NCBI RefSeq assembly: GCF_025200925.1
Contig: NZ_CP104174.1
Coordinates: 6,200,001 to 6,264,000 of the forward strand
DNA from: Bradyrhizobium sp. CB1015
GTDB taxonomy: Bacteria > Pseudomonadota > Alphaproteobacteria > Rhizobiales > Xanthobacteraceae
DNA: 64,000 nt
Direction: 5' to 3'
Positions within the stretch are counted from its first letter, which is position 1. Every line of letters starts with the position of its first letter. The notes beneath the pieces are model-generated. The model ran no database searches, was not told where the DNA came from, and worked only from the letters and a program-made list of their open reading frames with translations. This document shows, piece by piece, positions 1 to 64,000 of this stretch. The translations under genes were made by a program, and so were the position numbers.

Positions 1-36
1 GGGGTCTGGTCCTTCGGACCATCCCGGAATGACGGC
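1..36. repeat. End of a dispersed palindromic repeat
   Basis: A short perfect hairpin (arms at 7-12 and 16-21) is followed by the words CCCGGAATGAC at 24-34. The same words occur in the repeats at 22505-22543 and near 42986-43020, so this is probably the right end of a repeat whose other half lies outside the window. It is directly downstream of the msrB stop codon. Confidence 0.5.
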
Positions 37-44
37 TTGATTGC

Positions 45-557
45 CTACGTCGCCGACGCCGCAGCCGGGTGGAAGACCAAGCCGAAACCATCGATGCAAT
101 AGCGCAAGCCGGTCGGCTTCGGGCCGTCGTCGAAGACATGGCCGAGATGGCCGCCGCAGCGCCGGCAATGCACCTCGGTACGAACCATGCCGTAGGTGCG
201 GTCCTCGGTCTTGCCGACATTGCCTTCGATCGGTGCATAGAAGCTCGGCCAGCCCGTGCCACTCTCGAACTTGGTCTCGGACGTAAACAGCGGCAGGTCG
301 CAGCCGGCGCAGGCGAAGATGCCCTTGCGGTGCTCCTTCAAGAGCGGGCTGGAGCCCGGCCGCTCGGTGCCGTGGTTGCGCAGGATCTCATATTGCTGCG
401 GCGTGAGCTGGGCACGCCATTCGGCCTCCGTCTTCGTGATCTCGAACTTTTCCGCGGCCTTCTCGCCGGCCTCGGCAGGTGTTCCTCTCAGCCAGCGGAA
501 GGCCGTAAGGCCGAACAGGCCGGCGACAGTCGTGAGCAGGATGCGGCGGTCAAGCAT
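45..557 (-). CDS. msrB: Peptide-methionine (R)-S-oxide reductase, exported type
   Basis: Reduces methionine-R-sulfoxide in proteins back to methionine, using thioredoxin-type electrons. The 170-residue product has the two CxxC zinc pairs of the SelR/MsrB fold (CAGC and CRRC) and the C-terminal RYCI catalytic-cysteine block. The start at 557 is preferred over an upstream in-frame ATG at 584 because MLDRRILL begins an Arg-Arg plus hydrophobic segment that looks like a Tat-type or membrane-anchored leader, suggesting periplasmic action. The block after the catalytic Cys reads IDGFGLVF, which differs from the commonest INSASL version but is known in the family. It lies 88 bp downstream of the FAD oxidoreductase on the same strand and could be cotranscribed. 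Family assignment is secure; the export route is inferred. Confidence 0.93.
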
Positions 558-644
558 GTCATTCTCCGTGCGCGGGAAGTCCATGCCCTGAGATACGGGC
601 TTCGTCGGCCGACGTTACACGTTGAGGCGGGATTTTTCTCAGGT

Positions 645-2102
645 TTATTGCGAAACGCGGTCGTCCTGCACGACGGGTTCCACGGCTTCGACCGCAGCTT
701 TCGGCGGTGGTGCCGGCCGCGGCCGCACGCCGGGCGGCGCACGACGCGGACCGGTGCCGGCGGCGCGGTTGGCCTCGGCGAGGCGGGCCTCGCGTTCCCT
801 GTCCTTCACCCTGGCGCGCTCGCGATAGCGGGCGAGCGCACCTGCGGCGGCGGAGCTCGCCCTGCCCCAGATCCCGACCAGCTGGCCCGCGACGCGCCCC
901 GTGGCGCCGCCCGCCCAGACCAGCTCGAAGGGTGAGAACAGTTTCCAGCGCTCATCACCCCGCAAAATGCTGCGCGCGATCATCTGTCCGGCCATGGCCG
1001 AGGTGTTCATGCCCTGGCGGCCGAACCCGCTTGCCACCCACAGGCCTTTGCGCAGCTGGCCGATCTGCGGCATGCCGTGCACGGTCTGGCCGATGACGCC
1101 GCCGAACATGTCGGTGATCTCGACATTGCCGAGCTCGGGAAAGATCGTCCGGATCCGTCGCCTGACGGCACCGGCGAAGCGCTGCGGACGCGCCGCCCAG
1201 GTGGTCTCCGGGCTCTCCCACATCAGCCGGTCGCCGTCGACGATCCGGAAATGGTCGACACCGTCGGAATCCATCACCGATCCCTTGAAGGCGATAATCT
1301 CGTGCAGGCGCTCGCCGAGCGGCGCGGTCACGCCGGCATAGCGCCAGACCGGCAGCAGCGTCTCCGACAGGCGCTTCAACGGCGCGCCGAGATGAATGTT
1401 GCCGGCGAGCACGATGTGACTCGCGCGCAGCCGCGCCGAGGGCGTGACGATGCGCTTGCGGATGCCGGAATGATCGATGCTGACGACCGGCGTCTCCTCG
1501 AAGATGCGGGCGCCTGCCCGCCGCGCCAGCGCCGCAAGGCCGTGCACATATTTGCGGCCGTCGAGCTGGAACGCTTTTGGATAATACACGCCGTGGAAGT
1601 AATGATCGGTCTTGAGCACCGCGCGGACGCGATCGGCCTGCCAGCCCTCGACCTCGGTATCGAAATCCTCGTTCAGCATCTGCAACCGGCTGATCAGCCG
1701 GTCGCCGGCATCGACGTTCGAGACCTCCAGCACGCCGTCGCGAAGGCCGATCCCCGGCATGTTCTCTTCGCTGGAGTTGGCCCTGACGAACTCGGCGCCC
1801 TCCTTCGACAGCGTCCACAATTCGCGGGCATCCTCGAAGCCGATGCGCTCGATCAGGTCCGCGAGCGGCAGCGCAAAGCCCGGCATCACGGTGCCGAGCT
1901 GGTTGCCGGAGGCGTTCCAGCCGATATGCCGGCCCTCGAGCACCGCGACGCTGGCCCCGAGCCGGGCCGCTTCCAGCGCGATGGAAAGCCCGGCAAGCCC
2001 CGCCCCGATCACACAAATATCGGCATCGAGATCGAACGAAAGCCGCACGCGGTCGCGAAAGCCGGCTTCTTCCTGGGACACGCTTGTGAAAGTCTCGCTC
2101 AT
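645..2102 (-). CDS. FAD-dependent amino-acid/amine oxidoreductase (DAO family)
   Basis: A 485-residue flavoprotein of the D-amino-acid oxidase (DadA/OrdL/PuuB) superfamily. A Rossmann FAD site, GAGLAG, lies near residues 33-38, and a second FAD-contact region near residues 355-375 contains VASGFGRQGM. Residues 60-75 (GWNASGNQLG) match the substrate-side loop of gamma-glutamylputrescine oxidase-like members. The last ~60 residues are a charged, proline-rich tail without an obvious fold, an addition to the usual ~430-residue family length. Substrate cannot be deduced. It is transcribed away from sixA, with about 90 bp between the two starts, and heads towards msrB. Confidence 0.85.
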   Translation of the reverse strand: MSETFTSVSQEEAGFRDRVRLSFDLDADICVIGAGLAGLSIALEAARLGASVAVLEGRHIGWNASGNQLGTVMPGFALPLADLIERIGFEDARELWTLSKEGAEFVRANSSEENMPGIGLRDGVLEVSNVDAGDRLISRLQMLNEDFDTEVEGWQADRVRAVLKTDHYFHGVYYPKAFQLDGRKYVHGLAALARRAGARIFEETPVVSIDHSGIRKRIVTPSARLRASHIVLAGNIHLGAPLKRLSETLLPVWRYAGVTAPLGERLHEIIAFKGSVMDSDGVDHFRIVDGDRLMWESPETTWAARPQRFAGAVRRRIRTIFPELGNVEITDMFGGVIGQTVHGMPQIGQLRKGLWVASGFGRQGMNTSAMAGQMIARSILRGDERWKLFSPFELVWAGGATGRVAGQLVGIWGRASSAAAGALARYRERARVKDREREARLAEANRAAGTGPRRAPPGVRPRPAPPPKAAVEAVEPVVQDDRVSQ

Positions 2103-2194
2103 AGCGTTTCTTAAGATACCAACCGGGCGGCTGTCACCTTGTCCTCAACCGGCGCCTGTAGATTATCCTGGACGTGGAACGATTCGAGAATGCC

Positions 2195-2731
2195 ATGCGC
2201 CGTTTGATGCTGCTGCGTCACGCCAAGACCGAGACCGACGCACCGAGCGGCCGTGACCAGGACCGCCGGCTCGATGACCGCGGCCACAAGGATGCCGCGC
2301 AGATGGGCGACTGGATCGCCGCCCATCCGCCCTTTCCCGATACCGTATTGGTGTCCCACGCCGTCCGGGCCCGGCAGACCTGGGACATCGCCTGGGAGGC
2401 GATGAAGGACCGCGTCCCGGCGCCGCAGGTCGAGGTCCTGCCGGAACTCTACGGCGCCGATCCCGCGCAGATCCTGGACACCATTCGCACGGCAACCGCC
2501 CCGGCTAATCCGAAGCGGTTGCTGCTGATCGGCCACAATCCCGGCATGCACGAGGTCGCCCTGATGCTGATCGGCGGCGGTGATCCCGATGGCGCCAAGG
2601 CACTCGGCCACAACCTGCCCACGGCGGGGCTTGCGATCTTCGACTTTGACGTCAAGGATTGGGATGCCGTGGCCTACCGCCGCGGCAAGCTGGTGCTGTT
2701 CGTCAGCCCCAAGCTGCTTCGATCGGGCTGA
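2195..2731 (+). CDS. sixA: SixA-type phosphohistidine phosphatase
   Basis: A 178-residue histidine phosphatase. The catalytic LRHAKTE motif is at the extreme N terminus, and the second catalytic histidine is in the LIGHNPGMHE block near residue 117, the arrangement of SixA, which removes phosphate from phosphohistidine in phosphorelay or PTS proteins. The ATG at 2195 is chosen over an in-frame GTG at 2174 because it puts the RHG motif at residues 6-8 as in homologues. The partner histidine protein is unknown; an Hpt-domain protein is present further along at 26252-26626, but no link is shown. Confidence 0.88.
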   Translation: MRRLMLLRHAKTETDAPSGRDQDRRLDDRGHKDAAQMGDWIAAHPPFPDTVLVSHAVRARQTWDIAWEAMKDRVPAPQVEVLPELYGADPAQILDTIRTATAPANPKRLLLIGHNPGMHEVALMLIGGGDPDGAKALGHNLPTAGLAIFDFDVKDWDAVAYRRGKLVLFVSPKLLRSG

Positions 2732-2781
2732 TCGCGCGACGTACCGGCAAGACGTCCTGACCGGAAGATTTGGAGGCGCAG

Positions 2782-3207
2782 ATGTTCAAGTCCATCCTCG
2801 TGCCCATCGACCTCGCCGACACCGATCTCGCCAAGCCGGCGATCGCGACCGCGGCGACGTTGTCGCAGACCTGGAGCGGCACCGTGCGTCTGCTCAACGT
2901 GCTGCCGATGACGCCGGTGATGCTGGCCGAATACGTCCCGGCCGATTTCGACGAGCAGCAGCGCCAGACCTCGGAAGAGGCCCTCGCCATCGTCGCACGC
3001 GAATCCGGCATCGAGCCTTCCCGCATCTCCAGCGTGGTGCGCCAGGGCGGCATCTATCACGAGATCCTGGAGGAAGCCGTGCACATGAAGGCCGATTTGA
3101 TCGTGATGACCTCGCACCGGCCGGCGATGCGCACCTATTTCCTCGGCTCCAACGCCGGCCACGTCGTGCGCTACGCCAAGTGCTCGGTGCTGGTGGTGAG
3201 GCATTGA
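2782..3207 (+). CDS. Universal stress protein (UspA family)
   Basis: A 141-residue single Usp domain: N-terminal FKSILVPIDLAD strand-loop and a C-terminal ATP-binding-type loop (GSNAGHVVRYAKCSVLVVRH), giving the usual G-x9-G-S/N-like pattern in slightly divergent form. The ATG at 2782 follows a good GGAGG Shine-Dalgarno at 2772-2776, so the in-frame TTG at 2770 is not used. Function is generic: stress survival through nucleotide binding. The gene sits 50 bp after sixA and 10 bp before the next membrane protein, so a three-gene unit is likely. Confidence 0.9.
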   Translation: MFKSILVPIDLADTDLAKPAIATAATLSQTWSGTVRLLNVLPMTPVMLAEYVPADFDEQQRQTSEEALAIVARESGIEPSRISSVVRQGGIYHEILEEAVHMKADLIVMTSHRPAMRTYFLGSNAGHVVRYAKCSVLVVRH

Positions 3208-3217
3208 ACCCGGAGCG

Positions 3218-3679
3218 ATGGTCGTGAAGCAATGGTGGCGGAGATGGACCTACGATGTCCCGCTCGCGATCGGTGATGCCTTGTGGGAGGTGCTGGTCGT
3301 CCAACTGGCGGCGCTGCTGGACAGCCTGACTCTGCGAAAGGTCATCGCCTTCATCCCCGTCGTGATCCTCGTGCTCGCCTACTACCACAGGATTCCAATT
3401 CCCCCAGAACTCATGCTGGTCGGCGACTTCCTCGCCTATATCGACATCTTCTTCGTGCTGATCCTGTTCGGCGTGATGAGCCGCGTCACCACGATCCTGT
3501 TCGTCGTCAAACAGGTGGCGGCAGCGTTTGCTGCATTCACGAGCAATGTCGCTTCACGCTTGCAGCGCCTGGATGTCCGCCATCGACGCCAACGCAGCGC
3601 CTCACGGCCTCTCCGCAAACCGTGCAGAACTGAAGACGATCGAGCATTCGACAGAGCATGGGAGGTCGCGATCGCCTGA
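3218..3679 (+). CDS. Small membrane protein of unknown function
   Basis: A 153-residue protein beginning MVVKQWWRRW with two predicted transmembrane helices (about residues 41-58 and 69-92) and a basic, low-complexity C-terminal tail. I do not recognise a family. It starts 10 bp after the universal stress protein, so it probably shares its transcript. The last 40 residues are arginine-rich and may not be conserved. Confidence 0.65.
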   Translation: MVVKQWWRRWTYDVPLAIGDALWEVLVVQLAALLDSLTLRKVIAFIPVVILVLAYYHRIPIPPELMLVGDFLAYIDIFFVLILFGVMSRVTTILFVVKQVAAAFAAFTSNVASRLQRLDVRHRRQRSASRPLRKPCRTEDDRAFDRAWEVAIA

Positions 3680-3691
3680 TCCCGCGGTCGC

Positions 3692-3958
3692 TCACAGATA
3701 TCGCGACAGCAGAGAGGGCAGGATGGGTAGAGCACTTGCGAAACCCATCATGCATCCGCGACGAGAATGCGGGATGGGGTTTTGCTTCGCTCTACCCACG
3801 TGCCAAATGCTCCGCCTCTCGTGCCCCGGACGCAGCGCAGCGTCTCTTCGACGATGCGCTGCAGAGCCGGGGCCCATGCAACAGCGAGTGCGGTTCGCTG
3901 GTCCCGGCTCTGCGCAGCAGCGTTTCGCGCTGCAGCGCGTCCGGGACACTGGACCGGA
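3692..3958. repeat. Palindromic repeat island next to a duplicated DUF1127 gene end
   Basis: There is no convincing gene in this stretch. It begins with a 19-bp sequence (3692-3710) that repeats with one mismatch at 3959-3977, where it encodes the last residues and stop of the DUF1127 gene. Between them are a perfect inverted repeat TGGGTAGAGC / GCTCTACCCA (3724-3733 and 3789-3798) and a second GC-rich mirrored block (about 3815-3950) rich in GCAGCG/CGCTGC words. Short open frames here on both strands are low-complexity products of the repeats. Confidence 0.7.
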
Positions 3959-4195
3959 TCACAGATACCGCGACAGCTCGGCCTTGAACTGCCCGTACAC
4001 AGCATCCTCGATCTGGCTGCGCGTGATGCCGATGTCGCGCAGGGCGCGATCGTCGAGCTCGTTCAGCGTCTTGACCGCGGAGCGGCGCTCCAGGCGGTCG
4101 AACAGCGCAGTGACGCCCAGGGCAAGGGCACTGAAAAATCCGCTGGATGAGGATGGGCGTAAAGTCCGCCCGGCAGTTTGCGAGATCGTGGTCAT
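3959..4195 (-). CDS. DUF1127 family small protein
   Basis: A 78-residue protein whose C-terminal half carries the DUF1127 pattern: LNELDDRALRDIGITRSQIE, an arginine-rich, RNA- or regulator-associated motif common in alphaproteobacteria. The start at 4195 (MTTISQTAGR) is preferred to an upstream in-frame ATG at 4273, because it gives the usual short N-terminal segment with a hydrophobic patch (FFSALALGVTALFDRL). Known members influence RNA turnover and metabolism; no specific role can be assigned here. It is divergent from the MocR-type regulator and ends in a 19-bp sequence duplicated at 3692-3710. Confidence 0.85.
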   Translation of the reverse strand: MTTISQTAGRTLRPSSSSGFFSALALGVTALFDRLERRSAVKTLNELDDRALRDIGITRSQIEDAVYGQFKAELSRYL

Positions 4196-4332
4196 TCTTC
4201 TTCTCCGGCCTATCGTCCCGCGCGGCGAAGCAGGTGCCGTTGGCGCGGACGCTTGTGGGCGCCTGCACCTCATTTGCCGTCGGATTGCTCTCGCTCCCCT
4301 CGGCTCAATCGCGGAACTTGATGGAACTTAAA

Positions 4333-4356
4333 TGCTCCAGTACACTCCTCGGAGCA
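4333..4356. promoter_or_regulatory. Inverted repeat TGCTCC-N12-GGAGCA, possible operator
   Basis: A perfect 6-bp inverted repeat with a 12-bp spacer ends 25 bp before the ATG of the MocR-type regulator, in the intergenic region shared with the DUF1127 gene. Position and symmetry suit autoregulation by a GntR-type DNA-binding domain. This is inference from position only. Confidence 0.3.
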
Positions 4357-4381
4357 AGCAAAACATTGCTCTCGGTGCAAT

Positions 4382-5725
4382 ATGTCCAAGTTCGAGTACG
4401 TGAAGCTCGCCGATGCCATTGCGGCCGATATCACTAACGGCACGTTAAGGCCCGGCGACCGGCTGCCGCCGCAGCGCAATTTTGCCTATGATCGCGGTAT
4501 CGCGGTCTCGACCGCGAGCCGGGTTTATACGGAATTGCTCCGCCGCGGCCTCGTGGTCGGCGAGGTCGGGCGCGGCACGTTCATCTCCGGCGACGTCAGG
4601 CGTGAAGTCGAGACGATGAGCGAGCCGGCCGACGCGCGCATCAATCTCGAGGTCAATTACCCGCTCTTGCCGCAGCAATGGGCGATGATCGCCAAGAGCC
4701 TCGCGGGGCTCGAGCGCATCGACGCGATGGAATCCGCGCTGCGCGTTTCGACCAGCACCGGCACCAAGAGTGCGCGTATGGCTGCTGCCGCCTATCTCGC
4801 CCGCAAGGATTTTGCGCCTCAGCCCGAGCAGATCTTCTTCACCGCCAACGGCAAGCAATCGCTCGCAGCCGCGCTTGCCGCGCTCGTGCCCACCGGCGGC
4901 CGCTGCGGCGTCGAGGCGCTGACCTATCCCTACGTCAAGAGCATCGCCGCGCGGTTAGGCGTGACGCTGGTCCCGATTCCCATGGACGAATTCGGCGCGC
5001 GGCCCGACGCCATCCAAAAGGCCCATCGCGAGGCGCATTTGTCGGCGCTGTATCTCCAGCCCATCATCCAGAATCCGCTCGGCGTCACCATGAACGCGGC
5101 GCGGCGCGCCGACATCATGCGCGTCGCCGAGAAGCTCGATCTCACCATCATCGAGGACACCGTCTACGGCTTCCTCGCCGACGACACGCCGCTCGCGGCG
5201 CTCGGCCCCGATCGCTGCATCGTGCTCGACAGCCTGTCCAAGAAGGTCGCGCCGGGGCTGGCGCTCGGCATCCTCGTCGCCCCGCCACATCTGCGCGAGA
5301 GTGTGATGAGCGCGGTGCGCACCGGCGGCTGGATCGCCTCCGGCCATGCGCTCGCGGCCGGACAGCGGCTGATGGCCGACGGCACCGTCGCCGAGCTGAC
5401 GCGGCTGAAGCGCATCGACGCCGCGCGCCGCCAGCAGACCGCCGCAAGGCTGCTCGCCGGCTACCAGATCGCCGCCGATCCGCGCTCCTATCATCTCTGG
5501 CTGACGCTGCCGCCGCACTGGCGCTCGCAGACATTCGTCGCCGCGGCAGCAAGGCGCGGCATCGCGCTGACGCCGTCCTCGACCTTCGCGATCGCGCACG
5601 GTCATGCGCCGAACGCGGTGCGGCTCGCGCTCGCCCCGCCCTCGCCCGAGCAGCTCGATTCCGGCCTGCGCACCGTCGTCTCGCTGCTCGGCACCAAGGA
5701 GGACGATTTCGATTCGACGGAGTAG
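4382..5725 (+). CDS. MocR/PdxR-type regulator: GntR HTH fused to aminotransferase-like domain
   Basis: A 447-residue protein with a GntR-type winged helix at residues 1-70 (LRPGDRLPPQRNFA, VSTASRVYTELLRRG, GEVGRGTFI) followed by a fold-type I aminotransferase domain. PLP-site features are visible: NPLGVT near 231, IIEDTVYG with D259 and Y262, and the SLSKK motif with the probable Schiff-base lysine K287. Such proteins sense PLP or amino compounds and rarely act as enzymes. No adjacent PLP-biosynthesis or aminotransferase operon reveals the target. It is divergent from the DUF1127 gene, with a candidate operator between them. Confidence 0.9.
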   Translation: MSKFEYVKLADAIAADITNGTLRPGDRLPPQRNFAYDRGIAVSTASRVYTELLRRGLVVGEVGRGTFISGDVRREVETMSEPADARINLEVNYPLLPQQWAMIAKSLAGLERIDAMESALRVSTSTGTKSARMAAAAYLARKDFAPQPEQIFFTANGKQSLAAALAALVPTGGRCGVEALTYPYVKSIAARLGVTLVPIPMDEFGARPDAIQKAHREAHLSALYLQPIIQNPLGVTMNAARRADIMRVAEKLDLTIIEDTVYGFLADDTPLAALGPDRCIVLDSLSKKVAPGLALGILVAPPHLRESVMSAVRTGGWIASGHALAAGQRLMADGTVAELTRLKRIDAARRQQTAARLLAGYQIAADPRSYHLWLTLPPHWRSQTFVAAAARRGIALTPSSTFAIAHGHAPNAVRLALAPPSPEQLDSGLRTVVSLLGTKEDDFDSTE

Positions 5726-5735
5726 GGCTCTCATC

Positions 5736-5788
5736 TGACGCGTTTTCTTCACGCGAACCGGTACCCACTTCGCTCGAAAACGCTTTAG
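5736..5788 (-). repeat. Dispersed repeat family A, copy 1
   Basis: About 53 bp with inverted ends (GCGTTTT / AAAACGC). Near-identical copies lie at 17948-18002 and 44139-44194, and a variant at 26166-26220; this copy is in the opposite orientation. Its CTAAAGCG end supplies the TAA stop codon of the membrane-protein gene that ends at 5785. Confidence 0.85.
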
Positions 5789-6384
5789 GGCAGCAGGGCC
5801 TTCGGCACGCGATCGAAGCTATAGCTCTGCGGCCGGTTGCGCCGCACGAAGCCGCCGACCTGCCAGGCGAACAGCGCGGCGAAGCCGAGGATGAACAGCA
5901 CGCCGGCGAATTCGCCGGTCAGAAGCGCGCGGATCAGGAGCCCCGCCATCGCCACAGCGAGCACGGCCAGGAACGCCAGCACCGCCGCATAGGTGTTGCG
6001 GCCGAGGCCCGCGGTCAATTCGGCGCGACTGCCCGCCTTCGCCATCCGCGCATGCAGCTCGATCAGGAAATCGCGAAAGCCGTTGTCCTGCGGCGCCATC
6101 AGGGCAGCGGTCTGCCAGCTCGTCGACAGGATCGCGATGCGGCCGCCGCCGGCGCGGCTGATATCGGCGCGGAAGCGGTGCTGCTGCATCGACACCGGGC
6201 GGAACGACAGCCGGATCGCCGAGATCTCGTCATAGCGCCACAGGCCGGAGCGGCCGGCGATGTGCCAGGACAGCCCCTGCTCCGTCAGCTCGAAGCGATG
6301 CGCCGAGCCGATCAGCGAGGCCTTGTAGGCGTAGCTCGTGGCCGAACCGGCTTCAGCTCCCGGCATGTCGATCAATGATCCCAT
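5785..6384 (-). CDS. Two-helix membrane protein of unknown function
   Basis: A 199-residue protein. The N-terminal ~120 residues look soluble and beta-rich with a PH-like flavour (FELTEQGLSWHIAG, LWRYDEISAIRLSF). Two adjacent C-terminal transmembrane helices follow (approximately residues 131-175), then a short cytoplasmic tail. The start could be 6384 or 6366; the longer open frame to 6480 would run into the divergent gene beginning at 6432. The stop codon lies in a family A repeat. No function is recognised. Confidence 0.7.
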   Translation of the reverse strand: MGSLIDMPGAEAGSATSYAYKASLIGSAHRFELTEQGLSWHIAGRSGLWRYDEISAIRLSFRPVSMQQHRFRADISRAGGGRIAILSTSWQTAALMAPQDNGFRDFLIELHARMAKAGSRAELTAGLGRNTYAAVLAFLAVLAVAMAGLLIRALLTGEFAGVLFILGFAALFAWQVGGFVRRNRPQSYSFDRVPKALLP

Positions 6385-6431
6385 CGGCGATCGGCTTGCG
6401 CGATCGCCCCCCTCCATCCTACAAGCGAGGC

Positions 6432-6866
6432 ATGGCTGAGACGACCTTTTTCCCCCGCCGCCTGATTCTCGGCGCCGCAATGATCTCCGGTGTGTTGCTC
6501 GCGCTCGCGGTGCACATGCTGGGCGCGCGCTACGGCCTCGACCTCGGCGGCCTCTGGCGCTCCGACACGCACGAGTTCATTCCGTCGGGCGCTGCGATTG
6601 CCTGGTGGCTGATTGCCACCGTCGGCTTCTCCGGCGGCTATTTCACGGCGAGCCTGATGCAGAGCGCCGTCTCCGGACAGATCCCGCAGCGGATGCGGCA
6701 ATTCCTGATCGCGGTTGGCGTGCTCCTGCTTGCGGGAGCGGGTCAGGCGGCGTCGGCGCCGAGCCCGATCCCGACCGTATCGGGCGTGCTCGCCGGGCTT
6801 GCCGCCCTGTGTCTCGGCGCCGTGATGGCGTTCTGCGGCGCGCATTTCGCGCTGCGCCGAAGCTGA
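6432..6866 (+). CDS. Four-helix membrane protein of unknown function
   Basis: A 144-residue protein with four predicted transmembrane helices (about residues 10-30, 55-75, 85-105 and 115-140). The ATG at 6432 follows GCGAGG and leaves only ~47 bp to the divergent neighbour, so the two genes probably share a compact bidirectional promoter. No recognised domain. Confidence 0.7.
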   Translation: MAETTFFPRRLILGAAMISGVLLALAVHMLGARYGLDLGGLWRSDTHEFIPSGAAIAWWLIATVGFSGGYFTASLMQSAVSGQIPQRMRQFLIAVGVLLLAGAGQAASAPSPIPTVSGVLAGLAALCLGAVMAFCGAHFALRRS

Positions 6867-6913
6867 CCTCTCAAGCCGACGCGCAGCCGCGGCCATAGCT
6901 TCGAAATACATGC

Positions 6914-6946
6914 AAAAAAGAAAACGCCGCGCGTTGCCGCGCGGCG
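6914..6946 (-). terminator. Rho-independent terminator of the YciE-like gene
   Basis: A perfect 9-bp GC stem CGCCGCGCG / CGCGCGGCG (6925-6933 and 6938-6946) with a TTGC loop is followed, on the minus strand, by a T-rich tract (A-rich at 6914-6924 on the plus strand). It lies just after the stop codon of the ferritin-like gene. Confidence 0.8.
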
Positions 6947-6968
6947 CGTTCTGGCTGCATTGTTGCGA

Positions 6969-7475
6969 CTAGCTCGCCGCGCGCAGGTTCACCTTGCTCT
7001 CGGCAAGAACCGTCAGCTTCTTGTCGGTCGCCTTCTCTTCCTCGAGCGTCTTGGCGAGCACCGCCGCACAATCATTGCGGCCGAGCTGCTTGGCCCAGGC
7101 GATCAGGCTGCCGTAGCGGACGATCTCGTAGTGCTCCGCGGCCTGCGCCGCGTTGATCAGGGCCGCGTCGAGCACCGCCTTGTCGGCAACTTCGCCGGCG
7201 GTCTCGTCGGCTTCCTCGATGATGCCGTCGATGGCCGGGCAGTCGACCGCCTTCACGGCGACGCCGTGCATCTTGAAGACCTCCTCGAGCCGCGCAACGT
7301 GCTGCTTAGTTTCCTCGAGGTGCGTCAAAAAGCCCTGTTTCAGCTGCGGATCAGTGGCCTTGCTCGCCATCTTCGGCAGCGCCTTGGTGAGCTGCTGCTC
7401 GGCGTAATAGATGTCCTGGAGCTGATGCACGAACAGGTCGTTCATGGTCTTGATGTCTCTTGTGAACAGTCCCAT
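6969..7475 (-). CDS. YciE/YciF-type ferritin-like protein (DUF892)
   Basis: A 168-residue all-helical protein of the DUF892 ferritin-like family. The four-helix pattern carries E/H metal-ligand candidates: QDIYYAEQQLTKAL near 20-33, HLEETKQHVARLEEVF near 52-68, AAEHYEIVRYGSL near 112-124, and a final helix with LEEEKATDKKL. In enteric bacteria the family belongs to the general stress regulon. A perfect EcfG-type promoter upstream (7566-7590) supports stress control here as well. The start ATG follows GAGAGGAT. The transcript ends at a strong terminator. Confidence 0.92.
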   Translation of the reverse strand: MGLFTRDIKTMNDLFVHQLQDIYYAEQQLTKALPKMASKATDPQLKQGFLTHLEETKQHVARLEEVFKMHGVAVKAVDCPAIDGIIEEADETAGEVADKAVLDAALINAAQAAEHYEIVRYGSLIAWAKQLGRNDCAAVLAKTLEEEKATDKKLTVLAESKVNLRAAS

Positions 7476-7565
7476 CGTTCCGATCCTCTCGGGTCTTGGA
7501 ACACGGAGGGCGCCGGCTTGTAGTCAAGCCGCAGGTTCCGCCATGTTCGATTGCTGATGGAGCCT

Positions 7566-7590
7566 AACGACCACGCGGTATCGACGTTCC
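7566..7590 (-). promoter_or_regulatory. EcfG-type general stress promoter
   Basis: On the minus strand the sequence reads GGAAC, 16 bp, CGTT, an exact match to the EcfG consensus (GGAAC-N16/17-CGTT) used in the PhyR-EcfG general stress response of alphaproteobacteria. The -10 element is 91 bp from the ATG of the YciE-like gene and points at it. Confidence 0.75.
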
Positions 7591-7902
7591 GAAAAGTCCG
7601 ATACGGCTTGCGCTGGAACAATGCGGACGGCGCCAGGATTTGACATCGTGTCGGCACAATGAACGCACGAATGGAGCCGGGTTTCACGACTCAATATGCT
7701 TAACGCGCCGCCGATATGAACCGCGTATGACAAAGTTGCCGGCCGAACGCAGAACCTATTGTTGTCAAGGGCTGCACAAGCCGCTGATTTTGCCTTAAAT
7801 GAGCTGGATCATGCCTCGCGATCGATGCCTGCCTTTGGCCGTGATCGCACCCGATCGGCCAATGCCTGGCCCGGTCGGTCTTGCCCCCCGCCGGGAGGAT
7901 GA
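7591..7902. other. Intergenic stretch without recognised content
   Basis: This lies between the EcfG promoter and the next gene. Short open frames are not protein-like. No inverted repeat, terminator or known promoter consensus stands out. It presumably contains the promoter of the following membrane protein. Confidence 0.5.
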
Positions 7903-8985
7903 ATGCACGGACTGCTGCCCGCGCTGAAACGCGGCTTCAAGAGATGGATCGGCTGGCGACGGCTCGGAATTGCCGCGAGCGTCTTCATCATCGCCTTCGC
8001 GATCACCACGCTGGTGCGGACCCTGAAGGGCATCGATACCGGGGTCATCCTGACCGCGTTGACCGAGATTCCGCGCGGCAGCATCGGGCTGGCTGCGATC
8101 TGCGTCTTCTTCGCGTTCTGTACGCTGACCTTCTATGACTTTTTTGCGCTGCGAACGATCGGCAAGAAACACGTGCCCTATCGCATCGCGGCGCTGTCCA
8201 GCTTCACGTCCTATTCGATCGGCCACAACATCGGCGCCACGGTCTTCACCGGCGGCGCGATCCGTTTCCGGATCTATTCGGACTACGGGCTGAACGCGAT
8301 CGATGTCGCGAAGATCTGCTTCCTGTCGGGCCTGACCTTCTGGCTTGGTAACATCTTCGTGCTCTCGATCGGCATGGCCATCCACCCGGATGCGGCCTCC
8401 TCGATGGATCAGCTCCCCTCCTCGCTCAACCGGTTGATCGCCCTCGGCGGCCTCGCATCGATCGGCGCTTATCTGGTCTGGCTCTGCATGGGCGAGAAGC
8501 GCCGCGAGCTCGGCCAGAAAGGCTGGAAGGTGGTGCTGCCCTCGGCGCCGCTGACCTTGGTGCAGATCCTGATCGGCGTCGTCGATCTCGGCTTCTGCGC
8601 CACGGCGATGTACCTCTTGATGCCGGCCAACCCGCCGATCGACTTCATGTCGCTCGCGGTCGTGTTCATCCTGGCGACACTGATCGGCTTTGCCAGCCAC
8701 GCCCCCGGCTCGATCGGCGTGTTCGATGCCGCCATGCTGGTGGCGCTGCCCCAGTTCGGCCGCGAGGAGCTTCTGGCCACGCTGCTGGTGTTCCGCATTC
8801 TCTATTTCGTGATCCCGTTCGGGCTTGCCATCTCCATCATGGGCGCGCGCGAGCTCTGGATGAATGTGGTCGCGCCATGGCAGGAGCGGCGGCGGCTGGC
8901 GGAAGCCTGCGCGCAGGCCAACCTGCCCAAGGAGGTGACGCCGATGGAGCGCGAACGGCTGCTGCGGCAGGCCAGCAAGCGCTGA
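7903..8985 (+). CDS. YbhN/UPF0104-type integral membrane protein
   Basis: A 360-residue polytopic membrane protein related to the transmembrane flippase-like region of lysylphosphatidylglycerol synthases (UPF0104/YbhN). It has about eight hydrophobic helices and the typical blocks TFYDFFALRTIGKK, SYSIGHNIGATVFTGGAIRFR near 100-125, and FASHAPGSIGVFDAAML near 265-281. No cytosolic aminoacyl-transferase domain is attached, so a transport or accessory role is more likely than lipid aminoacylation. Upstream in-frame ATGs are absent. Confidence 0.88.
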   Translation: MHGLLPALKRGFKRWIGWRRLGIAASVFIIAFAITTLVRTLKGIDTGVILTALTEIPRGSIGLAAICVFFAFCTLTFYDFFALRTIGKKHVPYRIAALSSFTSYSIGHNIGATVFTGGAIRFRIYSDYGLNAIDVAKICFLSGLTFWLGNIFVLSIGMAIHPDAASSMDQLPSSLNRLIALGGLASIGAYLVWLCMGEKRRELGQKGWKVVLPSAPLTLVQILIGVVDLGFCATAMYLLMPANPPIDFMSLAVVFILATLIGFASHAPGSIGVFDAAMLVALPQFGREELLATLLVFRILYFVIPFGLAISIMGARELWMNVVAPWQERRRLAEACAQANLPKEVTPMERERLLRQASKR

Positions 8986-9085
8986 GCCGCCAAGGGCGCC
9001 CCCGGAAATCATCAGGCAAAGGTTGCAGGCCGGGGCGCAATCCTCTCTTATTTCCGCCCCAACTTTGCCGTTGAAGACGCGGGCC

Positions 9086-11035
9086 ATGATCACCGTATTC
9101 CTTCGCACCCTCTCGGCAGGCGCCGTGCTGCTTGCCGGTATCCTGACTGCTTTGCCCGAGCGCGCCGCCGCGCAGGACGCCGGCGCCATGCAGATCAGCT
9201 GGGAGGTGCGTAACCGCTTCCGCCTATTCCGCGAGGAGCGCGACTTCCTGCTTCACGTCGAGAACGCGCGTAACCGCAGCATCCTGGCCGCCGAACAGTC
9301 GCTGGAGCTGCAGAGCGAGGGCCGCGGCTGGGCCCGCAACATGGTCAACCGGCTTTGCATCGACCTGCAGGGCCGGGTCAACCAGCCCTGCACCCGCGAC
9401 AATATCAAAGAGAACTACATCACGCCGATCGACCATCCGGTCACGGTGCGCCTGACCGGCGCGGTGCCGGTCGGCGCCACCTGCGCCTGGTCGTTCGATG
9501 ACGGCGACGGCCCGCAGACCTCGACCTTCGACTGCGCCGAGCCGATCAATTTGCGCGTCCGCTACGGCAAGCAGACGGTTGCGACCGTCGATGTCTCCGC
9601 CGGCTCCGATCCGACCCAGCGGGTCCAGACCGAGATCCAGGTCCGCGACATCTTCATCGCAGGTCTAGGCGACAGCATCGCCTCCGGCGAAGGCAATCCG
9701 GACCGGCCGCTGGCGCTGTCGGACGAAGGTTTTTGCTTCCGCTCCTATCTCGGCACCGCCGGCGCGCAGTACTATCGGCCGAGCCGCCACGGCTTCAAGG
9801 GCGGCCGCGCTTGCGAGGCGCCGGATACGCTCGCCAATTGGCAACGCTACAGCGCGCTCTGGTTCAATGCGCCCTGCCATCGCTCGCTCTACAGCTATCA
9901 GGCCCGCACCGCGCTGGCGCTTGCCGTGCGCTACACCCACATCGCCGTGACCTTCCTGCCGCTCGCCTGTACCGGCGCCAGCATCGGCGACGGGTTGCTC
10001 GGCTCCCAGCGCGCCCGCGAATGCCCGCCCGGCAAGTCCGGCGTCTGCAACACCAGCGTGAACGCGCAAGTCGCCGAGCTGCGGGAAGCCGTCACCGCGG
10101 CGAAGAAGCGCCAGCCCGACCGCATGCTCGATCTCGTGCTGCTCTCGGTCGGCGCCAACGACGTCTATTTCTCCGGTCTCGTCGCCGACGTCATCGTCGA
10201 CACCGCGACCGAGCGCGCGCTGTTCCGCCGCTCCGGCGTGATGGCGAGCGTCGACGATTCCCGCGATGCGCTCCAACGCGAGCTGCCGCAGAATTTCGTC
10301 AAGCTGCGCGAGGCGCTGAAGCCGCTGGTCGGCGGCGACCTCTCGCGCGTGGTCTACGTCTCCTACGCCAATCCTGCGCTCGCCGACGGCGGAGCGCCCT
10401 GCCGCGGCGGCCGAGCCGGCTTCGACATCCACCCGTCCTTCAACACCGACCCGCAGCGTCTCGCCCGCGTCTCCGCCTTCGTCGACACCGAATTCCTGCC
10501 CCAGCTGAAGGGGCTCGCCACCTGCACCCGCGGTGCACTGTGCCGCGATCCCGAAGCCGACCGGATGACGTTCGTCGATGCGCACCAGGCCGTGTTCGCC
10601 GAGCACGGCTTCTGCGCCCGCTCCGCCAACGATCCCGAATTCGACCGCAGCTGCTTTGCGGAGAACGGCCAGAGCTTCGATCCCGACATCGTCAGCGCGG
10701 CGAGCCAGCCGATGCTGTGCGGCCGCGGCGCCTCGGAATACCGCGCCTACCTGCCCCGCGCGCGCTGGGTCCGCGACGCCAACGACAGCTATTTCGCCGC
10801 CATGACCTATCCGCAGGGCCTGCCGGCGGCGAGCCAGCCGACCGACATCCACGACGCGACCTGGGGCGTGCTCTCCGCCGTCTACGGCGGCGCGGTGCAT
10901 CCGAGCGCCGAGGGCCACGCCGCGATGGCCGATGCGGCGCTGCCGGCGGCCAGCGCCGTGCTCGGGCTCGACGCGGTGCCGCCCAATGTAACGCGCGGAC
11001 TGCTGCCGCAGTTGCTGCCGAGCGCGCGGCAGTAG
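9086..11035 (+). CDS. Exported SGNH/GDSL-type hydrolase
   Basis: A 649-residue protein with a signal peptide ending near ERAAAQ (residue 30). Start at 9086, because the upstream ATG at 9023 would spoil the signal peptide. Residues ~115-170 form a PKD-like beta domain (CAWSFDDGDGP). The catalytic SGNH domain follows: block I GLGDSIASGEG with nucleophile S197, block III LLSVGANDVYFSG, and block V VHPSAEGH with H605. It has several cysteines, consistent with an extracytoplasmic enzyme. Substrate (ester, lipid or acetylated polysaccharide) is unknown. It stands alone in its own transcription unit. Confidence 0.85.
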   Translation: MITVFLRTLSAGAVLLAGILTALPERAAAQDAGAMQISWEVRNRFRLFREERDFLLHVENARNRSILAAEQSLELQSEGRGWARNMVNRLCIDLQGRVNQPCTRDNIKENYITPIDHPVTVRLTGAVPVGATCAWSFDDGDGPQTSTFDCAEPINLRVRYGKQTVATVDVSAGSDPTQRVQTEIQVRDIFIAGLGDSIASGEGNPDRPLALSDEGFCFRSYLGTAGAQYYRPSRHGFKGGRACEAPDTLANWQRYSALWFNAPCHRSLYSYQARTALALAVRYTHIAVTFLPLACTGASIGDGLLGSQRARECPPGKSGVCNTSVNAQVAELREAVTAAKKRQPDRMLDLVLLSVGANDVYFSGLVADVIVDTATERALFRRSGVMASVDDSRDALQRELPQNFVKLREALKPLVGGDLSRVVYVSYANPALADGGAPCRGGRAGFDIHPSFNTDPQRLARVSAFVDTEFLPQLKGLATCTRGALCRDPEADRMTFVDAHQAVFAEHGFCARSANDPEFDRSCFAENGQSFDPDIVSAASQPMLCGRGASEYRAYLPRARWVRDANDSYFAAMTYPQGLPAASQPTDIHDATWGVLSAVYGGAVHPSAEGHAAMADAALPAASAVLGLDAVPPNVTRGLLPQLLPSARQ

Positions 11036-11060
11036 AAGCGAAAGCGAACTCTCTTCTCGC

Positions 11061-11143
11061 GTCATTGCGAGGAGCCCTTGCGACGAAGCAATCCAGACTG
11101 TTTCCACGGACTCTCTGGATTGCTTCGCTGCGCTCGCAATGAC
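11061..11143. repeat. Dispersed palindromic repeat family C, full copy
   Basis: Mirrored ends GTCATTGCGAGGAGC and GCGCTCGCAATGAC enclose CGAAGCAATCCAGA / TCTGGATTGCTTCG. The left half recurs at 32885-32922. No gene overlaps it, and the element could form a long hairpin at the 3' end of the SGNH hydrolase transcript. Confidence 0.8.
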
Positions 11144-11264
11144 GAATTTTGGGCGTCTCGCCCACCCTCACGATCGTTCCGCTCTCCCGCCCTTCCATCG
11201 ATCCAAAAGCGGCATTGATCGATACTCGCTTCAACTTGGACACGCCGCGGAGTGCGCCTCTACG

Positions 11265-11390
11265 ACTCGTGACGGTGGTCGTCTGCGAGATTGAGAGCGG
11301 GTGACGCTCAAACGTTCCTCCTGAGGGCTCCCATGGGAGCTTGACCAGGCAACTCAACGGCGGCCCACAAAGCCGCCGTCTTTGTTTTGG
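11265..11390 (+). ncRNA. Candidate small RNA with orphan terminator and anti-SD-like motif
   Basis: The 412-bp gap before the LysR gene holds a strong terminator (11357-11388) but no open frame ending before it. Immediately upstream are a GAGCG/CGCTC hairpin (11295-11309), the single-stranded-looking word TTCCTCCTGAG, which is complementary to a Shine-Dalgarno sequence, and a self-complementary CTCCCATGGGAG block. This is the layout of a trans-acting sRNA with an anti-SD seed. The 5' end is only a guess (possible -35 TTGGAC near 11239). Confidence 0.35.
11357..11388 (+). terminator. Rho-independent terminator
   Basis: Stem ACGGCGGC / GCCGCCGT (11357-11364 and 11372-11379), 7-nt loop, then CTTTGTTTT. 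It is too far from the SGNH gene (over 320 bp, with a repeat between) to be its natural terminator. Confidence 0.7.
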
Positions 11391-11447
11391 GGGTGATCGA
11401 TGCTAGAAGTGCCGGGGAAACGCCTTATCCATCTAAGGCATGTATCG

Positions 11448-12353
11448 ATGTTCGACCTCAACCAGCTCCGCTGTTTCGTCACGGTGGCGGAGGAATTGCA
11501 CTTCGGCCGGGCTGCCGCGCGGCTGAACATGACCCAGCCGCCGCTGTCCCGACAGATCCAGGTGCTCGAGCACATCATCGATGCGCCACTCTTGGAGCGC
11601 ACCAGCCGCTCGGTGCGCCTGACGCCCGCGGGGCGCAGCTTCCTGCCGGAGGCGCGGCGCATCCTCAAGCTGGCCGAAAGCGCCTCGCAGGTCGCCCGTC
11701 GCATCGCACTCGGCAAGACCGGCTCGCTCAAGGTCGGCTTCACCGCGGCCGCGGCCTATGGCTTCCTGCCCGAGCTCATCGCCGCCTGCCGCGCCAAGCT
11801 GCCCGAGGTGGACTTCTCGCTGAAGGAGATGGTGTCGGGCGACCAGTTCGAGGCGCTGACCTCGGGCCAGATCGACGCCGGCCTGCTGCGGCCGCCGATC
11901 GCGCGGCCCGAGCTTGCCAGCCGCCGCGTCGTCGCCGAGCCCCTGCTCGCGGCGATCCCGAAGAAACACCCGCTGGCGAATGCCGACAGCGTCACCATCA
12001 AGGATTTCGACGACCAGCCCTTCGTGATGTACTCGCCTTATGAGAGCCGCTACTTCCACGACCTCCTGGTGGCGCTGTTCACCCGCGCCGACGTGCTGCC
12101 GCGCTACGTCCAGCATCTCAGCCAGATCCACTCCATCCTCGCGATGGTCCGCGCCGGCCTCGGCCTCGCCATCGTACCGGCGGCGGCGGCGAGCCTGAAG
12201 ATCTCCGACGTGCGCCTGCGTCCGCTGAAGCTGCGCACCCGCGTTCCCGTCGAGCTGTTCATGGTATGGCGGCGCGAGGACGAGAACCCGCTGCTGTCGG
12301 CGCTGGTCAAAATCGCCGGCGAATTGTCCTCCGCGGAGCTGGCGGAGGATTGA
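11448..12353 (+). CDS. LysR-family regulator, probably of hexarate catabolism
   Basis: A 301-residue LysR protein. N-terminal helix-turn-helix: FDLNQLRCFVTVAEELHFGRAA with the LNMTQPPLSRQIQ recognition helix; co-inducer domain from about residue 90. ATG 11448 is preferred to the in-frame ATG at 11400 because MFDLNQLR is the canonical beginning. It lies immediately upstream of, and on the same strand as, kdgD-gudD-aldehyde dehydrogenase-garD, so its ligand is probably glucarate, galactarate or an intermediate; this is inference from context. The sequence resembles the CatR/BenM-like group with aromatic or organic-acid ligands. Confidence 0.9.
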   Translation: MFDLNQLRCFVTVAEELHFGRAAARLNMTQPPLSRQIQVLEHIIDAPLLERTSRSVRLTPAGRSFLPEARRILKLAESASQVARRIALGKTGSLKVGFTAAAAYGFLPELIAACRAKLPEVDFSLKEMVSGDQFEALTSGQIDAGLLRPPIARPELASRRVVAEPLLAAIPKKHPLANADSVTIKDFDDQPFVMYSPYESRYFHDLLVALFTRADVLPRYVQHLSQIHSILAMVRAGLGLAIVPAAAASLKISDVRLRPLKLRTRVPVELFMVWRREDENPLLSALVKIAGELSSAELAED

Positions 12354-12476
12354 TGCTCAATCCGCATCGGTCGATATAGGCTTTGGCTTGGACGCGCATC
12401 GAACGGTCTCCTAAACCACCGCGCATGGACGCGCGGCCTCTGCTTGCGTCCTCCGCAACACGACAAGGGAGCGCCC

Positions 12477-13421
12477 ATGAGCAAGATGACCCCGCAGGAA
12501 ATGGCCCAGAAGATCGGATCGGGCCTCCTGTCCTTCCCCGTCACGCCGTTCAGGGCTGACTACTCCTTCGACGAGGCGACCTATCGCGCCAACATGGACT
12601 GGCTGTGCGGTTATGACGTCGCAGGTCTCTTCGCCGCCGGCGGCACCGGCGAGTTCTTCTCGCTGACGCCGTCAGAGGTTCCGCAGGTCGTGAAGGTCGC
12701 CGTCGACGAGACCAAGGGGCGCGTGCCCGTGCTCGCCGGCACCGGCTACGGCACCGCGATCGCCCGCGAGATCGCGATCGGTGCGGAAAAGGCCGGCGCC
12801 GACGGCCTCTTGCTGCTGCCGCCCTATCTCACCCATTCCGAGCAGGAAGGCCTTGCTGCGCACGTCCAGGCCGTTTGCGCCGCCGTGAAGATCGGCGTCA
12901 TCGTCTACAACCGTGACAACGCCATCCTGCAGCCCGACACGCTCGCACGCCTTGCCGAGCGCTGCCCGAACCTCGTCGGCTACAAGGACGGCATCGGCGA
13001 CATCGAGCTGATGACCCGCGTCTACACCAAGCTCGGCGACCGCCTCACCTATGTCGGCGGACTGCCGACCGCCGAGACCTTCGCGCTGCCCTATCTCGAC
13101 ATGGGCGTGACGACCTATTCCTCGGCCGTGTTCAACTTCGTGCCGGACTTCGCCACCAACTTCTACACCGCGGTGCGCAAGCGCGACCACGCCACGATCC
13201 AGGCCGGCCTGAAGGATTTCATCCTGCCGCTGATCGCGATCCGCAACCGCAAGAAGGGTTACGCGGTCTCGATCATCAAGGCCGGCATGAAGGTGATCGG
13301 CCGCGATTCCGGCCCGGTCCGTCCGCCGCTGACCGATCTCACCGAGCAGGAGATGGCGGAGCTGACCGCGCTGGTGCAGAAGCTGCCCGCCGCACGATCG
13401 TCACAACAGGCTGCAGAATAA
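12477..13421 (+). CDS. kdgD: 5-dehydro-4-deoxyglucarate dehydratase
   Basis: A 314-residue DapA-superfamily lyase converting 5-keto-4-deoxy-D-glucarate to 2,5-dioxopentanoate (2-oxoglutarate semialdehyde) with loss of water and CO2. Visible features: GGTGEFFSL substrate loop (residues 55-63), catalytic tyrosine in VYNRD (Y144) and Schiff-base lysine in GYKDG (K170). Start 12477 follows AAGGGAG. Next come gudD 24 bp downstream and the semialdehyde dehydrogenase, which together make the decarboxylating hexarate route used by Pseudomonas and Bradyrhizobium relatives, in place of the enteric aldolase route. Confidence 0.95.
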
Positions 13422-13445
13422 CAAGGCAACAGGGAGGGGCGTGCG

Positions 13446-14789
13446 ATGGCCCAGACTGAGATTTCCGGTGCACCTGTTATCACGGCGATGCAGGTGATCC
13501 CGGTCGCGGGCTGCGACAGCATGCTCCTCAACCTGAGCGGCGCGCATGCGCCGTTCTTCACCCGCAACATCGTCATGCTCACCGACAATGCCGGCCACAC
13601 CGGCGTCGGCGAGGTGCCGGGCGGGCAGAAGATCTGGCAGACCCTCCAGGACGCGCGCGACCTCGTGATCGGCAAGACCGTCGGCGCCATGAACAACATC
13701 CTCGCCGACGTCCGCACCGCCTTCGCCGACCGCGACGCTGGCGGGCGCGGCAAGCAGACGTTCGACCTCCGCGTCATGATCCACGCGGTCACCGCGATCG
13801 AATCCGCGCTGCTCGACCTGCTCGGCCAGCATCTGGGCCTGCCGGTCGCAGCCCTGCTCGGCGAAGGCCAGCAGCGGAGCAGCGTCGAGACGCTCGGCTA
13901 TCTTTTCTTCGTCGGTGATCGCCGCAAGTCGAAGCTCGACTATGTCACCGGCGAAACCGGCAAGGCGGAATGGTTCAACCTCCGCCACCAGGAGGCGATG
14001 ACGCCCGAGGCCGTGGTGCGGCTAGCAGAAGCCACCCACGACCATTACGGCTTCGCCGACTTCAAGCTTAAGGGCGGCGTGCTCCGCGGCGAGCAGGAGA
14101 TCGAGGCGGTGACCGCGATCGCAAAGCGCTTCCCCAGCGCGCGCGTCACGCTGGACCCCAACGGCGCCTGGTCGCTGGATGAGGCGATCAACCTCTGCAA
14201 GGGCATGCACGGCATCCTCGCCTATGCCGAGGACCCCTGCGGCGCCGAGGCCGGCTTCTCCGGCCGCGAGATCATGGCCGAGTTCCGCCGCGCAACTAGC
14301 CTGCCGACCGCCACCAACATGATCGCCACCGACTGGCGGCAGCTCTCCCATGCGCTGCGGCTCGGGGCGGTGGACATCCCGCTGGCCGATCCCCATTTCT
14401 GGACGATGCAAGGCTCGGTGCGCGTGGCCCAGACTTGCCGTGACAACGGCCTGACCTGGGGCTCGCACTCCAACAACCATTTCGACATTTCGCTCGCCAT
14501 GTTCACCCATGTCGGCGCCGCCGCTCCGGGGAAGGTCACCGCGATCGATACCCACTGGATTTGGCAGGACGGCCAAGCGCTGACGAAAGAGCCGCTCCGG
14601 ATCAAGGGCGGCAAGATCGCCGTCCCGGACCGCCCGGGCCTCGGCATCGAGATCGACCGCGCCGCCCTCGAGGCCGCGCATGAGCTCTACAAGAAGCATG
14701 GACTCGGCGGGCGGGATGACGCTATGGCCATGCAGGACCTGATCCCCGGCTGGACGTTTGACGACAAGCGTCCCTGTCTCGTCCGTTAA
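13446..14789 (+). CDS. gudD: Glucarate dehydratase
   Basis: A 447-residue enolase-superfamily enzyme, the length of E. coli GudD (446), dehydrating D-glucarate to 5-keto-4-deoxy-D-glucarate. The K-x-K motif in FKLKGGV (near 205), the metal-ligand region LDPNGAW and YAEDPCG, and the catalytic histidine block [10 protein letters not shown] are present. A GGGAGGGG Shine-Dalgarno precedes the ATG. Its product is the substrate of the kdgD product directly upstream. The operon order kdgD-gudD-dehydrogenase-garD means the galactarate and glucarate branches converge on the same intermediate. Confidence 0.95.
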
Positions 14790-14815
14790 CAAGAGCGTTC
14801 CACTGGAGGAAAAAG

Positions 14816-16264
14816 ATGACAGCGATCCTGAAGAATTTCATCGGCGGCGAATGGGTCGACGGCTCCGGCATCACCAGGAACATCAACCCCTCCAATACCA
14901 ATGATCTCGTCGGCGAATACGCCAAGGCCGACAAGGCGCAGACCGAGAAGGCGATCGCCGCCGCGAAGGCCGCCTTCCCCGCCTGGGCGCAGTCGACGCC
15001 GCAGGCGCGCTTCGACGCACTGAACAAGATTTCGCTCGAGATCCTCGCCCGTAAGGAAGAGCTCGGCCGCCTGCTCGCCCGCGAGGAAGGCAAGACGCTG
15101 CCCGAAGGCATCGGCGAGGTCGCCCGCGCCGGCCAGATCTTCGCGTTCTTCGCCGGCGAGGCGCTGCGCCTGATCGGCGAGAAGGGCGCCTCGGTGCGTC
15201 CCGGCCTCGACGTCGAGCTCACCCGTGAACCAGTCGGCGTCGTCGGCATGATCACGCCCTGGAATTTCCCGATCGCGATCCCTGCCTGGAAGATCGCCCC
15301 GGCGCTCTGCTACGGCAACACCGTGGTGTTCAAGCCGGCCGAGCTCGTGCCCGGCTCCGCACATGCGCTGTCCGAGATCATCACCCGCTCCGGCATTCCC
15401 GCGGGCGTGTTCAACCTCGTCGTCGGCTCCGGCTCGGTCGTCGGCCAGACCCTGCTCGAGCATCCCGACGTCGCCGCGATCTCCTTCACCGGCTCGGTGC
15501 AGACGGGACGCAAGATCGCGCAGGCCTGCGTGCTTTCGAACCCCATGAAGAAGTTCCAGCTCGAGATGGGCGGCAAGAATCCGCTGGTCGTGCTCGACGA
15601 CGCCGACCTCAAGACCGCCGTCGAGGTCGCCGTCAACGGCGCCTATTTCTCCACCGGCCAGCGCTGCACTGCGTCCTCGCGCCTGATCGTCACCGAAGGC
15701 ATCCACGACCGCTTCGTCGCCGCCATGGCCGAGCGCCTGAACAGCCTGTCGGTGGACGATGCGCTCAAGGCCGGCGTGCATATCGGCCCCGTGGTGGACC
15801 AGAACCAGCTCGACCAGGACCTCCGCTACATCAAGATCGGCCAGGACGAAGGCGCCAAGCTCGCCTTCGGCGGCGAGCTGCTCAAGCGCGAGAACCCCGG
15901 CCACTACCTGCAGCCCGCGCTGTTCACCGAGGCCAACAACAACATGCGCATCGCGCGTGAGGAAATCTTCGGCCCGGTCGCCGCCGTCATTCGTGCCAAG
16001 AACTACGAAGAGGCGCTCGCTATCTCCAACGATACCGAGTTCGGCCTCGCCTCCGGCATCTGCACCACCAGCCTGAAATACGCCTCGCACTACAAGCGCA
16101 ACAGCGAGTCCGGCATGGTGATGGTCAATCTGCCGACCGCCGGCGTCGACTATCACGTGCCGTTCGGCGGCCGGAAGGGCTCGAGCTACGGCGCCCGTGA
16201 GCAGGGCTCCTATGCGCGCGAGTTCTACACCACGGTGAAGACGGCTTATACGTATCCGGGCTGA
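14816..16264 (+). CDS. 2,5-dioxovalerate (2-oxoglutarate semialdehyde) dehydrogenase, NAD(P)-dependent
   Basis: A 482-residue aldehyde dehydrogenase oxidising 2-oxoglutarate semialdehyde to 2-oxoglutarate, the last step of the hexarate pathway. Seen: N150 in TPWNFP, K173 in FKPAELVP, general base E250 in LEMGGKNP, and catalytic C284 in GQRCTASSR. The gene follows gudD by 26 bp with a GGAGG ribosome site. Substrate is inferred from operon context, since sequence alone fits several semialdehyde dehydrogenases. Confidence 0.9.
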   Translation: MTAILKNFIGGEWVDGSGITRNINPSNTNDLVGEYAKADKAQTEKAIAAAKAAFPAWAQSTPQARFDALNKISLEILARKEELGRLLAREEGKTLPEGIGEVARAGQIFAFFAGEALRLIGEKGASVRPGLDVELTREPVGVVGMITPWNFPIAIPAWKIAPALCYGNTVVFKPAELVPGSAHALSEIITRSGIPAGVFNLVVGSGSVVGQTLLEHPDVAAISFTGSVQTGRKIAQACVLSNPMKKFQLEMGGKNPLVVLDDADLKTAVEVAVNGAYFSTGQRCTASSRLIVTEGIHDRFVAAMAERLNSLSVDDALKAGVHIGPVVDQNQLDQDLRYIKIGQDEGAKLAFGGELLKRENPGHYLQPALFTEANNNMRIAREEIFGPVAAVIRAKNYEEALAISNDTEFGLASGICTTSLKYASHYKRNSESGMVMVNLPTAGVDYHVPFGGRKGSSYGAREQGSYAREFYTTVKTAYTYPG

Positions 16265-16277
16265 TATCGTAGACATC

Positions 16278-16392
16278 GTAGGGTGGGTTAGCGCAGCGTA
16301 ACCCACCTCCTCTGCTTCCGCGGATACAGACATTGGTGGGTTACGCCGAGTGATTGCGCTTCGCGCAATCACTCGGGGCTAACCCACCCTAC
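16278..16392. repeat. Palindromic repeat between the dehydrogenase gene and garD
   Basis: Perfect 15-bp inverted ends GTAGGGTGGGTTAGC / GCTAACCCACCCTAC (16278-16292 and 16378-16392) enclose a second perfect hairpin with a 14-bp stem (16346-16359 and 16363-16376) and a 3-nt loop. The element fills almost the whole 143-bp gap inside an otherwise tight operon, and could act as a processing or attenuation hairpin between the two genes. Its outer word GGGTGGGTTA recurs widely in Bradyrhizobium intergenic DNA. Confidence 0.85.
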
Positions 16393-16407
16393 ACTTCGGA
16401 GTCCTTG

Positions 16408-17949
16408 ATGGACCAGGACGTCGCAGCGAAAGAGCAGCCCCGCTACATCAAGCTCAACGAGCGCGACAACGTCGCGATCGTGGTCAATGATTTCGGGCTC
16501 CCCGCCGGCTCGCGCTTTGCCGGCGGCCTGACGCTGCGCGCCTTCGTGCCGCAGGGGCACAAGACCGCGCTGGTCGACATCGCCGAAGGTGAACCGATCA
16601 TTCGTTATGGCGAGATCATCGGCTACGCGCTGTCGTCGATCCTGGCCGGTGAATGGGTGGACGAGGCGCGCATCCGCATGCCGGAGGCCCCCGCCCTCGA
16701 CAAGCTCGAGATCTCCACCGCCGTTCCCGCGCCGCTGCCGCCGCTCGAAGGCTTCACCTTCGAGGGCTTCCGCAATCCGGACGGCTCGGTCGGCACCAAG
16801 AACATCCTCGGCATCTCCTCCTCCGTGCAATGCGTCAAGGGCACGATGGAATATGCGGTCAAGCGCATCCGCGCCGAGCTGCTGCCGAAATATCCCAACG
16901 TCGACGACGTCGTACCGCTGACGCATGCCTATGGCTGCGGCGTCGCCATCACCGCGCCGGACGCGGTGGTGCCGATCCGCACGTTGCAGAACCTCGCGCT
17001 CAACCCGAATTTCGGCGGCGAGATTTTGGTCGTCGGCCTCGGCTGCGAGAAGCTGGCGCCGGAACGCTTGGTGCCGGAGGGCGTGAACGACGCCATCGTG
17101 CACATGCAGGACGAGGCTTTCGACGGCTTTGGCGCCATCGTCGAGGCGATCATGACCCAGGCCGAGGCGCGGCTGAAGGTGCTCAACACCCGCAAGCGCG
17201 AGACCTGCCCGGCGTCCGATCTCGTCATCGGCCTGCAATGCGGCGGCAGCGATGCCTTCTCCGGCGTCACCGCCAATCCCGCCGTTGGCTTTGCCGCGGA
17301 TCTCCTGGTGCGCGCCGGCGCCACCGTGATGTTCTCGGAAGTCACCGAGGTGCGCGACGCGATCCAGCTCCTCACCCGGCGCGCGATCAACGAGGACGTC
17401 GGCCGCGCGCTGGTGCGCGAGATGGCCTGGTACGATTCTTATCTCGCCCGCGGCGGCGCCGACCGCAGCGCCAACACCACGCCCGGCAACAAGAAGGGCG
17501 GCCTTGCCAACATCGTCGAGAAGTCGCTCGGCTCCATCGTCAAGTCCGGCTCGAGCGCGATTCAAGGCGTGCTCTCGCCCGGCGAGAAGGCGACGCAGAA
17601 GGGCATGCTGTTCGCGGCAACCCCCGCCTCCGACTTCATCTGCGGCACGCTCCAGCTCGCCTCCGGCATGACACTGCAGGTGTTCACCACCGGCCGCGGC
17701 ACGCCCTACGGCCTTGCGGCAGCACCGGTGATCAAGGTCGCAACGCGCAGCGAGCTCGCGCGGCGCTGGAAGGACCTGATCGACTTCGACGCCGGCAAGA
17801 TCGCAACCGGCGAGAAGAGCATCGAAGAGACCGGCTGGGACCTGTTCCGCCTGATCCTCGACGTCGCGAGCGGCCGCACCAAGCCATGGTCGGACCGCTG
17901 GGGCATCCACAACGACCTGACGCTGTTCAATCCCGCGCCGGTGACCTAA
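16408..17949 (+). CDS. garD: Galactarate dehydratase (UxaA/GarD family)
   Basis: A 513-residue enzyme (E. coli GarD 523). An N-terminal SAF-like domain (about 1-95, with [12 protein letters not shown] and [21 protein letters not shown]) is joined to the large altronate/galactarate dehydratase domain. Conserved cysteine/histidine blocks: [29 protein letters not shown]. It converts galactarate to the same 5-keto-4-deoxyglucarate used by the upstream kdgD. ATG 16408 is chosen because the longer frame to 16354 runs back into the palindromic repeat. Altronate dehydratase is a paralogous alternative, but context favours galactarate. The TAA stop lies in a family A repeat. Confidence 0.88.
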
Positions 17950-18002
17950 AGCGTTTTCGAGCGAAGTGGATCCCGGTTCGCGTCAAGAAAACGCGTCAAA
18001 AC
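17948..18002 (+). repeat. Dispersed repeat family A, copy 2
   Basis: Contains AGCGTTTTCGAGCGAAGTGG at the left and AAGAAAACGCGTCAAAAC at the right; it matches 44139-44194 almost exactly and 5736-5788 in reverse. Its first bases are part of the garD stop codon. Confidence 0.88.
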
Positions 18003-18009
18003 AGAACCG

Positions 18010-18750
18010 TCACGGGCCCTCGACCAGGTGCATGTCGCCCAGCGTGAGCGGCAGGCTGCGCGTGATCAGGTCCGCGATCGCCGCGCGCAGCCGTTCGCTC
18101 GAACCCGCCCCCTCGAACGTCGCTTCGATCGGCCCGCTCGGGCCGGCGATCCGCACCGTTCCGGTATTGTCGAGCGGCGCGGCCGCCCTCTTCTCGATCA
18201 CGTCGAACGACTTGCCCTCGATGAGGCGAACCTCGTACAACGCGTGGATCAGCCCGTAGTCCGCAAGCAGCGTCCGATATTCGGCCAGCCCGACGCCCTC
18301 GACGTTGCGGCCGTTTCCAAGCTTCGATCTCGCCCGGGTGATGACAATATACGCATCCAGTCCCTGCGGCGCGACATCGCTGCGAACCAGCTCCTTGAAC
18401 GGATCGCTGCGCAAGAGATTGACGGGCGCGACCGCCGAGTCCCTGATCGCAGCGAAGGCCGCACGCCGGTAGTTCACCGGCTGCACGCGAAAGCGTCCAC
18501 TCAGCAGCTTCGTCGCCTGCTGGACGATCAGCTCGTCCAGCCCCCATGCGCTGATCGAGGCGGTCTGCGCGGCGTTGTCGAGCCCGGTCAGGCCGGCTCG
18601 CGTCAGGCTGATCTCCTCGCCGATGGCCGAGATGATGCCGACGGTCTTGATCGCCTGGAGCCGGCTCGCGCGCGTCTCGAACGCCGCGGCGGCGCCGAGC
18701 GCGACGCAGGCGATCGCGCAGGCGAGAATTAGGATGACCTTCCCGCGCAT
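18010..18750 (-). CDS. Exported or membrane-anchored protein of unknown function
   Basis: A 246-residue protein with an N-terminal hydrophobic segment (VILILACAIACVALGAAAAF) that is a signal peptide or anchor. The rest looks soluble with an alpha/beta pattern and no motif I recognise. It starts 3 bp after the MipA/OmpV gene, so the two are cotranscribed and it may act with the porin in the envelope. Confidence 0.75.
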   Translation of the reverse strand: MRGKVILILACAIACVALGAAAAFETRASRLQAIKTVGIISAIGEEISLTRAGLTGLDNAAQTASISAWGLDELIVQQATKLLSGRFRVQPVNYRRAAFAAIRDSAVAPVNLLRSDPFKELVRSDVAPQGLDAYIVITRARSKLGNGRNVEGVGLAEYRTLLADYGLIHALYEVRLIEGKSFDVIEKRAAAPLDNTGTVRIAGPSGPIEATFEGAGSSERLRAAIADLITRSLPLTLGDMHLVEGP

Positions 18751-18753
18751 GAT

Positions 18754-19599
18754 CTATCGGATCCTGAAATCGAACGAATAGGACGCACCGAGACCGACGG
18801 TGGTCTGGTTCGAGGATCCCCGCAGCTTCACCAGCGGGCTGTCCGCGGCATCGCCGAGCAGCTTCTCGTATTCGACATAGGCGTGGACCTCCCACTGCGG
18901 ATTGATGCGGTAGGAGATCTGGCTGCCGAAGCCGACCGAGTGCGCACCGCCCTTGGCATTGTAGGTCGGCAACCCCGATGCCAGCGCCTGCACGGCATCG
19001 ACGCCGAAATACGGCGCGGTGGCGTTGGTGCTCTTCCAGGTGAAGCGCGGGCCGGCGGAGATCGTCAGCCTCTGGATCAGTGGGACGATGACGTCGGCCG
19101 AAACATCCGCCACGGTGCCGGTATGACCTCCCATGCCCTGGCGCAACTCGCTGCGCAGGCGTAGCCAGTCGACCGGATAGTACTCGACGAAGCCGCCGAG
19201 CTCATAGGCGGCCTTGACGTCGCCGAGCCCGGTCAGCTCCGCATACTTGCTGCTCTTGCGCGAGGCGACGTATTTGAACGCAGGCCCCGCGCGAAAATTG
19301 CCGATGTCGAGCAGCGCGATGCTGGCGCTGTCGCGCGGTCCGCGAAACTGGTCGATCGATCCGGCGCGGCGGATGGAGAAGATCGGGATCGGAAGAAACT
19401 TCCCGTTGTTCGATCCGACGAACTCGGGCTTGTATTCGCCGCCGATGCCGACCATGACGGTCCAGTTTCCCGATGGCGAGGGCAGCATCGGCAGCTCGAA
19501 TGGCGGCGCTGGCAGCGTGAACGCAGTCTGCGCCGATACTGGCGCAGTTGCCATGATCGCACCGAGTGCGGCGAGACAGGCGGTCGTCCGCCGCACCAT
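18754..19599 (-). CDS. MipA/OmpV family outer-membrane protein
   Basis: About 281 residues with a signal peptide ending near APVSAQ and a beta-barrel pattern of alternating strands ending in an aromatic (GLGASYSFDFRIR). The opening GNWTVMVGIGGEYKPEFVGSNNGKFLPIPIFSIRR is typical of MipA/OmpV scaffold and porin proteins. Start 19599 gives a normal signal peptide; an upstream in-frame ATG at 19638 would add an acidic leader. It is divergent from a response regulator/histidine kinase pair, an arrangement often seen when the two-component system controls the porin. Confidence 0.85.
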   Translation of the reverse strand: MVRRTTACLAALGAIMATAPVSAQTAFTLPAPPFELPMLPSPSGNWTVMVGIGGEYKPEFVGSNNGKFLPIPIFSIRRAGSIDQFRGPRDSASIALLDIGNFRAGPAFKYVASRKSSKYAELTGLGDVKAAYELGGFVEYYPVDWLRLRSELRQGMGGHTGTVADVSADVIVPLIQRLTISAGPRFTWKSTNATAPYFGVDAVQALASGLPTYNAKGGAHSVGFGSQISYRINPQWEVHAYVEYEKLLGDAADSPLVKLRGSSNQTTVGLGASYSFDFRIR

Positions 19600-19712
19600 C
19601 GCCGTGAGGCGGAGAGCGGCTTCTTCGAAATCATTCATTGCGGGGCCCCGGACCGGCCTTGCAGGCCGAGTCGACTGATGTGGTTAGGAGCCACAGCATC
19701 TGGTCCGGCAAA

Positions 19713-19809
19713 ATTGCCCCAAGATTGCAAGGTGCGATCCATGCCTCGGGGACACGTCCGGCGCTGGCCAGGCGCGCCACCGGATCAAGATTGCGCCAAC
19801 ATTGCACGG
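19713..19809. promoter_or_regulatory. Two OmpR-like tandem direct-repeat sites (ATTGC-N6-ATTGC)
   Basis: The divergent region between mipA and the response regulator holds two near-identical 20-bp sites at 19713-19732 and 19790-19809 (17 of 20 identical). Each is made of two ATTGC half-sites 11 bp apart, the one-turn spacing typical of OmpR/PhoB-class regulators. The two sites are 77 bp apart. They are probably operators of the adjacent regulator for both its own promoter and mipA. The rest of 19639-19989 shows no gene. Confidence 0.55.
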
Positions 19810-19989
19810 CCGCGATTACGCCCTCAAAACTTGACGGGCCGGGCCCGCGCGCTCACCCGTTCCTGCCTTTTATTCGCCAAGCTCGCCGCCTTTATGGGAA
19901 CCCTCGCGCACGAGCCGAAACGCCAGAATTCGGCCAGGGAGCGTCACGGTCAGGGTTTTTGTTGCCCCAGAGAGTCAAGGACGACCCGC

Positions 19990-20670
19990 GTGCGCTCCCT
20001 CGTGATCGAAGACGAACCACAGATCGGTGCCTATGTCAGCCGGCTGCTCGGGCAATTGCACGGCATCGTCGACCTCGTCGGCTCGATCGCCGATGCCCGC
20101 CAGGCACTGGACAACTTCAAGTATGATCTGGCGATCGTCGACCGGATGCTGCCCGACGGAGATGCGCTCCAGGTGGTCACGGCGCTGAGCCAATCAGCGG
20201 AGCGGCCCGCAATCATCATGCTGACGTCCAAGGACGCCAAGGAGGATGTCGTCGAAGGGCTCAATGGCGGGGCCGACGACTATCTCGGCAAGCCGTTCGA
20301 GCCGCAGGAGCTGCTTGCGCGGGTGCGCGCGGTGCTGCGCCGGCCCCGGCTGCTCGCGCCTTCGGTGCTGTCGCTCGGCAATGTCGAGCTGCACCTCGGC
20401 AGCAACGAGGCGGTGGTCGCCGACACCAGGGTCCTGCTGCGCCGGCGCGAGGCGCTGATCCTGGGGGCGCTGCTGATGCGGCGCGACCGCGTCATCACCC
20501 GCGCCGCGCTGATCGAGGAGATCTACGGCTTCGACGACGAGATCGAGTCCAACACGCTCGAGGCACAGGTCTCGCGTCTGCGCAAGAAACTGGCCGAGCT
20601 CGGCGGCGACGTCGAGATCCGCAGCATGCGTGGCATCGGCGACATCCTGCGGCTGGCAACGCCGCGATGA
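19990..20670 (+). CDS. OmpR-family response regulator
   Basis: A 226-residue regulator starting at a GTG (19990): receiver domain with E7/D8, phospho-acceptor D51 in AIVDRMLPDG, TSKD switch region and GKPFEP lysine; C-terminal winged helix (residues ~125-226) with LEAQVSRLRKKL and SMRGIGDILR. The open frame continues far upstream, but the extra sequence is not protein-like, and RSLVIEDEP is the canonical receiver start. It overlaps the downstream kinase by 4 bp (ATGA), so translation is coupled. The likely target is the divergent MipA/OmpV operon through the ATTGC repeats. Confidence 0.9.
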   Translation: MRSLVIEDEPQIGAYVSRLLGQLHGIVDLVGSIADARQALDNFKYDLAIVDRMLPDGDALQVVTALSQSAERPAIIMLTSKDAKEDVVEGLNGGADDYLGKPFEPQELLARVRAVLRRPRLLAPSVLSLGNVELHLGSNEAVVADTRVLLRRREALILGALLMRRDRVITRAALIEEIYGFDDEIESNTLEAQVSRLRKKLAELGGDVEIRSMRGIGDILRLATPR

Positions 20671-22031
20671 GGTCGATCGCCCGAACCTTTGCGCTGTCGC
20701 TCGGCATCGCCGCGACGACGGTGTTCCTGATCATGGTCGCGATCTTCGTCTCGAAGTATCCGATGGAGGAACGCGAGTTCAGGGCCTGCCGGGTCGTGGC
20801 CGCCGTTCTCGATCGCGCCACTGAAATCAACGGGCAAAACCTGACGGTACGCCCGACTCCCGCGCTCGAGGAATTGAAGGCGGACAGTCCGAACCTCTGG
20901 TACGTGGTATCAGTGGGCGACTTCGTTAGCGAGTACGGAAGCGAGCACCGGCCGCCGCTTCCTTTCGCATTCCCCTATCGCGGGCCCGTCGGCTTGTCCG
21001 TCTTCAGCACCCACGACCAGAACAGCACGTTCTGTCTCGCCGTCGCGCAACGAGGGCCCCTGCGGCTCACGACGATGGTCGGCGAGCCTCAGGTCCGCTT
21101 CGGCCGGATCGCAAGAAACTTCCTCGTCCGCAACACCTTTTCGATCGCCGTGGTGGCGCTGGCCTTTGCGACGACCGTTGCCGTTGGTTCGGCGCTTGCC
21201 GCACGTTTCGTCTCGCGCGGCATCGAACGGGTGGCACGCCGCGCGCTCGCGATCGATCCCTCGGCGCCGCAAGGCTTGATATCGCTGTCCGAGGTCCCTC
21301 GCGAGTTGCAGCCCCTGGTCGAGGCGCTGAACCGCGCTTTCGGCGAGATCGACGCCTATATCAGGATGCAGCGCCGCTTCCTCGGCAACGCCGCCCATCA
21401 GCTCCGCACGCCACTCACGCTGCTGCGCGCCAAGATCGACGATGTGCCTGACCCGGCCCTGAAAGCCGAGCTGGTGCGCGACGTCCGCCGGCTGACCTCG
21501 CTGGTCTCGGCGATGCTGGACCTGGCGCGACTGCAAAATCATGCGATCGAGAAGCGGCCCATCGATCTTGCCCAGATCACGCTCGACGTGCTGGCCGATT
21601 TCAGCCCCTCGGCGCTGGATGCCGGCATCGAGCTTGCGCTGGAGCAGAATGGGAAAGGTCCATTCGTGGTGCAGGGCGTGGATGCTGCGATCCGCAGCGC
21701 ACTTGCCAATCTGGTCGGCAACGCGCTCATCCACGCCCATGGCGCGCGGCGCATCGTCGCCACGCTCGGCGGTGACGGCGTGTCGATTCACGATGATGGC
21801 GCGGGCTTGCCTGACGGCGCCGAACACCGGCTGACCGAGCCGTTCCAGACCGGTAACGCCGCAGGTGAAGGCGCCGGCCTCGGCCTGTCGATCGTCCGCG
21901 AGATCATGGCGGCCCATGGCGGGGAGTTGATCGTCGCTTCCGCGCCCGGCTGCGGCACGACGATGCGCCTGCGCTTTGCCGCGGCCGCCGCGCCGGCGAG
22001 ATCTGCGCAGCTTGATCTGCAAGAGCATTGA
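20667..22031 (+). CDS. Membrane sensor histidine kinase
   Basis: A 454-residue kinase: TM1 (residues 10-29), periplasmic domain of ~125 residues, TM2 (158-178), short HAMP-like linker, HisKA with H244 in GNAAHQLRTPLT, and HATPase_c with N-box LVGNALIHAHG, G1 HDDGAGL and G2 GEGAGLGLSIV. It is the partner of the response regulator it overlaps. The signal sensed is unknown; the periplasmic domain has two cysteines (C41 and C123). Confidence 0.9.
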   Translation: MRSIARTFALSLGIAATTVFLIMVAIFVSKYPMEEREFRACRVVAAVLDRATEINGQNLTVRPTPALEELKADSPNLWYVVSVGDFVSEYGSEHRPPLPFAFPYRGPVGLSVFSTHDQNSTFCLAVAQRGPLRLTTMVGEPQVRFGRIARNFLVRNTFSIAVVALAFATTVAVGSALAARFVSRGIERVARRALAIDPSAPQGLISLSEVPRELQPLVEALNRAFGEIDAYIRMQRRFLGNAAHQLRTPLTLLRAKIDDVPDPALKAELVRDVRRLTSLVSAMLDLARLQNHAIEKRPIDLAQITLDVLADFSPSALDAGIELALEQNGKGPFVVQGVDAAIRSALANLVGNALIHAHGARRIVATLGGDGVSIHDDGAGLPDGAEHRLTEPFQTGNAAGEGAGLGLSIVREIMAAHGGELIVASAPGCGTTMRLRFAAAAAPARSAQLDLQEH

Positions 22032-22224
22032 GCGGAGCGCAGCGGCGCCTTCCGCGAAACCGTCCGGAAACATTGGAGCGGAAAACTTCTTCCGCGTTTC
22101 GTCCCTTCGCATCACGCAATCAATATCTGCGCCGAAGACAACGGGAATGTTCGCGCACGAGCGAACCTGTGCCGCCATCGCGGCGACCAAACCATCGATT
22201 CACATCTTCCACGGAGATTTTCCA

Positions 22225-22494
22225 ATGCGTGTTGTCTCGATGATTGCCGTTGCCGGCGCCATGATTGCAAGCTCGGCTGCCGCGTTCGCCAGCGAGCTTC
22301 CCTCTTACGAAGTGACGTCGTTTCCGATCACGGCGACGCAGGTGCAGGTGCTCGGCGCCGCCGGCGTCGAGGAGCAGTCGACCGCGCCCACCATGATCGT
22401 CGCCGGAATGCCGGCCTCGCCGGTGCAGGTCTCCGTGCTGTCACCGCGGATCAAGCAGCTCGCGAGCGCGGGTTCGAATAACCAGGCGCACTAG
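22225..22494 (+). CDS. Small exported protein of unknown function
   Basis: An 89-residue product with a clear signal peptide (MRVVSMIAVAGAMIASSAAAFA-S, cleavage near residue 23) and a short, Val/Pro/Ser-rich mature part. ATG 22225 has ACGGAG 9-14 bp upstream; the longer open frame upstream is not protein-like. No recognised domain. It lies ~190 bp after the histidine kinase and may be in a separate unit. Confidence 0.65.
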   Translation: MRVVSMIAVAGAMIASSAAAFASELPSYEVTSFPITATQVQVLGAAGVEEQSTAPTMIVAGMPASPVQVSVLSPRIKQLASAGSNNQAH

Positions 22495-22504
22495 GCTTGG
22501 CTTT

Positions 22505-22543
22505 GTCATTCCGGGTTCGGCGCTTCGCGCCGACCGGAATGAC
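22505..22543. repeat. Palindromic hairpin between convergent genes
   Basis: GTCATTCCGG / CCGGAATGAC arms with inner GGCGC-TTC-GCGCC form one near-perfect hairpin. It lies exactly between two converging genes and may serve as a bidirectional transcript end. It belongs to the repeat family seen at 1-36 and 42986-43108. Confidence 0.75.
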
Positions 22544-22551
22544 ATGCGCGT

Positions 22552-22905
22552 CTACGTCATGCTGCCCGGCATGAAGCAGCGCACGCGCGGATGGCCGTCG
22601 ATATAGTGCTTCCACACCATGGTGCGGCCGATCTTGTTCGGCACGGTGATCACCGCGCCGTCGGGCACCACGACCCACTCGTCGTCGAGGCGCACGCGGT
22701 AGCGACCGCGATCGGACTCCCAATCGACGTCGGCGATGACGTAGCCGTCCGCATCCGAGCAACATTGCCCGAACTCGCTACGCAGACTCTCGAACCAGGG
22801 TTTTAGGGGCGAGTTGGCGAAGCGGCCGTCGTCGCGCGCCAGCGCCGAATGCGTCAGAACCGTCAGCCCCAGCAGCACGGCGGCACACTGTCTTGCAGGT
22901 TTCAT
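22552..22905 (-). CDS. Exported protein of unknown function
   Basis: A 117-residue protein with signal peptide (MKPARQCAAVLLGLTVLTHSALA). The mature part contains CCSDADGYVI with adjacent cysteines, a tryptophan-rich DVDWESDRGRYRVRLDDEW segment, and a final CFMPG. I recognise it only as a conserved-looking hypothetical of rhizobia. Start 22905 is chosen for the signal peptide over the in-frame ATG at 22941. Confidence 0.7.
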   Translation of the reverse strand: MKPARQCAAVLLGLTVLTHSALARDDGRFANSPLKPWFESLRSEFGQCCSDADGYVIADVDWESDRGRYRVRLDDEWVVVPDGAVITVPNKIGRTMVWKHYIDGHPRVRCFMPGSMT

Positions 22906-23186
22906 GTGGTCTCCGCGGTCGAAGTGATCACCGCGGGGCAAACGCTGCCGTCCGCCCTCCGCATGGTGCGCGGCAGGCGTGGAGACGGCGACTCGCTCCC
23001 CCAGCAGCTTTGCCGACAGCTATGCAAATCCGGCGCCAGCTCGCATTCCGGGGAACTACTGGAGCGGTCTGCGGCGCATTCGCCTCTTCGGCGAAGCTGG
23101 CCGCACAGGTTGGAGACCCGGTGGCGGGGAAGGCCTCTGCGCCAAGGCGGGAGGTATTGAGGCCGCGCAGCGCGCGACCTGTGCCC
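22906..23186. other. Intergenic stretch without recognised content
   Basis: There are 281 bp between two minus-strand genes. Open frames here are arginine- and serine-rich and look like chance frames. No repeat family or terminator was recognised. Confidence 0.5.
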
Positions 23187-23780
23187 TTACTGCTTCGCCG
23201 GCGCCATCATCGCGCCGCCCTTCTTCGCCGCGGGCGCCGGTTGCTTTGCGGCTGCAGCCTGCGCGGGCAGGTATTTTGCCACGATGGCAGGATCGACCTG
23301 CGCGATGTAGGCATCCGGCAGGCGCGTCCAGGTTTCGTCCTTGCCGAGCAGCGCGATGCCGAGATAGCCGCGCAGCGTCAGGGTCTGGCCGTCGGGGCTG
23401 ACCCGCATGTTGGCCTTCCAGATCTGGCCGTCGCGCGGATTGAGCACGTTGCCGCCTTCATACTTCAATCCTTCGCGCTTCATGTTGCGGACGAAGGAGA
23501 TGCCGAGCACCCGAGCGTTCTTGCGATCGTCGGTGCACTTGGAGCAGACCTCGTTCGGGTCGTCGGTCGGCCGTGGGAAGGTCTTGGCGATCACGCCTTC
23601 GAAGACGCCGTTGTGGTCGACGAAGAGGAACCATCCGACCGTCCTGCCGTCTTCGACCTTCTGCCAGAGGCCCGCCGCCGTGGGCTCGGCGGTCTGCGCC
23701 ACACACGGCGTCACCGTCGCGAGCGACAATGCGAGCGCGAGGAAGGAGAGCAGCCGAGAGCTGGAAACGAGAGTCCGCAT
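23187..23780 (-). CDS. DUF2147 family exported protein
   Basis: A 197-residue protein with signal peptide ending near PCVAQ and a DUF2147 beta-sandwich ([67 protein letters not shown]). The C terminus is Ala/Lys/Pro-rich. Start 23780 has AAGGTG six bases upstream; an in-frame ATG two codons earlier (23786) is the alternative. The ribosome site lies in a 17-bp unit that is perfectly duplicated. Molecular function of the family is not established. Confidence 0.85.
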
Positions 23781-23785
23781 TATCA

Positions 23786-23819
23786 TCACCTTGCTGAGCC
23801 AATCACCTTGCTGAGCCAA
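23786..23819 (-). repeat. Two perfect 17-bp tandem repeats carrying the ribosome binding site
   Basis: The unit TTGGCTCAGCAAGGTGA (minus strand) occurs twice head to tail immediately before the DUF2147 start, duplicating the AAGGTG Shine-Dalgarno. Degenerate TTGGCT/TTGGCC words continue upstream at 23830, 23845 and 23857, with 12-17-bp spacing. Confidence 0.8.
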
Positions 23820-23952
23820 GACTTCGCAGAGCCAAACTGTGCTAAGCCAAAAACCTGGCCAAGCCTACGACCGGAATGGCCGCAGACTACGGCGATTTCG
23901 CGAACGGTTCCAGCACCAGAAACATGGGGCATCGCTGCCCCGAGCGCTTCCG

Positions 23953-24990
<1,038 letters not shown>

Positions 24991-25161
24991 TTATCGATCG
25001 TTATCGGTTGGACGGCGCCCGTTGGGCAGAGGTGACCCTGCCTGTCTAGCCAACGGGGATGGAACAGGGAAGGCATAAAAGCGGGATCGTCCCGCAGCCG
25101 CCCACTTGCCGGGCCAAAATAACTGGGCTGTAACGAGGATGGATATGACGGAGATCAATCG

Positions 25162-25629
25162 GTGAACGCACCAGCCCGCCTCGACACGCCCCCGCGCCTT
25201 GAGGACTTTCCGTTTCGCCTCAGCGACAACGTCCGGTTCGGCGACTTAGACCCGAACCAGCACGTCAACAACGCGGTCTACGCCACTTATTTCGAGACCG
25301 GCCGTGTCACGCTGATGAAGCTTCCCGAATACGGGCTGACCCCGCCGGGGCTCGCCTGGATCATGGTGCGGCTCGACATGCACTTTCGCGCCGAGCTGCA
25401 CTGGCCGAGCACGATCGAGCTTGGCCTCGGCGTCGTCAAGCTCGGGCGAACGTCGGTGACATTCGAGCAGGTCGTGTTCTCGAACGGCACGTGCATTGCG
25501 TCGGCGACGTCGGTCGGCGTCCTGCTCGACGAGGTCACGCGGCGACCCGCGCCGCTGAGCGCAGAGGTGATCGAGAAGCTCAGACCCTGGCACAAGCGCG
25601 GCATCGAGGTCGCGCCGCCGAGCATTTAG
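25162..25629 (+). CDS. Acyl-CoA thioesterase (4HBT hotdog family)
   Basis: A 155-residue hotdog-fold protein with the 4-hydroxybenzoyl-CoA thioesterase-like pattern RFGDLDPNQHVNNAVYATYFETGR (residues ~26-49). This is the Asp-x-x-x-HVNN motif of the YbgC/FadM-like group. The start is a GTG with GACGGAG upstream. The TAG stop is the first part of a family B repeat. The acyl substrate is unknown. Confidence 0.85.
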   Translation: MNAPARLDTPPRLEDFPFRLSDNVRFGDLDPNQHVNNAVYATYFETGRVTLMKLPEYGLTPPGLAWIMVRLDMHFRAELHWPSTIELGLGVVKLGRTSVTFEQVVFSNGTCIASATSVGVLLDEVTRRPAPLSAEVIEKLRPWHKRGIEVAPPSI

Positions 25630-25737
25630 AGCATGATCCGGAAAAGTGTGTAGCGGTTTTCCGGAAAGATCATGCTCAAACAATAACCTTAACCTAAAGC
25701 GCGATGACGATTCATCCTAATCGCATCGCGCTTTAGT
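25628..25737. repeat. Dispersed repeat family B, copy 1
   Basis: Two hairpins in a row: GCATGATCCGGAAAA with TTTTCCGGAAAGATCATGC, then AAAGCGCGATG with CATCGCGCTTT. The same composite occurs at 57553-57654. The thioesterase stop codon overlaps the left edge. Confidence 0.88.
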
Positions 25738-25765
25738 CTACTTGGATTAGTCTACTTGGCGACGA

Positions 25766-26086
25766 TCAGGCCTGGCGCTCGGGCGTCGCCACGACGAGAC
25801 CGTCGAGCTCGTCGGAGACCTTGATCTGGCAAGACAGGCGCGAATTCGGGCGCACGTCGAAGCCGAAGTCGAGCATGTCCTCTTCCATCGGCGTCGGGCT
25901 GCCGACCTTCTCGCGCCAGGTTTCGTCGACATAGACATGGCAGGTCGCGCAGGCGCAGGCGCCGCCGCATTCGGCCTCGATGCCGGGAATGCTGTTGCGG
26001 ATCGCAGCTTCCATCACGGTTGCGCCGTTCTCGATTTCCACCGTGCGGGTTTCGCCCTTGTGGTCGACAAAGTGAATCTTGGCCAT
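25766..26086 (-). CDS. [2Fe-2S] ferredoxin, adrenodoxin/putidaredoxin type
   Basis: A 106-residue ferredoxin with ligand cysteines C40-x5-C46-x2-C49 and C86 (SCQI), the vertebrate/ISC-type spacing. An extra cysteine, C44, lies inside the loop. It serves as a low-potential electron carrier, e.g. for P450s, Fe-S assembly or oxygenases. The thioredoxin-like FNR at 23953 is the likely reductase. Start 26086 gives the canonical [12 protein letters not shown] opening; the frame upstream is not protein-like. Confidence 0.93.
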
Positions 26087-26165
26087 GTGTGCTCGTGCTG
26101 CCGCGGTGCTTTGAATGAAGGAGGGTCCCGGCTGTCCTATAACGGGTCGGTCAGCCCGGCGCCAT

Positions 26166-26220
26166 AGCGTTTTGTTGCGATTTGAATCCCGCTTTGCGGG
26201 AAGAAAACGCGTCAAAACAA
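26166..26220 (+). repeat. Dispersed repeat family A, variant copy 3
   Basis: It keeps the AGCGTTTT left end and AAGAAAACGCGTCAAAAC right end but has a different centre with its own CCCGCTTTGCGGG hairpin. It sits between the ferredoxin promoter and the Hpt gene end. Confidence 0.8.
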
Positions 26221-26251
26221 GCGACTAGAGCCCGGCTCCGGCCGTATCGGC

Positions 26252-26626
26252 TTAACGCTTCAGCATCGCCGCGATGGCAGCGCGGGCCTCGGCCACTGCC
26301 TCTTTCAGTGCGGCCAGGGCGTGGGGCCGGCCATGGCCGGTCCGGATCGCAGTCTCCAGGCTGGTTGCGGCATCGGCGACCGCAAAGGCGCCGATCCCGC
26401 GCGCCGAGCCCTTGAGCTTGTGCGCGAGCGCGCCGGTCTCGGCCGGCAATGCCGTCATCGCTACGAGCAGACGGGCCGCCTGCTCCGCGAACATGGCCAG
26501 CACTTCCTGCTCCAGCTCAGCATCGCCGAGCGTCATCCGGGAGAGGTGATCGAGGTCGAGCGGGCTGTCGATCGGCGCAAGCGGGGGCGAAGGCATCCAG
26601 TCCATCCGTTGCAGTTCAGGTGTCAT
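26252..26626 (-). CDS. Histidine phosphotransfer (Hpt) domain protein
   Basis: A 124-residue helical protein with the Hpt signature AHKLKGSARGIGAF and phospho-acceptor H69. It is a stand-alone phosphorelay shuttle, with no kinase or receiver domain attached. The start may be 26626 or an upstream ATG at 26644. It is divergent from the giant growth-pole protein across a region containing a CtrA-type box; a link to the cell-cycle relay is possible but not shown. Confidence 0.85.
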   Translation of the reverse strand: MTPELQRMDWMPSPPLAPIDSPLDLDHLSRMTLGDAELEQEVLAMFAEQAARLLVAMTALPAETGALAHKLKGSARGIGAFAVADAATSLETAIRTGHGRPHALAALKEAVAEARAAIAAMLKR

Positions 26627-27024
26627 GGCGCAGGGCCCCGGCATCGCGCGACGTCCGCCGGTCCGGCGGTCAGGTTCCCCTCACCCAAGCATGGAAATGG
26701 TTAACGAAATGTTTGGGGGATTTGACGCAGATCCGCCGGTTTATTGACGAAAAGTTGCCGCAATCGGCCGAGTCCAGTGGAGAATTCCATTGATTGCTAA
26801 GGCGTTACGGCCCGATCCTGTTAACGATGATTAAGAATGTCTTAATCGCGGGCATTTCATTCGCGACGCTCTGCCAATAGGATGTTGCAGAAATTGGCGG
26901 ACAAGCCGTCCGGGTGGGGGACGGCTCGGAGATCCGCGCAAGCGGCATGATCCGGTCTGTGGGCTTGCGCCGCGCGCAGGGCTCGCGGGGGGACGCGTAC
27001 AAGTAACGAGGGCTCGGACTGAAC
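26627..27024. promoter_or_regulatory. Divergent control region with CtrA-type box
   Basis: This 398-bp gap between the Hpt gene and the giant coiled-coil gene has a lower GC core. TTAA-N7-TTAA (26831-26845) is an exact CtrA recognition pattern, and a further TTAA lies at 26821, 6 bp before it. Another TTAA at 26701 is followed 7 bp later by TTTG, a half match. The exact box is ~180 bp from the ATG at 27025. CtrA is the cell-cycle master regulator of alphaproteobacteria. Confidence 0.55.
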
Positions 27025-30000
27025 ATGGCGAACACTCCGAAAAAGGTCAAAGACCCTACAGAAGTTGCGCTTTCTGCGATCCAGGAAGCCCTGAACATCA
27101 GCGACACCGCGGCCGATACCAGCCGCAACGCCGCAATGCGCAACGAAACGGCGCCCCCGGTGCCGCCCGCCACGCCCCCGGTCTTCGACGAGCCGAACTT
27201 CGAACCGCGCCCCGCCGCCAACGAACGGTCGACCGTGTTCGACCCGATCGAAGAGCCGCGCACCGCGCGCCGCGCCGCCAATGACGACCGCGAGACCATC
27301 GGCCAGCTGCTCCAGGCATTGCAGAAGGGCCGCCCTGCCCGCAGCGTCTACACCTTCGCCACCATCTTCGCCGGCATCTGGCTCGCCGCTTGCGCCGCGC
27401 TGACCGTCGGCTTCCTGCCCTCGATCCAGGCCGCCATGGGCCAGAGCGGCGGCGTGCTCGTCATCGCCGGCCTCGTTGCGATGTTCTTCGCACCGATCAT
27501 GTTGTTCTACTTCCTCGCCAGCCTCGTCTGGCGCGGCCAGGAAATGCGCATGATCGCGCAGGCGATGGCGCAGGTCGCGATCCGCTTCTCCGAGCCGGAA
27601 GGCTCGGCCGCCGATTCCATGGTCACCGTCGGCCAGGCCATCCGCCGCGAGGTCGCGGCGATGGGCGACGGCATCGAGCGCGCGATCGCGCGCGCCGGCG
27701 AGCTCGAGACGCTGGTCGCCAACGAGGTCGCCGCGCTCGAACGCGCCTATAGCGACAACGAGGTTCGCATCCGTGCCCTGCTCCAGGACATCGCGCATCA
27801 GCGCGACAACCTGGTCGGCCAGGCCGAGCAGGTTCGCAGCGCCATTTCCGGCGTGCAGATCGACCTGCGCCACGACATCGCGCTGATCTCGGACGCGATC
27901 GCCTCCCGCGTCGACGAGGTCGCCAAGTCCATCACCGGCGCGCTGGAAGAACGCGGCGCCCACATCACCCAGGCGCTGAGCAATGCCGGCGACAACATGA
28001 TCCTGGCGCTGGGCGAACGCGGCGGCGACCTGCTCGATCGTCTCGAGGAAGCCAGCAACGAGACCACGCGCGCCGTGCTCGACGCCAGCGAGCGGCTGAC
28101 CACCAGCCTCAACTTCAAGACCGGCCACGTCCACGACGAGTTCGTCGACCTCGCCGACCGCGTCCACGAGATGCTGAACGAGCGCATCGACCGCATCACC
28201 GGCGAATTCGAGCAGCGTTCCGCCGCGATCGTCGACGGCATCTCCGAGCGTACCGAGCTTGTGCACGATTCCTTGAAGAACTCGTCGGACTCGCTGCTGC
28301 TCGAGCTCGAGCTGCGTTCCAACGACATCTCCGCCAAGATCGACGACGCCGGCAACCGCCTCGCCGGCCAGATCATGACGAGCGGCGACAAAGCCAGCGA
28401 AGCGCTCGACGCCACCGTCAACTCCCTGGTCGCCAAGGTCGTCAGCCAGACCGAGACCGCGCACGATTCGCTGTCGCTGCAGATGAGCGCCTTCGACGAG
28501 CTGGTGAGGAACCAGGGCACCGAGCTGGTCGAGAAGTTCGCCCGCGACTCCGGCACGCTGGGCGCGCTGATCACCCGCCACATCTCCGAGTTCGACCGCA
28601 CCGTGAAGACCTTCGGCGGCGAGATCGTCGAGCGCATGGGCCAGCGCACGCAAGACATCGCCGAGACGCTGAAGACCTATGTCGACAATTTCGACTCCCG
28701 ATTCACGTCGAACGGCGGCCAGATCACGGCGGTGCTCGACCAGCGCCTCGCGGAGTTCGAAACCACGATCGGCGAACGCGTCGGCACTATCGACGCCTCG
28801 CTGAACGGCAAGATCGCCAGCCTCGACGGCACCATCGAGGGCCACATCAGGACCTTCGACGAGCAGCTCGTCGGCCGCGTCGCCGCACTCGAGCAGTCGT
28901 TCGACAGCCGCGCGAAGTCGATGACCGAAACCATCGACGGACGCATCAACACGCTGGCGGCCTCGCTGACGGACGGTGCCGCGCAGGCGATCCAGTCGAT
29001 CGACTCCCGCCTCACCCACCTCACGACGTCACTGACCGGCGGCGCGTCGCAGGCCATCGAAACGATCGATGCACGCCTGAATCACCTTACAACGTCGTTG
29101 ACCGATGGCGCATCGCAGACCATCCAGACGATCGATACGCGCCTGACGCACCTCACGGCGACGCTAACGGGCAATGCGACGCAGGCACTCGAGTCCATCG
29201 ACTCCCGCCTCACCTACCTGACCACCGCCGTGACCAACGGCGCATCGCAGGCCGTGCAGTCGGTCGACACGCGCCTGACGCTGTTGACCTCGACGCTCAC
29301 CGACGGCACCGCGCAGGCGATCGAGGCGGTCGACCGCCGCATCACCGGCGTCACCGAGCTCATCGACGGCCGCAGCACGCATCTGACCGACACGGTCACG
29401 GCGCGCTTCCAGGAGATCCAGCAGGCCATCGAGACCAAGGTCGGCTCGGTCGCCAGCGACATCGACGTGCGCGTGGCGCAGTTCGAGGACCTGCTCGGCT
29501 CGCGCGTCGAGGCCGTCGCCGGCCGCATCGAAAGCAGCGGACGCCAGGCCAGCGAGGACATGATGTCCCGCGCCGAGATGATCTCGACCGCGATCCGCTC
29601 GCATGTCGAGGACGCCGAGCGCTCGCTCACCAACCTCGTCGTCAACACCAGCGAGACCATCCAGACCGGCGCGCGCACCGCCCAGCAGTCGCTGCTGACG
29701 GTCTCCTCGGACGTCAACGCCCAGCTCAAGATGACCTCCGCCGAGGTCGAGCAGGCGCTGACCGCGGTCGGCACCGGTGCGGCGAACTCGATCCTGACCA
29801 GCGCCCGCGAAGCGCAGTCGACGCTGGTCGCGGCCTCGGGCGAAGCCTCCAACCAGATCAAGGGGCTCGCGGCCGATGTCGAGCGCACGCTGTCGGCGGC
29901 GGGCTCTGCCACCGCGGCCTCGATCCTGGCCGGCGCCCGCGAGGTGCAGACCACCCTCGTCACCGCGTCCTCGGATGCGGCCAACCAGGTCAAGACACTC

Positions 30001-32727
30001 ACCGCCGACGTGCAGCGCTCGCTGTCGATGGCCGGCACCGCCACGGCGGAGTCGATCACCGCCGGCGCCCGCGATGCGCAGAGCACGTTGATCGCGGCCT
30101 CGACCGAGACCGCAAACCAGATCAAGGCGCTGTCCTCGGACGTGCAGCGTTCGCTGACGATGGCGGGCACCTCGACGGCCGAAACCATCATGAGCGGCGC
30201 CCGCGAGGCCCAGAGCACGCTGGTGACGGCGTCCTCGGACGCGGCGAGCCAGGTCAAGTCGCTGGCGGCCGAAGTGCATCGCTCGCTCTCGCAGGTCGGG
30301 CAGTCCACCGCCGAGACGATCACCACCAGCGCCCGCGACGCCCAGAGCACCCTGCTCGCGGTTTCGGCCGAGCAGACCAGCCAGGTCCGTTCGCTCGCCG
30401 CCGAGATGCAGCGCGCGCTGGCGACCGCCGGCGGCGCCACCATTGAGGCGCTCACCAGCGGCGTTCGCGAGGCTCAGGGCACGCTGATCTCCGCCTCGAC
30501 CGACGCGGCGAGCCAGATCAAGTCGCTGACGACGGATATCGAGCGCACGCTGACCGCGGTCGGCGCCGACACCGCCTCGACCATCCTCAACAGCGCGCGT
30601 GAGGCCCAGATCTCGCTGACGTCGACCTCGGCCGACGCCGCGAGCCAGATCCGCACGATCTCGACCGAGATCGAGCGCACGCTGAGCGCGGCCACCGCCA
30701 ACGCGACCAACGACATCCAGACCAGCGCGCTCAACGCCCAGAACGCGCTGATCTCCGCCTCCAACGAGGCGAGCTCGCGCGTCAAGTCGAGCTCGGCCGA
30801 CGTCGAGCGTTCGGTGCTCGCCGCCAGCTCCAGCTTCGGCCAGGCCATGACCGGCAAGACCGACGAGATCGTCACCTATGTGCAGCAGCAGGCCGACCGC
30901 CTGTCGAACATGATCGACGCCAAGCGCGGTGCGCTGGTCGACGCGATCGGCTCGAAGACCAGCCAGCTCACGCTCGACATCGACCGCGTCACCTCCGACG
31001 CGCTGAAGTCGATCGAGACGCGCGGCCAGGCCTTCTCGCAGACCATGATGGGCAACGGCTCGGAAGTCGCCCGCACCATCAACGCGGCAAGCGAGGTCGC
31101 CACCAGCGCGGTAGCCAAGTCGCTCAAGGATCTCGAGCAGTCCTCGCGTTCCGCGATCGACCAGTCGCGCCAGGTCTCCATTGCAGCCGTCACCGAGATG
31201 CAGGAGACCAGCAAGATCCTGCGCACCGACACGGTCGCCCTGTTCGAGCGCCTGCGCGAAGGCAACATCCTGCTCCAGGAGGTGCTGACCGGTGCGCACG
31301 ACAACCTCAACTCGCTCGAGCGGGCGCTGGTGACCCGCGTCGCCGACTTCGTCTCGGCGATGAACGACGTCACCTCGCGCAACGGCGCGGCGACGCAGAA
31401 TCTGGAAGAGCAGCTCAACGTCTTCAACAGCAAGACCACGAAGGCGCTGCAGGATCTCGGCGAGCTGTCGGTCCAGTTCGACAAGCACGGCCAGGCGCTG
31501 GTCGAGGCCGCGCAGGTCGTCGAGCAGAGCAACAAGAACACCACCGCCTCGCTCGCCGAGCGCAAGCAGGCGCTGGAATCGCTCGTCACCACGATCGACC
31601 TGCGCACGGCCGATCTCGACCAGCGGCTGTCGCGCTTCACCGGCCTGCTCGATGAATCGCTGGCGGCCGCCGAAGAGCGCGCCCGCGACATCGCTCGCGT
31701 CGTCGCCGAGACCGCCGGCGCCGGCTCGGCCGCGATCACCCGCCAGTTCGAGGCGGTGCGCGCGGCGTCCGAAGAGGAGCACCGGCAAACGATCGAGGCC
31801 ATGCACGACATCTACCGCCAGACCACTGATGAGGCGGATGCGATGTTCAAGCAGTCGACCGAGAAGTTCACCAACCTCGTCGCCAGCATGAAGCAGATGG
31901 CTCTCGAGATGCACAACGAGCTCGAAGCCACCCGCAACGAGCTGCGCCGCGGCGTGCTCGAGATGCCGCAGGAAGCCGCCGAGAGCACGGCGCAGATGCG
32001 CAAGGTGATCGTCGACCAGATCGAGGCGCTCGCCGAGCTCAACCGCATCGTGGCCCAGCACGGCCGCGGGCTCGACGTCACCACCGCGGGCCGCGCCGGC
32101 GTGCAGCGCCAGGAAGAGCCGGTGCTGGCGGCCGTCGGCGGCCGGGCTCCCGAGACCCGCATGCGCGACATCGGCAGCGCCTCGACGCTGCCGCCACCGG
32201 ACCTCGGCATACCGGCCGCGCGCCGCACCGAAGCGCCGCCGGTCGCGCCCGCCAACAACGACCAGGGCCGTGACGGCTGGCTGTCGGACCTGCTCAACCG
32301 CACCGACGCCAACCAGGGCGCGCCGGCCGGTCAGGCTCCCCGTGGCCGCGCGGCACCCGCGCCGCAACCGCAGGCGCCGCAGGCGAGCAGCAATCCGCTG
32401 GAATCGCTGTCGCTCGACATCGGCCGGCTGATGGACCGCAACCTCGCGGCCGAGATGTGGGATCGCTACCAGCGCGGCGAGAACAAGGCCTTCACCAAGC
32501 GCCTCTACACGCCCGCCGGCCAGAAGGCCTTCGACGAGGTCGCCCGCAAGTACCGCGCCGACCGCAACTTCAAGGGCACGGTCGACCGCTACGTCGCCGA
32601 GTTCGAGCGCCTGCTCGACGAAGTCGCCCGCGACGGCCGCGGCCCGCAGGAGCTGCGCAGCCACCTGATCTCGGAGACGGGCCTGGTGTACACCCTGCTC
32701 GCGCACGCGGCGGGCCGGCTGGGGTGA
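27025..32727 (+). CDS. Giant membrane-anchored coiled-coil protein, GPR/RgsE-like growth pole ring protein
   Basis: A 1,900-residue protein: cytoplasmic N terminus (1-105), two transmembrane helices (109-131 and 143-168), then ~1,600 residues of almost uninterrupted alpha-helix, a Pro/Ala-rich linker (~1,700-1,790) and a compact conserved-looking C-terminal domain (~1,800-1,900, with LESLSLDIGRLMDRN and MWDRYQRGENKAF). The helical region is apolipoprotein A1/A4/E-like, with six 22-residue repeats (647-778) and nine 44-residue repeats (878-1273). Size, two helices and apolipoprotein-like repeats match GPR of Agrobacterium and RgsE of Sinorhizobium, which form a ring at the growth pole. Symbol withheld because identity is judged by architecture. 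The next genes are envelope-lipid transport on the opposite strand. Confidence 0.8.
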   Translation: MANTPKKVKDPTEVALSAIQEALNISDTAADTSRNAAMRNETAPPVPPATPPVFDEPNFEPRPAANERSTVFDPIEEPRTARRAANDDRETIGQLLQALQKGRPARSVYTFATIFAGIWLAACAALTVGFLPSIQAAMGQSGGVLVIAGLVAMFFAPIMLFYFLASLVWRGQEMRMIAQAMAQVAIRFSEPEGSAADSMVTVGQAIRREVAAMGDGIERAIARAGELETLVANEVAALERAYSDNEVRIRALLQDIAHQRDNLVGQAEQVRSAISGVQIDLRHDIALISDAIASRVDEVAKSITGALEERGAHITQALSNAGDNMILALGERGGDLLDRLEEASNETTRAVLDASERLTTSLNFKTGHVHDEFVDLADRVHEMLNERIDRITGEFEQRSAAIVDGISERTELVHDSLKNSSDSLLLELELRSNDISAKIDDAGNRLAGQIMTSGDKASEALDATVNSLVAKVVSQTETAHDSLSLQMSAFDELVRNQGTELVEKFARDSGTLGALITRHISEFDRTVKTFGGEIVERMGQRTQDIAETLKTYVDNFDSRFTSNGGQITAVLDQRLAEFETTIGERVGTIDASLNGKIASLDGTIEGHIRTFDEQLVGRVAALEQSFDSRAKSMTETIDGRINTLAASLTDGAAQAIQSIDSRLTHLTTSLTGGASQAIETIDARLNHLTTSLTDGASQTIQTIDTRLTHLTATLTGNATQALESIDSRLTYLTTAVTNGASQAVQSVDTRLTLLTSTLTDGTAQAIEAVDRRITGVTELIDGRSTHLTDTVTARFQEIQQAIETKVGSVASDIDVRVAQFEDLLGSRVEAVAGRIESSGRQASEDMMSRAEMISTAIRSHVEDAERSLTNLVVNTSETIQTGARTAQQSLLTVSSDVNAQLKMTSAEVEQALTAVGTGAANSILTSAREAQSTLVAASGEASNQIKGLAADVERTLSAAGSATAASILAGAREVQTTLVTASSDAANQVKTLTADVQRSLSMAGTATAESITAGARDAQSTLIAASTETANQIKALSSDVQRSLTMAGTSTAETIMSGAREAQSTLVTASSDAASQVKSLAAEVHRSLSQVGQSTAETITTSARDAQSTLLAVSAEQTSQVRSLAAEMQRALATAGGATIEALTSGVREAQGTLISASTDAASQIKSLTTDIERTLTAVGADTASTILNSAREAQISLTSTSADAASQIRTISTEIERTLSAATANATNDIQTSALNAQNALISASNEASSRVKSSSADVERSVLAASSSFGQAMTGKTDEIVTYVQQQADRLSNMIDAKRGALVDAIGSKTSQLTLDIDRVTSDALKSIETRGQAFSQTMMGNGSEVARTINAASEVATSAVAKSLKDLEQSSRSAIDQSRQVSIAAVTEMQETSKILRTDTVALFERLREGNILLQEVLTGAHDNLNSLERALVTRVADFVSAMNDVTSRNGAATQNLEEQLNVFNSKTTKALQDLGELSVQFDKHGQALVEAAQVVEQSNKNTTASLAERKQALESLVTTIDLRTADLDQRLSRFTGLLDESLAAAEERARDIARVVAETAGAGSAAITRQFEAVRAASEEEHRQTIEAMHDIYRQTTDEADAMFKQSTEKFTNLVASMKQMALEMHNELEATRNELRRGVLEMPQEAAESTAQMRKVIVDQIEALAELNRIVAQHGRGLDVTTAGRAGVQRQEEPVLAAVGGRAPETRMRDIGSASTLPPPDLGIPAARRTEAPPVAPANNDQGRDGWLSDLLNRTDANQGAPAGQAPRGRAAPAPQPQAPQASSNPLESLSLDIGRLMDRNLAAEMWDRYQRGENKAFTKRLYTPAGQKAFDEVARKYRADRNFKGTVDRYVAEFERLLDEVARDGRGPQELRSHLISETGLVYTLLAHAAGRLG
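28963..29358 (+). repeat. Six tandem 66-bp (22-residue) coding repeats
   Basis: Residues 647-778 of the giant protein are six consecutive 22-residue units with the pattern S-L-T-D/G-G-A-x-Q-A-I-x-S/T-I-D-x-R-L-T-x-L-T. No spacer lies between units; the last one is the most divergent. Confidence 0.9.
29656..30843 (+). repeat. Nine tandem 132-bp (44-residue) coding repeats
   Basis: Residues 878-1273 are nine consecutive units of exactly 44 residues with the pattern A-R-E/D-A-Q-S-T-L, then A-S-x-D-A-A-x-Q-I/V-K-S-L, then E-R/Q-R-S/T-L. The length is exactly twice that of the upstream 22-residue repeat, which suggests common helical periodicity. Confidence 0.9.
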
Positions 32728-32757
32728 GCGGCCGATAGCAACGAGCAGCAATGAAGA

Positions 32758-32785
32758 CGGAGGCCTCACGGCCTCCGTTTTGTTT
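32758..32785 (+). terminator. Rho-independent terminator of the giant coiled-coil gene
   Basis: Perfect stem CGGAGGCC / GGCCTCCG with a TCAC loop, then TTTTGTTT, 30 bp after the stop codon. Confidence 0.88.
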
Positions 32786-32793
32786 GGGCAATC

Positions 32794-32863
32794 GTAGCCC
32801 GCATGGAGCGAAGCGGAATGCGGGGCAAGTTTCCCGGATTGCGCTTCGCTCCATCCGGGCTAC
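32794..32863. repeat. Dispersed palindromic repeat family D, copy 1
   Basis: Imperfect inverted ends GTAGCCCGCATGGAGCGAAG and CTTCGCTCCATCCGGGCTAC. A longer relative is at 51587-51697. Confidence 0.8.
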
Positions 32864-32884
32864 GCAGCTGACTCCTACAAGCTC

Positions 32885-32922
32885 GTCATTGCGAGGAGCT
32901 CTTGCGACGAAGCAATGACGGG
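32885..32922. repeat. Dispersed repeat family C, half copy
   Basis: GTCATTGCGAGGAGCTCTTG and GCGACGAAGCAATGACG match the left half of the element at 11061-11143, closing early into its own terminal ATGACG. Confidence 0.75.
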
Positions 32923-32971
32923 TGGAGAGAGCATGCACACTCTCTCCTCTCGCGCGAACGCTCCCGCTTTC

Positions 32972-33844
32972 CTACCGCCTGCCGCTCGCGGTGGGCGCGG
33001 GCTTCGGCGGCTCGGGCGGCGGGGCGGGCTGGGATGAATTGCTGGCGCCGAACAGGACGCGGGTCGGGTTGCGATCGAAATTGTTCACGGCGCGGCTGAT
33101 GTCGCCGAGGGTGCGGCGGCCGTCGGCCATCAATGCGCCGGAGCGCTTGTCGAAATCGTCGGCGAGCTCGCGGATCGACTTCACCGCCTGGAACAGCTCG
33201 CCGCCGTCCTTGCCGCCGGCCAGCGTGTTGAGGCCGAGCATGAGGTTGTCGGCCTTGAGCATGACGCCGTCAACCTTGGCCATCACGGCGTCGATCTTCT
33301 CGGAATTGCGCGCCAGCGAGTTGGTGAAGGTCTCGAGGTTCTTCAGCGAGTTCTTCACCGATTCCTGATTGTCGGCGACAATCTTGTTGACGTTCTGCAG
33401 CGTGGCGCGGATCGCCTCGGTGACGTCCTGCAGCTTGTTGGGGTCGGCCGTCAGCGTCGGGATGCCGTCCTGATCGAGCGGCGGCGCCGGCGCGGCCTCG
33501 TCGCCGCCCTTGAGCGAGATCGCGGCTACGCCAGTGAGGCCCTGGAATTCGAGGCCGACCAGCGTGTCCTTGCGGATCGGGGCATTGTTCTCGATCATGG
33601 CGAGTGCGACAACCCGCCGCGGGTTGTCGAGCTTCACCGAGACCACCTCGCCCACCCTGATACCGTTGAAATTGACGCTGCCGCCGTTGCGCAGGCCCGC
33701 CGCCGGGCCCTCGAACACGACGCGAAGCGGGCTGCGCTGCTTGGTGGTATGCAACGACTGAAACCACAGCACGAAGCCGATCGCCGCGGCGATCACCGCC
33801 AGCGTGAACGAGCCGATCAAAACGTAATTCGCCCGCGTTTCCAT
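32972..33844 (-). CDS. mlaD: MlaD-like MCE-domain substrate-binding protein
   Basis: A 290-residue protein with an N-terminal membrane anchor (residues ~8-28) and an MCE domain (about 38-115: LRVVFEGPAAGLRNGGSVNFNGIRVGEV). A long helical stretch with NSLARNSEKIDAVMAKVDGVMLKADNLM-type heptads and a Pro-rich tail follow. It forms the periplasmic lipid-binding hexamer of a Mla-type ABC system. Last gene of the mlaE-mlaF-mlaD operon, 28 bp after mlaF. It is longer than E. coli MlaD (183) because of the extra helix, as in many alphaproteobacteria. Confidence 0.9.
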   Translation of the reverse strand: METRANYVLIGSFTLAVIAAAIGFVLWFQSLHTTKQRSPLRVVFEGPAAGLRNGGSVNFNGIRVGEVVSVKLDNPRRVVALAMIENNAPIRKDTLVGLEFQGLTGVAAISLKGGDEAAPAPPLDQDGIPTLTADPNKLQDVTEAIRATLQNVNKIVADNQESVKNSLKNLETFTNSLARNSEKIDAVMAKVDGVMLKADNLMLGLNTLAGGKDGGELFQAVKSIRELADDFDKRSGALMADGRRTLGDISRAVNNFDRNPTRVLFGASNSSQPAPPPEPPKPAPTASGRR

Positions 33845-33872
33845 CAGGTGCTCCGGCTATCAACCCAGCTAC

Positions 33873-34643
33873 TCAACCCATGACCGCGCGGGCGCGCTTG
33901 CCATGAAAATACTGCCTCAGCCAGGGATGCTGCGAGGCCTGCATGTCGGCGATCGACCCTGCCGCAATGATCTTACCGTTCCCTAAAACGGCGATGCGGT
34001 CACATGCTGTGTATAGGCTGTCGAGGTCGTGGGTTACCATGAAAACGCTCAGCCCCAAAGTGCGCTGGAGGGTCCGGACCAGTTCGTCGAAGTCGCCGGC
34101 GCCGATCGGGTCGAGGCCCGACGTCGGCTCGTCCAGGAAGACGAGGTCGGGATCGAGCGACAGCGCGCGCGCCAGTGCCACGCGCTTGATCATGCCGCCG
34201 GAGAGCTCGGACGGGAAACGCTCGGCGACCTCCGGCTTGAGGCCGACCATGGTGAGCTTGGCCATGGTGATCTCGTCCATCAGCCGCTGCGAGACGCGCA
34301 AATATTCGCGCATCGGAAACTGGATGTTCTGCCGCACGGTCAGCGAGGAGAATAGCGCGCCCTGCTGGAACAAGACGCCCCAGCGCCGCTCGACGTTGCG
34401 CCGCTGCGACGCGCTGGAGGAATCGAGGTCGACGCCGAATACTTCGATGGAGCCTGCGACCTTCGGCACCAGGCCGATGATGGTGCGCGTCAGCACCGAC
34501 TTGCCCGCGCCGGAGGGGCCGACAAATCCCAAAATCTCGCCGCGCTTGACGTCGAGGTTGAGCCCGTCCAGCACGCGCGTGGCGCCGAACTGCACGGTGA
34601 TGTCGCGGACGCGGATGATCGGATCCTGTATCTCGCCTGCCAT
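33873..34643 (-). CDS. mlaF: Mla-type ABC transporter ATP-binding protein
   Basis: A 256-residue ATPase: Walker A GPSGAGKS (42-49), Q-loop LFQQGALFSSLT, signature LSGGMIKR, Walker B LVFLDEPTSGLDP, and switch histidine in VTHDLDS. It drives phospholipid transport between the membranes with MlaE and MlaD. The ATG at 34643 is only 2 bp after the mlaE stop. The same frame is open further upstream, but that part overlaps mlaE and is not real. Confidence 0.92.
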   Translation of the reverse strand: MAGEIQDPIIRVRDITVQFGATRVLDGLNLDVKRGEILGFVGPSGAGKSVLTRTIIGLVPKVAGSIEVFGVDLDSSSASQRRNVERRWGVLFQQGALFSSLTVRQNIQFPMREYLRVSQRLMDEITMAKLTMVGLKPEVAERFPSELSGGMIKRVALARALSLDPDLVFLDEPTSGLDPIGAGDFDELVRTLQRTLGLSVFMVTHDLDSLYTACDRIAVLGNGKIIAAGSIADMQASQHPWLRQYFHGKRARAVMG

Positions 34644-34645
34644 CG

Positions 34646-35779
34646 TCACATCCCGATCGAGGCGAAGAAGATGGCGAAGATGCCGTCCATGACGATGACG
34701 AAGAAGATGCCCTTCACCACCGACGCGGTTGTGTGCTGACCCAGCGATTCGGCGCTGCCCTGCACGGCGAGGCCCTCGACGCAGGCGACGATGCCGATCA
34801 CGGCGGCCATGACCGGCGCCTTGACGATGCCGACGATGAAATGATCGATCGAAATGGCATCGCGCAGGCGCAGCAGGAACGCTTCCGGCTGAACGCCGCC
34901 ATAGAGCCAGGCCACCAGGCCGCCGCCATAGAGCGCGGCCATCGCGCCGAGGAATGCGAGGATCGGCAAAGCCAGCACCAGCGCCATCATGCGCGGCAGC
35001 ACCAGGACCTCGATCGGGTCGAACCCCATGGTGCGCAGCGCGTCGATCTCCTCCCGCATCTTCATCGAGCCGAGCTCGGCGGTGTAGGCGCTGCCGGAGC
35101 GGCCGGCGACCATGATCGCGACCAGCAGCACGCCGATCTCGCGCAGCACCAGGACGCCGAGCATGTCGACGACGAAGATGTCGGCGCCGAAGCGGCGGAA
35201 ATGGAAGATGCCTTGCTGCGCGATGATGCAGCCGATCAGGAAGGTGATCAGCACGATGATCGGCACCGCGCGCCAGCAGACCTGCTCCATGTGGTGCACG
35301 GTCGAGGTCAGGCGAAACGACCGCGGATGGAACAGAACACGAAACCACGCCGCGAGCACGGCGCCGAGCATGTCGACGAGGCCCGCCACCGTGCCGGCGA
35401 CGCCGGCCACGGCCCGTCCGATCTGCTCCAGCATGCCGGAAATGGTAATAGGGTTGCTGTCGACCACGGCCGTCGCCCTGACCCGCCGCACCTCGTCCAC
35501 GAGGCTGGAATAGTTGGCCGAGAGGCCCGCGATCTGGGCCTCGACGGGCCCCTTGGTCAGGCTGCGGCGCAGCCGCTCGATCAGCCAGGCGCCGAACGTA
35601 TCGAGCTTGGCGACCTCGGAGACGTCGATGAAGATGCTTTGCGGGGTGCCAGCGAGCTTCTCGGCCTCAGTCACCATCCGCTCCAGGACCGGCGCAAAGC
35701 TCGCCGTCCAGGTGCCGGTGGCGCACAGTGCCAGCGCGTTGCCCCTGGCAATCCGTTCCAGCTTCGGATCGCCACTCAT
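34646..35779 (-). CDS. mlaE: Mla-type permease with fused N-terminal STAS domain
   Basis: A 377-residue protein: residues 1-~95 form a STAS domain (SIFIDVSEVAKLDTFGAWLIERL), the MlaB-like part, and residues ~110-377 form the MlaE/YrbE permease (HHMEQVCWRAVPIIVLITFLIG, AGRSGSAYTAELGSMKMREEIDALRTMG). In E. coli the STAS subunit MlaB is separate; here the fusion explains why no mlaB gene is present. Start 35779 follows GGAGCGG; an upstream in-frame ATG at 35851 is less likely. Confidence 0.9.
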   Translation of the reverse strand: MSGDPKLERIARGNALALCATGTWTASFAPVLERMVTEAEKLAGTPQSIFIDVSEVAKLDTFGAWLIERLRRSLTKGPVEAQIAGLSANYSSLVDEVRRVRATAVVDSNPITISGMLEQIGRAVAGVAGTVAGLVDMLGAVLAAWFRVLFHPRSFRLTSTVHHMEQVCWRAVPIIVLITFLIGCIIAQQGIFHFRRFGADIFVVDMLGVLVLREIGVLLVAIMVAGRSGSAYTAELGSMKMREEIDALRTMGFDPIEVLVLPRMMALVLALPILAFLGAMAALYGGGLVAWLYGGVQPEAFLLRLRDAISIDHFIVGIVKAPVMAAVIGIVACVEGLAVQGSAESLGQHTTASVVKGIFFVIVMDGIFAIFFASIGM

Positions 35780-35909
35780 GTCCGCTCCCGTGCCGGGGCG
35801 GAGAAAATCAGATGGTTGCGCACGCGCCCTTACCAGAGAAGGTATCCCCAAGTGGTTAATGTTAGTTGCTAGAGGTAACTAGCAGGTTCAGATTTCGCCA
35901 GAGTTCAAA

Positions 35910-36905
35910 ATGACTTCCATGAAATTTGCAGCTTTGGCGATGCGAATCGAGCGCTTTCCCATAGCCGGCAGCTTCACCATCAGCCGGGGCGCCAAGACCG
36001 AGGCCGTCACCGTCGTGGCGGAGGTCAGCCGGGCCGGGCTGACCGGCCGCGGCGAGTGCGTGCCCTATCCCCGCTACGGCGAGACGCCGGAGGCGACGCT
36101 GGCCGCGATCCAGGCCATGCAGGAGGCCGTCGCAAGCGGGCTGACGCGAGAGGCCCTGCAGGCCGCCATGCCATCAGGCGCGGCCCGCAACGCCCTGGAT
36201 TGCGCCCTGATCGACCTCGAGGCCAAGGCGGCCGGCTTGCGCGCCTGGAACCTGCTGGGCCGCCCGGCCCCGGGGGAGCGCACCACGGCGTACACGATCT
36301 CGTTAGGGACCCCCGAGGCCATGGCCGCGGCGACCGCCAAGGCGGCGCACCGGCCGCTGCTCAAGATCAAGCTCGGCGGCGATGGCGATGCTGAGCGCAT
36401 CGCGGCCGTGCGCAAGGCCGCCCCTGAAGCCGAGCTGATCGTCGATGCTAACGAGGCCTGGACCGAGACCAATCTGGAAGCCAATCTCGCCGCCTGCGCC
36501 GCTTCCGGCGTCACCCTGGTGGAGCAGCCGCTGCCGGCTGGCAGAGACGAAGCCTTGGCGCGGATCAGGCGTCCGCTGGCGGTCTGTGCCGACGAGAGCG
36601 TGCATGACCGCAAGTCGCTTGCGCCTTTGCGCGAACGCTACGACGCCGTGAACATCAAGCTCGACAAGACCGGCGGCCTCACCGAGGCGCTGGCCATGGC
36701 CGATGCTGCCGAGGCGCTCGGCTTCGAGATCATGATCGGCTGCATGGTCGCAACCTCGCTGTCGATGGCGCCTGCGATGCTGGTGACGCCGCAGGCGCGC
36801 TTCGTCGATCTCGACGGCCCGCTGCTGCTCGCGCGCGACCGCGACCACGGCCTGCGTTATGACGGCAGCCTGGTCTACCCGCCGGACGCTTCGCTCTGGG
36901 GCTGA
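35910..36905 (+). CDS. dgcA: L-Ala-D/L-Glu epimerase-family enzyme (N-acetyl-Glu racemase-like)
   Basis: A 331-residue enolase-superfamily protein with the MLE-subgroup racemase pattern: K-x-K in LKIKLGG (about 150), metal-ligand blocks VDANEAW, VEQPLP and CADES, second catalytic lysine in NIKLDKTGG, and IGCMVATS. Related enzymes epimerise murein-derived L-Ala-D-Glu or racemise N-acetyl-Glu (DgcA in alphaproteobacteria); the specific substrate is inferred. Its 3' end overlaps the convergent MFS gene by 31 bp. Confidence 0.82.
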   Translation: MTSMKFAALAMRIERFPIAGSFTISRGAKTEAVTVVAEVSRAGLTGRGECVPYPRYGETPEATLAAIQAMQEAVASGLTREALQAAMPSGAARNALDCALIDLEAKAAGLRAWNLLGRPAPGERTTAYTISLGTPEAMAAATAKAAHRPLLKIKLGGDGDAERIAAVRKAAPEAELIVDANEAWTETNLEANLAACAASGVTLVEQPLPAGRDEALARIRRPLAVCADESVHDRKSLAPLRERYDAVNIKLDKTGGLTEALAMADAAEALGFEIMIGCMVATSLSMAPAMLVTPQARFVDLDGPLLLARDRDHGLRYDGSLVYPPDASLWG

Positions 36906-38074
36906 GCGGTGATGAGGCGATGCCGCGCTGACCAGATCAGGAGCGCGCCACCAGCGGCCATCGCGGCCATGACGTAATAGACATCGTCGCCGATGCGGGC
37001 ATAGATCGCGCCTGAGGCGATCGAGGTCGCGGCGCCAAGCAGCCCGTTGCAGGCGGCGTAATAGCCCTGCCCGCGCGCGATCTGATGCGAAGGCACGCGT
37101 TGCACCAGCAGGTTCATGGTGCCGAGGATGGTCATGCCGAAGCTGAAGCCGTGGCCGAGCTGGGCGATCGCGAGCAGCACGAGCGGCGGCTCGCTGGCGG
37201 TGATGATCCAGCGCAGCACGGCGATCAAGCCGCCGATCGCCATCAGCGTGGACGGATGCAGCGAGAAGCGCGGCGACAGTGCGAACACGACGATCTCGGC
37301 GATTACGCCCAGCGTCCACAGCACCGCGATGGTCAGCCCACTGATGCCATGGAGCTGCCAGTTGATGGCCGAGAAGGTGTAATAGGCGACGTGGCTGCCC
37401 TGGATCAGCGCCGCCGAGACGATGACGGCCCAGAAGCCGGCATCGCGCAGCAGTGCCTTGCCGGCATGCCGCTCCGGCGTCCTCCGCCTGAGATCGTCCA
37501 GCGGTTGAAGCAGCAGGCTGGCGAGAACCGCAACGACGGCCCATGCGACGATGACCCAGATCAGGTCACGCGCGGCGATGCTGTCGACGAGATAGCCGCA
37601 GGCGAGCGAGCCGGCGGCAAAGGCCGCCGAGCCCCACAGCCGCAGCGGTCCGTAGTCGAGCCCGTAACGGGCGACGCCGCGCAGCGCATAGGCATCGGTC
37701 AACGGCATCGTCGGCGTCCACATCATGCAGGTCAGCGCGTAGATCAGGAACAGCGCCAGCGGCTGCTGCTGCAGGCCGACCGCGGTAAATCCGATCGCGG
37801 TGGCCAGCACCGACACCATCATGGCGGCGCGAATGGCCTGCCGCTTTTCGGCAAAGGCGGTCACTTGCGGCAGCGTGGTGAAGCGCGTGATCGCCGGCAG
37901 CGCGTTGATGAGCCCGATCCAGGCCGCATCGATGCCGATTGCCTTCAGCCACACCGGGAAGAACGGCAGATGCGTGCCCGAGACCGCGAAAACGGCCGAA
38001 TAGAACACGGCGAGGCTCACGGCGAATCGCCGCTTCGTCGCTGCCGCGATGGGGATTTGTAATTCGGACTGCAT
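36875..38074 (-). CDS. MFS transporter, HcaT/LacY-like
   Basis: A 399-residue major facilitator with about 12 hydrophobic helices. The opening (MQSELQIPIAAATKRRFAVSLAVFYSAVFAVSGTHLPFFPVWL, in part) and the short loops match the MFS_1-like group containing the putative 3-phenylpropionate carrier HcaT. Substrate unknown. Start 38074 is chosen because the longer open frame upstream is antisense to the next gene. The last 31 bp overlap the convergent epimerase-family gene, so the two transcripts must cross. Confidence 0.85.
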   Translation of the reverse strand: MQSELQIPIAAATKRRFAVSLAVFYSAVFAVSGTHLPFFPVWLKAIGIDAAWIGLINALPAITRFTTLPQVTAFAEKRQAIRAAMMVSVLATAIGFTAVGLQQQPLALFLIYALTCMMWTPTMPLTDAYALRGVARYGLDYGPLRLWGSAAFAAGSLACGYLVDSIAARDLIWVIVAWAVVAVLASLLLQPLDDLRRRTPERHAGKALLRDAGFWAVIVSAALIQGSHVAYYTFSAINWQLHGISGLTIAVLWTLGVIAEIVVFALSPRFSLHPSTLMAIGGLIAVLRWIITASEPPLVLLAIAQLGHGFSFGMTILGTMNLLVQRVPSHQIARGQGYYAACNGLLGAATSIASGAIYARIGDDVYYVMAAMAAGGALLIWSARHRLITAQPQSEASGG

Positions 38075-38149
38075 CAAACCAATTGCGATTCGGTCGATAT
38101 CGTGGTGATCGTTACAGTAACGCGCACTGATTTGCGCGACGAGATTGTC

Positions 38150-39556
38150 ATGGCCAACGAAGCATTCGCCCTCTCGCCCATGTCTGCCCGCGCGGCGGAG
38201 CCGAACGAGCAGGATTACGAAGCGATCCGCGAAGCCTTCATGGAGACCGCGCGCGGCCGCTGGTTCCTCGGCGAGTATGCCAAGCGCAACCGCAATGCCG
38301 ACACAAGCATGGTGCTGGATGCGGTCGCCAGAATCGAGGAAACCCTTGCGGCACAGCGGCAACCGGTCGTCGAGGACCGCCTGCCCGAAGCGCTGGTCGA
38401 GATCCGCCGCGCCATCCGCGAGGCCGAGACGATCGCACTTGCCGCGTTCGATCCCGGCGCGATCGAGGCGAGTCTCGCGCCGATCCCGCGCGGGGTGCGC
38501 ATCATCAAGGAGATCTCCTGGCGCTGGCGCGAGATCGGCGCCGACGGGCGAATCTGCGACCTCATTGATTCGCAGCTGGCCTCGATCGAGGCCGCCTGCG
38601 GGCAAATTTCCACCATCGACCCCCGCGTCGAGCTCAAGGCTGCGTTCGATCTGTTGAAGGATCGGGTCGAGCAGCTCGACGGCGGCGCAACGCCGCAGGC
38701 GGCGCCGGCTCCGGCGCAGTCCTCCGTCGAAGAAGCCTCGCCTATCGAGACGGCGCCTGCGGCGATGGCGAGCGAAGCCCCCGTGGCATTTACGGAGACG
38801 CGCGAAGAGATCGCCGCAGCTCCGGAAGTCGAAGCAACGGCCGCCGCTGAGACCTCTGCCATCGCCGAGCAGGCCGTGGACGCGGCTGCCGCACGGGAGA
38901 TCGCGGCCGACAGCCAGATCCCTGCCGAGAGCGCGGCGCTCGACAACGTCGTGCCCGATGGTGCCGAGCTCGAAGCCGTCGCGTTTGAAGAGCCGGCCGC
39001 TGAGCCGGAGGCCTTGACGGAAGCAAGCGAGGAGTTCTCGCTCGACGCCGCAGCCGAGGCCGAGGACGAAGCCATCCTCGAGGCCATCGCGATGGAGATG
39101 GCCGCGCCCGATCCCGACTTCGACGAGATCATCGCGCCGGCCGAGATCGCCGCCGCAACAATGGAGCCGGTACCGTCGGATGTCGTAGCGCCCATTGCGA
39201 CGGTGCATCCGCAGCCGGTCGCAGCCGAGCCGGTCGCAGCCATCGCCGAAGAGCCCGCCGCGGACGCGCCGATCGCGCTGGACTCGCTCGCCCGCCTCAC
39301 CGACGCCATCGCGGAAGCCGCCGCCGAGGTGATGGAGCAGCAGGCTCCGGCCATGACGGCCGCAGCATCATTCGCCGCAGCACCGGCTGCAACGCTGCCG
39401 ATGCCTTCGCCCCTGCCCGCGTCCATGCCCGACGCCTCGCTCGGCGCCACCATCCTCGCCAGCGGCATCCTGCAAAAACCGCGCGCACCAGCCAACGACC
39501 CGCTCGCCCCCATCCGCCGCATGACCCAGGCCGAGAAGATCGCGTTCTTTTCGTAA
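38150..39556 (+). CDS. Alanine/glutamate-rich protein of unknown function
   Basis: A 468-residue protein. The N-terminal ~180 residues are helical and conserved-looking (DYEAIREAFMETARGRWFLGEYAKRNRN in part, ISWRWREIGADGRICDLID). The middle (~180-390) is a long, low-complexity acidic Ala/Glu/Pro stretch, and the extreme C terminus has a short motif (DPLAPIRRMTQAEKIAFFS). The helical N terminus has some flavour of CheZ-like four-helix proteins, but I cannot support that assignment. Start 38150 is preferred to a GTG at 38102. No signal peptide. Confidence 0.72.
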   Translation: MANEAFALSPMSARAAEPNEQDYEAIREAFMETARGRWFLGEYAKRNRNADTSMVLDAVARIEETLAAQRQPVVEDRLPEALVEIRRAIREAETIALAAFDPGAIEASLAPIPRGVRIIKEISWRWREIGADGRICDLIDSQLASIEAACGQISTIDPRVELKAAFDLLKDRVEQLDGGATPQAAPAPAQSSVEEASPIETAPAAMASEAPVAFTETREEIAAAPEVEATAAAETSAIAEQAVDAAAAREIAADSQIPAESAALDNVVPDGAELEAVAFEEPAAEPEALTEASEEFSLDAAAEAEDEAILEAIAMEMAAPDPDFDEIIAPAEIAAATMEPVPSDVVAPIATVHPQPVAAEPVAAIAEEPAADAPIALDSLARLTDAIAEAAAEVMEQQAPAMTAAASFAAAPAATLPMPSPLPASMPDASLGATILASGILQKPRAPANDPLAPIRRMTQAEKIAFFS

Positions 39557-39587
39557 GGGGCGCGCGCGCTGCCCACCTATCAATTCC

Positions 39588-39650
39588 GTCATCCTGAGGC
39601 GCGAAGCTTGCGATGCGCACGCATCGTAAGCGAAGCCTCGAAGGATGAAC
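39588..39650. repeat. Dispersed palindromic repeat family H, copy 1
   Basis: TCATCCTGAGGCGCGAAGC and GCGAAGCCTCGAAGGATGA are imperfect inverted ends around an inner GCGATGCG-CAC-GCATCGT hairpin. A relative is at 56281-56330. It lies immediately upstream of a gene with an apparently damaged 5' end. Confidence 0.8.
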
Positions 39651-39708
39651 GGCCCCGATGCAGCCGGGCCGTCGCCCTTAAGAGCTGGAGCTGATCCAGC
39701 AATCGGGC

Positions 39709-39984
39709 ATGCGCGCGTTTCCGCCGCGCCTGCCTGACCAGCCGATCTTCTATCCTGTGCTGACCGAAGACTACGCCGTCAAGATCGCGCGGGACTGGAA
39801 TGTCCCGGCGAACGGATCGGGCTTCGTGACCCGTTGTGCAGTCAAGCGCAGCTTCATCGAAAAATACGATGTGCAGGAAGCGGGCGGACGCTCACATCTG
39901 GAGTACTGGATTCCGGCCGAGGACCTCGATGCGTTCAATGCCGCAATCGTCGGACCGATCGAGGTCGTCCGCAGCTTTCCCTGA
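39709..39984 (+). CDS. Small conserved protein (often labelled ADP-ribosylation/crystallin J1), probably 5'-damaged
   Basis: A 91-residue protein with the conserved MRAFPPRLPDQPIFYPVL opening of a common bacterial family of unknown function (database name is not informative), plus SGFVTRCAVKRSFIEKYDV and WIPAEDLDAFNAAIVGPIEV. Ten more family-like codons (ELELIQQSG) precede the ATG in frame and then a TAA at 39679. A one-base change at CTTAAGAG would join these to a further VALK stretch in another frame, so the native longer N terminus seems to have been lost next to a repeat. The shorter form may still be made. Confidence 0.65.
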   Translation: MRAFPPRLPDQPIFYPVLTEDYAVKIARDWNVPANGSGFVTRCAVKRSFIEKYDVQEAGGRSHLEYWIPAEDLDAFNAAIVGPIEVVRSFP

Positions 39985-39995
39985 CCGCCGCGCGA

Positions 39996-40355
39996 TCACC
40001 CGCAATTCCAGATCGGCCCGATCGGCGTGCGCGTCCAGCACGGGCCAAAGCTGCCGCCGTTGTAGCGGCCGCCGTTGAATCCGGGACGGCCGAAATAGTG
40101 CCACTCGCCGTCCCAGCGATAATATTGCGGAACCGGATCGATGTACCAATGGCGGCGTTCAGTCCGCGCGAGGCGGCGCATGGCGTCTTTCTGCTTGTAG
40201 AGCGGGATGCTGTTGCTGAGCGGCTGCCGATAGCCCGGCAAGAAACCGTAGCCCTTCCAGACCGGCTTGGGACGCTTTTGCGCGGGCTCGGCGGGCGCGA
40301 CAACAGGCAGCAGCGACAGGACGACAGCAACGAATAGACACAGAAGGCGAGACAT
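39996..40355 (-). CDS. Exported protein of unknown function
   Basis: A 119-residue protein with a signal peptide (MSRLLCLFVAVVLSLLPVVAPA) and an aromatic, Gly/Trp/Tyr-rich mature part ending in PCWTRTPIGPIWNCG. Two cysteines near the end could form a disulfide. The start at 40355 is chosen for the signal peptide. It converges on the preceding gene with an 11-bp gap. No recognised family beyond rhizobial hypothetical proteins. Confidence 0.72.
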   Translation of the reverse strand: MSRLLCLFVAVVLSLLPVVAPAEPAQKRPKPVWKGYGFLPGYRQPLSNSIPLYKQKDAMRRLARTERRHWYIDPVPQYYRWDGEWHYFGRPGFNGGRYNGGSFGPCWTRTPIGPIWNCG

Positions 40356-40486
40356 GGATCGACGATAGACGCTCGCCTGCCGGAAGACCATTCAAATTCG
40401 AGTGCTGGCAGATGGTCGCGCGGGAGCATCGCACACGATGTCGCATCCGCGTCAATCACGCGATGCGTCGATCGAATGCAGCTGCG

Positions 40487-40930
40487 CTAGCTGATCACGC
40501 CCTTCCGGATCAGGAAGCAGCCATAGCCCCTGCTGTCACCGACCTGCACGACGCCAAAGCCTGCCGCCGCCGCGCGATAAAAATCCGAACGCGAGAGCTT
40601 ACCGGGTGCAACGGCGCGGCCAACAGCGCGCTCGATCTCGGCGAGCACGGCGCGCTGCACGTCAGGCACGCGGTCGGGATCGTCGACCGGCATCATCACA
40701 CGCACCGGATCGGGATCGAAATCGTCGAGCGGATAGACCGACATGATGGCGCGGATGGCGACCTCCATCGTCATGCCCGGCAATTGGATCAGGCGTTGCG
40801 ACGAGGTGCTTCGCGCGATGTGGGTGGCGGGGTGATTGGCATCGACGAAAACGAGGTCGTCGCCATGGCCCATCGCGGCGAGCAGCCAGAGCAGGTCTGG
40901 GGTCAGGAGCGGATCGATCGATTTCAGCAT
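40487..40930 (-). CDS. RbsD/FucU-type sugar mutarotase
   Basis: A 147-residue protein of the RbsD/FucU fold: LTPDLLWLLAAMGHGDDLVFVDANHPA with the catalytic-histidine region at the N terminus, and SRSDFYRAAAAGFGVVQVGDSRGYGCFLIRKGV at the C terminus. This is closer to FucU (fucose mutarotase, 140 aa) than to RbsD. It interconverts sugar anomers. There is no fucose operon nearby. Its promoter region carries two CRP/FNR-type palindromes. Confidence 0.88.
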   Translation of the reverse strand: MLKSIDPLLTPDLLWLLAAMGHGDDLVFVDANHPATHIARSTSSQRLIQLPGMTMEVAIRAIMSVYPLDDFDPDPVRVMMPVDDPDRVPDVQRAVLAEIERAVGRAVAPGKLSRSDFYRAAAAGFGVVQVGDSRGYGCFLIRKGVIS

Positions 40931-40978
40931 GTGACGGCGGTTCCTCCCAATCGATCGGTAACCATAGCAGGTTCCGAG

Positions 40979-41020
40979 CGTGATTCAGATCACGCAGGCG
41001 GCCATGGTGATAGGGATCAC
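40979..41020. promoter_or_regulatory. Two CRP/FNR-family palindromes in a divergent promoter region
   Basis: GTGATTCAGATCAC (40980-40993) and GTGATAGGGATCAC (41007-41020) are both perfect GTGAT-N4-ATCAC palindromes, 27 bp centre to centre, between the FucU-like gene and the caspase-like gene. The spacing places them on nearly opposite helical faces. The cognate regulator is not in the window. Confidence 0.5.
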
Positions 41021-41096
41021 GGACCGCAGGGGTCGAACGCGGTCATGCTGGCTCCCAACCAATCTCGCATCGAGATGAGTGCCAGAGGAGCACGCC

Positions 41097-42914
41097 ATGT
41101 TCCGCCTAAAGCCCTTCTTCATGACAGCGAGCCTGTTGGGAAGCCTGTTCGGCTTCGCCTGCGGGCCCGTTTCCGCGCAAGTTGCCCCGGTGCAGCCCGC
41201 CCCCACCGCCCTTCAAGGTCCGGAGCAGCGGGTGGCGCTGGTGATCGGCAATGCGAACTACCGGAACGCGCCGCAGCTTGCGAACCCCGACGATGACGCG
41301 CAGTCGATGGCGCAGTTCCTCAACTCCGCCGGGTTCGAAGTGGTCGCCGCGACCGACTTGACCCAGAACGACATGCTCCGCGTCGTCCAGGACTTTTCCG
41401 CCAAGGTCGCCTCGCGCGGTCCGAACACGGTGGCGATGGTCTATTACGCCGGTCACGGCGTGCAGCTCGCCGGCGAGAACTATCTCGTTCCGGTCGATGC
41501 CAAAGTCTCCAGCCCGACCGAGCTGGTCAACAATTCGGTGCGTCTCGTCGACGTGATGTCGACGCTGGAGACGATCCCGAGCCGGATGCGCATCGTCATC
41601 CTCGATGCCTGCCGCAACAATCCGTTCCCCGAAGTCAACGACGCCGGCCGCGGCCTCGCCATCGTCGATGCGCCGAACGGCTCGATCGTCGGCTACTCGA
41701 CCGCGCCGGGCACTGAGGCGCTCGACGGCACCAACGGCCACAGCCCCTACACACAGGCCTTCCTGAACATCGCGCGCGAGCCCAACGTGCCGATCGAGCA
41801 GCTGTTCAAGCGCGTGCGTCTGCAGGTCAACCAGACCACCAGCGGCGCGCAGATCCCGTGGGAAAGCTCGTCGCTGACCTCGGACTTCACGTTCTTCGGT
41901 GACACTGCGGTTGCCGCCAACCGCGCGCCGGTGAATACGCCGGTCGTGCAGATGGCCTCCAATTTGCCGAGCCGCTCGACGCGCCAGGCCTATGACTACG
42001 TCGTGTCCGAGGGCCGTCCGGAATATTATCAGGAGTTCATCCAGATGTATCCGCACGACCCGCTGTGCGACCACATCCGCTGGCTGCTCAAGAACCTCCT
42101 GATCTCGCAGGCCTGGCACAAGGCGGTGCTCGCCAACTCGCCGCTCGCCTACAAGAGCTTTTATGACAGCTACGGCAACAGCCCCTATGCGCAGGTTGCG
42201 CTGAAGCTGCAGGCGCAGCCAAAGCAGATCCCCCTGATGCAGGCGACCAAGTTCCTGGCGCCGCAGAACATTGCCCCGACGATCAAGATCGGCAATCTCG
42301 GCCAGCCCAAATACATGCCGCTGCAGCAGGGCAATGGCGTGCAGGTGAACGGCAATCTGCCGGTCGTGCAGAAGCCGGTCGACGGCAACGTCATCGGCAA
42401 GCTCGGCAATGGCGGCCAGATCGTCACCCTGCCTGCGGGCAGCAACCAGCCGAACCAGCAGAACGGCACGCCCTCGCAGACCCCGAGCAAGATCGTCACC
42501 CTGCCCGCGCCGACCAACACGACCAATGGCAAGGTCGGCATCGGCAAGATCGTGACGCTGCCTGCAACCAACAATCCGCAGAACGGCGGCAACAATGTCG
42601 GCACGACCAACGGCTCTTCTGGCAAGACCGTGAGCGTGCCGCTGAATCCCGGCACCAAGATCGACGTGAAGCCGGTCAATGTTCAGACGCAGAACCAGCC
42701 GATCCGCATCAACAACGGCAACACCGGCATCGTGAAGCCCAACACTATCCCGGTTGGCAGAGTGCAGGTGCAGACCAACGTGCAGACGAGCCGTCCGCAG
42801 CTCAACACGGTGCCGAACCGCATGGTCAGCAGCAACACCAACTTCCGGCAGTCGATGAACCAGGCGCCCAGCATGAGCAATGGCGGCAACCGTCGCGGCG
42901 GCTTCATGCACTGA
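41097..42914 (+). CDS. Exported caspase-like (peptidase C14 p20) protein with repetitive tail
   Basis: A 605-residue protein: signal peptide (to ~27, PVSAQ), then a caspase p20 domain at ~43-250 with VALVIGNANYRNAPQL, catalytic H120 in YYAGHGVQ and C172 in LDACRNNPF. Next is a helical middle (SEGRPEYYQEFIQMYPHDPLCDHIRWLLKN) and a disordered Asn/Gln/Pro-rich tail (from ~400) with repeated KIVTLPA-type motifs. Bacterial orthocaspases cleave after basic residues; the target is unknown, and secretion would place it in the periplasm. Start 41097 has AGAGGAG upstream. Confidence 0.88.
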   Translation: MFRLKPFFMTASLLGSLFGFACGPVSAQVAPVQPAPTALQGPEQRVALVIGNANYRNAPQLANPDDDAQSMAQFLNSAGFEVVAATDLTQNDMLRVVQDFSAKVASRGPNTVAMVYYAGHGVQLAGENYLVPVDAKVSSPTELVNNSVRLVDVMSTLETIPSRMRIVILDACRNNPFPEVNDAGRGLAIVDAPNGSIVGYSTAPGTEALDGTNGHSPYTQAFLNIAREPNVPIEQLFKRVRLQVNQTTSGAQIPWESSSLTSDFTFFGDTAVAANRAPVNTPVVQMASNLPSRSTRQAYDYVVSEGRPEYYQEFIQMYPHDPLCDHIRWLLKNLLISQAWHKAVLANSPLAYKSFYDSYGNSPYAQVALKLQAQPKQIPLMQATKFLAPQNIAPTIKIGNLGQPKYMPLQQGNGVQVNGNLPVVQKPVDGNVIGKLGNGGQIVTLPAGSNQPNQQNGTPSQTPSKIVTLPAPTNTTNGKVGIGKIVTLPATNNPQNGGNNVGTTNGSSGKTVSVPLNPGTKIDVKPVNVQTQNQPIRINNGNTGIVKPNTIPVGRVQVQTNVQTSRPQLNTVPNRMVSSNTNFRQSMNQAPSMSNGGNRRGGFMH

Positions 42915-42934
42915 TTGCGGCGAGCGAGACGACA

Positions 42935-42968
42935 AAGGGGCAGAGCGGAAACGCTCTGCCCCTTCTTC
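42935..42968 (+). terminator. Strong Rho-independent terminator with GNRA loop
   Basis: A perfect 13-bp stem (42935-42947 with 42952-42964) closed by a GAAA tetraloop, followed by CTT-rich sequence, 20 bp after the caspase-like gene stop. Confidence 0.9.
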
Positions 42969-42985
42969 ATGTCGGCTATTAGACG

Positions 42986-43108
42986 TCGTCATTCCGGGAT
43001 GCGCCGTAAGGCGCAGGCCCGGAATCCATAATCCCAGGCTGTGGTTATGGATTCTCAGATGTGCAATTGCGCATCATAGCTCTCGCTCCGCGAGCCCCGG
43101 AATGCGGC
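42986..43108. repeat. Composite palindromic repeat between convergent genes
   Basis: GTCATTCCGGGATGCGCC-type left end with a GCGCC-GTAA-GGCGC hairpin, a central TGTGCAATTGCGCATCAT palindromic patch, and a CTCTCGCTCCGCGAG hairpin before CCCCGGAATG. Its outer words match the repeat at 22505-22543. Confidence 0.7.
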
Positions 43109-44091
43109 TAAGCCACCAGCTCGGCGAACAGATCCGCGTCGACATTGCCGCCTGACAGCACGATCACGACGTTCTTCCCCGTCACGTCGAGGCGTCCGGC
43201 GAGCAGCGCGGCAAGACCCACCGCGCCGCCGGGCTCCACCACGAGCTTCAGCTCGCGATAGGCGAAGGCGACGGCCGCGCCGACTTCGGTATCGGAAGCC
43301 GTGACGCCGCGCGCGAGCAGCTTGCTGTTGATCGCAAACGTCATCTCGCCGGGCATCAGGGCCATCAGCGCATCGCAGATGGTGCGGCCGGCCGGTGGAT
43401 GCGGCTCGCGATGGCCTGCGCTGAGTGAAATGCCGTGATCGTCGAAGGCCTCGGGCTCGGCGACCACGATCTCGGCTTGCGGATAGCGCGCCTTCACGGC
43501 CGTGGCGACGCCCGCGATCAGGCCGCCGCCGGAGGCCGGCGCCACCACGATGTCGGGGCTGAGGCCGAGCGTTGCCATGTCCTCGGCGATCTCGCGGCCG
43601 GCGGTGCCCTGCCCTGCGATCACGAACGGATCGTCATAGGGTTTGACCAGGGTCGCGCCGCGCTTCTCGGCGATGCCGCGCGAGATCGCCTCGCGGTCGT
43701 CCTTGTCGCGGTCGTACAGCACGACCTCGGCGCCGTAGGATTTGGTGCGCTCGCGCTTCGACAGCGGGGCGTCCGCCGGCATCACGATGGTGGCCTGCAT
43801 GTCGAGGATCTTTGCCGCCGCAGCCACGCCCTGGGCGTGGTTGCCGGAGGAGAACGCGACGACGCCGCCGGCGCGCTTGTCCTGCGGGATCGAGAACACC
43901 TTGTTGAAGGCGCCGCGGAACTTGAACGAGCCGGTGCGCTGGAGCATCTCCGGCTTCAGGAACACCTTGGCGCCGACACGCTCGTTGAGCACGGGAAAGG
44001 ACAACAGCGGGGTGCGGATGGCGTAAGGCGCGATTACGCGCGCTGCGGCATCGATGTCGGCAGGGCCGACCGGAAGGAGCTGTTCGGTCAT
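43108..44091 (-). CDS. Threonine/serine dehydratase-like PLP enzyme
   Basis: A 327-residue fold-type II PLP enzyme: Schiff-base lysine K57 in TGSFKFRGA, cofactor-ring loop FSSGNHAQG, phosphate loop SGGGLIAG, and C-terminal LSGGNVD. No C-terminal ACT-like regulatory domain, so it resembles catabolic TdcB or serine racemase rather than the anabolic 500-residue IlvA. It deaminates threonine or serine to the 2-oxo acid and ammonia; exact substrate is unproven. A family A repeat lies ~50 bp upstream of its start. Confidence 0.9.
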   Translation of the reverse strand: MTEQLLPVGPADIDAAARVIAPYAIRTPLLSFPVLNERVGAKVFLKPEMLQRTGSFKFRGAFNKVFSIPQDKRAGGVVAFSSGNHAQGVAAAAKILDMQATIVMPADAPLSKRERTKSYGAEVVLYDRDKDDREAISRGIAEKRGATLVKPYDDPFVIAGQGTAGREIAEDMATLGLSPDIVVAPASGGGLIAGVATAVKARYPQAEIVVAEPEAFDDHGISLSAGHREPHPPAGRTICDALMALMPGEMTFAINSKLLARGVTASDTEVGAAVAFAYRELKLVVEPGGAVGLAALLAGRLDVTGKNVVIVLSGGNVDADLFAELVA

Positions 44092-44138
44092 GGCGGAATG
44101 TTATCGCGGCCGATCAGGCCCGGGCAAGACACCTCCGT

Positions 44139-44194
44139 AGCGTTTTCGAGCAAAGTGGATCCCGGTTCGCGTGAAGAAAACGCGTCAAAACAAG
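44139..44194 (+). repeat. Dispersed repeat family A, copy 4
   Basis: Nearly identical to 17948-18002 (AGCGTTTTCGAG, GTGGATCCCGGTTCGCGT, GAAAACGCGTCAAAAC). It lies between the threonine dehydratase promoter and the 3' end of the glycosyltransferase gene. Confidence 0.9.
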
Positions 44195-44232
44195 AAGCTG
44201 GAGCTATTTCGATCCATCGGATCGAGATAGCT

Positions 44233-45276
44233 CTAGGCCACGAAACGCGGCTGTTCCGCGCCATTACGGCCCGGCAGCACCGCCCCGACCGCCAGAATGC
44301 TGTCGATGAAGACCCGCGCCGAGGCTTCCCAGGTGTAATTGGCGGCAAACGCGACGCAGTCCTGCCGGGAGATGTCGAGCGCGGCGAAGCAGGCGCTACG
44401 CAGATCGTGGTCGAGCGCGCCGACCGGCGCGTCGCCGATCACGTCGCGGGGCCCCTTCACGGGGAAAGCCGCGACCGGCAGACCACTCGCCAGCGCCTCC
44501 AGCAGGGCCAGGCCGAACGTATCGGTCTTGCTCGGGAACACGAACACGTCAGCGGCCGCGTAGATATCCGCCAGTTCCTCACCGTGCTTCTCGCCGAGGA
44601 AGATCGCGTCGGGATAGGCCTCTTCCAGCGAGGCGCGCGCCGGGCCGTCGCCGACGACCACCTTGGTGCCGGGCAGGTCGAGGTCCAGGAACGCCTCGAG
44701 ATTCTTCTCTACCGCCACCCGGCCGACCGACAGGAACACAGGTGCCGGCAGGCAGAGATCGATGACGCGGGGGTGAAACAACTTCGTGTCGACGCCGCGC
44801 GGCCACAGCACGACATTGTCGAAGCCGCGCTCGGTCAGTTCGCGCGCGAGCGCAGGCGTCGCCGCCATGACGGCGCGGCTGGACGCATGGAAGCGCCGCA
44901 GCGCCCGCCAGATCAGCGAGCCCGGCACCGGCACGCGGGCGCGGACATATTCGGGGAAGGGGGTATGGAAGCTGGTGGTGAACGGCAGCTTGCGCTGGCG
45001 GCAATAGCGGCGAACCATCAGGCCGATCGGCCCTTCGGTCGCGATGTGGATGCTGTCCGGGCGCGCTTCCTCGATCAGCCTTGCGATCCGCGCCGGGCGC
45101 GGCATGGCGAGACGGACGTCGCGATAGCTCGGCATGGCGAAGGTGCGAAACGATTGCGGCGTCAGGAACGAGAATTCGATGCCGAGCTCTTTGGCAGCGT
45201 CCGCGAGCTTGGTCAGCGTCCGAACCACACCGTTGACTTGCGGGTGCCAGGCGTCGGTCGCGACCAGGATGCGCAT
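44233..45276 (-). CDS. GT4-family glycosyltransferase
   Basis: A 347-residue GT-B glycosyltransferase. N-terminal MRILVATDAWHPQVNGVVRTL is the acceptor-side loop seen in MgtA/PimB-like mannosyltransferases; the C-terminal domain has the donor motif SKTDTFGLALLEALASGLPVAA with the E-x7-E pattern. Such enzymes glycosylate membrane lipids or alpha-mannosyl acceptors. Its start overlaps the stop of the upstream phosphatase gene by one base (TGATG), so the pair is translationally coupled, as in other alphaproteobacteria. The open frame continues upstream, but that part overlaps the phosphatase. Confidence 0.9.
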   Translation of the reverse strand: MRILVATDAWHPQVNGVVRTLTKLADAAKELGIEFSFLTPQSFRTFAMPSYRDVRLAMPRPARIARLIEEARPDSIHIATEGPIGLMVRRYCRQRKLPFTTSFHTPFPEYVRARVPVPGSLIWRALRRFHASSRAVMAATPALARELTERGFDNVVLWPRGVDTKLFHPRVIDLCLPAPVFLSVGRVAVEKNLEAFLDLDLPGTKVVVGDGPARASLEEAYPDAIFLGEKHGEELADIYAAADVFVFPSKTDTFGLALLEALASGLPVAAFPVKGPRDVIGDAPVGALDHDLRSACFAALDISRQDCVAFAANYTWEASARVFIDSILAVGAVLPGRNGAEQPRFVA

Positions 45277-46088
45277 CAGGCCGCCCTTGCCGCAACCTGT
45301 GGCACCTGCGCCGGCTTCCGCAACTGATCCGCCCAGGTGATGATCTCGAAGTGGCCGTCGTCGTGTTCGACGAGAGCCGTGCAGCTCTCCACCCAGTCGC
45401 CGCAATTCATGTAGCGGATGCCGGCCTCGTCGCGGATCACGGCGTAGTGGATGTGGCCGCAGATCACGCCGTCGGCCTCGTGACGCCGTGCCTCGGCGGC
45501 GAGTGCCTGCTCGAACGCACCGATATAATTGACGGCGTTCTTGACCTTCTGCTTGGCCCATTGCGACAGCGACCAATAGGGCACGCCGAACAGGCGGCGG
45601 AAGAAGTTGACCAGGCGATTCATCTGGATCGCGAAGTCGTAGGCCTTGTCGCCGAGATGGGCGAGCCAGCGCGCGTTCTGCACCACGAGGTCGAAGATGT
45701 CGCCGTGAATGACGAGATAGCGCTTGCCGTCGACGCCGGTGTGAACCGTGTTCTCGACCACGTCGATGCCGCCGAAATGCGTGCCGTAATAATTGCGCAG
45801 GAACTCGTCGTGATTGCCGGGAATGTAGATGACCTTGGCGCCCTTGCGCGCCTTGCGCAAAAGCTTCTGGACGAGGTCGTTATGCGATTGCGGCCAGTGC
45901 CAGCTCGATTTCAGCGCCCAGCCGTCGACGATGTCGCCGACGAGATAGATCGTGTCGGCATCATGGTAGCGCAGGAAGTCGAGCAGAAGATCGGCTTGAG
46001 AGCCGCGGGCTCCGAGATGGACGTCGGAGATGAACAACGTGCGAAAGCGCCGCTCCGGGCTCTCGTCACTCACATCGTAACTTCCCAT
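45276..46088 (-). CDS. LpxH-like metallophosphoesterase (UDP-2,3-diacylglucosamine diphosphatase family)
   Basis: A 270-residue calcineurin-like phosphoesterase with all metal blocks: DVHLG, GDIVDGW, GNHDE, H in VIHGDIFD, and GHIHY. It is longer than E. coli LpxH (240) and of the alphaproteobacterial group that usually coexists with the true lipid A hydrolase LpxI, so it may act on another lipid-linked pyrophosphate. Coupling to a lipid-type glycosyltransferase supports a glycolipid role. True LpxH activity remains uncertain. Confidence 0.82.
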   Translation of the reverse strand: MGSYDVSDESPERRFRTLFISDVHLGARGSQADLLLDFLRYHDADTIYLVGDIVDGWALKSSWHWPQSHNDLVQKLLRKARKGAKVIYIPGNHDEFLRNYYGTHFGGIDVVENTVHTGVDGKRYLVIHGDIFDLVVQNARWLAHLGDKAYDFAIQMNRLVNFFRRLFGVPYWSLSQWAKQKVKNAVNYIGAFEQALAAEARRHEADGVICGHIHYAVIRDEAGIRYMNCGDWVESCTALVEHDDGHFEIITWADQLRKPAQVPQVAARAA

Positions 46089-46538
46089 GCGCCAGCCTGT
46101 AACAATGTCCCGTGACAGGGGGATGACCGATTGAACCTCGAGGCACCTTCAAATACGAATCACGCTTTGCCTCGCCCAGCCCGCGAATATCAGTCGCATG
46201 CGACAATCAGGCGACATCGCGCCGCAGGGGCAAGACCCGGAGGCCAAGTTGAACTCTTACCCTCCCCTGGAGGGGGAGGGTCGATCGCGCGTAGCGCGAG
46301 CGGGGTGGGGTGATCTCTCCTCTGGGGCACTGTCAGACGCGGAGAGACCTTCACCCCACCCCGTCTCAAATCTCGCTGCGCTCAATGTGAGCCGACCCTC
46401 CCCCGTCGGAGGCGGGCGTCTCGAAGGATGGCCACAGGGGAGACGTCGCCATATGCGATTGCCCTGCCCTCCAGGGGAGGGTGAAACGGGCCGCTGTGCT
46501 GAACGGGCTGAACGGCAGCGCTTCCGCGGGGCCCCGCC
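46089..46538. repeat. Gene-free stretch with composite GC-rich palindromic repeat
   Basis: No credible gene. From 46258 to 46482 is a composite repeat: CCCTCCCCTGGAGGGGGAGGG hairpin-like left end split by its centre, a GATCGCGCGTAGCGCGAGC block, CACCCCACCCCG, and a right end CCCTCCAGGGGAGGG. Related words appear at 59830-59983. The left part (46089-46257) presumably holds the promoter of the phosphatase gene. Confidence 0.7.
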
Positions 46539-47339
46539 TCAGTAGAAGTTGTGGAAATGATGGACCGGCCCATGGCCCTGGCCGACGCTGAAGCGGTCGG
46601 CGGCAGCGATCGCGGCGCTGATCCAGGCCTTGGCGTTGCGCACGGCGGCCTCGAGGTTCTCGCCCTTGGCCAGCCCCGCCGCGATGGCGGAGGACAGCGA
46701 GCAGCCGGTGCCATGGGTGTTGCGGGTGGCCACGCGCGGCGCGGCGAGCGCGATCGTGGTCTCGGCAGTGACGAGATAATCGGTGCTCTCGGCGCCCTCC
46801 CCGTGCCCGCCCTTGATCAGGACGGCGCGGCAGCCCAGCGCCAGCAGGCGGCGCCCCTGGCTTTCGATCTCGGCCTCGCTCGCCGCCACCGGCTCATCGA
46901 GCAGGGCCGCAGCCTCCGGCAGGTTCGGCGTGATCACGGCGGCCAGCGGCATCAGCCTGGTGCGCAGGGCATCGACGGCTTCAGCGGCCAGCAGGCGGTC
47001 GCCGGAGGTCGCCACCATGACGGGATCGAGCACGACGTGCCGCGGCGCCCAGCGCGACAGCGCGGCCGCGATGGCATCGATGCTGGCGGCCTGGGCCACC
47101 ATGCCGATCTTCACCGCACCAATGTCGAGGTCGGAGAACACCGCGTCGATCTGCTCGGTGACGAACCCGGCCGGCACCGCGTGAATGCCGGTCACGCCGC
47201 GCGTGTTCTGCGCCGTCAGCGCCGTGATCACGGAGGCGCCGTAGACGCCGAGCGCGGCAAAGGTCTTCAGGTCCGCCTGGATGCCGGCGCCGCCGCTCGA
47301 ATCGGAACCGGCGATGGTGAGTGCGACCGGGGTCGTCAT
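46539..47339 (-). CDS. thiD: Bifunctional hydroxymethylpyrimidine kinase/phosphomethylpyrimidine kinase
   Basis: A 266-residue ribokinase-superfamily enzyme, the same length as E. coli ThiD, phosphorylating HMP and HMP-P for thiamine synthesis. Motifs: [25 protein letters not shown]-like [19 protein letters not shown], and [20 protein letters not shown] with the catalytic Asp region. Start 47339 ([13 protein letters not shown]) is canonical; further in-frame ATGs at 47351 and 47405 are less likely. No other thi gene or TPP riboswitch is seen nearby. Confidence 0.94.
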
Positions 47340-47655
47340 CGCGGGAGACATGTGCTTGAGGACGCCGCCATGGCCTGTCCTAGCGCGACCGTGGAACGCC
47401 AGCAAGCGCGCCGAGGCGCCGCCAAGCGTGATTCGCGAATCAATTGCGCACCTCGCGAATCAGTCGGACACAGCGCGGCCAAAGGCCCGCAATGATGCGG
47501 GCTTGAAAATGCAACCGCGCCGGACCCTTGGTATAGTCGTGTACCTTAGCGTGCTTCGCCGGTTAGGCGAGACGTCAGGTGGTGGAACCGTCCAGCGACC
47601 CCATGTTGCGGGCCGCCCCGGCCCGGCCATCTGAACTGACTCCTGGGGTGGAACG
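47340..47655. other. Divergent promoter region of thiD and the hybrid kinase
   Basis: A 316-bp gap with one short hairpin (GCCCGC-AATGAT-GCGGGC at 47485-47502). No known operator consensus and no ORF that looks coding. Confidence 0.5.
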
Positions 47656-49632
47656 ATGTGGGCCTTCTTCGAACGTCTCCTCGACTCGTCCATGCTGTCG
47701 CCGCACGGCATTTGCCTGTTGTGGGAGCCTGAGCTGATCTGGCTTCATGTCGTTTCCGACGCCTGCATTGCCGCCGCCTATTTCTCGATTCCGTTCGCCC
47801 TCGCCATTCTCGTCACCAAGCGGCGCGACCTCAAGTTCGGCTGGGTCTACTGGGCGTTCGCGATCTTCATCATGGCCTGCGGCCTGACTCACGTGCTGTC
47901 GATCTACACGCTGTGGGTTCCGGTCTATGGCATCGAGGGCATGGTCAAGGCGACCACGGCGGTCGCGTCGGTGTTCACCGCCGCTGCGCTCTGGCCGCTA
48001 TTGCCGAAGATCCTGGCGATCCCCTCGCCGTTCGAGCTGCGACAGGTTCAGGCCGCGCTCGAGGAGGAGGAAATCAAGAGCCGTGACGCCACGCTGCTGC
48101 TGCAGCAGGTCCGCGACGCCCAGCGCGCGATGCGCGAGAGCGTGGCGCGCCTCACCGCGATCGTCGAGACCGCGGTCGACGGCGTCATCCTGCTCGACGC
48201 GCAGGACCGCATCCTGCTGTTCAATCCGGCCTGCGAGCGCTTGTTCGGCTACCGCGCAGACGAGGTGATGAACCGCAACGTCGGCATGCTGATGCCCGAG
48301 GCGGATGCGGCGCCCGACCGCCAGGCGCGGCATTTCGCGACCGGCGGCGAGGCCATCGGCCTGCGCAAGGACGGCACGACGTTTGCGATGGACCTGTCGG
48401 TCGGCCAGGCGCGGCAGGACGGCGAATTGATCTTCGTCGGCATCGTCCACGACCTCACCGCGCGCAAGCTGACCGAGCAGCAGCTCCAGCAGGCGCAGAA
48501 GATGGAGACGGTCGGCCAGCTCTCCGGCGGCATCGCGCACGACTTCAACAATCTGTTGACCGTGATCATCGGCAATGCCGAGCACCTGAGCGAGCAGCTC
48601 AAGGCAAGGCCGGACCTCAGGCGCTTTGCCGACGACATCTGCCAATCGGGCGAACAGGGCGCCGAGCTGACGCAGCGCCTGCTCGCCTTCAGCCGCCGCC
48701 AATTGCTGCGGCCTCAGACGATAGATTGCCGCAGCCTGCTCGATTCCATGTTCAAGCTGCTCAAGCGCACCTTGCGCGAAGACATCGAGATCAGGACGAG
48801 CTCCGGGCCCGGCACGGTCCTGGCCTTTGCCGACCGCGCCCAGCTCGAATCCGCCGTGCTGAACCTCGCGCTCAATGCGCAGGATGCCATGCCGTCGGGA
48901 GGCCATCTCACGCTGGCCACGGAGTTGGTCACGATCGACGATGATCGCGCCCTTCACCCGGAGGTCGCACCCGGCAGCTACGCCCTGATCTCGGTCACCG
49001 ATGACGGCGAAGGCATGACGCCCGAGGTCACCGCACGCGCATTCGAGCCGTTCTTCACCACCAAGGAGGCCGGCAAGGGCTCGGGCCTCGGCCTCAGCAT
49101 GGTCTATGGCTTTGCCAAGCAATCAGGCGGCCACGTCTCGATCTACAGCGAGGCAGGCCTTGGAACCACGGTCAGGATCTACCTGCCGCGCGCGAACACC
49201 GGCGGGTCGCAGGCCGATCTTCCCGACGGCGAGGACACCGCGCCGCGAGGCTACGAGACGATCCTGATCGTCGAGGACGATCCGTTCGTCCGCTCCTCCG
49301 TCATTCGCCGGGTGGAAGCGCTCGGATATCGCGTCGCTGCCGCGGTCAACGGCAAGGATGCCCTGCAGCAGCTGCGGAGCGATCCCGGCATCGACTTGCT
49401 GTTCACCGATATCGTGATGCCCGGCGGCATGAGCGGCTGGGACCTCGCCGATCAGGCGCGGCGGCTGCGTCCCGGCCTGCCGGTCCTGTTCACCTCGGGC
49501 TACGCGCTGGAGACCCTGGTCGAGCACGGCCGCGCGCAGGCGCAAGCGATCGTGCTGACCAAGCCCTACCGCAAGGTCGAGCTCGCCCAGCGGCTCAGGG
49601 ATGCATTGGCCGCAGCGGTGGTCCCATCCTAG
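47656..49632 (+). CDS. Hybrid histidine kinase with ethylene-receptor-like N-terminal domain
   Basis: A 658-residue protein. Residues ~25-120 form three transmembrane helices matching the copper-binding ethylene domain of plant ETR1: D35, Y42, I45, P46, I72, C75 and H79 correspond to ETR1 D25, Y32, I35, P36, I62, C65 and H69 with a constant offset of 10. A coiled linker, PAS domain (~165-270), HisKA of the LSGGIAHDFNNLL type with H295, HATPase (DDGEGM, GKGSGLGLSMV) and a C-terminal receiver with D585 (FTDIVMP) follow. It is therefore a membrane sensor passing phosphate internally to its own receiver. No response regulator is adjacent, so the output is unknown. Confidence 0.92.
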   Translation: MWAFFERLLDSSMLSPHGICLLWEPELIWLHVVSDACIAAAYFSIPFALAILVTKRRDLKFGWVYWAFAIFIMACGLTHVLSIYTLWVPVYGIEGMVKATTAVASVFTAAALWPLLPKILAIPSPFELRQVQAALEEEEIKSRDATLLLQQVRDAQRAMRESVARLTAIVETAVDGVILLDAQDRILLFNPACERLFGYRADEVMNRNVGMLMPEADAAPDRQARHFATGGEAIGLRKDGTTFAMDLSVGQARQDGELIFVGIVHDLTARKLTEQQLQQAQKMETVGQLSGGIAHDFNNLLTVIIGNAEHLSEQLKARPDLRRFADDICQSGEQGAELTQRLLAFSRRQLLRPQTIDCRSLLDSMFKLLKRTLREDIEIRTSSGPGTVLAFADRAQLESAVLNLALNAQDAMPSGGHLTLATELVTIDDDRALHPEVAPGSYALISVTDDGEGMTPEVTARAFEPFFTTKEAGKGSGLGLSMVYGFAKQSGGHVSIYSEAGLGTTVRIYLPRANTGGSQADLPDGEDTAPRGYETILIVEDDPFVRSSVIRRVEALGYRVAAAVNGKDALQQLRSDPGIDLLFTDIVMPGGMSGWDLADQARRLRPGLPVLFTSGYALETLVEHGRAQAQAIVLTKPYRKVELAQRLRDALAAAVVPS

Positions 49633-49728
49633 CGCTGCGAATGCGCCGCGGAGGAGCCGCATGTTCGCTTGCTAAATCCGGCCGGTTTTGGCCTATTAGC
49701 CGCGAGATCCGCTTTCGGAGTGCCCGCG

Positions 49729-49974
49729 ATGGTTCCTTTCTTCGTCCAAATCAAATGCAAGCTCGGCCAGTCCTATACGGTGGCCAATGCGCTTGCCGAA
49801 GCCGAGATCGCCTCCGAGATATACTCCACGGCCGGCCAATACGACCTTCTGGTGAAGTTCTACGTCGACAAGGATACCGACATCGGCCATTTCGTGAATG
49901 AGAAGGTGCAGGTGCTGCCGGGCATCCAGGACACCCTCACCATCATCACCTTCAAGGCGTTCGGCACAGGCTAG
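49729..49974 (+). CDS. Stand-alone Lrp/AsnC ligand-binding (RAM) domain protein
   Basis: An 81-residue protein consisting only of the Lrp/AsnC effector (RAM) fold: PFFVQIKCKLGQSYTVANALAEAE, TAGQYDLLVKFYVD, VQVLPGIQDTLTIITFKAF. It has no DNA-binding domain, so it may be a small-molecule sensor or modulate full Lrp proteins by mixed oligomers. The ATG at 49729 fits the fold; upstream sequence in frame is not protein-like. About 100 bp after the hybrid kinase. Confidence 0.88.
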   Translation: MVPFFVQIKCKLGQSYTVANALAEAEIASEIYSTAGQYDLLVKFYVDKDTDIGHFVNEKVQVLPGIQDTLTIITFKAFGTG

Positions 49975-50012
49975 GTCATGCGCCGAACAACGGCCGAAGC
50001 GCGCCGGCTGCG

Positions 50013-50936
50013 CTAGCCGCCCTCCTTGCGCTTGGGCGGTGTCGGTCCCTGCACCGGCGGCAGCGACTTCAGATAGGTGGCCATCGCGTCGCGGTCTTCC
50101 GCGGTCAGTTGCGCCAGATTCTTGATCACCGGCCGCATCGCGCCCGAAGCGCTGTCGCCCTCGGGCATGTCGCCGGTCTCGAGAAAATCCGAGATATCCT
50201 TCTCGCTCCAGCTGCCGATGCCCTGCTGCGTGATGTTGGGTACCCAGCCCTCGCCTTCCGGATTGGGCCCACCGGCAAAGCGCTGGCCGGCGATGATGCC
50301 GCCGAGCGCATTGCGCGGGCTGTGGCATTCGGCGCAATGACCGAAACCGTTCACGAGATAGGCCCCGCGATTCCATTGCGGCGAGCGTGCGGCGTCCGCG
50401 ACGAACGGCTCGGTGTCCATGAACAGCAATTTCCAGATGCCGACATTGCGGCGGATGTTGAACGGAAACGGCAGCGCGTGGTCGCGCACTTTGCCGGACA
50501 CCGGCGGAAGCGTCTTCAGATAGGCGAAGAGATCGCGGACGTCGTCGATGCTGGCCAGATGATAGGACGTGTAGGGAAACGCGGGGAAATAGTGCGTGCC
50601 CGCGGGCGAGATGCCGCGCGTCACTGCGTTGACGAAATCAGCCTCGCTCCAGCGGCCGATCCCGTCGGCCGGATCCGGGGAAATATTGGGGGCGTAGAAC
50701 GTCCCGAACGGCGAGCCCAGCGCCAGCCCGCCGCCGAGCCGCAGGCGATCGGGCTGGTTCGGCACCGCATGACATGACGAGCAGCCGCCGACGTTGAACA
50801 GCTCCTGCCCGTTGGCGAGATCGGGGTTGCGTGTCGGCGCCGGCAAGGCCAGCGCGGCCGGGGCGGTCAACCACCAATGCAGGCCGAACGCCGCGGCGGC
50901 GGCGATCAGGGCGGCAAGAAGCATTCGTCGCAGCAT
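50013..50936 (-). CDS. Diheme cytochrome c, alcohol/sugar dehydrogenase subunit type
   Basis: A 307-residue exported or anchored protein with two CxxCH haem sites: C52-S-S-C55-H56 and C201-A-E-C204-H205, plus a hydrophobic N terminus (LLAALIAAAAAFGLHWW). Sequence around NISPDPADGIGRWSEADFVNAVTRGISPAG resembles cytochrome subunits of membrane alcohol, gluconate or sugar dehydrogenases, which normally have three haems; this one has two. No dehydrogenase subunit is adjacent, so partner and role are unknown. Confidence 0.88.
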   Translation of the reverse strand: MLRRMLLAALIAAAAAFGLHWWLTAPAALALPAPTRNPDLANGQELFNVGGCSSCHAVPNQPDRLRLGGGLALGSPFGTFYAPNISPDPADGIGRWSEADFVNAVTRGISPAGTHYFPAFPYTSYHLASIDDVRDLFAYLKTLPPVSGKVRDHALPFPFNIRRNVGIWKLLFMDTEPFVADAARSPQWNRGAYLVNGFGHCAECHSPRNALGGIIAGQRFAGGPNPEGEGWVPNITQQGIGSWSEKDISDFLETGDMPEGDSASGAMRPVIKNLAQLTAEDRDAMATYLKSLPPVQGPTPPKRKEGG

Positions 50937-51084
50937 TCAATCATTCCATCGTGAGCGCGCGAACTTAAGGGTCATGCCGCGCCCGATCCAGCCACGAATA
51001 TTTTAGCCGGTCCGGCTGTAATGCCGGAATAAACCGCATGACGCACTGTTTGAAAAGCAATCAGGCGTCAACAGGGAGAGACCC

Positions 51085-51504
51085 ATGACCAAAGTCGTTT
51101 TTGCCACACTGGCACTCGGAGCTGCCGTTGCGTTCGCCGCCCCGGCCAGCGCGGAGAAACTGAAGGCAACGCTGGACGCCAAATCCGAAGTCCCCGCCAA
51201 CACCAGCAGCGCCACCGGAACGGCCGATCTGGACTACGACGCTGCCAGCAAGAAGCTGTCCTGGACCGTCACCTATTCCGGCCTCTCGGGCCCCGCCACC
51301 GCCGCGCATTTCCACGGGCCTGCCGAAGCCGGCAAGAACGCCGGCGTCGCCGTCGCGATCCCGAATGCGGCCTCGAGCCCGGTCAAGGGCGAAGCGACGC
51401 TCACGGACGCGCAGGCCGCCGATCTGCTCGGCGGCAAGTACTACATCAACATCCATACCGCGGCGAACCCGGGCGGCGAGATCCGCGGTCAGGTGACGAA
51501 GTAA
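51085..51504 (+). CDS. CHRD-domain exported protein
   Basis: A 139-residue protein with signal peptide (to APASA, ~23) and one CHRD domain: SEVPANTSSATGTADLDYD, WTVTYSGLSGPATAAHFHGPAEAG, YYINIHTAANPGGEIRGQV. The His-rich HFHGP and NIHT motifs are typical and could bind metal. Function of bacterial CHRD proteins is not settled. GGGAGAG ribosome site; own promoter and terminator. Confidence 0.92.
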   Translation: MTKVVFATLALGAAVAFAAPASAEKLKATLDAKSEVPANTSSATGTADLDYDAASKKLSWTVTYSGLSGPATAAHFHGPAEAGKNAGVAVAIPNAASSPVKGEATLTDAQAADLLGGKYYINIHTAANPGGEIRGQVTK

Positions 51505-51528
51505 GCGAAACCGCGGTCTTCGTCGCGG

Positions 51529-51564
51529 AAAGGCCGGACGCAAGGAGGGAGCGTCCGGCCTTTT
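51529..51564 (+). terminator. Rho-independent terminator of the CHRD gene
   Basis: Stem AAAGGCCGGACGC / GCGTCCGGCCTTTT with 9-nt loop, T-tract at 51560-51563, about 25 bp after the stop codon. Confidence 0.9.
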
Positions 51565-51586
51565 CGATTCCAAGCAGTTGAACTTC

Positions 51587-51697
51587 GTAGCCCGGATGGA
51601 GCCAACGGTCGGCGCGAAGCGCCGCCCGTTGGTGCAATTCGGGAGCCTGCGCGTGCGGACAGGTCCCCCGGATTTCGCGGCGCTCCATCCGGGCTAC
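51587..51697. repeat. Dispersed palindromic repeat family D, long copy
   Basis: Outer arms GTAGCCCGGATGGAGC and GCGCTCCATCCGGGCTAC with an inner hairpin around GGCGCGAAGCGCC. The shorter relative is at 32794-32863. Confidence 0.85.
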
Positions 51698-51720
51698 ACG
51701 ATCTACGACTCTGACCGTGC

Positions 51721-53004
51721 TCAAGCCGCGTTCAGCGCCTGCGCGAGATCGGCAATCAGGTCCGACGGGTTCTCGATGCCGATCGACAGCCGGATCGTGC
51801 AATCGAGCACGCCGATTTTTTGGCGGATGTCGGCGGGAACGCCGGAATGGGTCATCGTCGCCGGCAGGCTTGCGAGCGATTCCGTGCCGCCGAGGCTCAC
51901 CGCCAGCTTGAGAATCTGCAGCGCGTTCAGGAATTTCACCGCCGCCTCCTTGCCGCCGACGATGTCGAACGAGAAGGTCGACCCCGCGCCGAGGCATTGC
52001 CGCGCGAACACGCGGCCGGAGAGCGAGCCCTGCTCGTGATGGCCGAGGTAATGCACCTTGGCGACCTTCGGGTGGCCGCGCAGGAAGTCCGCCACGAGCC
52101 GCGCATTCGCATCGGCTTTCTCCATGCGCAGGCTGAGCGTCTCGAGCGAGCGGTTGATCATCCAGCAGGAATGCGGATCGAGCTGGGTGCCGATGGCGCC
52201 GCGCAGCGCCTTGATGCCCTTCATGATCGCTTTCGATCCGAGCGCGGCGCCCGCGATCAGGTCGGAATGGCCGCCGACATATTTGGTCAGGGAATACAGC
52301 GAAACATCCGCGCCATGCTCGATCGGCCGCTGAAACACCGGCCCGAGCAGCGTGTTGTCGCAGGCGATGATCGGCGTGTGTCCCTGCGCCTTGCCGATGG
52401 CATCGGCGATGCGGCGGATCATTGCGATGTCGACGAGGCCGTTGGTCGGATTGGCGGGCGTCTCGATCAGGATCATCGAAACCCGCCCCTTGCGCATCGC
52501 CTCTTCCGAGGCCTGCTTGACCGCCGTCTCGTCGATGCCATCGGCAAAGCCGACGGCGCCGATCGACAGACGCGCGAGCGTGTTCGTCAGCAAGGTCTCC
52601 GTCCCGCCATAGAGCGGCTGCGAGTGCAGGATGACATCGCCGGGGCGAACGAAGGCCAGGATCGTGGTTGCGATGGCCGCCATGCCGGATGAGAACAGCG
52701 CGCAACTCTCCGTGCGCTCGTAGATCGCGAGCCTGTCCTCGACGATCTCGCTGTTGGGATGATTGAAGCGCGAATAGACCAGGCCCGCGCCCATGCCTTC
52801 CGGCGGCTCGCGCCGGCCGGCGACGTAGTCGAAGAAGTCCTGCCCGTCCTCGGCGGTCTTGAACACGAAGGTGGAGGTCAGGAACACCGGCGGCTTGATG
52901 GCGCCCTCCGACAATTGCGGATCGTAGCCATAGGTCAGCATCAAGGTTTCCGGATGCAGCATATGATTGCCGATATGGGTCTTCGACGGGAACGGTTTTG
53001 CCAT
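51721..53004 (-). CDS. Cys/Met-metabolism PLP enzyme (cystathionine gamma-synthase family)
   Basis: A 427-residue fold-type I PLP enzyme: [17 protein letters not shown] with phosphate-binding [24 protein letters not shown] loop, and Schiff-base lysine K241 in [12 protein letters not shown]. Family members include cystathionine gamma-synthase/lyase, O-acetylhomoserine sulfhydrylase and methionine gamma-lyase; sequence alone does not separate them here. The ~30-residue N-terminal extension ([19 protein letters not shown]) is typical of a rhizobial subgroup. No other methionine gene is adjacent. Confidence 0.88.
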
Positions 53005-53192
53005 GGCCTGTCTCGCTGTTGATTATGGTGCTCGCCGCGCGCTGGAATTCCCTGATGTCCTGAGAGTGTCGGGAGGAGGATGCGTCGACTCGTGTGAGCG
53101 CACGGCGCGTTGCCACAAAGATAGCTGCTCTTAGAGCAATCCGTCAGGCCTCGCGGACAGAATTACTGCCTCGCTGCAGCTCGCGGCCACGC

Positions 53193-53220
53193 AAAAAAGG
53201 CGGCTGCCTTCGCAACCGCC
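53193..53220 (-). terminator. Rho-independent terminator of the cytochrome c' gene
   Basis: On the minus strand GGCGGTTGC-GAAG-GCAGCCGCC (one mismatch) is followed by TTTTTTGC, just after the cytochrome gene. Confidence 0.88.
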
Positions 53221-53246
53221 CCCTCCATTGCTTCCTCGTCGCCCCG

Positions 53247-53696
53247 TTATTTCAACTTCACGCGATAGGTTTCGTGACAATCATTGCAGCGGTCGTTGAT
53301 CGCCGTGTAGGCAGCCTTCAGGCTCGCGACATTGGTGATCTTGCCTTTGACGTCGGCGATCGCCTTCTGCACCGGCGGAATCTTGGAATCGAAATCGGCC
53401 TTGTTCTGCCAGATCTTCGGCGAGGAGCCATAGGTCGCGTCGACGACATCCTGCTTGGGATTGATCTCGAAGGTTTTGGCGATCTTGGCAACATCGGCCT
53501 CGATGGCGGCGATGGCCTGATCGGCAGCTTTCTTGTCGAAGGGAATATCGCCCTTGCTCATCTTCTGAAGGACGCCATACTGATTCTTGGCTATCGCTCG
53601 CATCAGATTGTCCTGCTGGACGGCAATCTCCTGTTGCGCCATCACGGCACCCGCGCCCAGCACGAGGACGCCCGCGACAATCATCGTCCGTTTCAT
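53247..53696 (-). CDS. Cytochrome c'
   Basis: A 149-residue exported four-helix haem protein: signal peptide to ~20 (GAVMA-Q), C-terminal haem site C137-N-D-C140-H141, and helix pattern with KIWQNKADFDSKIPPVQKAIADVKG. Cytochromes c' bind NO and can protect against nitrosative stress or scavenge NO during denitrification; no nor or nir genes are in the window. Own terminator downstream. Confidence 0.93.
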   Translation of the reverse strand: MKRTMIVAGVLVLGAGAVMAQQEIAVQQDNLMRAIAKNQYGVLQKMSKGDIPFDKKAADQAIAAIEADVAKIAKTFEINPKQDVVDATYGSSPKIWQNKADFDSKIPPVQKAIADVKGKITNVASLKAAYTAINDRCNDCHETYRVKLK

Positions 53697-53822
53697 TGGT
53701 TCATTTCTCCGGCTCTCGAGACGTTCAGGGAATGAGACTTCGCCGGCTTCACGGGAAGCCGGGACCCATCATGGGTAGAACCCCGCGCGGCGCGTTTATT
53801 CCCGTGCCCGCGGAGATCGGGT

Positions 53823-56132
53823 TTAGAGGCTGTGGCGGCGGTGGTGCTCGTTGATCGCGATCCACACCCGCTCCGGCGTTGCCGGCATGTCGATGTGGTC
53901 GATCTTGTATTCGCGCCAAAGCGCGTCGACGATGGCGTTCACGATGGCCGGGCAGGAGCCGATCGCGCCGGCCTCGCCCGCCCCCTTAACCCCCAGCGGA
54001 TTGGTCTTGCAGGGGATGTTGTGGGTCTCGAACACGAAGGACGGACCGTCCGCCGCGCGCGGCAGTGCATAGTCCATGTAGGTGGCGGTGATCAGCTGGC
54101 CGTCGGTCGGCCCATAGACCACCTGCTCCATCAGCGCCTGCCCTATACCCTGCATGGCGCCGCCATGCACCTGGCCGGCCAAGAGCAGCGGATTGAGCGT
54201 CTTGCCGAAATCGTCGACGATCACGTAGTTGACGATCTTGATGATGCCGGTCGCCGGATCGATCTCGACCTCCGCCAGGTGCGTGCCGTTCGGGTAGGTG
54301 CCGTCGGCGCTGGCGAAGGTCGCGCTGCCATTCAGCTTCGACGGATCAACGCCGGGCCGCTTGGTGAGATCGGCGAAGGAGATCGAGCGGTCGGTGCCGG
54401 AGATGCGGACCACGCCGTCGGTAATCTCGAGGTCACCGGCGCTCGCTTCCAGCGCCTGCGCTGCAAGCTCCTTCAGCTTCTTGCCCAACTCGCCCGCAGC
54501 GCGCTCCACGCAGACTCCGCCCGTGGGGATCGAGGCCGAGCCGCCGGTCCCGAGGCCCGTCGCGATTTCATCGGTATCGCCCTGGTGGATATGCACACGC
54601 TCGGGCGGCAGGCCGAACTGTTCTGCGACGATTTGCGCATAGGCCGTCTGGTGGCCCTGCCCGCTCGACTGTGTGCCGATCAGGACGGTGACGTCGCCGT
54701 TGGGATCGAGGCGGACATTGGCCGTCTCCTCGCCCATCACGCCGCAAATCTCGACATAGCTCGCAAGGCCGATGCCGCGGATAAGCCCCTGCTTCTTGGC
54801 CGCCTTGGCACGCTTGGGGAATTCTTTCCATTCCGCGATCTCCATCGCGCGCTTCAGATGCGCGGCGAAGTCGCCGGAATCGTAGACCTTGCCGGTCGCG
54901 GTCTTGTAGGGCAGCGCCTTCGGCGGGATGAAATTCTTGCGGCGGATGGCATCCGGCGTCATGTCGAGCTTTCGCGCGCAGGCATCGACGAGGCGCTCGA
55001 TGACATAGGCGGCTTCGGGCCGGCCCGCGCCGCGATAGGCATCGACAGGCACGCTGTGGGTGAAGATGGTGCGCACCCGGCAGTGGAAGGCCTGGATGTC
55101 GTAGAGGCCCGGCAGCATGCCGGCGCCGCCATGCGGGATGTAGGGCCCGAAGGTCGACAGATATGCGCCCATGTCGCCCATGAGGTCGCAATCCATGGCG
55201 AGGAACTTGCCGTCTTCACTCAGCGCCATCTTGGCGGTGGTGACGTTGTCGCGGCCCTGCGCATCGCCCATGAAATGCTCGGAGCGGTCGGCCGCCCATT
55301 TCACCGCCTTCTTCAGCTTGCGCGCGGCGACGGCCATCAGGGCATATTCCCGATACGGAAACAGCTTTGTGCCGAAGCCGCCGCCGACGTCGGGGCAGAT
55401 CACCCGCATCTTTTCGGTGGGGATGTTGAGCACGTTCTGGCACAGGATGTCGCGCAGGCGGTGGCTGCCCTGACTGCCGACCGTCAGCGTCAGATGGTCG
55501 CGCTTGGAATCGTATTCGCACACCGCCGCGCGCGTCTCCATGAAGCTTGCAACCACGCGCGGATTGACGATCGAGATTTCGGCGACCGCATGCGCTTTCG
55601 CAAAGGCCGCGTCCACCGCCGCCTTGTCGCCGATCGAGACGTCGAACAGCACGTTGCCGGGCTTGTCGGGCCAGACCTGCGGCGCGCCCTTCTTCACGGC
55701 ATTGACGACGCCGGTCACCGCCGGCAGCGGCGACCATTTGACCTCGATCGCCTCGATCGCGTCGCGGGCCTGGTCGATGGTCTCGGCGACCACGAAGGCG
55801 ACGGCATCGCCGACATGCCGCACCTCGTCCTTGGCGAGGATCGGGTAAGGCGGGCCGGTGAACGGATCGGTCTCGAGATTGAACAGGCAGGGCAGATTGC
55901 CAAGATCCTTCACCTCGTCCGCCGTCAGGATCAGCGCAACACCGGGCAGGCCGCGCGCCCGACTCGTATCGATGGTGTATTTGGCATGCGCATGCGGCGA
56001 GCGCAGCACCAGGCAGCGCAGCGCGGCCTGCGGCGCGTAATCGTCGGTATAGCGGCCCTTGCCGCGGATGAGCGCGTCATCCTCCTTGCGCAGCACGCTT
56101 TGGCCAACGCCGAACTTGATGGGAGCCGCCAT
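53823..56132 (-). CDS. Xanthine dehydrogenase-family molybdenum subunit, form II CoxL-like
   Basis: A 769-residue molybdopterin-binding large subunit: FGVGQSVLRKEDDALIRGKGRYTDD start, ICPDVGGGFGTK (247-256), the active-site loop AYRGAGR (365-371), which marks form II (not true CO-oxidising form I, AYxCSFR), TQSSGQGHQT, and KGAGEAGAIG with catalytic E720. It hydroxylates or oxidises an unknown aldehyde or heterocycle. The usual FAD (CoxM) and [2Fe-2S] (CoxS) subunit genes are absent on either side, so this is an orphan large subunit. Confidence 0.9.
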   Translation of the reverse strand: MAAPIKFGVGQSVLRKEDDALIRGKGRYTDDYAPQAALRCLVLRSPHAHAKYTIDTSRARGLPGVALILTADEVKDLGNLPCLFNLETDPFTGPPYPILAKDEVRHVGDAVAFVVAETIDQARDAIEAIEVKWSPLPAVTGVVNAVKKGAPQVWPDKPGNVLFDVSIGDKAAVDAAFAKAHAVAEISIVNPRVVASFMETRAAVCEYDSKRDHLTLTVGSQGSHRLRDILCQNVLNIPTEKMRVICPDVGGGFGTKLFPYREYALMAVAARKLKKAVKWAADRSEHFMGDAQGRDNVTTAKMALSEDGKFLAMDCDLMGDMGAYLSTFGPYIPHGGAGMLPGLYDIQAFHCRVRTIFTHSVPVDAYRGAGRPEAAYVIERLVDACARKLDMTPDAIRRKNFIPPKALPYKTATGKVYDSGDFAAHLKRAMEIAEWKEFPKRAKAAKKQGLIRGIGLASYVEICGVMGEETANVRLDPNGDVTVLIGTQSSGQGHQTAYAQIVAEQFGLPPERVHIHQGDTDEIATGLGTGGSASIPTGGVCVERAAGELGKKLKELAAQALEASAGDLEITDGVVRISGTDRSISFADLTKRPGVDPSKLNGSATFASADGTYPNGTHLAEVEIDPATGIIKIVNYVIVDDFGKTLNPLLLAGQVHGGAMQGIGQALMEQVVYGPTDGQLITATYMDYALPRAADGPSFVFETHNIPCKTNPLGVKGAGEAGAIGSCPAIVNAIVDALWREYKIDHIDMPATPERVWIAINEHHRRHSL

Positions 56133-56280
56133 TGTCTATCCCGTTCTCATGGTTGTTTTGCGGACCATATTGCCGTGGAAAAAGTGGCAAGGCAAACGGG
56201 TTTAGGCATGCGCATGGGTCGCGGGCGGGGAAAGCGCCGCGCCCCCGTCACCATGCCGTCCAGATTGCGCCGCGAAACAA

Positions 56281-56330
56281 GACCTCATCCTGAGCAGCCC
56301 GCCAAAAGCGGGCGTCTCGAAGGATCGGCC
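56281..56330. repeat. Dispersed repeat family H, copy 2
   Basis: CTCATCCTGAG left end, GCCCGCCAAAAGCGGGC hairpin, CTCGAAGGAT right end; relative of 39588-39650. Confidence 0.75.
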
Positions 56331-56356
56331 GCGAAGACGCCGCCCACCTTAAAAAG

Positions 56357-56631
56357 TTACATCCCACTGCGCCTCCATAGATCCATCGTCCGATCTCGCA
56401 GCCTTTCGATAGCGCGCTCAGGCGCGATGTGGTCGATCTCGCCACGCGTCAGGCCGATGTCCATCAGCTCCCTGTCGCTCAGGTCGTGCAGGGTGACTCG
56501 TGCCTCCGGCACTGCTCCCAAAACGCGCGCCAGTATCGCCCGAGCCGGCTCAAGGCGATGGAGAAGTCGAGGCGAAGCCGCGCGGCGTCGACCTCCGGCT
56601 CGCTTGTGCCGTTCGTCAATTGTGGTGGCAT
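56357..56631 (-). pseudogene. Frameshifted DUF1127 gene
   Basis: An ATG at 56631 opens a frame for MPPQLTNGTSEPEV and a helical stretch LSRLGRYWRAFWEQCRRHE that looks like a DUF1127 N terminus, but it stops after 51 codons. The typical DUF1127 C terminus (VTLHDLSDRELMDIGLTRGEIDHI) continues in another frame from about 56497 to 56357. Restoring one G, turning GAGTCACC into GAGGTCACC at 56495-56499, joins them into one ~91-residue protein reading HEVTLHDL. This may be a real inactivation, a slippage site or a sequencing error. Confidence 0.7.
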
Positions 56632-56673
56632 CGGACGCTCCTGCTGTTGTGCCGGCAGGGAGCGTGGCCAATG

Positions 56674-56703
56674 AAAAGGCCCCGTCCGATGCCGGCGGGG
56701 CCT
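56674..56703 (-). terminator. Rho-independent terminator on the minus strand
   Basis: AGGCCCC / GGGGCCT stem (56697-56703 with 56677-56683), then TTTTCATT on the minus strand. It lies just upstream of the DUF1127 remnant and after a tiny open frame, so it ends an unidentified short transcript from 56705-57000. Confidence 0.7.
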
Positions 56704-56730
56704 GGTGGAAAAGATGTCGTCGTCGAAATC

Positions 56731-56808
56731 CTAGCGCACGACTCCTCCCACCGCCCGGCCGAAGCGGGTGATGTGGTTGCAGGAGACTTTGCGCGACGAT
56801 TTGATCAT
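56731..56808 (-). CDS. Possible 25-residue peptide or small RNA upstream of a terminator
   Basis: MIKSSRKVSCNHITRFGRAVGGVVR is encoded just before a strong terminator on the same strand, with no other gene to terminate. The peptide is basic with a glycine-rich end. No good ribosome site is visible, so the transcript may be non-coding. Evidence is positional only. Confidence 0.25.
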   Translation of the reverse strand: MIKSSRKVSCNHITRFGRAVGGVVR

Positions 56809-57262
56809 GAGACGCCAGTAGCACGACAATTTCGCAAAATCAAGAGATGCATGGAGACTGATTGCATCCTCAAGGCGAACCCTCACGCCGGCCAATTCGT
56901 CTTTCAAGCTGACGCGACGAAGGGGGTTGCCCCAACCGCGCACAACGGACCAGCCCCGCGAAGAGCGCTTGAGGCGCGCGATCGTTCAGAGCGGCGGCTG
57001 AACGAGAGGCGACAGTCGGATGACCCTTGAAATGGGCTCCGACCATTATGTAGGCAGCTCTGTCCTGTACCTGACGTTCGGCGCCGCGCACAACGGCGGG
57101 TACGACAGCTTGTTGGGTTCAATTCGCTGCTTCCGCGACGCATGGTGAGCTAACGCGCTTCCGAGCATTTCGGCGGCTTGCCACTTTCTGGAGGGCTTGT
57201 CGCACGGCTCCCGTTCGGCCACACTCGTCGCATTTCAAGTAGTTGTTTGGAAGGGTGACCTC
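56809..57262. other. Gene-poor stretch
   Basis: Several short open frames on both strands but none protein-like. A 13-bp direct repeat CCGCGCACAACGG occurs at 56937-56949 and 57084-57096. No terminator or recognised promoter. Confidence 0.4.
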
Positions 57263-57412
57263 ATGCCCGAAGCATTGGAAAGCCTGTTGTGGTGTGCCGC
57301 GCTCGCGACGTGGCTGATGCTCTTCTCCAGGATCCTAGGTGAACACCTGAAGCCGCTCTCGAAACACCTCGGCCATCTGATCGCGGTTGCTTTCAGGCTC
57401 AGGACGAAGTGA
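57263..57412 (+). CDS. Possible small membrane-associated protein
   Basis: A 49-residue frame with a hydrophobic segment (LLWCAALATWLMLFSRIL) and basic C terminus (AFRLRTK); AAGGGTGA lies 8-15 bp upstream of the ATG. Unrecognised and short, so only a candidate. Confidence 0.35.
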   Translation: MPEALESLLWCAALATWLMLFSRILGEHLKPLSKHLGHLIAVAFRLRTK

Positions 57413-57552
57413 CGCAAAACGGCCTCGGCGCGGCTTGGCAGCTGTCAAACTGGCAGAACTGCTCGTTGTTGCTGGCGTGAAGAGAACGGACCATGCGCGC
57501 GCATCGTGCGGCCGCACTGTGTCGTGACTCAGCGGGTGCGGTGACGCTGCGT

Positions 57553-57654
57553 AAGCATGATCCGGAAAAGTGCGAAGCGGTTTTCCGGAAAGATCATGCG
57601 TGAACAACAACCTAAAGCGCGATGATGATTCATCCCAATCTCATCGCGCTTTAG
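57553..57654. repeat. Dispersed repeat family B, copy 2
   Basis: The same two-hairpin composite as 25628-25737 (GCATGATCCGGAAAAG with TTTTCCGGAAAGATCATGC; AAAGCGCGATG with CATCGCGCTTTAG). The right edge contains the TAA stop codon of the DoxX gene. Confidence 0.88.
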
Positions 57655-58103
57655 CGTCCCACCCTCCGGTCGAGGGAGAACCGGCCTCCTCCGGTGACCA
57701 GGATCAACAGAGCGCCTCCCATGATCGAGATGTTCTTCAAGAAGTTATTGTACTGGCCAATCTGTTGCGGACCGGCGGGATACTCCCAGTAACGATGTGC
57801 AATTGCAGTGGCCGACAATACGAATAGAAACGTCAAAATTGCGCAGTAGCGCGTGCCGATGCCGAGTATCAAGCCAACCGATATCACGATTTCCAGCACG
57901 ACGTTGATCGTCGTGAACAGCTGGGGCACCGGGAGGTTCAGCGACCGAAAATAACTCACCGAGCCACTGAAGTTGGTGAGTGCTCCATAGGCGCTTCCAA
58001 CGAAGACCCATGCAAGCAGGACACGACCGATGAGGATGAGCAGGTCGGCGTTGCTGGTGGCGAACTCGTCGATCCGCGTGGACCAGGGTGAGCGGAATGG
58101 CAT
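57651..58103 (-). CDS. DoxX family membrane protein
   Basis: A 150-residue protein with four transmembrane helices: LLILIGRVLLAWVFVGSAYGAL, TTINVVLEIVISVGLILGI, YCAILTFLFVLSATAIAHRYW, and NISIMGGALLILVTGGGRFSLD. The GR-x-LLA opening and the final D/R motif are typical of DoxX/SURF4-like proteins, linked to quinone or thiol redox chemistry in some bacteria. Start 58103 is favoured; an in-frame ATG at 58157 would add 18 polar residues. Confidence 0.85.
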   Translation of the reverse strand: MPFRSPWSTRIDEFATSNADLLILIGRVLLAWVFVGSAYGALTNFSGSVSYFRSLNLPVPQLFTTINVVLEIVISVGLILGIGTRYCAILTFLFVLSATAIAHRYWEYPAGPQQIGQYNNFLKNISIMGGALLILVTGGGRFSLDRRVGR

Positions 58104-58239
58104 GGTAGCTGCCTCGTCTCGTGAGCAGGGCACCCGAATATCGGAAAATCGTATCACGATCGGCGGACCTTATGAAGGATTCCGGTCGCCGATGCCCGCC
58201 GTGTGAGGCAGCGATAGGTGGATAAATCTGGATGCGACC

Positions 58240-59769
58240 CTAGCCGCGCACCAGCGAGACCAGCCAGCTGCGGCCGAACAGCACGAGGATCGCGAGCGCG
58301 TAGACGATCGTGCCGCCGACGGCGAGCAGAGCCAGCGTCGCTTCGTCCCGGAAGGCGTGCACCGAGGCAAGAGCGGCCGGGCTGAAGCGCGCAATCAGCC
58401 AGAACGCGGCGGCGAGGATCAATCCGGTCAGCAGAAATTTGGCGAGCGACAACAGCCAGGCGCGGTCCAGCACGAGGAAGCCGCGCCGCACGGCGAAGAA
58501 CAGCACCAGCAGGAGATTGGTCCAAACGCCGACAGCAGTGGCCAGCGCGAGGCCAATCTGGGCCAGCGACCCCATCAAGGCAACCTTCAGCGCGACGTTG
58601 ACGGCGATGCCGGTCAACGACGCCCGCACCGGCGTCGCGGTGTCCTTGCGGGCATAGAAGGTCGCGACCGCGCTGCGGATCAGCACGAATGGGATCAGGC
58701 CGATCGCATAGGCCGCGAGCGTGGCGCCGGCGGCTGCGGCATCGGCCTTGGAGAACGCGCCGCGGGCGAACAGCGCGCGCATGATCGCGTCGGGCACGGT
58801 GACGAAGGCGGCGACGAACGGGATCGAGAACAGCAACGTGAAATCGAAGGCACGGCGCTGCGCCTTCATCGCGCCGTCATGGTCATTGGCCGTGATGCGC
58901 CGCGACATCTCCGGCAGCAGCACCGTGCCGATGGCGATGCCGATGACGCCGATCGGCAGCTGGTTGAGCCGGTCGGCATAATAGAGCGCCGACAGCGCGC
59001 CCGCAGGCAGGAAGGTCGCGATGATGGTGTCGGCGAACAGCGCGACCTGCGTGCCCATCGAGCCCAGCGTCGCAGGTCCCAATGCCTTGAAGAAGCCGCG
59101 GACGTCTTCGTCGAGCTTGAGCGGCGCAAAGCGCGGCAGGCCGCCATGGCGGGCGAGATCACCCGCGAGCAGGAAATATTGCAGGAAGCCGGAGATGAGC
59201 ACGCCCCAGGCCGCGGCATGGCCGGCGGTCGGAAACCAGACGGCAACTGCCAGCGTCATCATCATCGCGACGTTGAGGAAGATCGAGGCGGCCGCGGCGC
59301 TGGCAAAGCGCTGCATCACGTTGAGCATGCCGCCATAGAGCGTCACCAGCGTGATCAAGAGGAGATAGGGAAAGGTGATGCGGGTCAGCTCGATCGCGAG
59401 CTTGCGCTGCTCGGCTTCCTCGGAAAAGCCCGGCGCCAAAATGCTCATGGCCTGCGGCATGAACAGCCAGGCGGCGATCAGCAGCACCACCTGCGAGGCC
59501 AGGAGCAGCGTGAAGATGCGGTCGGCGAACAGGTGAGCCGCCGCCTCGCCCTTCTCGCCATGGACATGGGCATAGGCCGGCACCCAGGCGGCGTTGAAGG
59601 CGCCCTCGGCGAAGATCGCGCGGAAATGATTGGGCAGCCGCAGCGCCACGAAAAAGGCATCCGCCACCGGGCCGGCGCCGAGGATCGCCGCGAGCATGAT
59701 GTCGCGGGCAAATCCCGTCAGCCGCGACAGCAGCGTATAACCACCGACCGTGAAGATGCGTCCGAGCAT
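58240..59769 (-). CDS. murJ: Lipid II flippase MurJ
   Basis: A 509-residue MATE/MOP-fold protein with 14 transmembrane helices, translocating lipid II for peptidoglycan synthesis. Conserved blocks: RIFTVGGYTLLSRLTGFARDIMLA, GAGPVADAFFVALRLPNHFRAIFAEGAFNAAWVPAY with the essential arginines, and FYARKDTATPVRASL. It is essential in most bacteria. It lies alone between repeats; the growth-pole and Mla genes elsewhere in the window serve the same envelope. Confidence 0.96.
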   Translation of the reverse strand: MLGRIFTVGGYTLLSRLTGFARDIMLAAILGAGPVADAFFVALRLPNHFRAIFAEGAFNAAWVPAYAHVHGEKGEAAAHLFADRIFTLLLASQVVLLIAAWLFMPQAMSILAPGFSEEAEQRKLAIELTRITFPYLLLITLVTLYGGMLNVMQRFASAAAASIFLNVAMMMTLAVAVWFPTAGHAAAWGVLISGFLQYFLLAGDLARHGGLPRFAPLKLDEDVRGFFKALGPATLGSMGTQVALFADTIIATFLPAGALSALYYADRLNQLPIGVIGIAIGTVLLPEMSRRITANDHDGAMKAQRRAFDFTLLFSIPFVAAFVTVPDAIMRALFARGAFSKADAAAAGATLAAYAIGLIPFVLIRSAVATFYARKDTATPVRASLTGIAVNVALKVALMGSLAQIGLALATAVGVWTNLLLVLFFAVRRGFLVLDRAWLLSLAKFLLTGLILAAAFWLIARFSPAALASVHAFRDEATLALLAVGGTIVYALAILVLFGRSWLVSLVRG

Positions 59770-59829
59770 GCGTCTCTCATAAAGACTTATCGGACAGAGG
59801 TCGATTGCATCTTGCGATGCGCATCACTG

Positions 59830-59983
59830 CGCCCTCTCCCCTTGTGGGAGAGGGCAGCGGCGGCAGTAGACACAAACTCACTTGGGTGAGGGGTATCTCT
59901 CCGCGCATACCGGGCGGAGAGAGACCCCTCACCCGTCTCGCCGCTTTGCGGCGAGCCACCCTCTCCCGCAGGGGGAGAGGGGA
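59830..59983. repeat. Composite GC-rich palindromic repeat before the sugar cluster
   Basis: GCCCTCTCCC-cttgtg-GGAGAGGGC hairpin at 59830-59855, CACTTGGGTGAGG and CCCCTCACCCG mirrored words, and a final CCCTCTCCC-gcag-GGGGAGAGGG hairpin. It lies between murJ and the DegT aminotransferase gene; words are shared with 46258-46482. Confidence 0.8.
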
Positions 59984-59989
59984 AGAAAA

Positions 59990-61177
59990 TCAACCCGCCA
60001 GCGCGCCTTGCACGGCGGCGATGATTCGCTCCTGGTCGGCCTCGGTCAAATAAGCATGCATCGGCAGGCTGATGACATCCTGCGACAGGCTCTCGCAACC
60101 GGGCAGCCCACCTTCAGCGACCGGGAAATGCTTGTAGGCGGTCTGCTGGTGCATCGACTTGCCGTAATAGACTGCGGTCGGCACGCCCTGGGTCTTCAGC
60201 GCGGCGGCAAAGCCGTCGCGGTCGGTGCCTTTGGGCAGGCGGATGGTGTACTGCGCCCAGACCGAGGTGTTGCCGGGCGCAAGGCGCGGCACGGTGACGA
60301 CATTGGACAGCCCGCGCGCATAGCGCTCCGCGACCTTGTTGCGGGCGGCGATCTCGTCGTCAAAGATCTTCAGCTTCTCGATCAGGACCGCGGCCTGCAT
60401 GGTGTCGAGCCGGCCGGTGAGGCCGAGGCGGACATTGTCGTATTTGTCGACGCCCTGCCCGTGCACGCGGATGCTGCGCAAGGTGGCGGCGAGCTCGTCG
60501 TCATCGGTGAAGATCGCCCCGCCGTCGCCGAAGCAGCCGAGCGGCTTTGCCGGGAAGAAGCTGGTCGCGGTGGCGTGGCCGAAGGTGCCGAGCTTGCGGC
60601 CCTTGTAGCTCGCGCCAAAGCCTTGCGCGGCGTCGTCGAGCACGAACAGGCCCTCGGCCCTGGCGATCTCGGCGATGGCATCGTGATCGGCGGGCTGGCC
60701 GAACAAATCGACCGGTATCACCGCGACCGGCTTGAGGCCTGCCTTGCGGGCGGTGGCGATGCCGCGCTTGAGCGATTCCGGGCTCATGTTGAAGGTAGTC
60801 TCGTCAACGTCGACATAGACCGGCGTCGCGCCGGTCCGTGCCACCGGCGAGGCCGTCGCGATGAAGGTGAAGGACGGGCACAGCACGGCATCGTCGGGCC
60901 CGACATTCCTGGCCATCATCACCATCAGGATGGCGTCCGTGCCGCTGGCGCAGCCAATCACATGCTTGGCGCCAGCGTAGGCCGCAAGCTGCTTCTCGAG
61001 CTCGAAGACCTCGGGTCCGTTGACGAACTGGCAATGATCGAGCACGCGCTTGACGGCCGCATCGAGCGAGGCGCCGAGCCGGCGGCGCTGCGAGGCAACG
61101 TCGATGAAGGGAATGAGTTCGGAACGCAGATGCTGGTTCATGACCTGATTCTTGGCGGCTTCCTGAGTGGTCGACAT
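59990..61177 (-). CDS. DegT/DnrJ/EryC1 sugar aminotransferase
   Basis: A 395-residue PLP enzyme of nucleotide-sugar aminotransferases: CASGTDAILMVM near 76-87, PSFTFIATASPV, DDAAQGFGASYKGRK, and Schiff-base lysine K211 in TSFFPAKPLGCFGDGG. Closest flavour is WbpE-like (UDP-2-acetamido-3-ketoglucuronate 3-aminotransferase), which fits the adjacent Gfo/Idh oxidoreductase that would make the 3-keto sugar. Start at 61177 or 61141. It begins 10 bp after the oxidoreductase gene. Confidence 0.9.
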   Translation of the reverse strand: MSTTQEAAKNQVMNQHLRSELIPFIDVASQRRRLGASLDAAVKRVLDHCQFVNGPEVFELEKQLAAYAGAKHVIGCASGTDAILMVMMARNVGPDDAVLCPSFTFIATASPVARTGATPVYVDVDETTFNMSPESLKRGIATARKAGLKPVAVIPVDLFGQPADHDAIAEIARAEGLFVLDDAAQGFGASYKGRKLGTFGHATATSFFPAKPLGCFGDGGAIFTDDDELAATLRSIRVHGQGVDKYDNVRLGLTGRLDTMQAAVLIEKLKIFDDEIAARNKVAERYARGLSNVVTVPRLAPGNTSVWAQYTIRLPKGTDRDGFAAALKTQGVPTAVYYGKSMHQQTAYKHFPVAEGGLPGCESLSQDVISLPMHAYLTEADQERIIAAVQGALAG

Positions 61178-61187
61178 GGAGAAGAGA

Positions 61188-62192
61188 TCAGCCGGCGACG
61201 CGGCGGGGCGCCTTGCGCGCGGGTGATGTCGCCGCAGGACGCGAGGGCGTCTCCAGGCACTGCGTGGCGATCTCGAGGCTGGCAACGCCCTCGTCGCCGG
61301 TCACCGCCGGCGCCTCGCCGTGCCGCACGGCCTTGAGGAACGCGATCAGCTCGGCGCGGAGCGGCTCGTCATGGCCGACCGGCAGATGCCGCATCGAGTA
61401 GCTGCCGTCCGGCTTGAAGCCGAAGCATTCGGTGACCTGGCGCGTCAAGAGATCGCCCATCACGTATTTGCCGCGCGTTGCGACCGTGACGCTGCGCGCC
61501 TTGAACGGCGTCAGCCAGTTGGTGTTGATGTGGGCGAGCACGCCGTTCTCGGTGCGGAACTGCAGCAGCGCGATGTCCTCGCGCTCGGCGACCGCGCTCG
61601 ACAATTGCGGCTGCACCTCGACGATGTCGGATTCGGTGAACCAGCGGATCAAATCGATGTCGTGCACAGCAAGGTCGATGACGACGCCGACATTGGACAT
61701 GCGCGGCGGGAACGGGCCGACGCGGGTGATCGCGATGGAGAGAATGTCCTCGCCCGCGATCGCCTGCTTGACCGCAGCAACCGCCGGATTGAAGCGCTCG
61801 ACATGGCCGATCATCAGCGTGACGCCCGCCTTCTGCGCGGCGGCGACGATCTCGCGGCCCTCTTCCACCGTGGATGCGATCGGCTTCTCGACCAGCACGT
61901 GGATGTTCTTGGCGATGCAGGCGAGCGCGACCTCGTGATGCAGATGGGTCGGCGCTGCGATGGTGACGGCATCGACACCGGCGCTGAATAGCTGGTCGAG
62001 CGTCTCGAAGCTTTCGCAATTGGCGAGTTCGGTTGCCCGCGTGCGATGCGCCGGCGAGGGATCGACGACGCCGACGAGGCTGACGCCGGGCAGGCTGCTG
62101 AGCACGCGCGCATGGTTGCTGCCCATCACGCCGGCACCAATGACACCAACGCGCAAGCCGGCCTTTGCCGGTGCAGACCCTTTGGAACTCAT
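61188..62192 (-). CDS. Gfo/Idh/MocA-family sugar oxidoreductase
   Basis: A 334-residue NAD(P)-dependent oxidoreductase: GVIGAGVMGSNHARV, HVLVEKPIAST (EKP motif), HVERFNPAV, and VIDLAVHDIDLIRWF. With the downstream aminotransferase it resembles the WbpB/WbpE pair for 2,3-diamino-uronic acid sugars of O-antigens. Start 62192 is chosen because an in-frame ATG at 62249 adds a non-conserved leader. Confidence 0.9.
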   Translation of the reverse strand: MSSKGSAPAKAGLRVGVIGAGVMGSNHARVLSSLPGVSLVGVVDPSPAHRTRATELANCESFETLDQLFSAGVDAVTIAAPTHLHHEVALACIAKNIHVLVEKPIASTVEEGREIVAAAQKAGVTLMIGHVERFNPAVAAVKQAIAGEDILSIAITRVGPFPPRMSNVGVVIDLAVHDIDLIRWFTESDIVEVQPQLSSAVAEREDIALLQFRTENGVLAHINTNWLTPFKARSVTVATRGKYVMGDLLTRQVTECFGFKPDGSYSMRHLPVGHDEPLRAELIAFLKAVRHGEAPAVTGDEGVASLEIATQCLETPSRPAATSPARKAPRRVAG

Positions 62193-62309
62193 CTGAGCAA
62201 ACCCCGATTCAACGCAAATCCCCCGGCGCGCTTCTAGCACGGACGCCACATTTGTGGCGAATGCCGCGCTAGCGGTCCGGACACGATTTGATTCAAAAAG
62301 TTACACGTT

Positions 62310-62353
62310 CCCCGGGCCTTAGGCCGAAAAGGATACCGCTTCTCGGCCCGGGG
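62310..62353. repeat. 9-bp inverted repeat in the promoter gap
   Basis: CCCCGGGCC / GGCCCGGGG separated by 26 bp between manC and the oxidoreductase gene. There is no T-tract on either side, so it is not a standard terminator; an operator or a weak transcript end is possible. Confidence 0.45.
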
Positions 62354-62376
62354 GCGCGTGATTCGGAGCTTGCTGG

Positions 62377-63789
62377 TTACGACCTTTGATAGTCGTCTTC
62401 AATCCGGATGATGTCGTCTTCCCCGAGATAAGAGCCGGTCTGGACCTCGATCAGCTCCAGCTGGATCTTGCCGGGATTCTCCATCCGGTGGACGGCGCCC
62501 ATGGGGATGTAGATCGACTCGTTCTCGTGCACCGTCTTCACCGTCTCGTTGACGGTCACCTGCGCCGTGCCGCGGACCACGATCCAGTGCTCGGCACGAT
62601 GGTGGTGCTTCTGCAGCGACAGCCGCCCGCCCGGCTTCACCACGATGCGCTTGACCTGGTGCCGCTCGCCATTGTCGACGGATTGATAGCTGCCCCAGGG
62701 CCGGTGCACCTTCAGATGCTCTTCCGTGACCTTCGGCGCGACCGCCTTCAGCTTCGTCACCAGGCGCTTCAGCCCGTTGGCATCCTTCTGGCGCGAGACC
62801 AGCACCGCGTCCGCCGTGGCGACCACGACGAGATCGTCGACGCCTTCGAGCGCGACCAGCGCGGAATCCGTGGTGACGTTGCAGTTGCGGGAATCCTCGA
62901 ACACCGCGGTGCCGTGCGCGGCATTGCCCAGCGCGTCCTTCTCGGACAATTCCCACACCGCGTGCCAGGAGCCCACATCGGACCAGCCGCACGACACCGG
63001 CACCACGGCGGCGCGCGAGGTCTTCTCCATCACCGCATAATCGATCGAGATCGCCTTGGCCGCGCCGAACGCCTCAAGCTCCAGCGTGACGAAGCCGAGA
63101 TCGCGGCCGGCATTGTTGACCGCATCGGTGACGGCCTCGACGCTTGCCGCATCGACCTTGCGGTATTCGTCGAGCAGCACGCTCGCCGGGAACATGAAGT
63201 TGCCGCTGTTCCAGAGATAGCCGGAATTGACGTAGTCGGAAGCCTTCACCGCATCCGGCTTCTCGACGAAGCGCGCAACCGCATGCACCTCGCCCGAGAT
63301 CACCTCGCCCGGATTGATATAGCCGTATTCGGTGGCCGGCCGCTCCGGCTTGATGCCGAAGGTGACGATGCGCCCGGCATTCGCGGCCGCAAGGCCCTCG
63401 CGGCAGGCGGCGACGAAGGCGGCATTATTCTGCACGACGTGATCGGCAGCGAGCGCGAGCACGATCGCCTCATTGGCGCGGTTCTGCGCAAACACGGCGC
63501 CGGCGGCGATCGCAGGGCCGGAATCGCGCCGCATCGGCTCGAGGATCACGTCGGCCTCGATGCCGATCTCGGCGAGCTGCTCCAGCACCATGAAGCGATA
63601 GGACGCGTTGGTGATGACGATCGGCCGGTCGAACAGGGAAGGCTCGGACACGCGCAGCAGCGTGTCCTGGAACGTCGAGCGCGTGCCGAACAGCGGCAGG
63701 AACTGCTTGGGGCGCACCTCGCGCGAGGCGGGCCACAGCCGAGTGCCGGCACCGCCGCACATGATCAGGGGGATTATGCGTTTGTCCAT
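62377..63789 (-). CDS. manC: Mannose-1-phosphate guanylyltransferase/mannose-6-phosphate isomerase
   Basis: A 470-residue type II bifunctional enzyme: pyrophosphorylase signature LIMCGGAGTRLWPASREVRPKQF in part, FVEKP near 185-190, and a C-terminal cupin-type isomerase domain (HRPWGSYQSVDNGERHQVKRI, SLQKHHHRAEHW). It makes GDP-mannose for exopolysaccharide or O-antigen. Start 63789 gives the canonical MDKRIIPLIMCGGAG. It begins 7 bp after the upstream epimerase gene, so the two are in one operon. Confidence 0.95.
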   Translation of the reverse strand: MDKRIIPLIMCGGAGTRLWPASREVRPKQFLPLFGTRSTFQDTLLRVSEPSLFDRPIVITNASYRFMVLEQLAEIGIEADVILEPMRRDSGPAIAAGAVFAQNRANEAIVLALAADHVVQNNAAFVAACREGLAAANAGRIVTFGIKPERPATEYGYINPGEVISGEVHAVARFVEKPDAVKASDYVNSGYLWNSGNFMFPASVLLDEYRKVDAASVEAVTDAVNNAGRDLGFVTLELEAFGAAKAISIDYAVMEKTSRAAVVPVSCGWSDVGSWHAVWELSEKDALGNAAHGTAVFEDSRNCNVTTDSALVALEGVDDLVVVATADAVLVSRQKDANGLKRLVTKLKAVAPKVTEEHLKVHRPWGSYQSVDNGERHQVKRIVVKPGGRLSLQKHHHRAEHWIVVRGTAQVTVNETVKTVHENESIYIPMGAVHRMENPGKIQLELIEVQTGSYLGEDDIIRIEDDYQRS

Positions 63790-63796
63790 CGTGATC

Positions 63797-64000
63797 TCAA
63801 ACCTTGAAATAGTCCCGATACCAGGTGACGAAATGATGGACCCCATGCTCGATCGGCGTTGACGGTGCAAAGCCGGTGTCGCGCATCAGATCCTCGACAT
63901 CCGCGAACGTTTCCAGCACATCTCCCGGCTGCATCGGCAGCAATTCTTTGATCGCCGACCGGCCCAGCTCCCGCTCCAGAAGACCGACGACGTGCATCAG
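63797..64000 (-). CDS. C-terminal end of a UDP-sugar 4-epimerase (truncated by window edge)
   Basis: Only the last ~67 residues are in view, entering from beyond 64000: LLERELGRSAIKELLPMQPGDVLETFADVEDLMRDTGF then FVTWYRDYFKV. This end is characteristic of UDP-glucuronate 4-epimerase/CapI-type SDR proteins (LPMQPGDV, WYRDYF). The catalytic part is outside the window. Confidence 0.85.
   Translation of the reverse strand: MMHVVGLLERELGRSAIKELLPMQPGDVLETFADVEDLMRDTGFAPSTPIEHGVHHFVTWYRDYFKV

Follow-up and report, generated by a model that had tools for sequence, protein, structure and literature searches.

A putative ethylene receptor of Bradyrhizobium that joins a bacterial copper/ethylene domain to a hybrid kinase of FixL type

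A hybrid histidine kinase encoded by Bradyrhizobium sp. CB1015 is, in our judgement, likely to be a receptor of the AzoEtr1 kind, in which a bacterial copper/ethylene membrane domain stands in front of a FixL-like PAS-kinase-receiver module; this assignment was made by sequence comparison. The protein of 658 amino acids is encoded on the + strand at 47656..49632, with an ATG start (open reading frame list and translation), of the window, that is, the whole 64,000-nucleotide stretch of DNA analysed here. The FixL-like origin of its kinase, and a class of related proteins in which the copper-type His is replaced by Arg, go beyond what had been noticed in an earlier note on this DNA, made from the sequence alone.

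Domain order, binding residues and conservation

The fusion of an ethylene/copper-binding domain to PAS, HisKA, HATPase and receiver domains, described in the earlier note, was matched in all its parts by Pfam. The ethylene/copper-binding domain ETR1_N (PF25487; residues 26-122, 47731..48021, + strand) scored 127 bits against a cut-off of 27 in the Pfam scan (E 2.9e-37). A profile search of the 8.41-Mb single-contig genome returned the same stretch as its only match, and none of 14 named control genomes gave a match, so the assignment lies far beyond chance. Downstream on the same strand follow a FixL-like PAS domain (residues 165-266, 48148..48453; Pfam and FixL alignment), HisKA (residues 287-349, 48514..48702) with the phospho-acceptor H295 in the motif AHDFNN, HATPase_c (residues 393-513, 48832..49194) with N407 of the N-box and the G1-box D449-x-G451-x-G453, and a receiver (Response_reg; residues 536-647, 49261..49596) with the phospho-acceptor D585. 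The kinase output residues H295, N407, D449, and D585 are all present. In the AlphaFold model of the ETR1_N domain (mean pLDDT 84), long helices span residues 25-55, 62-84, and 91-120, and the N-terminal domain is accordingly modelled as three predicted membrane helices. No solved PDB structure matched the domain by sequence, and none matched the AlphaFold model by fold at E <= 0.001. Among the named loci listed, those of Bradyrhizobium glycinis and B. agreste are nearest (95% best-segment identity).

All seven ETR1 residues have identical counterparts at an offset of +10, as previously noted: D35, Y42, I45, and P46 in helix 1 (47758..47793, + strand; ETR1 D25, Y32, I35, and P36) and I72, C75, and H79 in helix 2 (47869..47892, + strand; ETR1 I62, C65, and H69). 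This offset ends with helix 2, and K98 (47947..47949, + strand) aligns with ETR1 K91 at +7 and with K98 of AzoEtr1. The correspondence was read from an alignment with what we take to be the Arabidopsis ETR1 sequence; in a profile alignment of 391 sequences, the 120 plant relatives listed share the residues in these columns without exception (120/120). The cyanobacterial domains aligned are other than SynEtr1, which had been proposed for the same comparison. In ETR1 seven residues are described as essential, with C65, H69, I35, P36, and I62 named among them, the full list being that of the earlier note, and the role of C65 and H69 is the basis for assigning C75 and H79 as the expected Cu(I) ligands (PMC6586836). 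The domain score and the seven matching residues support the view of the protein as a membrane sensor kinase of the ethylene/copper type. Just N-terminal to helix 1 is a PHGxC motif (residues 16-20, window 47701-47715), in which, across 60 aligned domains not belonging to the Arg class described below, G18 and C20 are invariant and P16 and H17 almost invariant; in a model of ETR1, residues 4 and 6 form the disulphides of the dimer (PMC6586836).

In a profile survey, ETR1_N was found in 137 of 195 sampled Bradyrhizobium genomes, at canonical strength in 113 (best E-value) and as weaker matches only in 24 more. It was also found in 30/149 genomes sampled from the family (7 of the 30 belonging to the genus), 36/249 from the order, and 20/289 from the class, the four samples sharing some genomes. 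Three types could be told apart in the genus. The window type (ETR1_N-PAS-kinase-receiver) occurs in 62 genomes, with one copy in each; a type without PAS occurs in at least 47 and the Arg class in at least 31 of the 195 genomes. About 16 matches stood outside the typing (second or third matches in 12 genomes, with both of those in G094 counted, and the single matches of G070 and G083), so that the counts for the PAS-less type, the Arg class, and shared genomes are lower bounds. Among typed matches, the window type shares no genome with the Arg class and one (G131) with the PAS-less type, while the latter two share 10. Every window-type genome has a single ETR1_N match except G131 (L118, L126, and L226), whose five matches are the most in the 195-genome sample.

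The earlier note had named loss of the Cys/His pair in close homologues as evidence against its proposal. The pair is retained in 61 of the 62 window-type proteins, and all seven residues are present in the same 61; the exception is L251 (genome G189), with C75S. Among the window protein and 120 listed of 1538 protein matches, 119/121 keep all seven, the deviating ones being P0031 (P46A) and P0116 (C75S). L251 and P0116, natural C75S versions of the window-type receptor, are predicted to have no copper/ethylene binding. In the wider Pfam family the seven residues are complete in 12/18 rows from the family, 14/24 from the order (2 of these 24 rows being Arg-class proteins of the genus), 12/24 from the class, and 10/11 from plasmids; as distant members often are without some of the seven, a Pfam match alone is no guarantee of ethylene binding. 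H295, N407, D449, and D585 are each found in 62/62 window-type proteins; loci L002-L031 were ~3.3 kb long, with some receivers cut off, which explains 15 gaps at K636 and also affects the receiver identities obtained for L007 and L014. The mean pairwise identity of window-type proteins (n=62) is 90% for the ETR1_N domain, 78% for PAS, 94% for HisKA, and 87% for both HATPase and receiver. With a domain more conserved than PAS and in the range of the kinase parts and receiver (87-94%), the ETR1_N sensor is under constraint.

Relation to AzoEtr1 and the case for ethylene

AzoEtr1 from Azospirillum brasilense resembles the window protein in having an N-terminal ethylene-binding domain followed by PAS and histidine kinase, and its published D35, C75, H79, and K98 carry the same numbers. 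It differs by its length of 525 residues and by lacking a fused receiver; its presumed signalling partner is a separate receiver of 135 residues encoded beside it (PMC11819568). The domain is 52.8% and 53.5% identical to those in plasmid records of A. brasilense MTCC4038 and A. argentinense Az39, respectively, neither of them being the Sp7 protein of the published work; between the A. argentinense copy and the window protein, the kinases match only weakly (72 bits). In the study of AzoEtr1, its residues 1-130 bind 14C-ethylene, biofilm formation is not restored by the D35A and C75A variants, K98 is linked to receptor output, biofilm is reduced both by ethylene and by disruption of AzoEtr1, and inhibition of the kinase by ethylene is predicted (PMC11819568). 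The same article describes putative receptors in many plant-associated proteobacteria, and its main text does not name Bradyrhizobium. The earlier description of the family as known in cyanobacteria, with no ligand established in rhizobia, is outdated, since AzoEtr1, a proteobacterial relative, has been shown to bind ethylene. On the cyanobacterial side, SynEtr1 from Synechocystis has the same domain family and a bacterial phosphorelay, but differs in its phytochrome-like light-sensing domain and in signalling to Slr1213 (PMC6508509).

A literature search judged from the titles and abstract openings of the results listed, with subscription journals mostly outside it, returned no functional data (binding or phenotype) on a Bradyrhizobium member, and no single paper bringing together ethylene, FixL, and an ethylene-binding domain. 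Carlew 2019 and Lacey and Binder 2016 may list the genus.

With a bacterial copper/ethylene-binding domain at the front end and, at the back end, a relative of oxygen-sensing kinases, Bradyrhizobium with a window-type receptor can probably detect ethylene, a gas that serves plants as a hormone. For the window protein we infer copper and ethylene binding, the sign of the signal, and a phosphorelay as follows. The three membrane helices would form a dimer holding Cu(I) between C75 and H79. Ethylene would bind to the copper, and the resulting change may travel via helix 3 and the linker to the kinase, where autophosphorylation of H295 would be altered, probably inhibited, as the AzoEtr1 authors propose for both AzoEtr1 and SynEtr1. 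The phosphoryl group would pass from H295 to D585 of the fused receiver and from there to a further partner.

C75 and H79, as expected copper ligands, would also suit a protein that senses copper(I) itself or another copper-bound ligand (CO or another alkene), with ethylene being incidental, and sequence cannot separate ethylene from copper. We nevertheless regard such a role as improbable: the D, Y, I, P, and I residues that ethylene binding requires in addition to the copper ligands are kept in 62/62 window-type proteins, the measured relative AzoEtr1 binds ethylene (PMC11819568), and no copper-handling protein was found by Pfam among the five neighbours scanned.

Origin of the receptor and its variants

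The domain had been called plant-type. Its identity is 44-57% to the proteobacterial and cyanobacterial domains compared and ~33% to those of plants, and a plant-type origin was rejected, as it groups with alphaproteobacterial domains in the domain tree. The window-type, PAS-less, and Arg-class domains, together with some family members, form one group of 60 rows (100/99), and the plant domains group with cyanobacterial ones. This tree sampled the window protein, 14/62 window-type, 18/47 PAS-less, and 14/31 Arg-class proteins. It contains 128 columns, and some of its long branches join each other, as L118 does with Deinococcus, whose placement in this group is doubtful; because of the few columns and long branches, its fine branching was not used. 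The likeness of the layout to plant receptors holds for the hybrid kinase with receiver, as in ETR1, but not for the domain in between, which is PAS here and GAF (PF01590) in ETR1 and in nearly all plant relatives listed. With PAS instead of GAF, and grouping with alphaproteobacteria, the protein falls outside the plant ETR1 subfamily.

In the kinase-receiver tree, the window type (13 rows) joins 14 PAS-kinase-receiver proteins that are without the ETR1_N domain (100/99), and the PAS-less and Arg classes are placed away from it. The tree sampled the window protein, 12/63 window-type (the 63 counting the copy of the window twice), 14/47 PAS-less, and 10/29 Arg-class proteins. HisKA is 83% and 78% identical to two of the domain-less relatives, whereas for four kinases from the other classes the values are 51-59%. 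L050 and L053, the domain-less relatives scanned with Pfam, have two PAS domains, kinase, and receiver. The disagreement between domain tree and kinase tree shows that the window protein consists of a bacterial copper/ethylene domain grafted onto a FixL-like hybrid kinase, and that the same membrane domain is carried by several kinase modules within one genus.

FixL-like hybrid kinases, including rhizobial hFixL, share the order PAS-HisKA-HATPase-receiver with the window protein. The best-segment identity is 62-64% to six domain-less Bradyrhizobium proteins (L050, L052-L056), and a Sinorhizobium medicae protein encoded beside Crp/Fnr and OmpR-type regulators is 48% identical across 519 residues. 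This gene order is the one expected of hfixL, fixK, and fxkR, from the account in which hFixL and its partner FxkR are described (PMC7888657). Unlike these kinases, the window protein has a membrane ethylene-binding domain replacing the first PAS, and its remaining PAS is without the FixL His and loop. It scored 129 bits against the NCBIfam FixL cut-off of 850, which together with the absence of the haem His sets it outside FixL/hFixL; the gene context agrees, with no fixK or FxkR among the five neighbours scanned. Among PDB entries, the kinase core matches CckA best (5idj, E 1.4e-53), but membership in CckA was likewise rejected (340 and 308 bits against an NCBIfam cut-off of 1000). The best NCBIfam model, PRK13557, scored 420 bits, below its cut-off of 631.

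The PAS domain of the window protein matches FixL PAS at 75 bits and is ~10 residues shorter. In the alignment the FixL His, which we take to be the haem ligand, has no opposite residue, and the loop is shortened; with both His and loop segment gone, an active haem-sensing role of this PAS was rejected on sequence grounds. Of the 14 domain-less relatives that scored best (from a pool of 64), 12 have a FixL-like motif (LMP...HDxY or slight variants of it) in the pre-kinase PAS. Three of the 62 window-type proteins (L006, L007, and L014) keep the PAS segment at full length with the His, and in L007 the FixL match reaches 111 bits with His aligned to His. L019 has kept the loop and lost the His, L227 and L231 have H-E-x-Y within a shortened loop, and the signature is lost in the remaining 56/62, the window protein included. 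In a 37-row tree, which included a random selection of 20 ordinary window-type proteins and in which the S. medicae protein forms a very long branch, L006, L007, and L014 lie outside the clade of the other window-type proteins, and L019 is its first branch (91/93; next node 99/98). These positions fit loss of the haem signature after the graft. The 37-row tree leaves the window type unresolved as a single clade relative to the domain-less proteins; in the kinase-receiver tree it is a single clade (100/99). L006, L007, and L014 are thus possible two-gas sensors, with a FixL-like haem-PAS signature beside an ethylene-binding domain. No partner gene is shared by the three, two being followed by an IlvD/Edd-type dehydratase and the third by an open reading frame without Pfam match. 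In L313 (L313, L314, and L315 being wider stretches around L006, L007, and L014), the regulator near the haem-type receptor is LuxR-type, not OmpR-type.

In the Arg class (31 typed; L112-L117, L119-L125, L131, L166, L167, and L287-L301), Tyr42, Pro46, and His79 are replaced by Phe, Ala, and Arg, respectively, and Cys75 and K98 are kept. In the domain tree, the 14 members sampled group as a single clade (100/100), with a long stem, within the Bradyrhizobium domains. Binding of copper and ethylene in the manner of ETR1 is unlikely in this class. H295, N407, D449, and D585 are intact in 29/29 Arg-class proteins long enough to score, and identity within the class is 73% for the domain compared with 89-90% for HisKA and HATPase.

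The variants bear on whether the membrane domain of the window type senses anything or merely anchors a kinase under other inputs. Although the Cys is lost in one window-type protein (L251) and the haem signature is gone from the PAS, we consider a mere anchor highly improbable, as the window-type domain, at 90% average identity, is conserved above PAS and near the kinase, whereas in the class without the copper His the domain is clearly less well conserved.

Other ETR1_N variants were observed. L118, L126, and L149 are short frames (218-233 residues) with no kinase detected; in L118 and L149 a Gly stands in place of K98, whereas L126 resembles one receptor divided between two frames. Outside the order, L177 and L179 from the class sample have ETR1_N in frames of 142 and 153 residues, with seven of seven residues and apparently stand-alone. 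The metagenome protein P0043 (770 residues) combines ETR1_N, PAS, kinase, and AsnC-type domains, as if receptor and downstream gene were fused, and may be a frameshift.

Taken jointly, these patterns allow a tentative proposal, which we hold to be doubtful although possible: ETR1_N would be an interchangeable gas-sensor module in Bradyrhizobium, and the window line would descend from a two-gas receptor, with a membrane copper/ethylene domain and a haem PAS for O2, CO, or NO, still encoded by L006, L007, and L014. A sister class would have exchanged the copper His for an Arg that does not vary and become an ethylene-blind or copper-free sensor with its kinase kept intact. If true, the circuit receiving the ethylene signal would be one that was originally devoted to oxygen.

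Gene neighbourhood and the symbiosis question

The receptor gene is located in a conserved locus marked by thiD (phosphomethylpyrimidine kinase; Pfam), a divergent neighbour at 46539..47405 on the - strand. In the stretches fetched, thiD is near 58/62 window-type genes; L019 is the 59th in this locus, with ~1.8 kb between the genes, and no thiD was found near L006, L007, and L014 within the 14-16 kb fetched. A small stand-alone Lrp/AsnC ligand-binding protein (AsnC_trans_reg) is encoded 96 nt downstream of the receptor gene, at 49729..49974 on the + strand (Pfam and open reading frame; start codon chosen by eye), and its gene is possibly co-transcribed with that of the receptor. The five neighbours scanned with Pfam are thiD, this AsnC-like protein, a cytochrome c, a metallophosphoesterase, and a CHRD protein; no response regulator is among them. 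The best matches in the window genome to the regulator adjacent to the hFixL-like gene in S. medicae scored 222 and 212 bits, compared with up to 343 in other fetched loci, so an FxkR orthologue as partner was not established. An OmpR-type response-regulator match to the S. medicae regulator (86 bits) was observed at 19993-20667 on the + strand, ~27 kb upstream of the receptor.

Ethylene influences the acceptance of rhizobia by legumes (PMC5469071), and the earlier note suggested that the sensor could report plant hormone status. The window genome has nodC (756 bits) and acdS, encoding ACC deaminase (590 bits), as might be expected of a symbiosis sensor reporting host ethylene during nodulation, a role compatible with ethylene binding. 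ACC deaminase destroys the precursor of ethylene. In the 195 genomes, nodC was above cut-off in 105 and ACC deaminase in 171. Presence of the canonical-strength domain is not associated with nodC, which was found in 64/113 genomes with the domain and in 41/82 without it (Fisher p 0.39, relatedness ignored), so a symbiosis-specific role is unsupported. With relatedness likewise ignored, the window type is associated weakly (39/62 against 66/133, p 0.09), and the corresponding values are 24/47 against 81/148 for the PAS-less type (p 0.74) and 14/31 against 91/164 for the Arg class (p 0.33). Moreover, the receptor gene, in its thiD locus, is far from nodC (4.5 Mb along the contig, 3.9 Mb if circular). 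We therefore consider a symbiosis sensor unlikely; as presence does not follow nodulation genes, a general role in soil or the rhizosphere, like that in Azospirillum, is indicated more than one confined to symbiosis.

A likely rhizobial ethylene receptor was to be expected from published statements on the family, whereas its build, in which a copper/ethylene domain is joined to a hybrid kinase of FixL type, was not. With a receptor of their own, these bacteria, most of whose genomes encode ACC deaminase, could also measure ethylene. The natural variants, intact, Cys-to-Ser, His-to-Arg, and with or without a haem-type PAS, constitute a ready set for testing how the domain is wired to the kinase.
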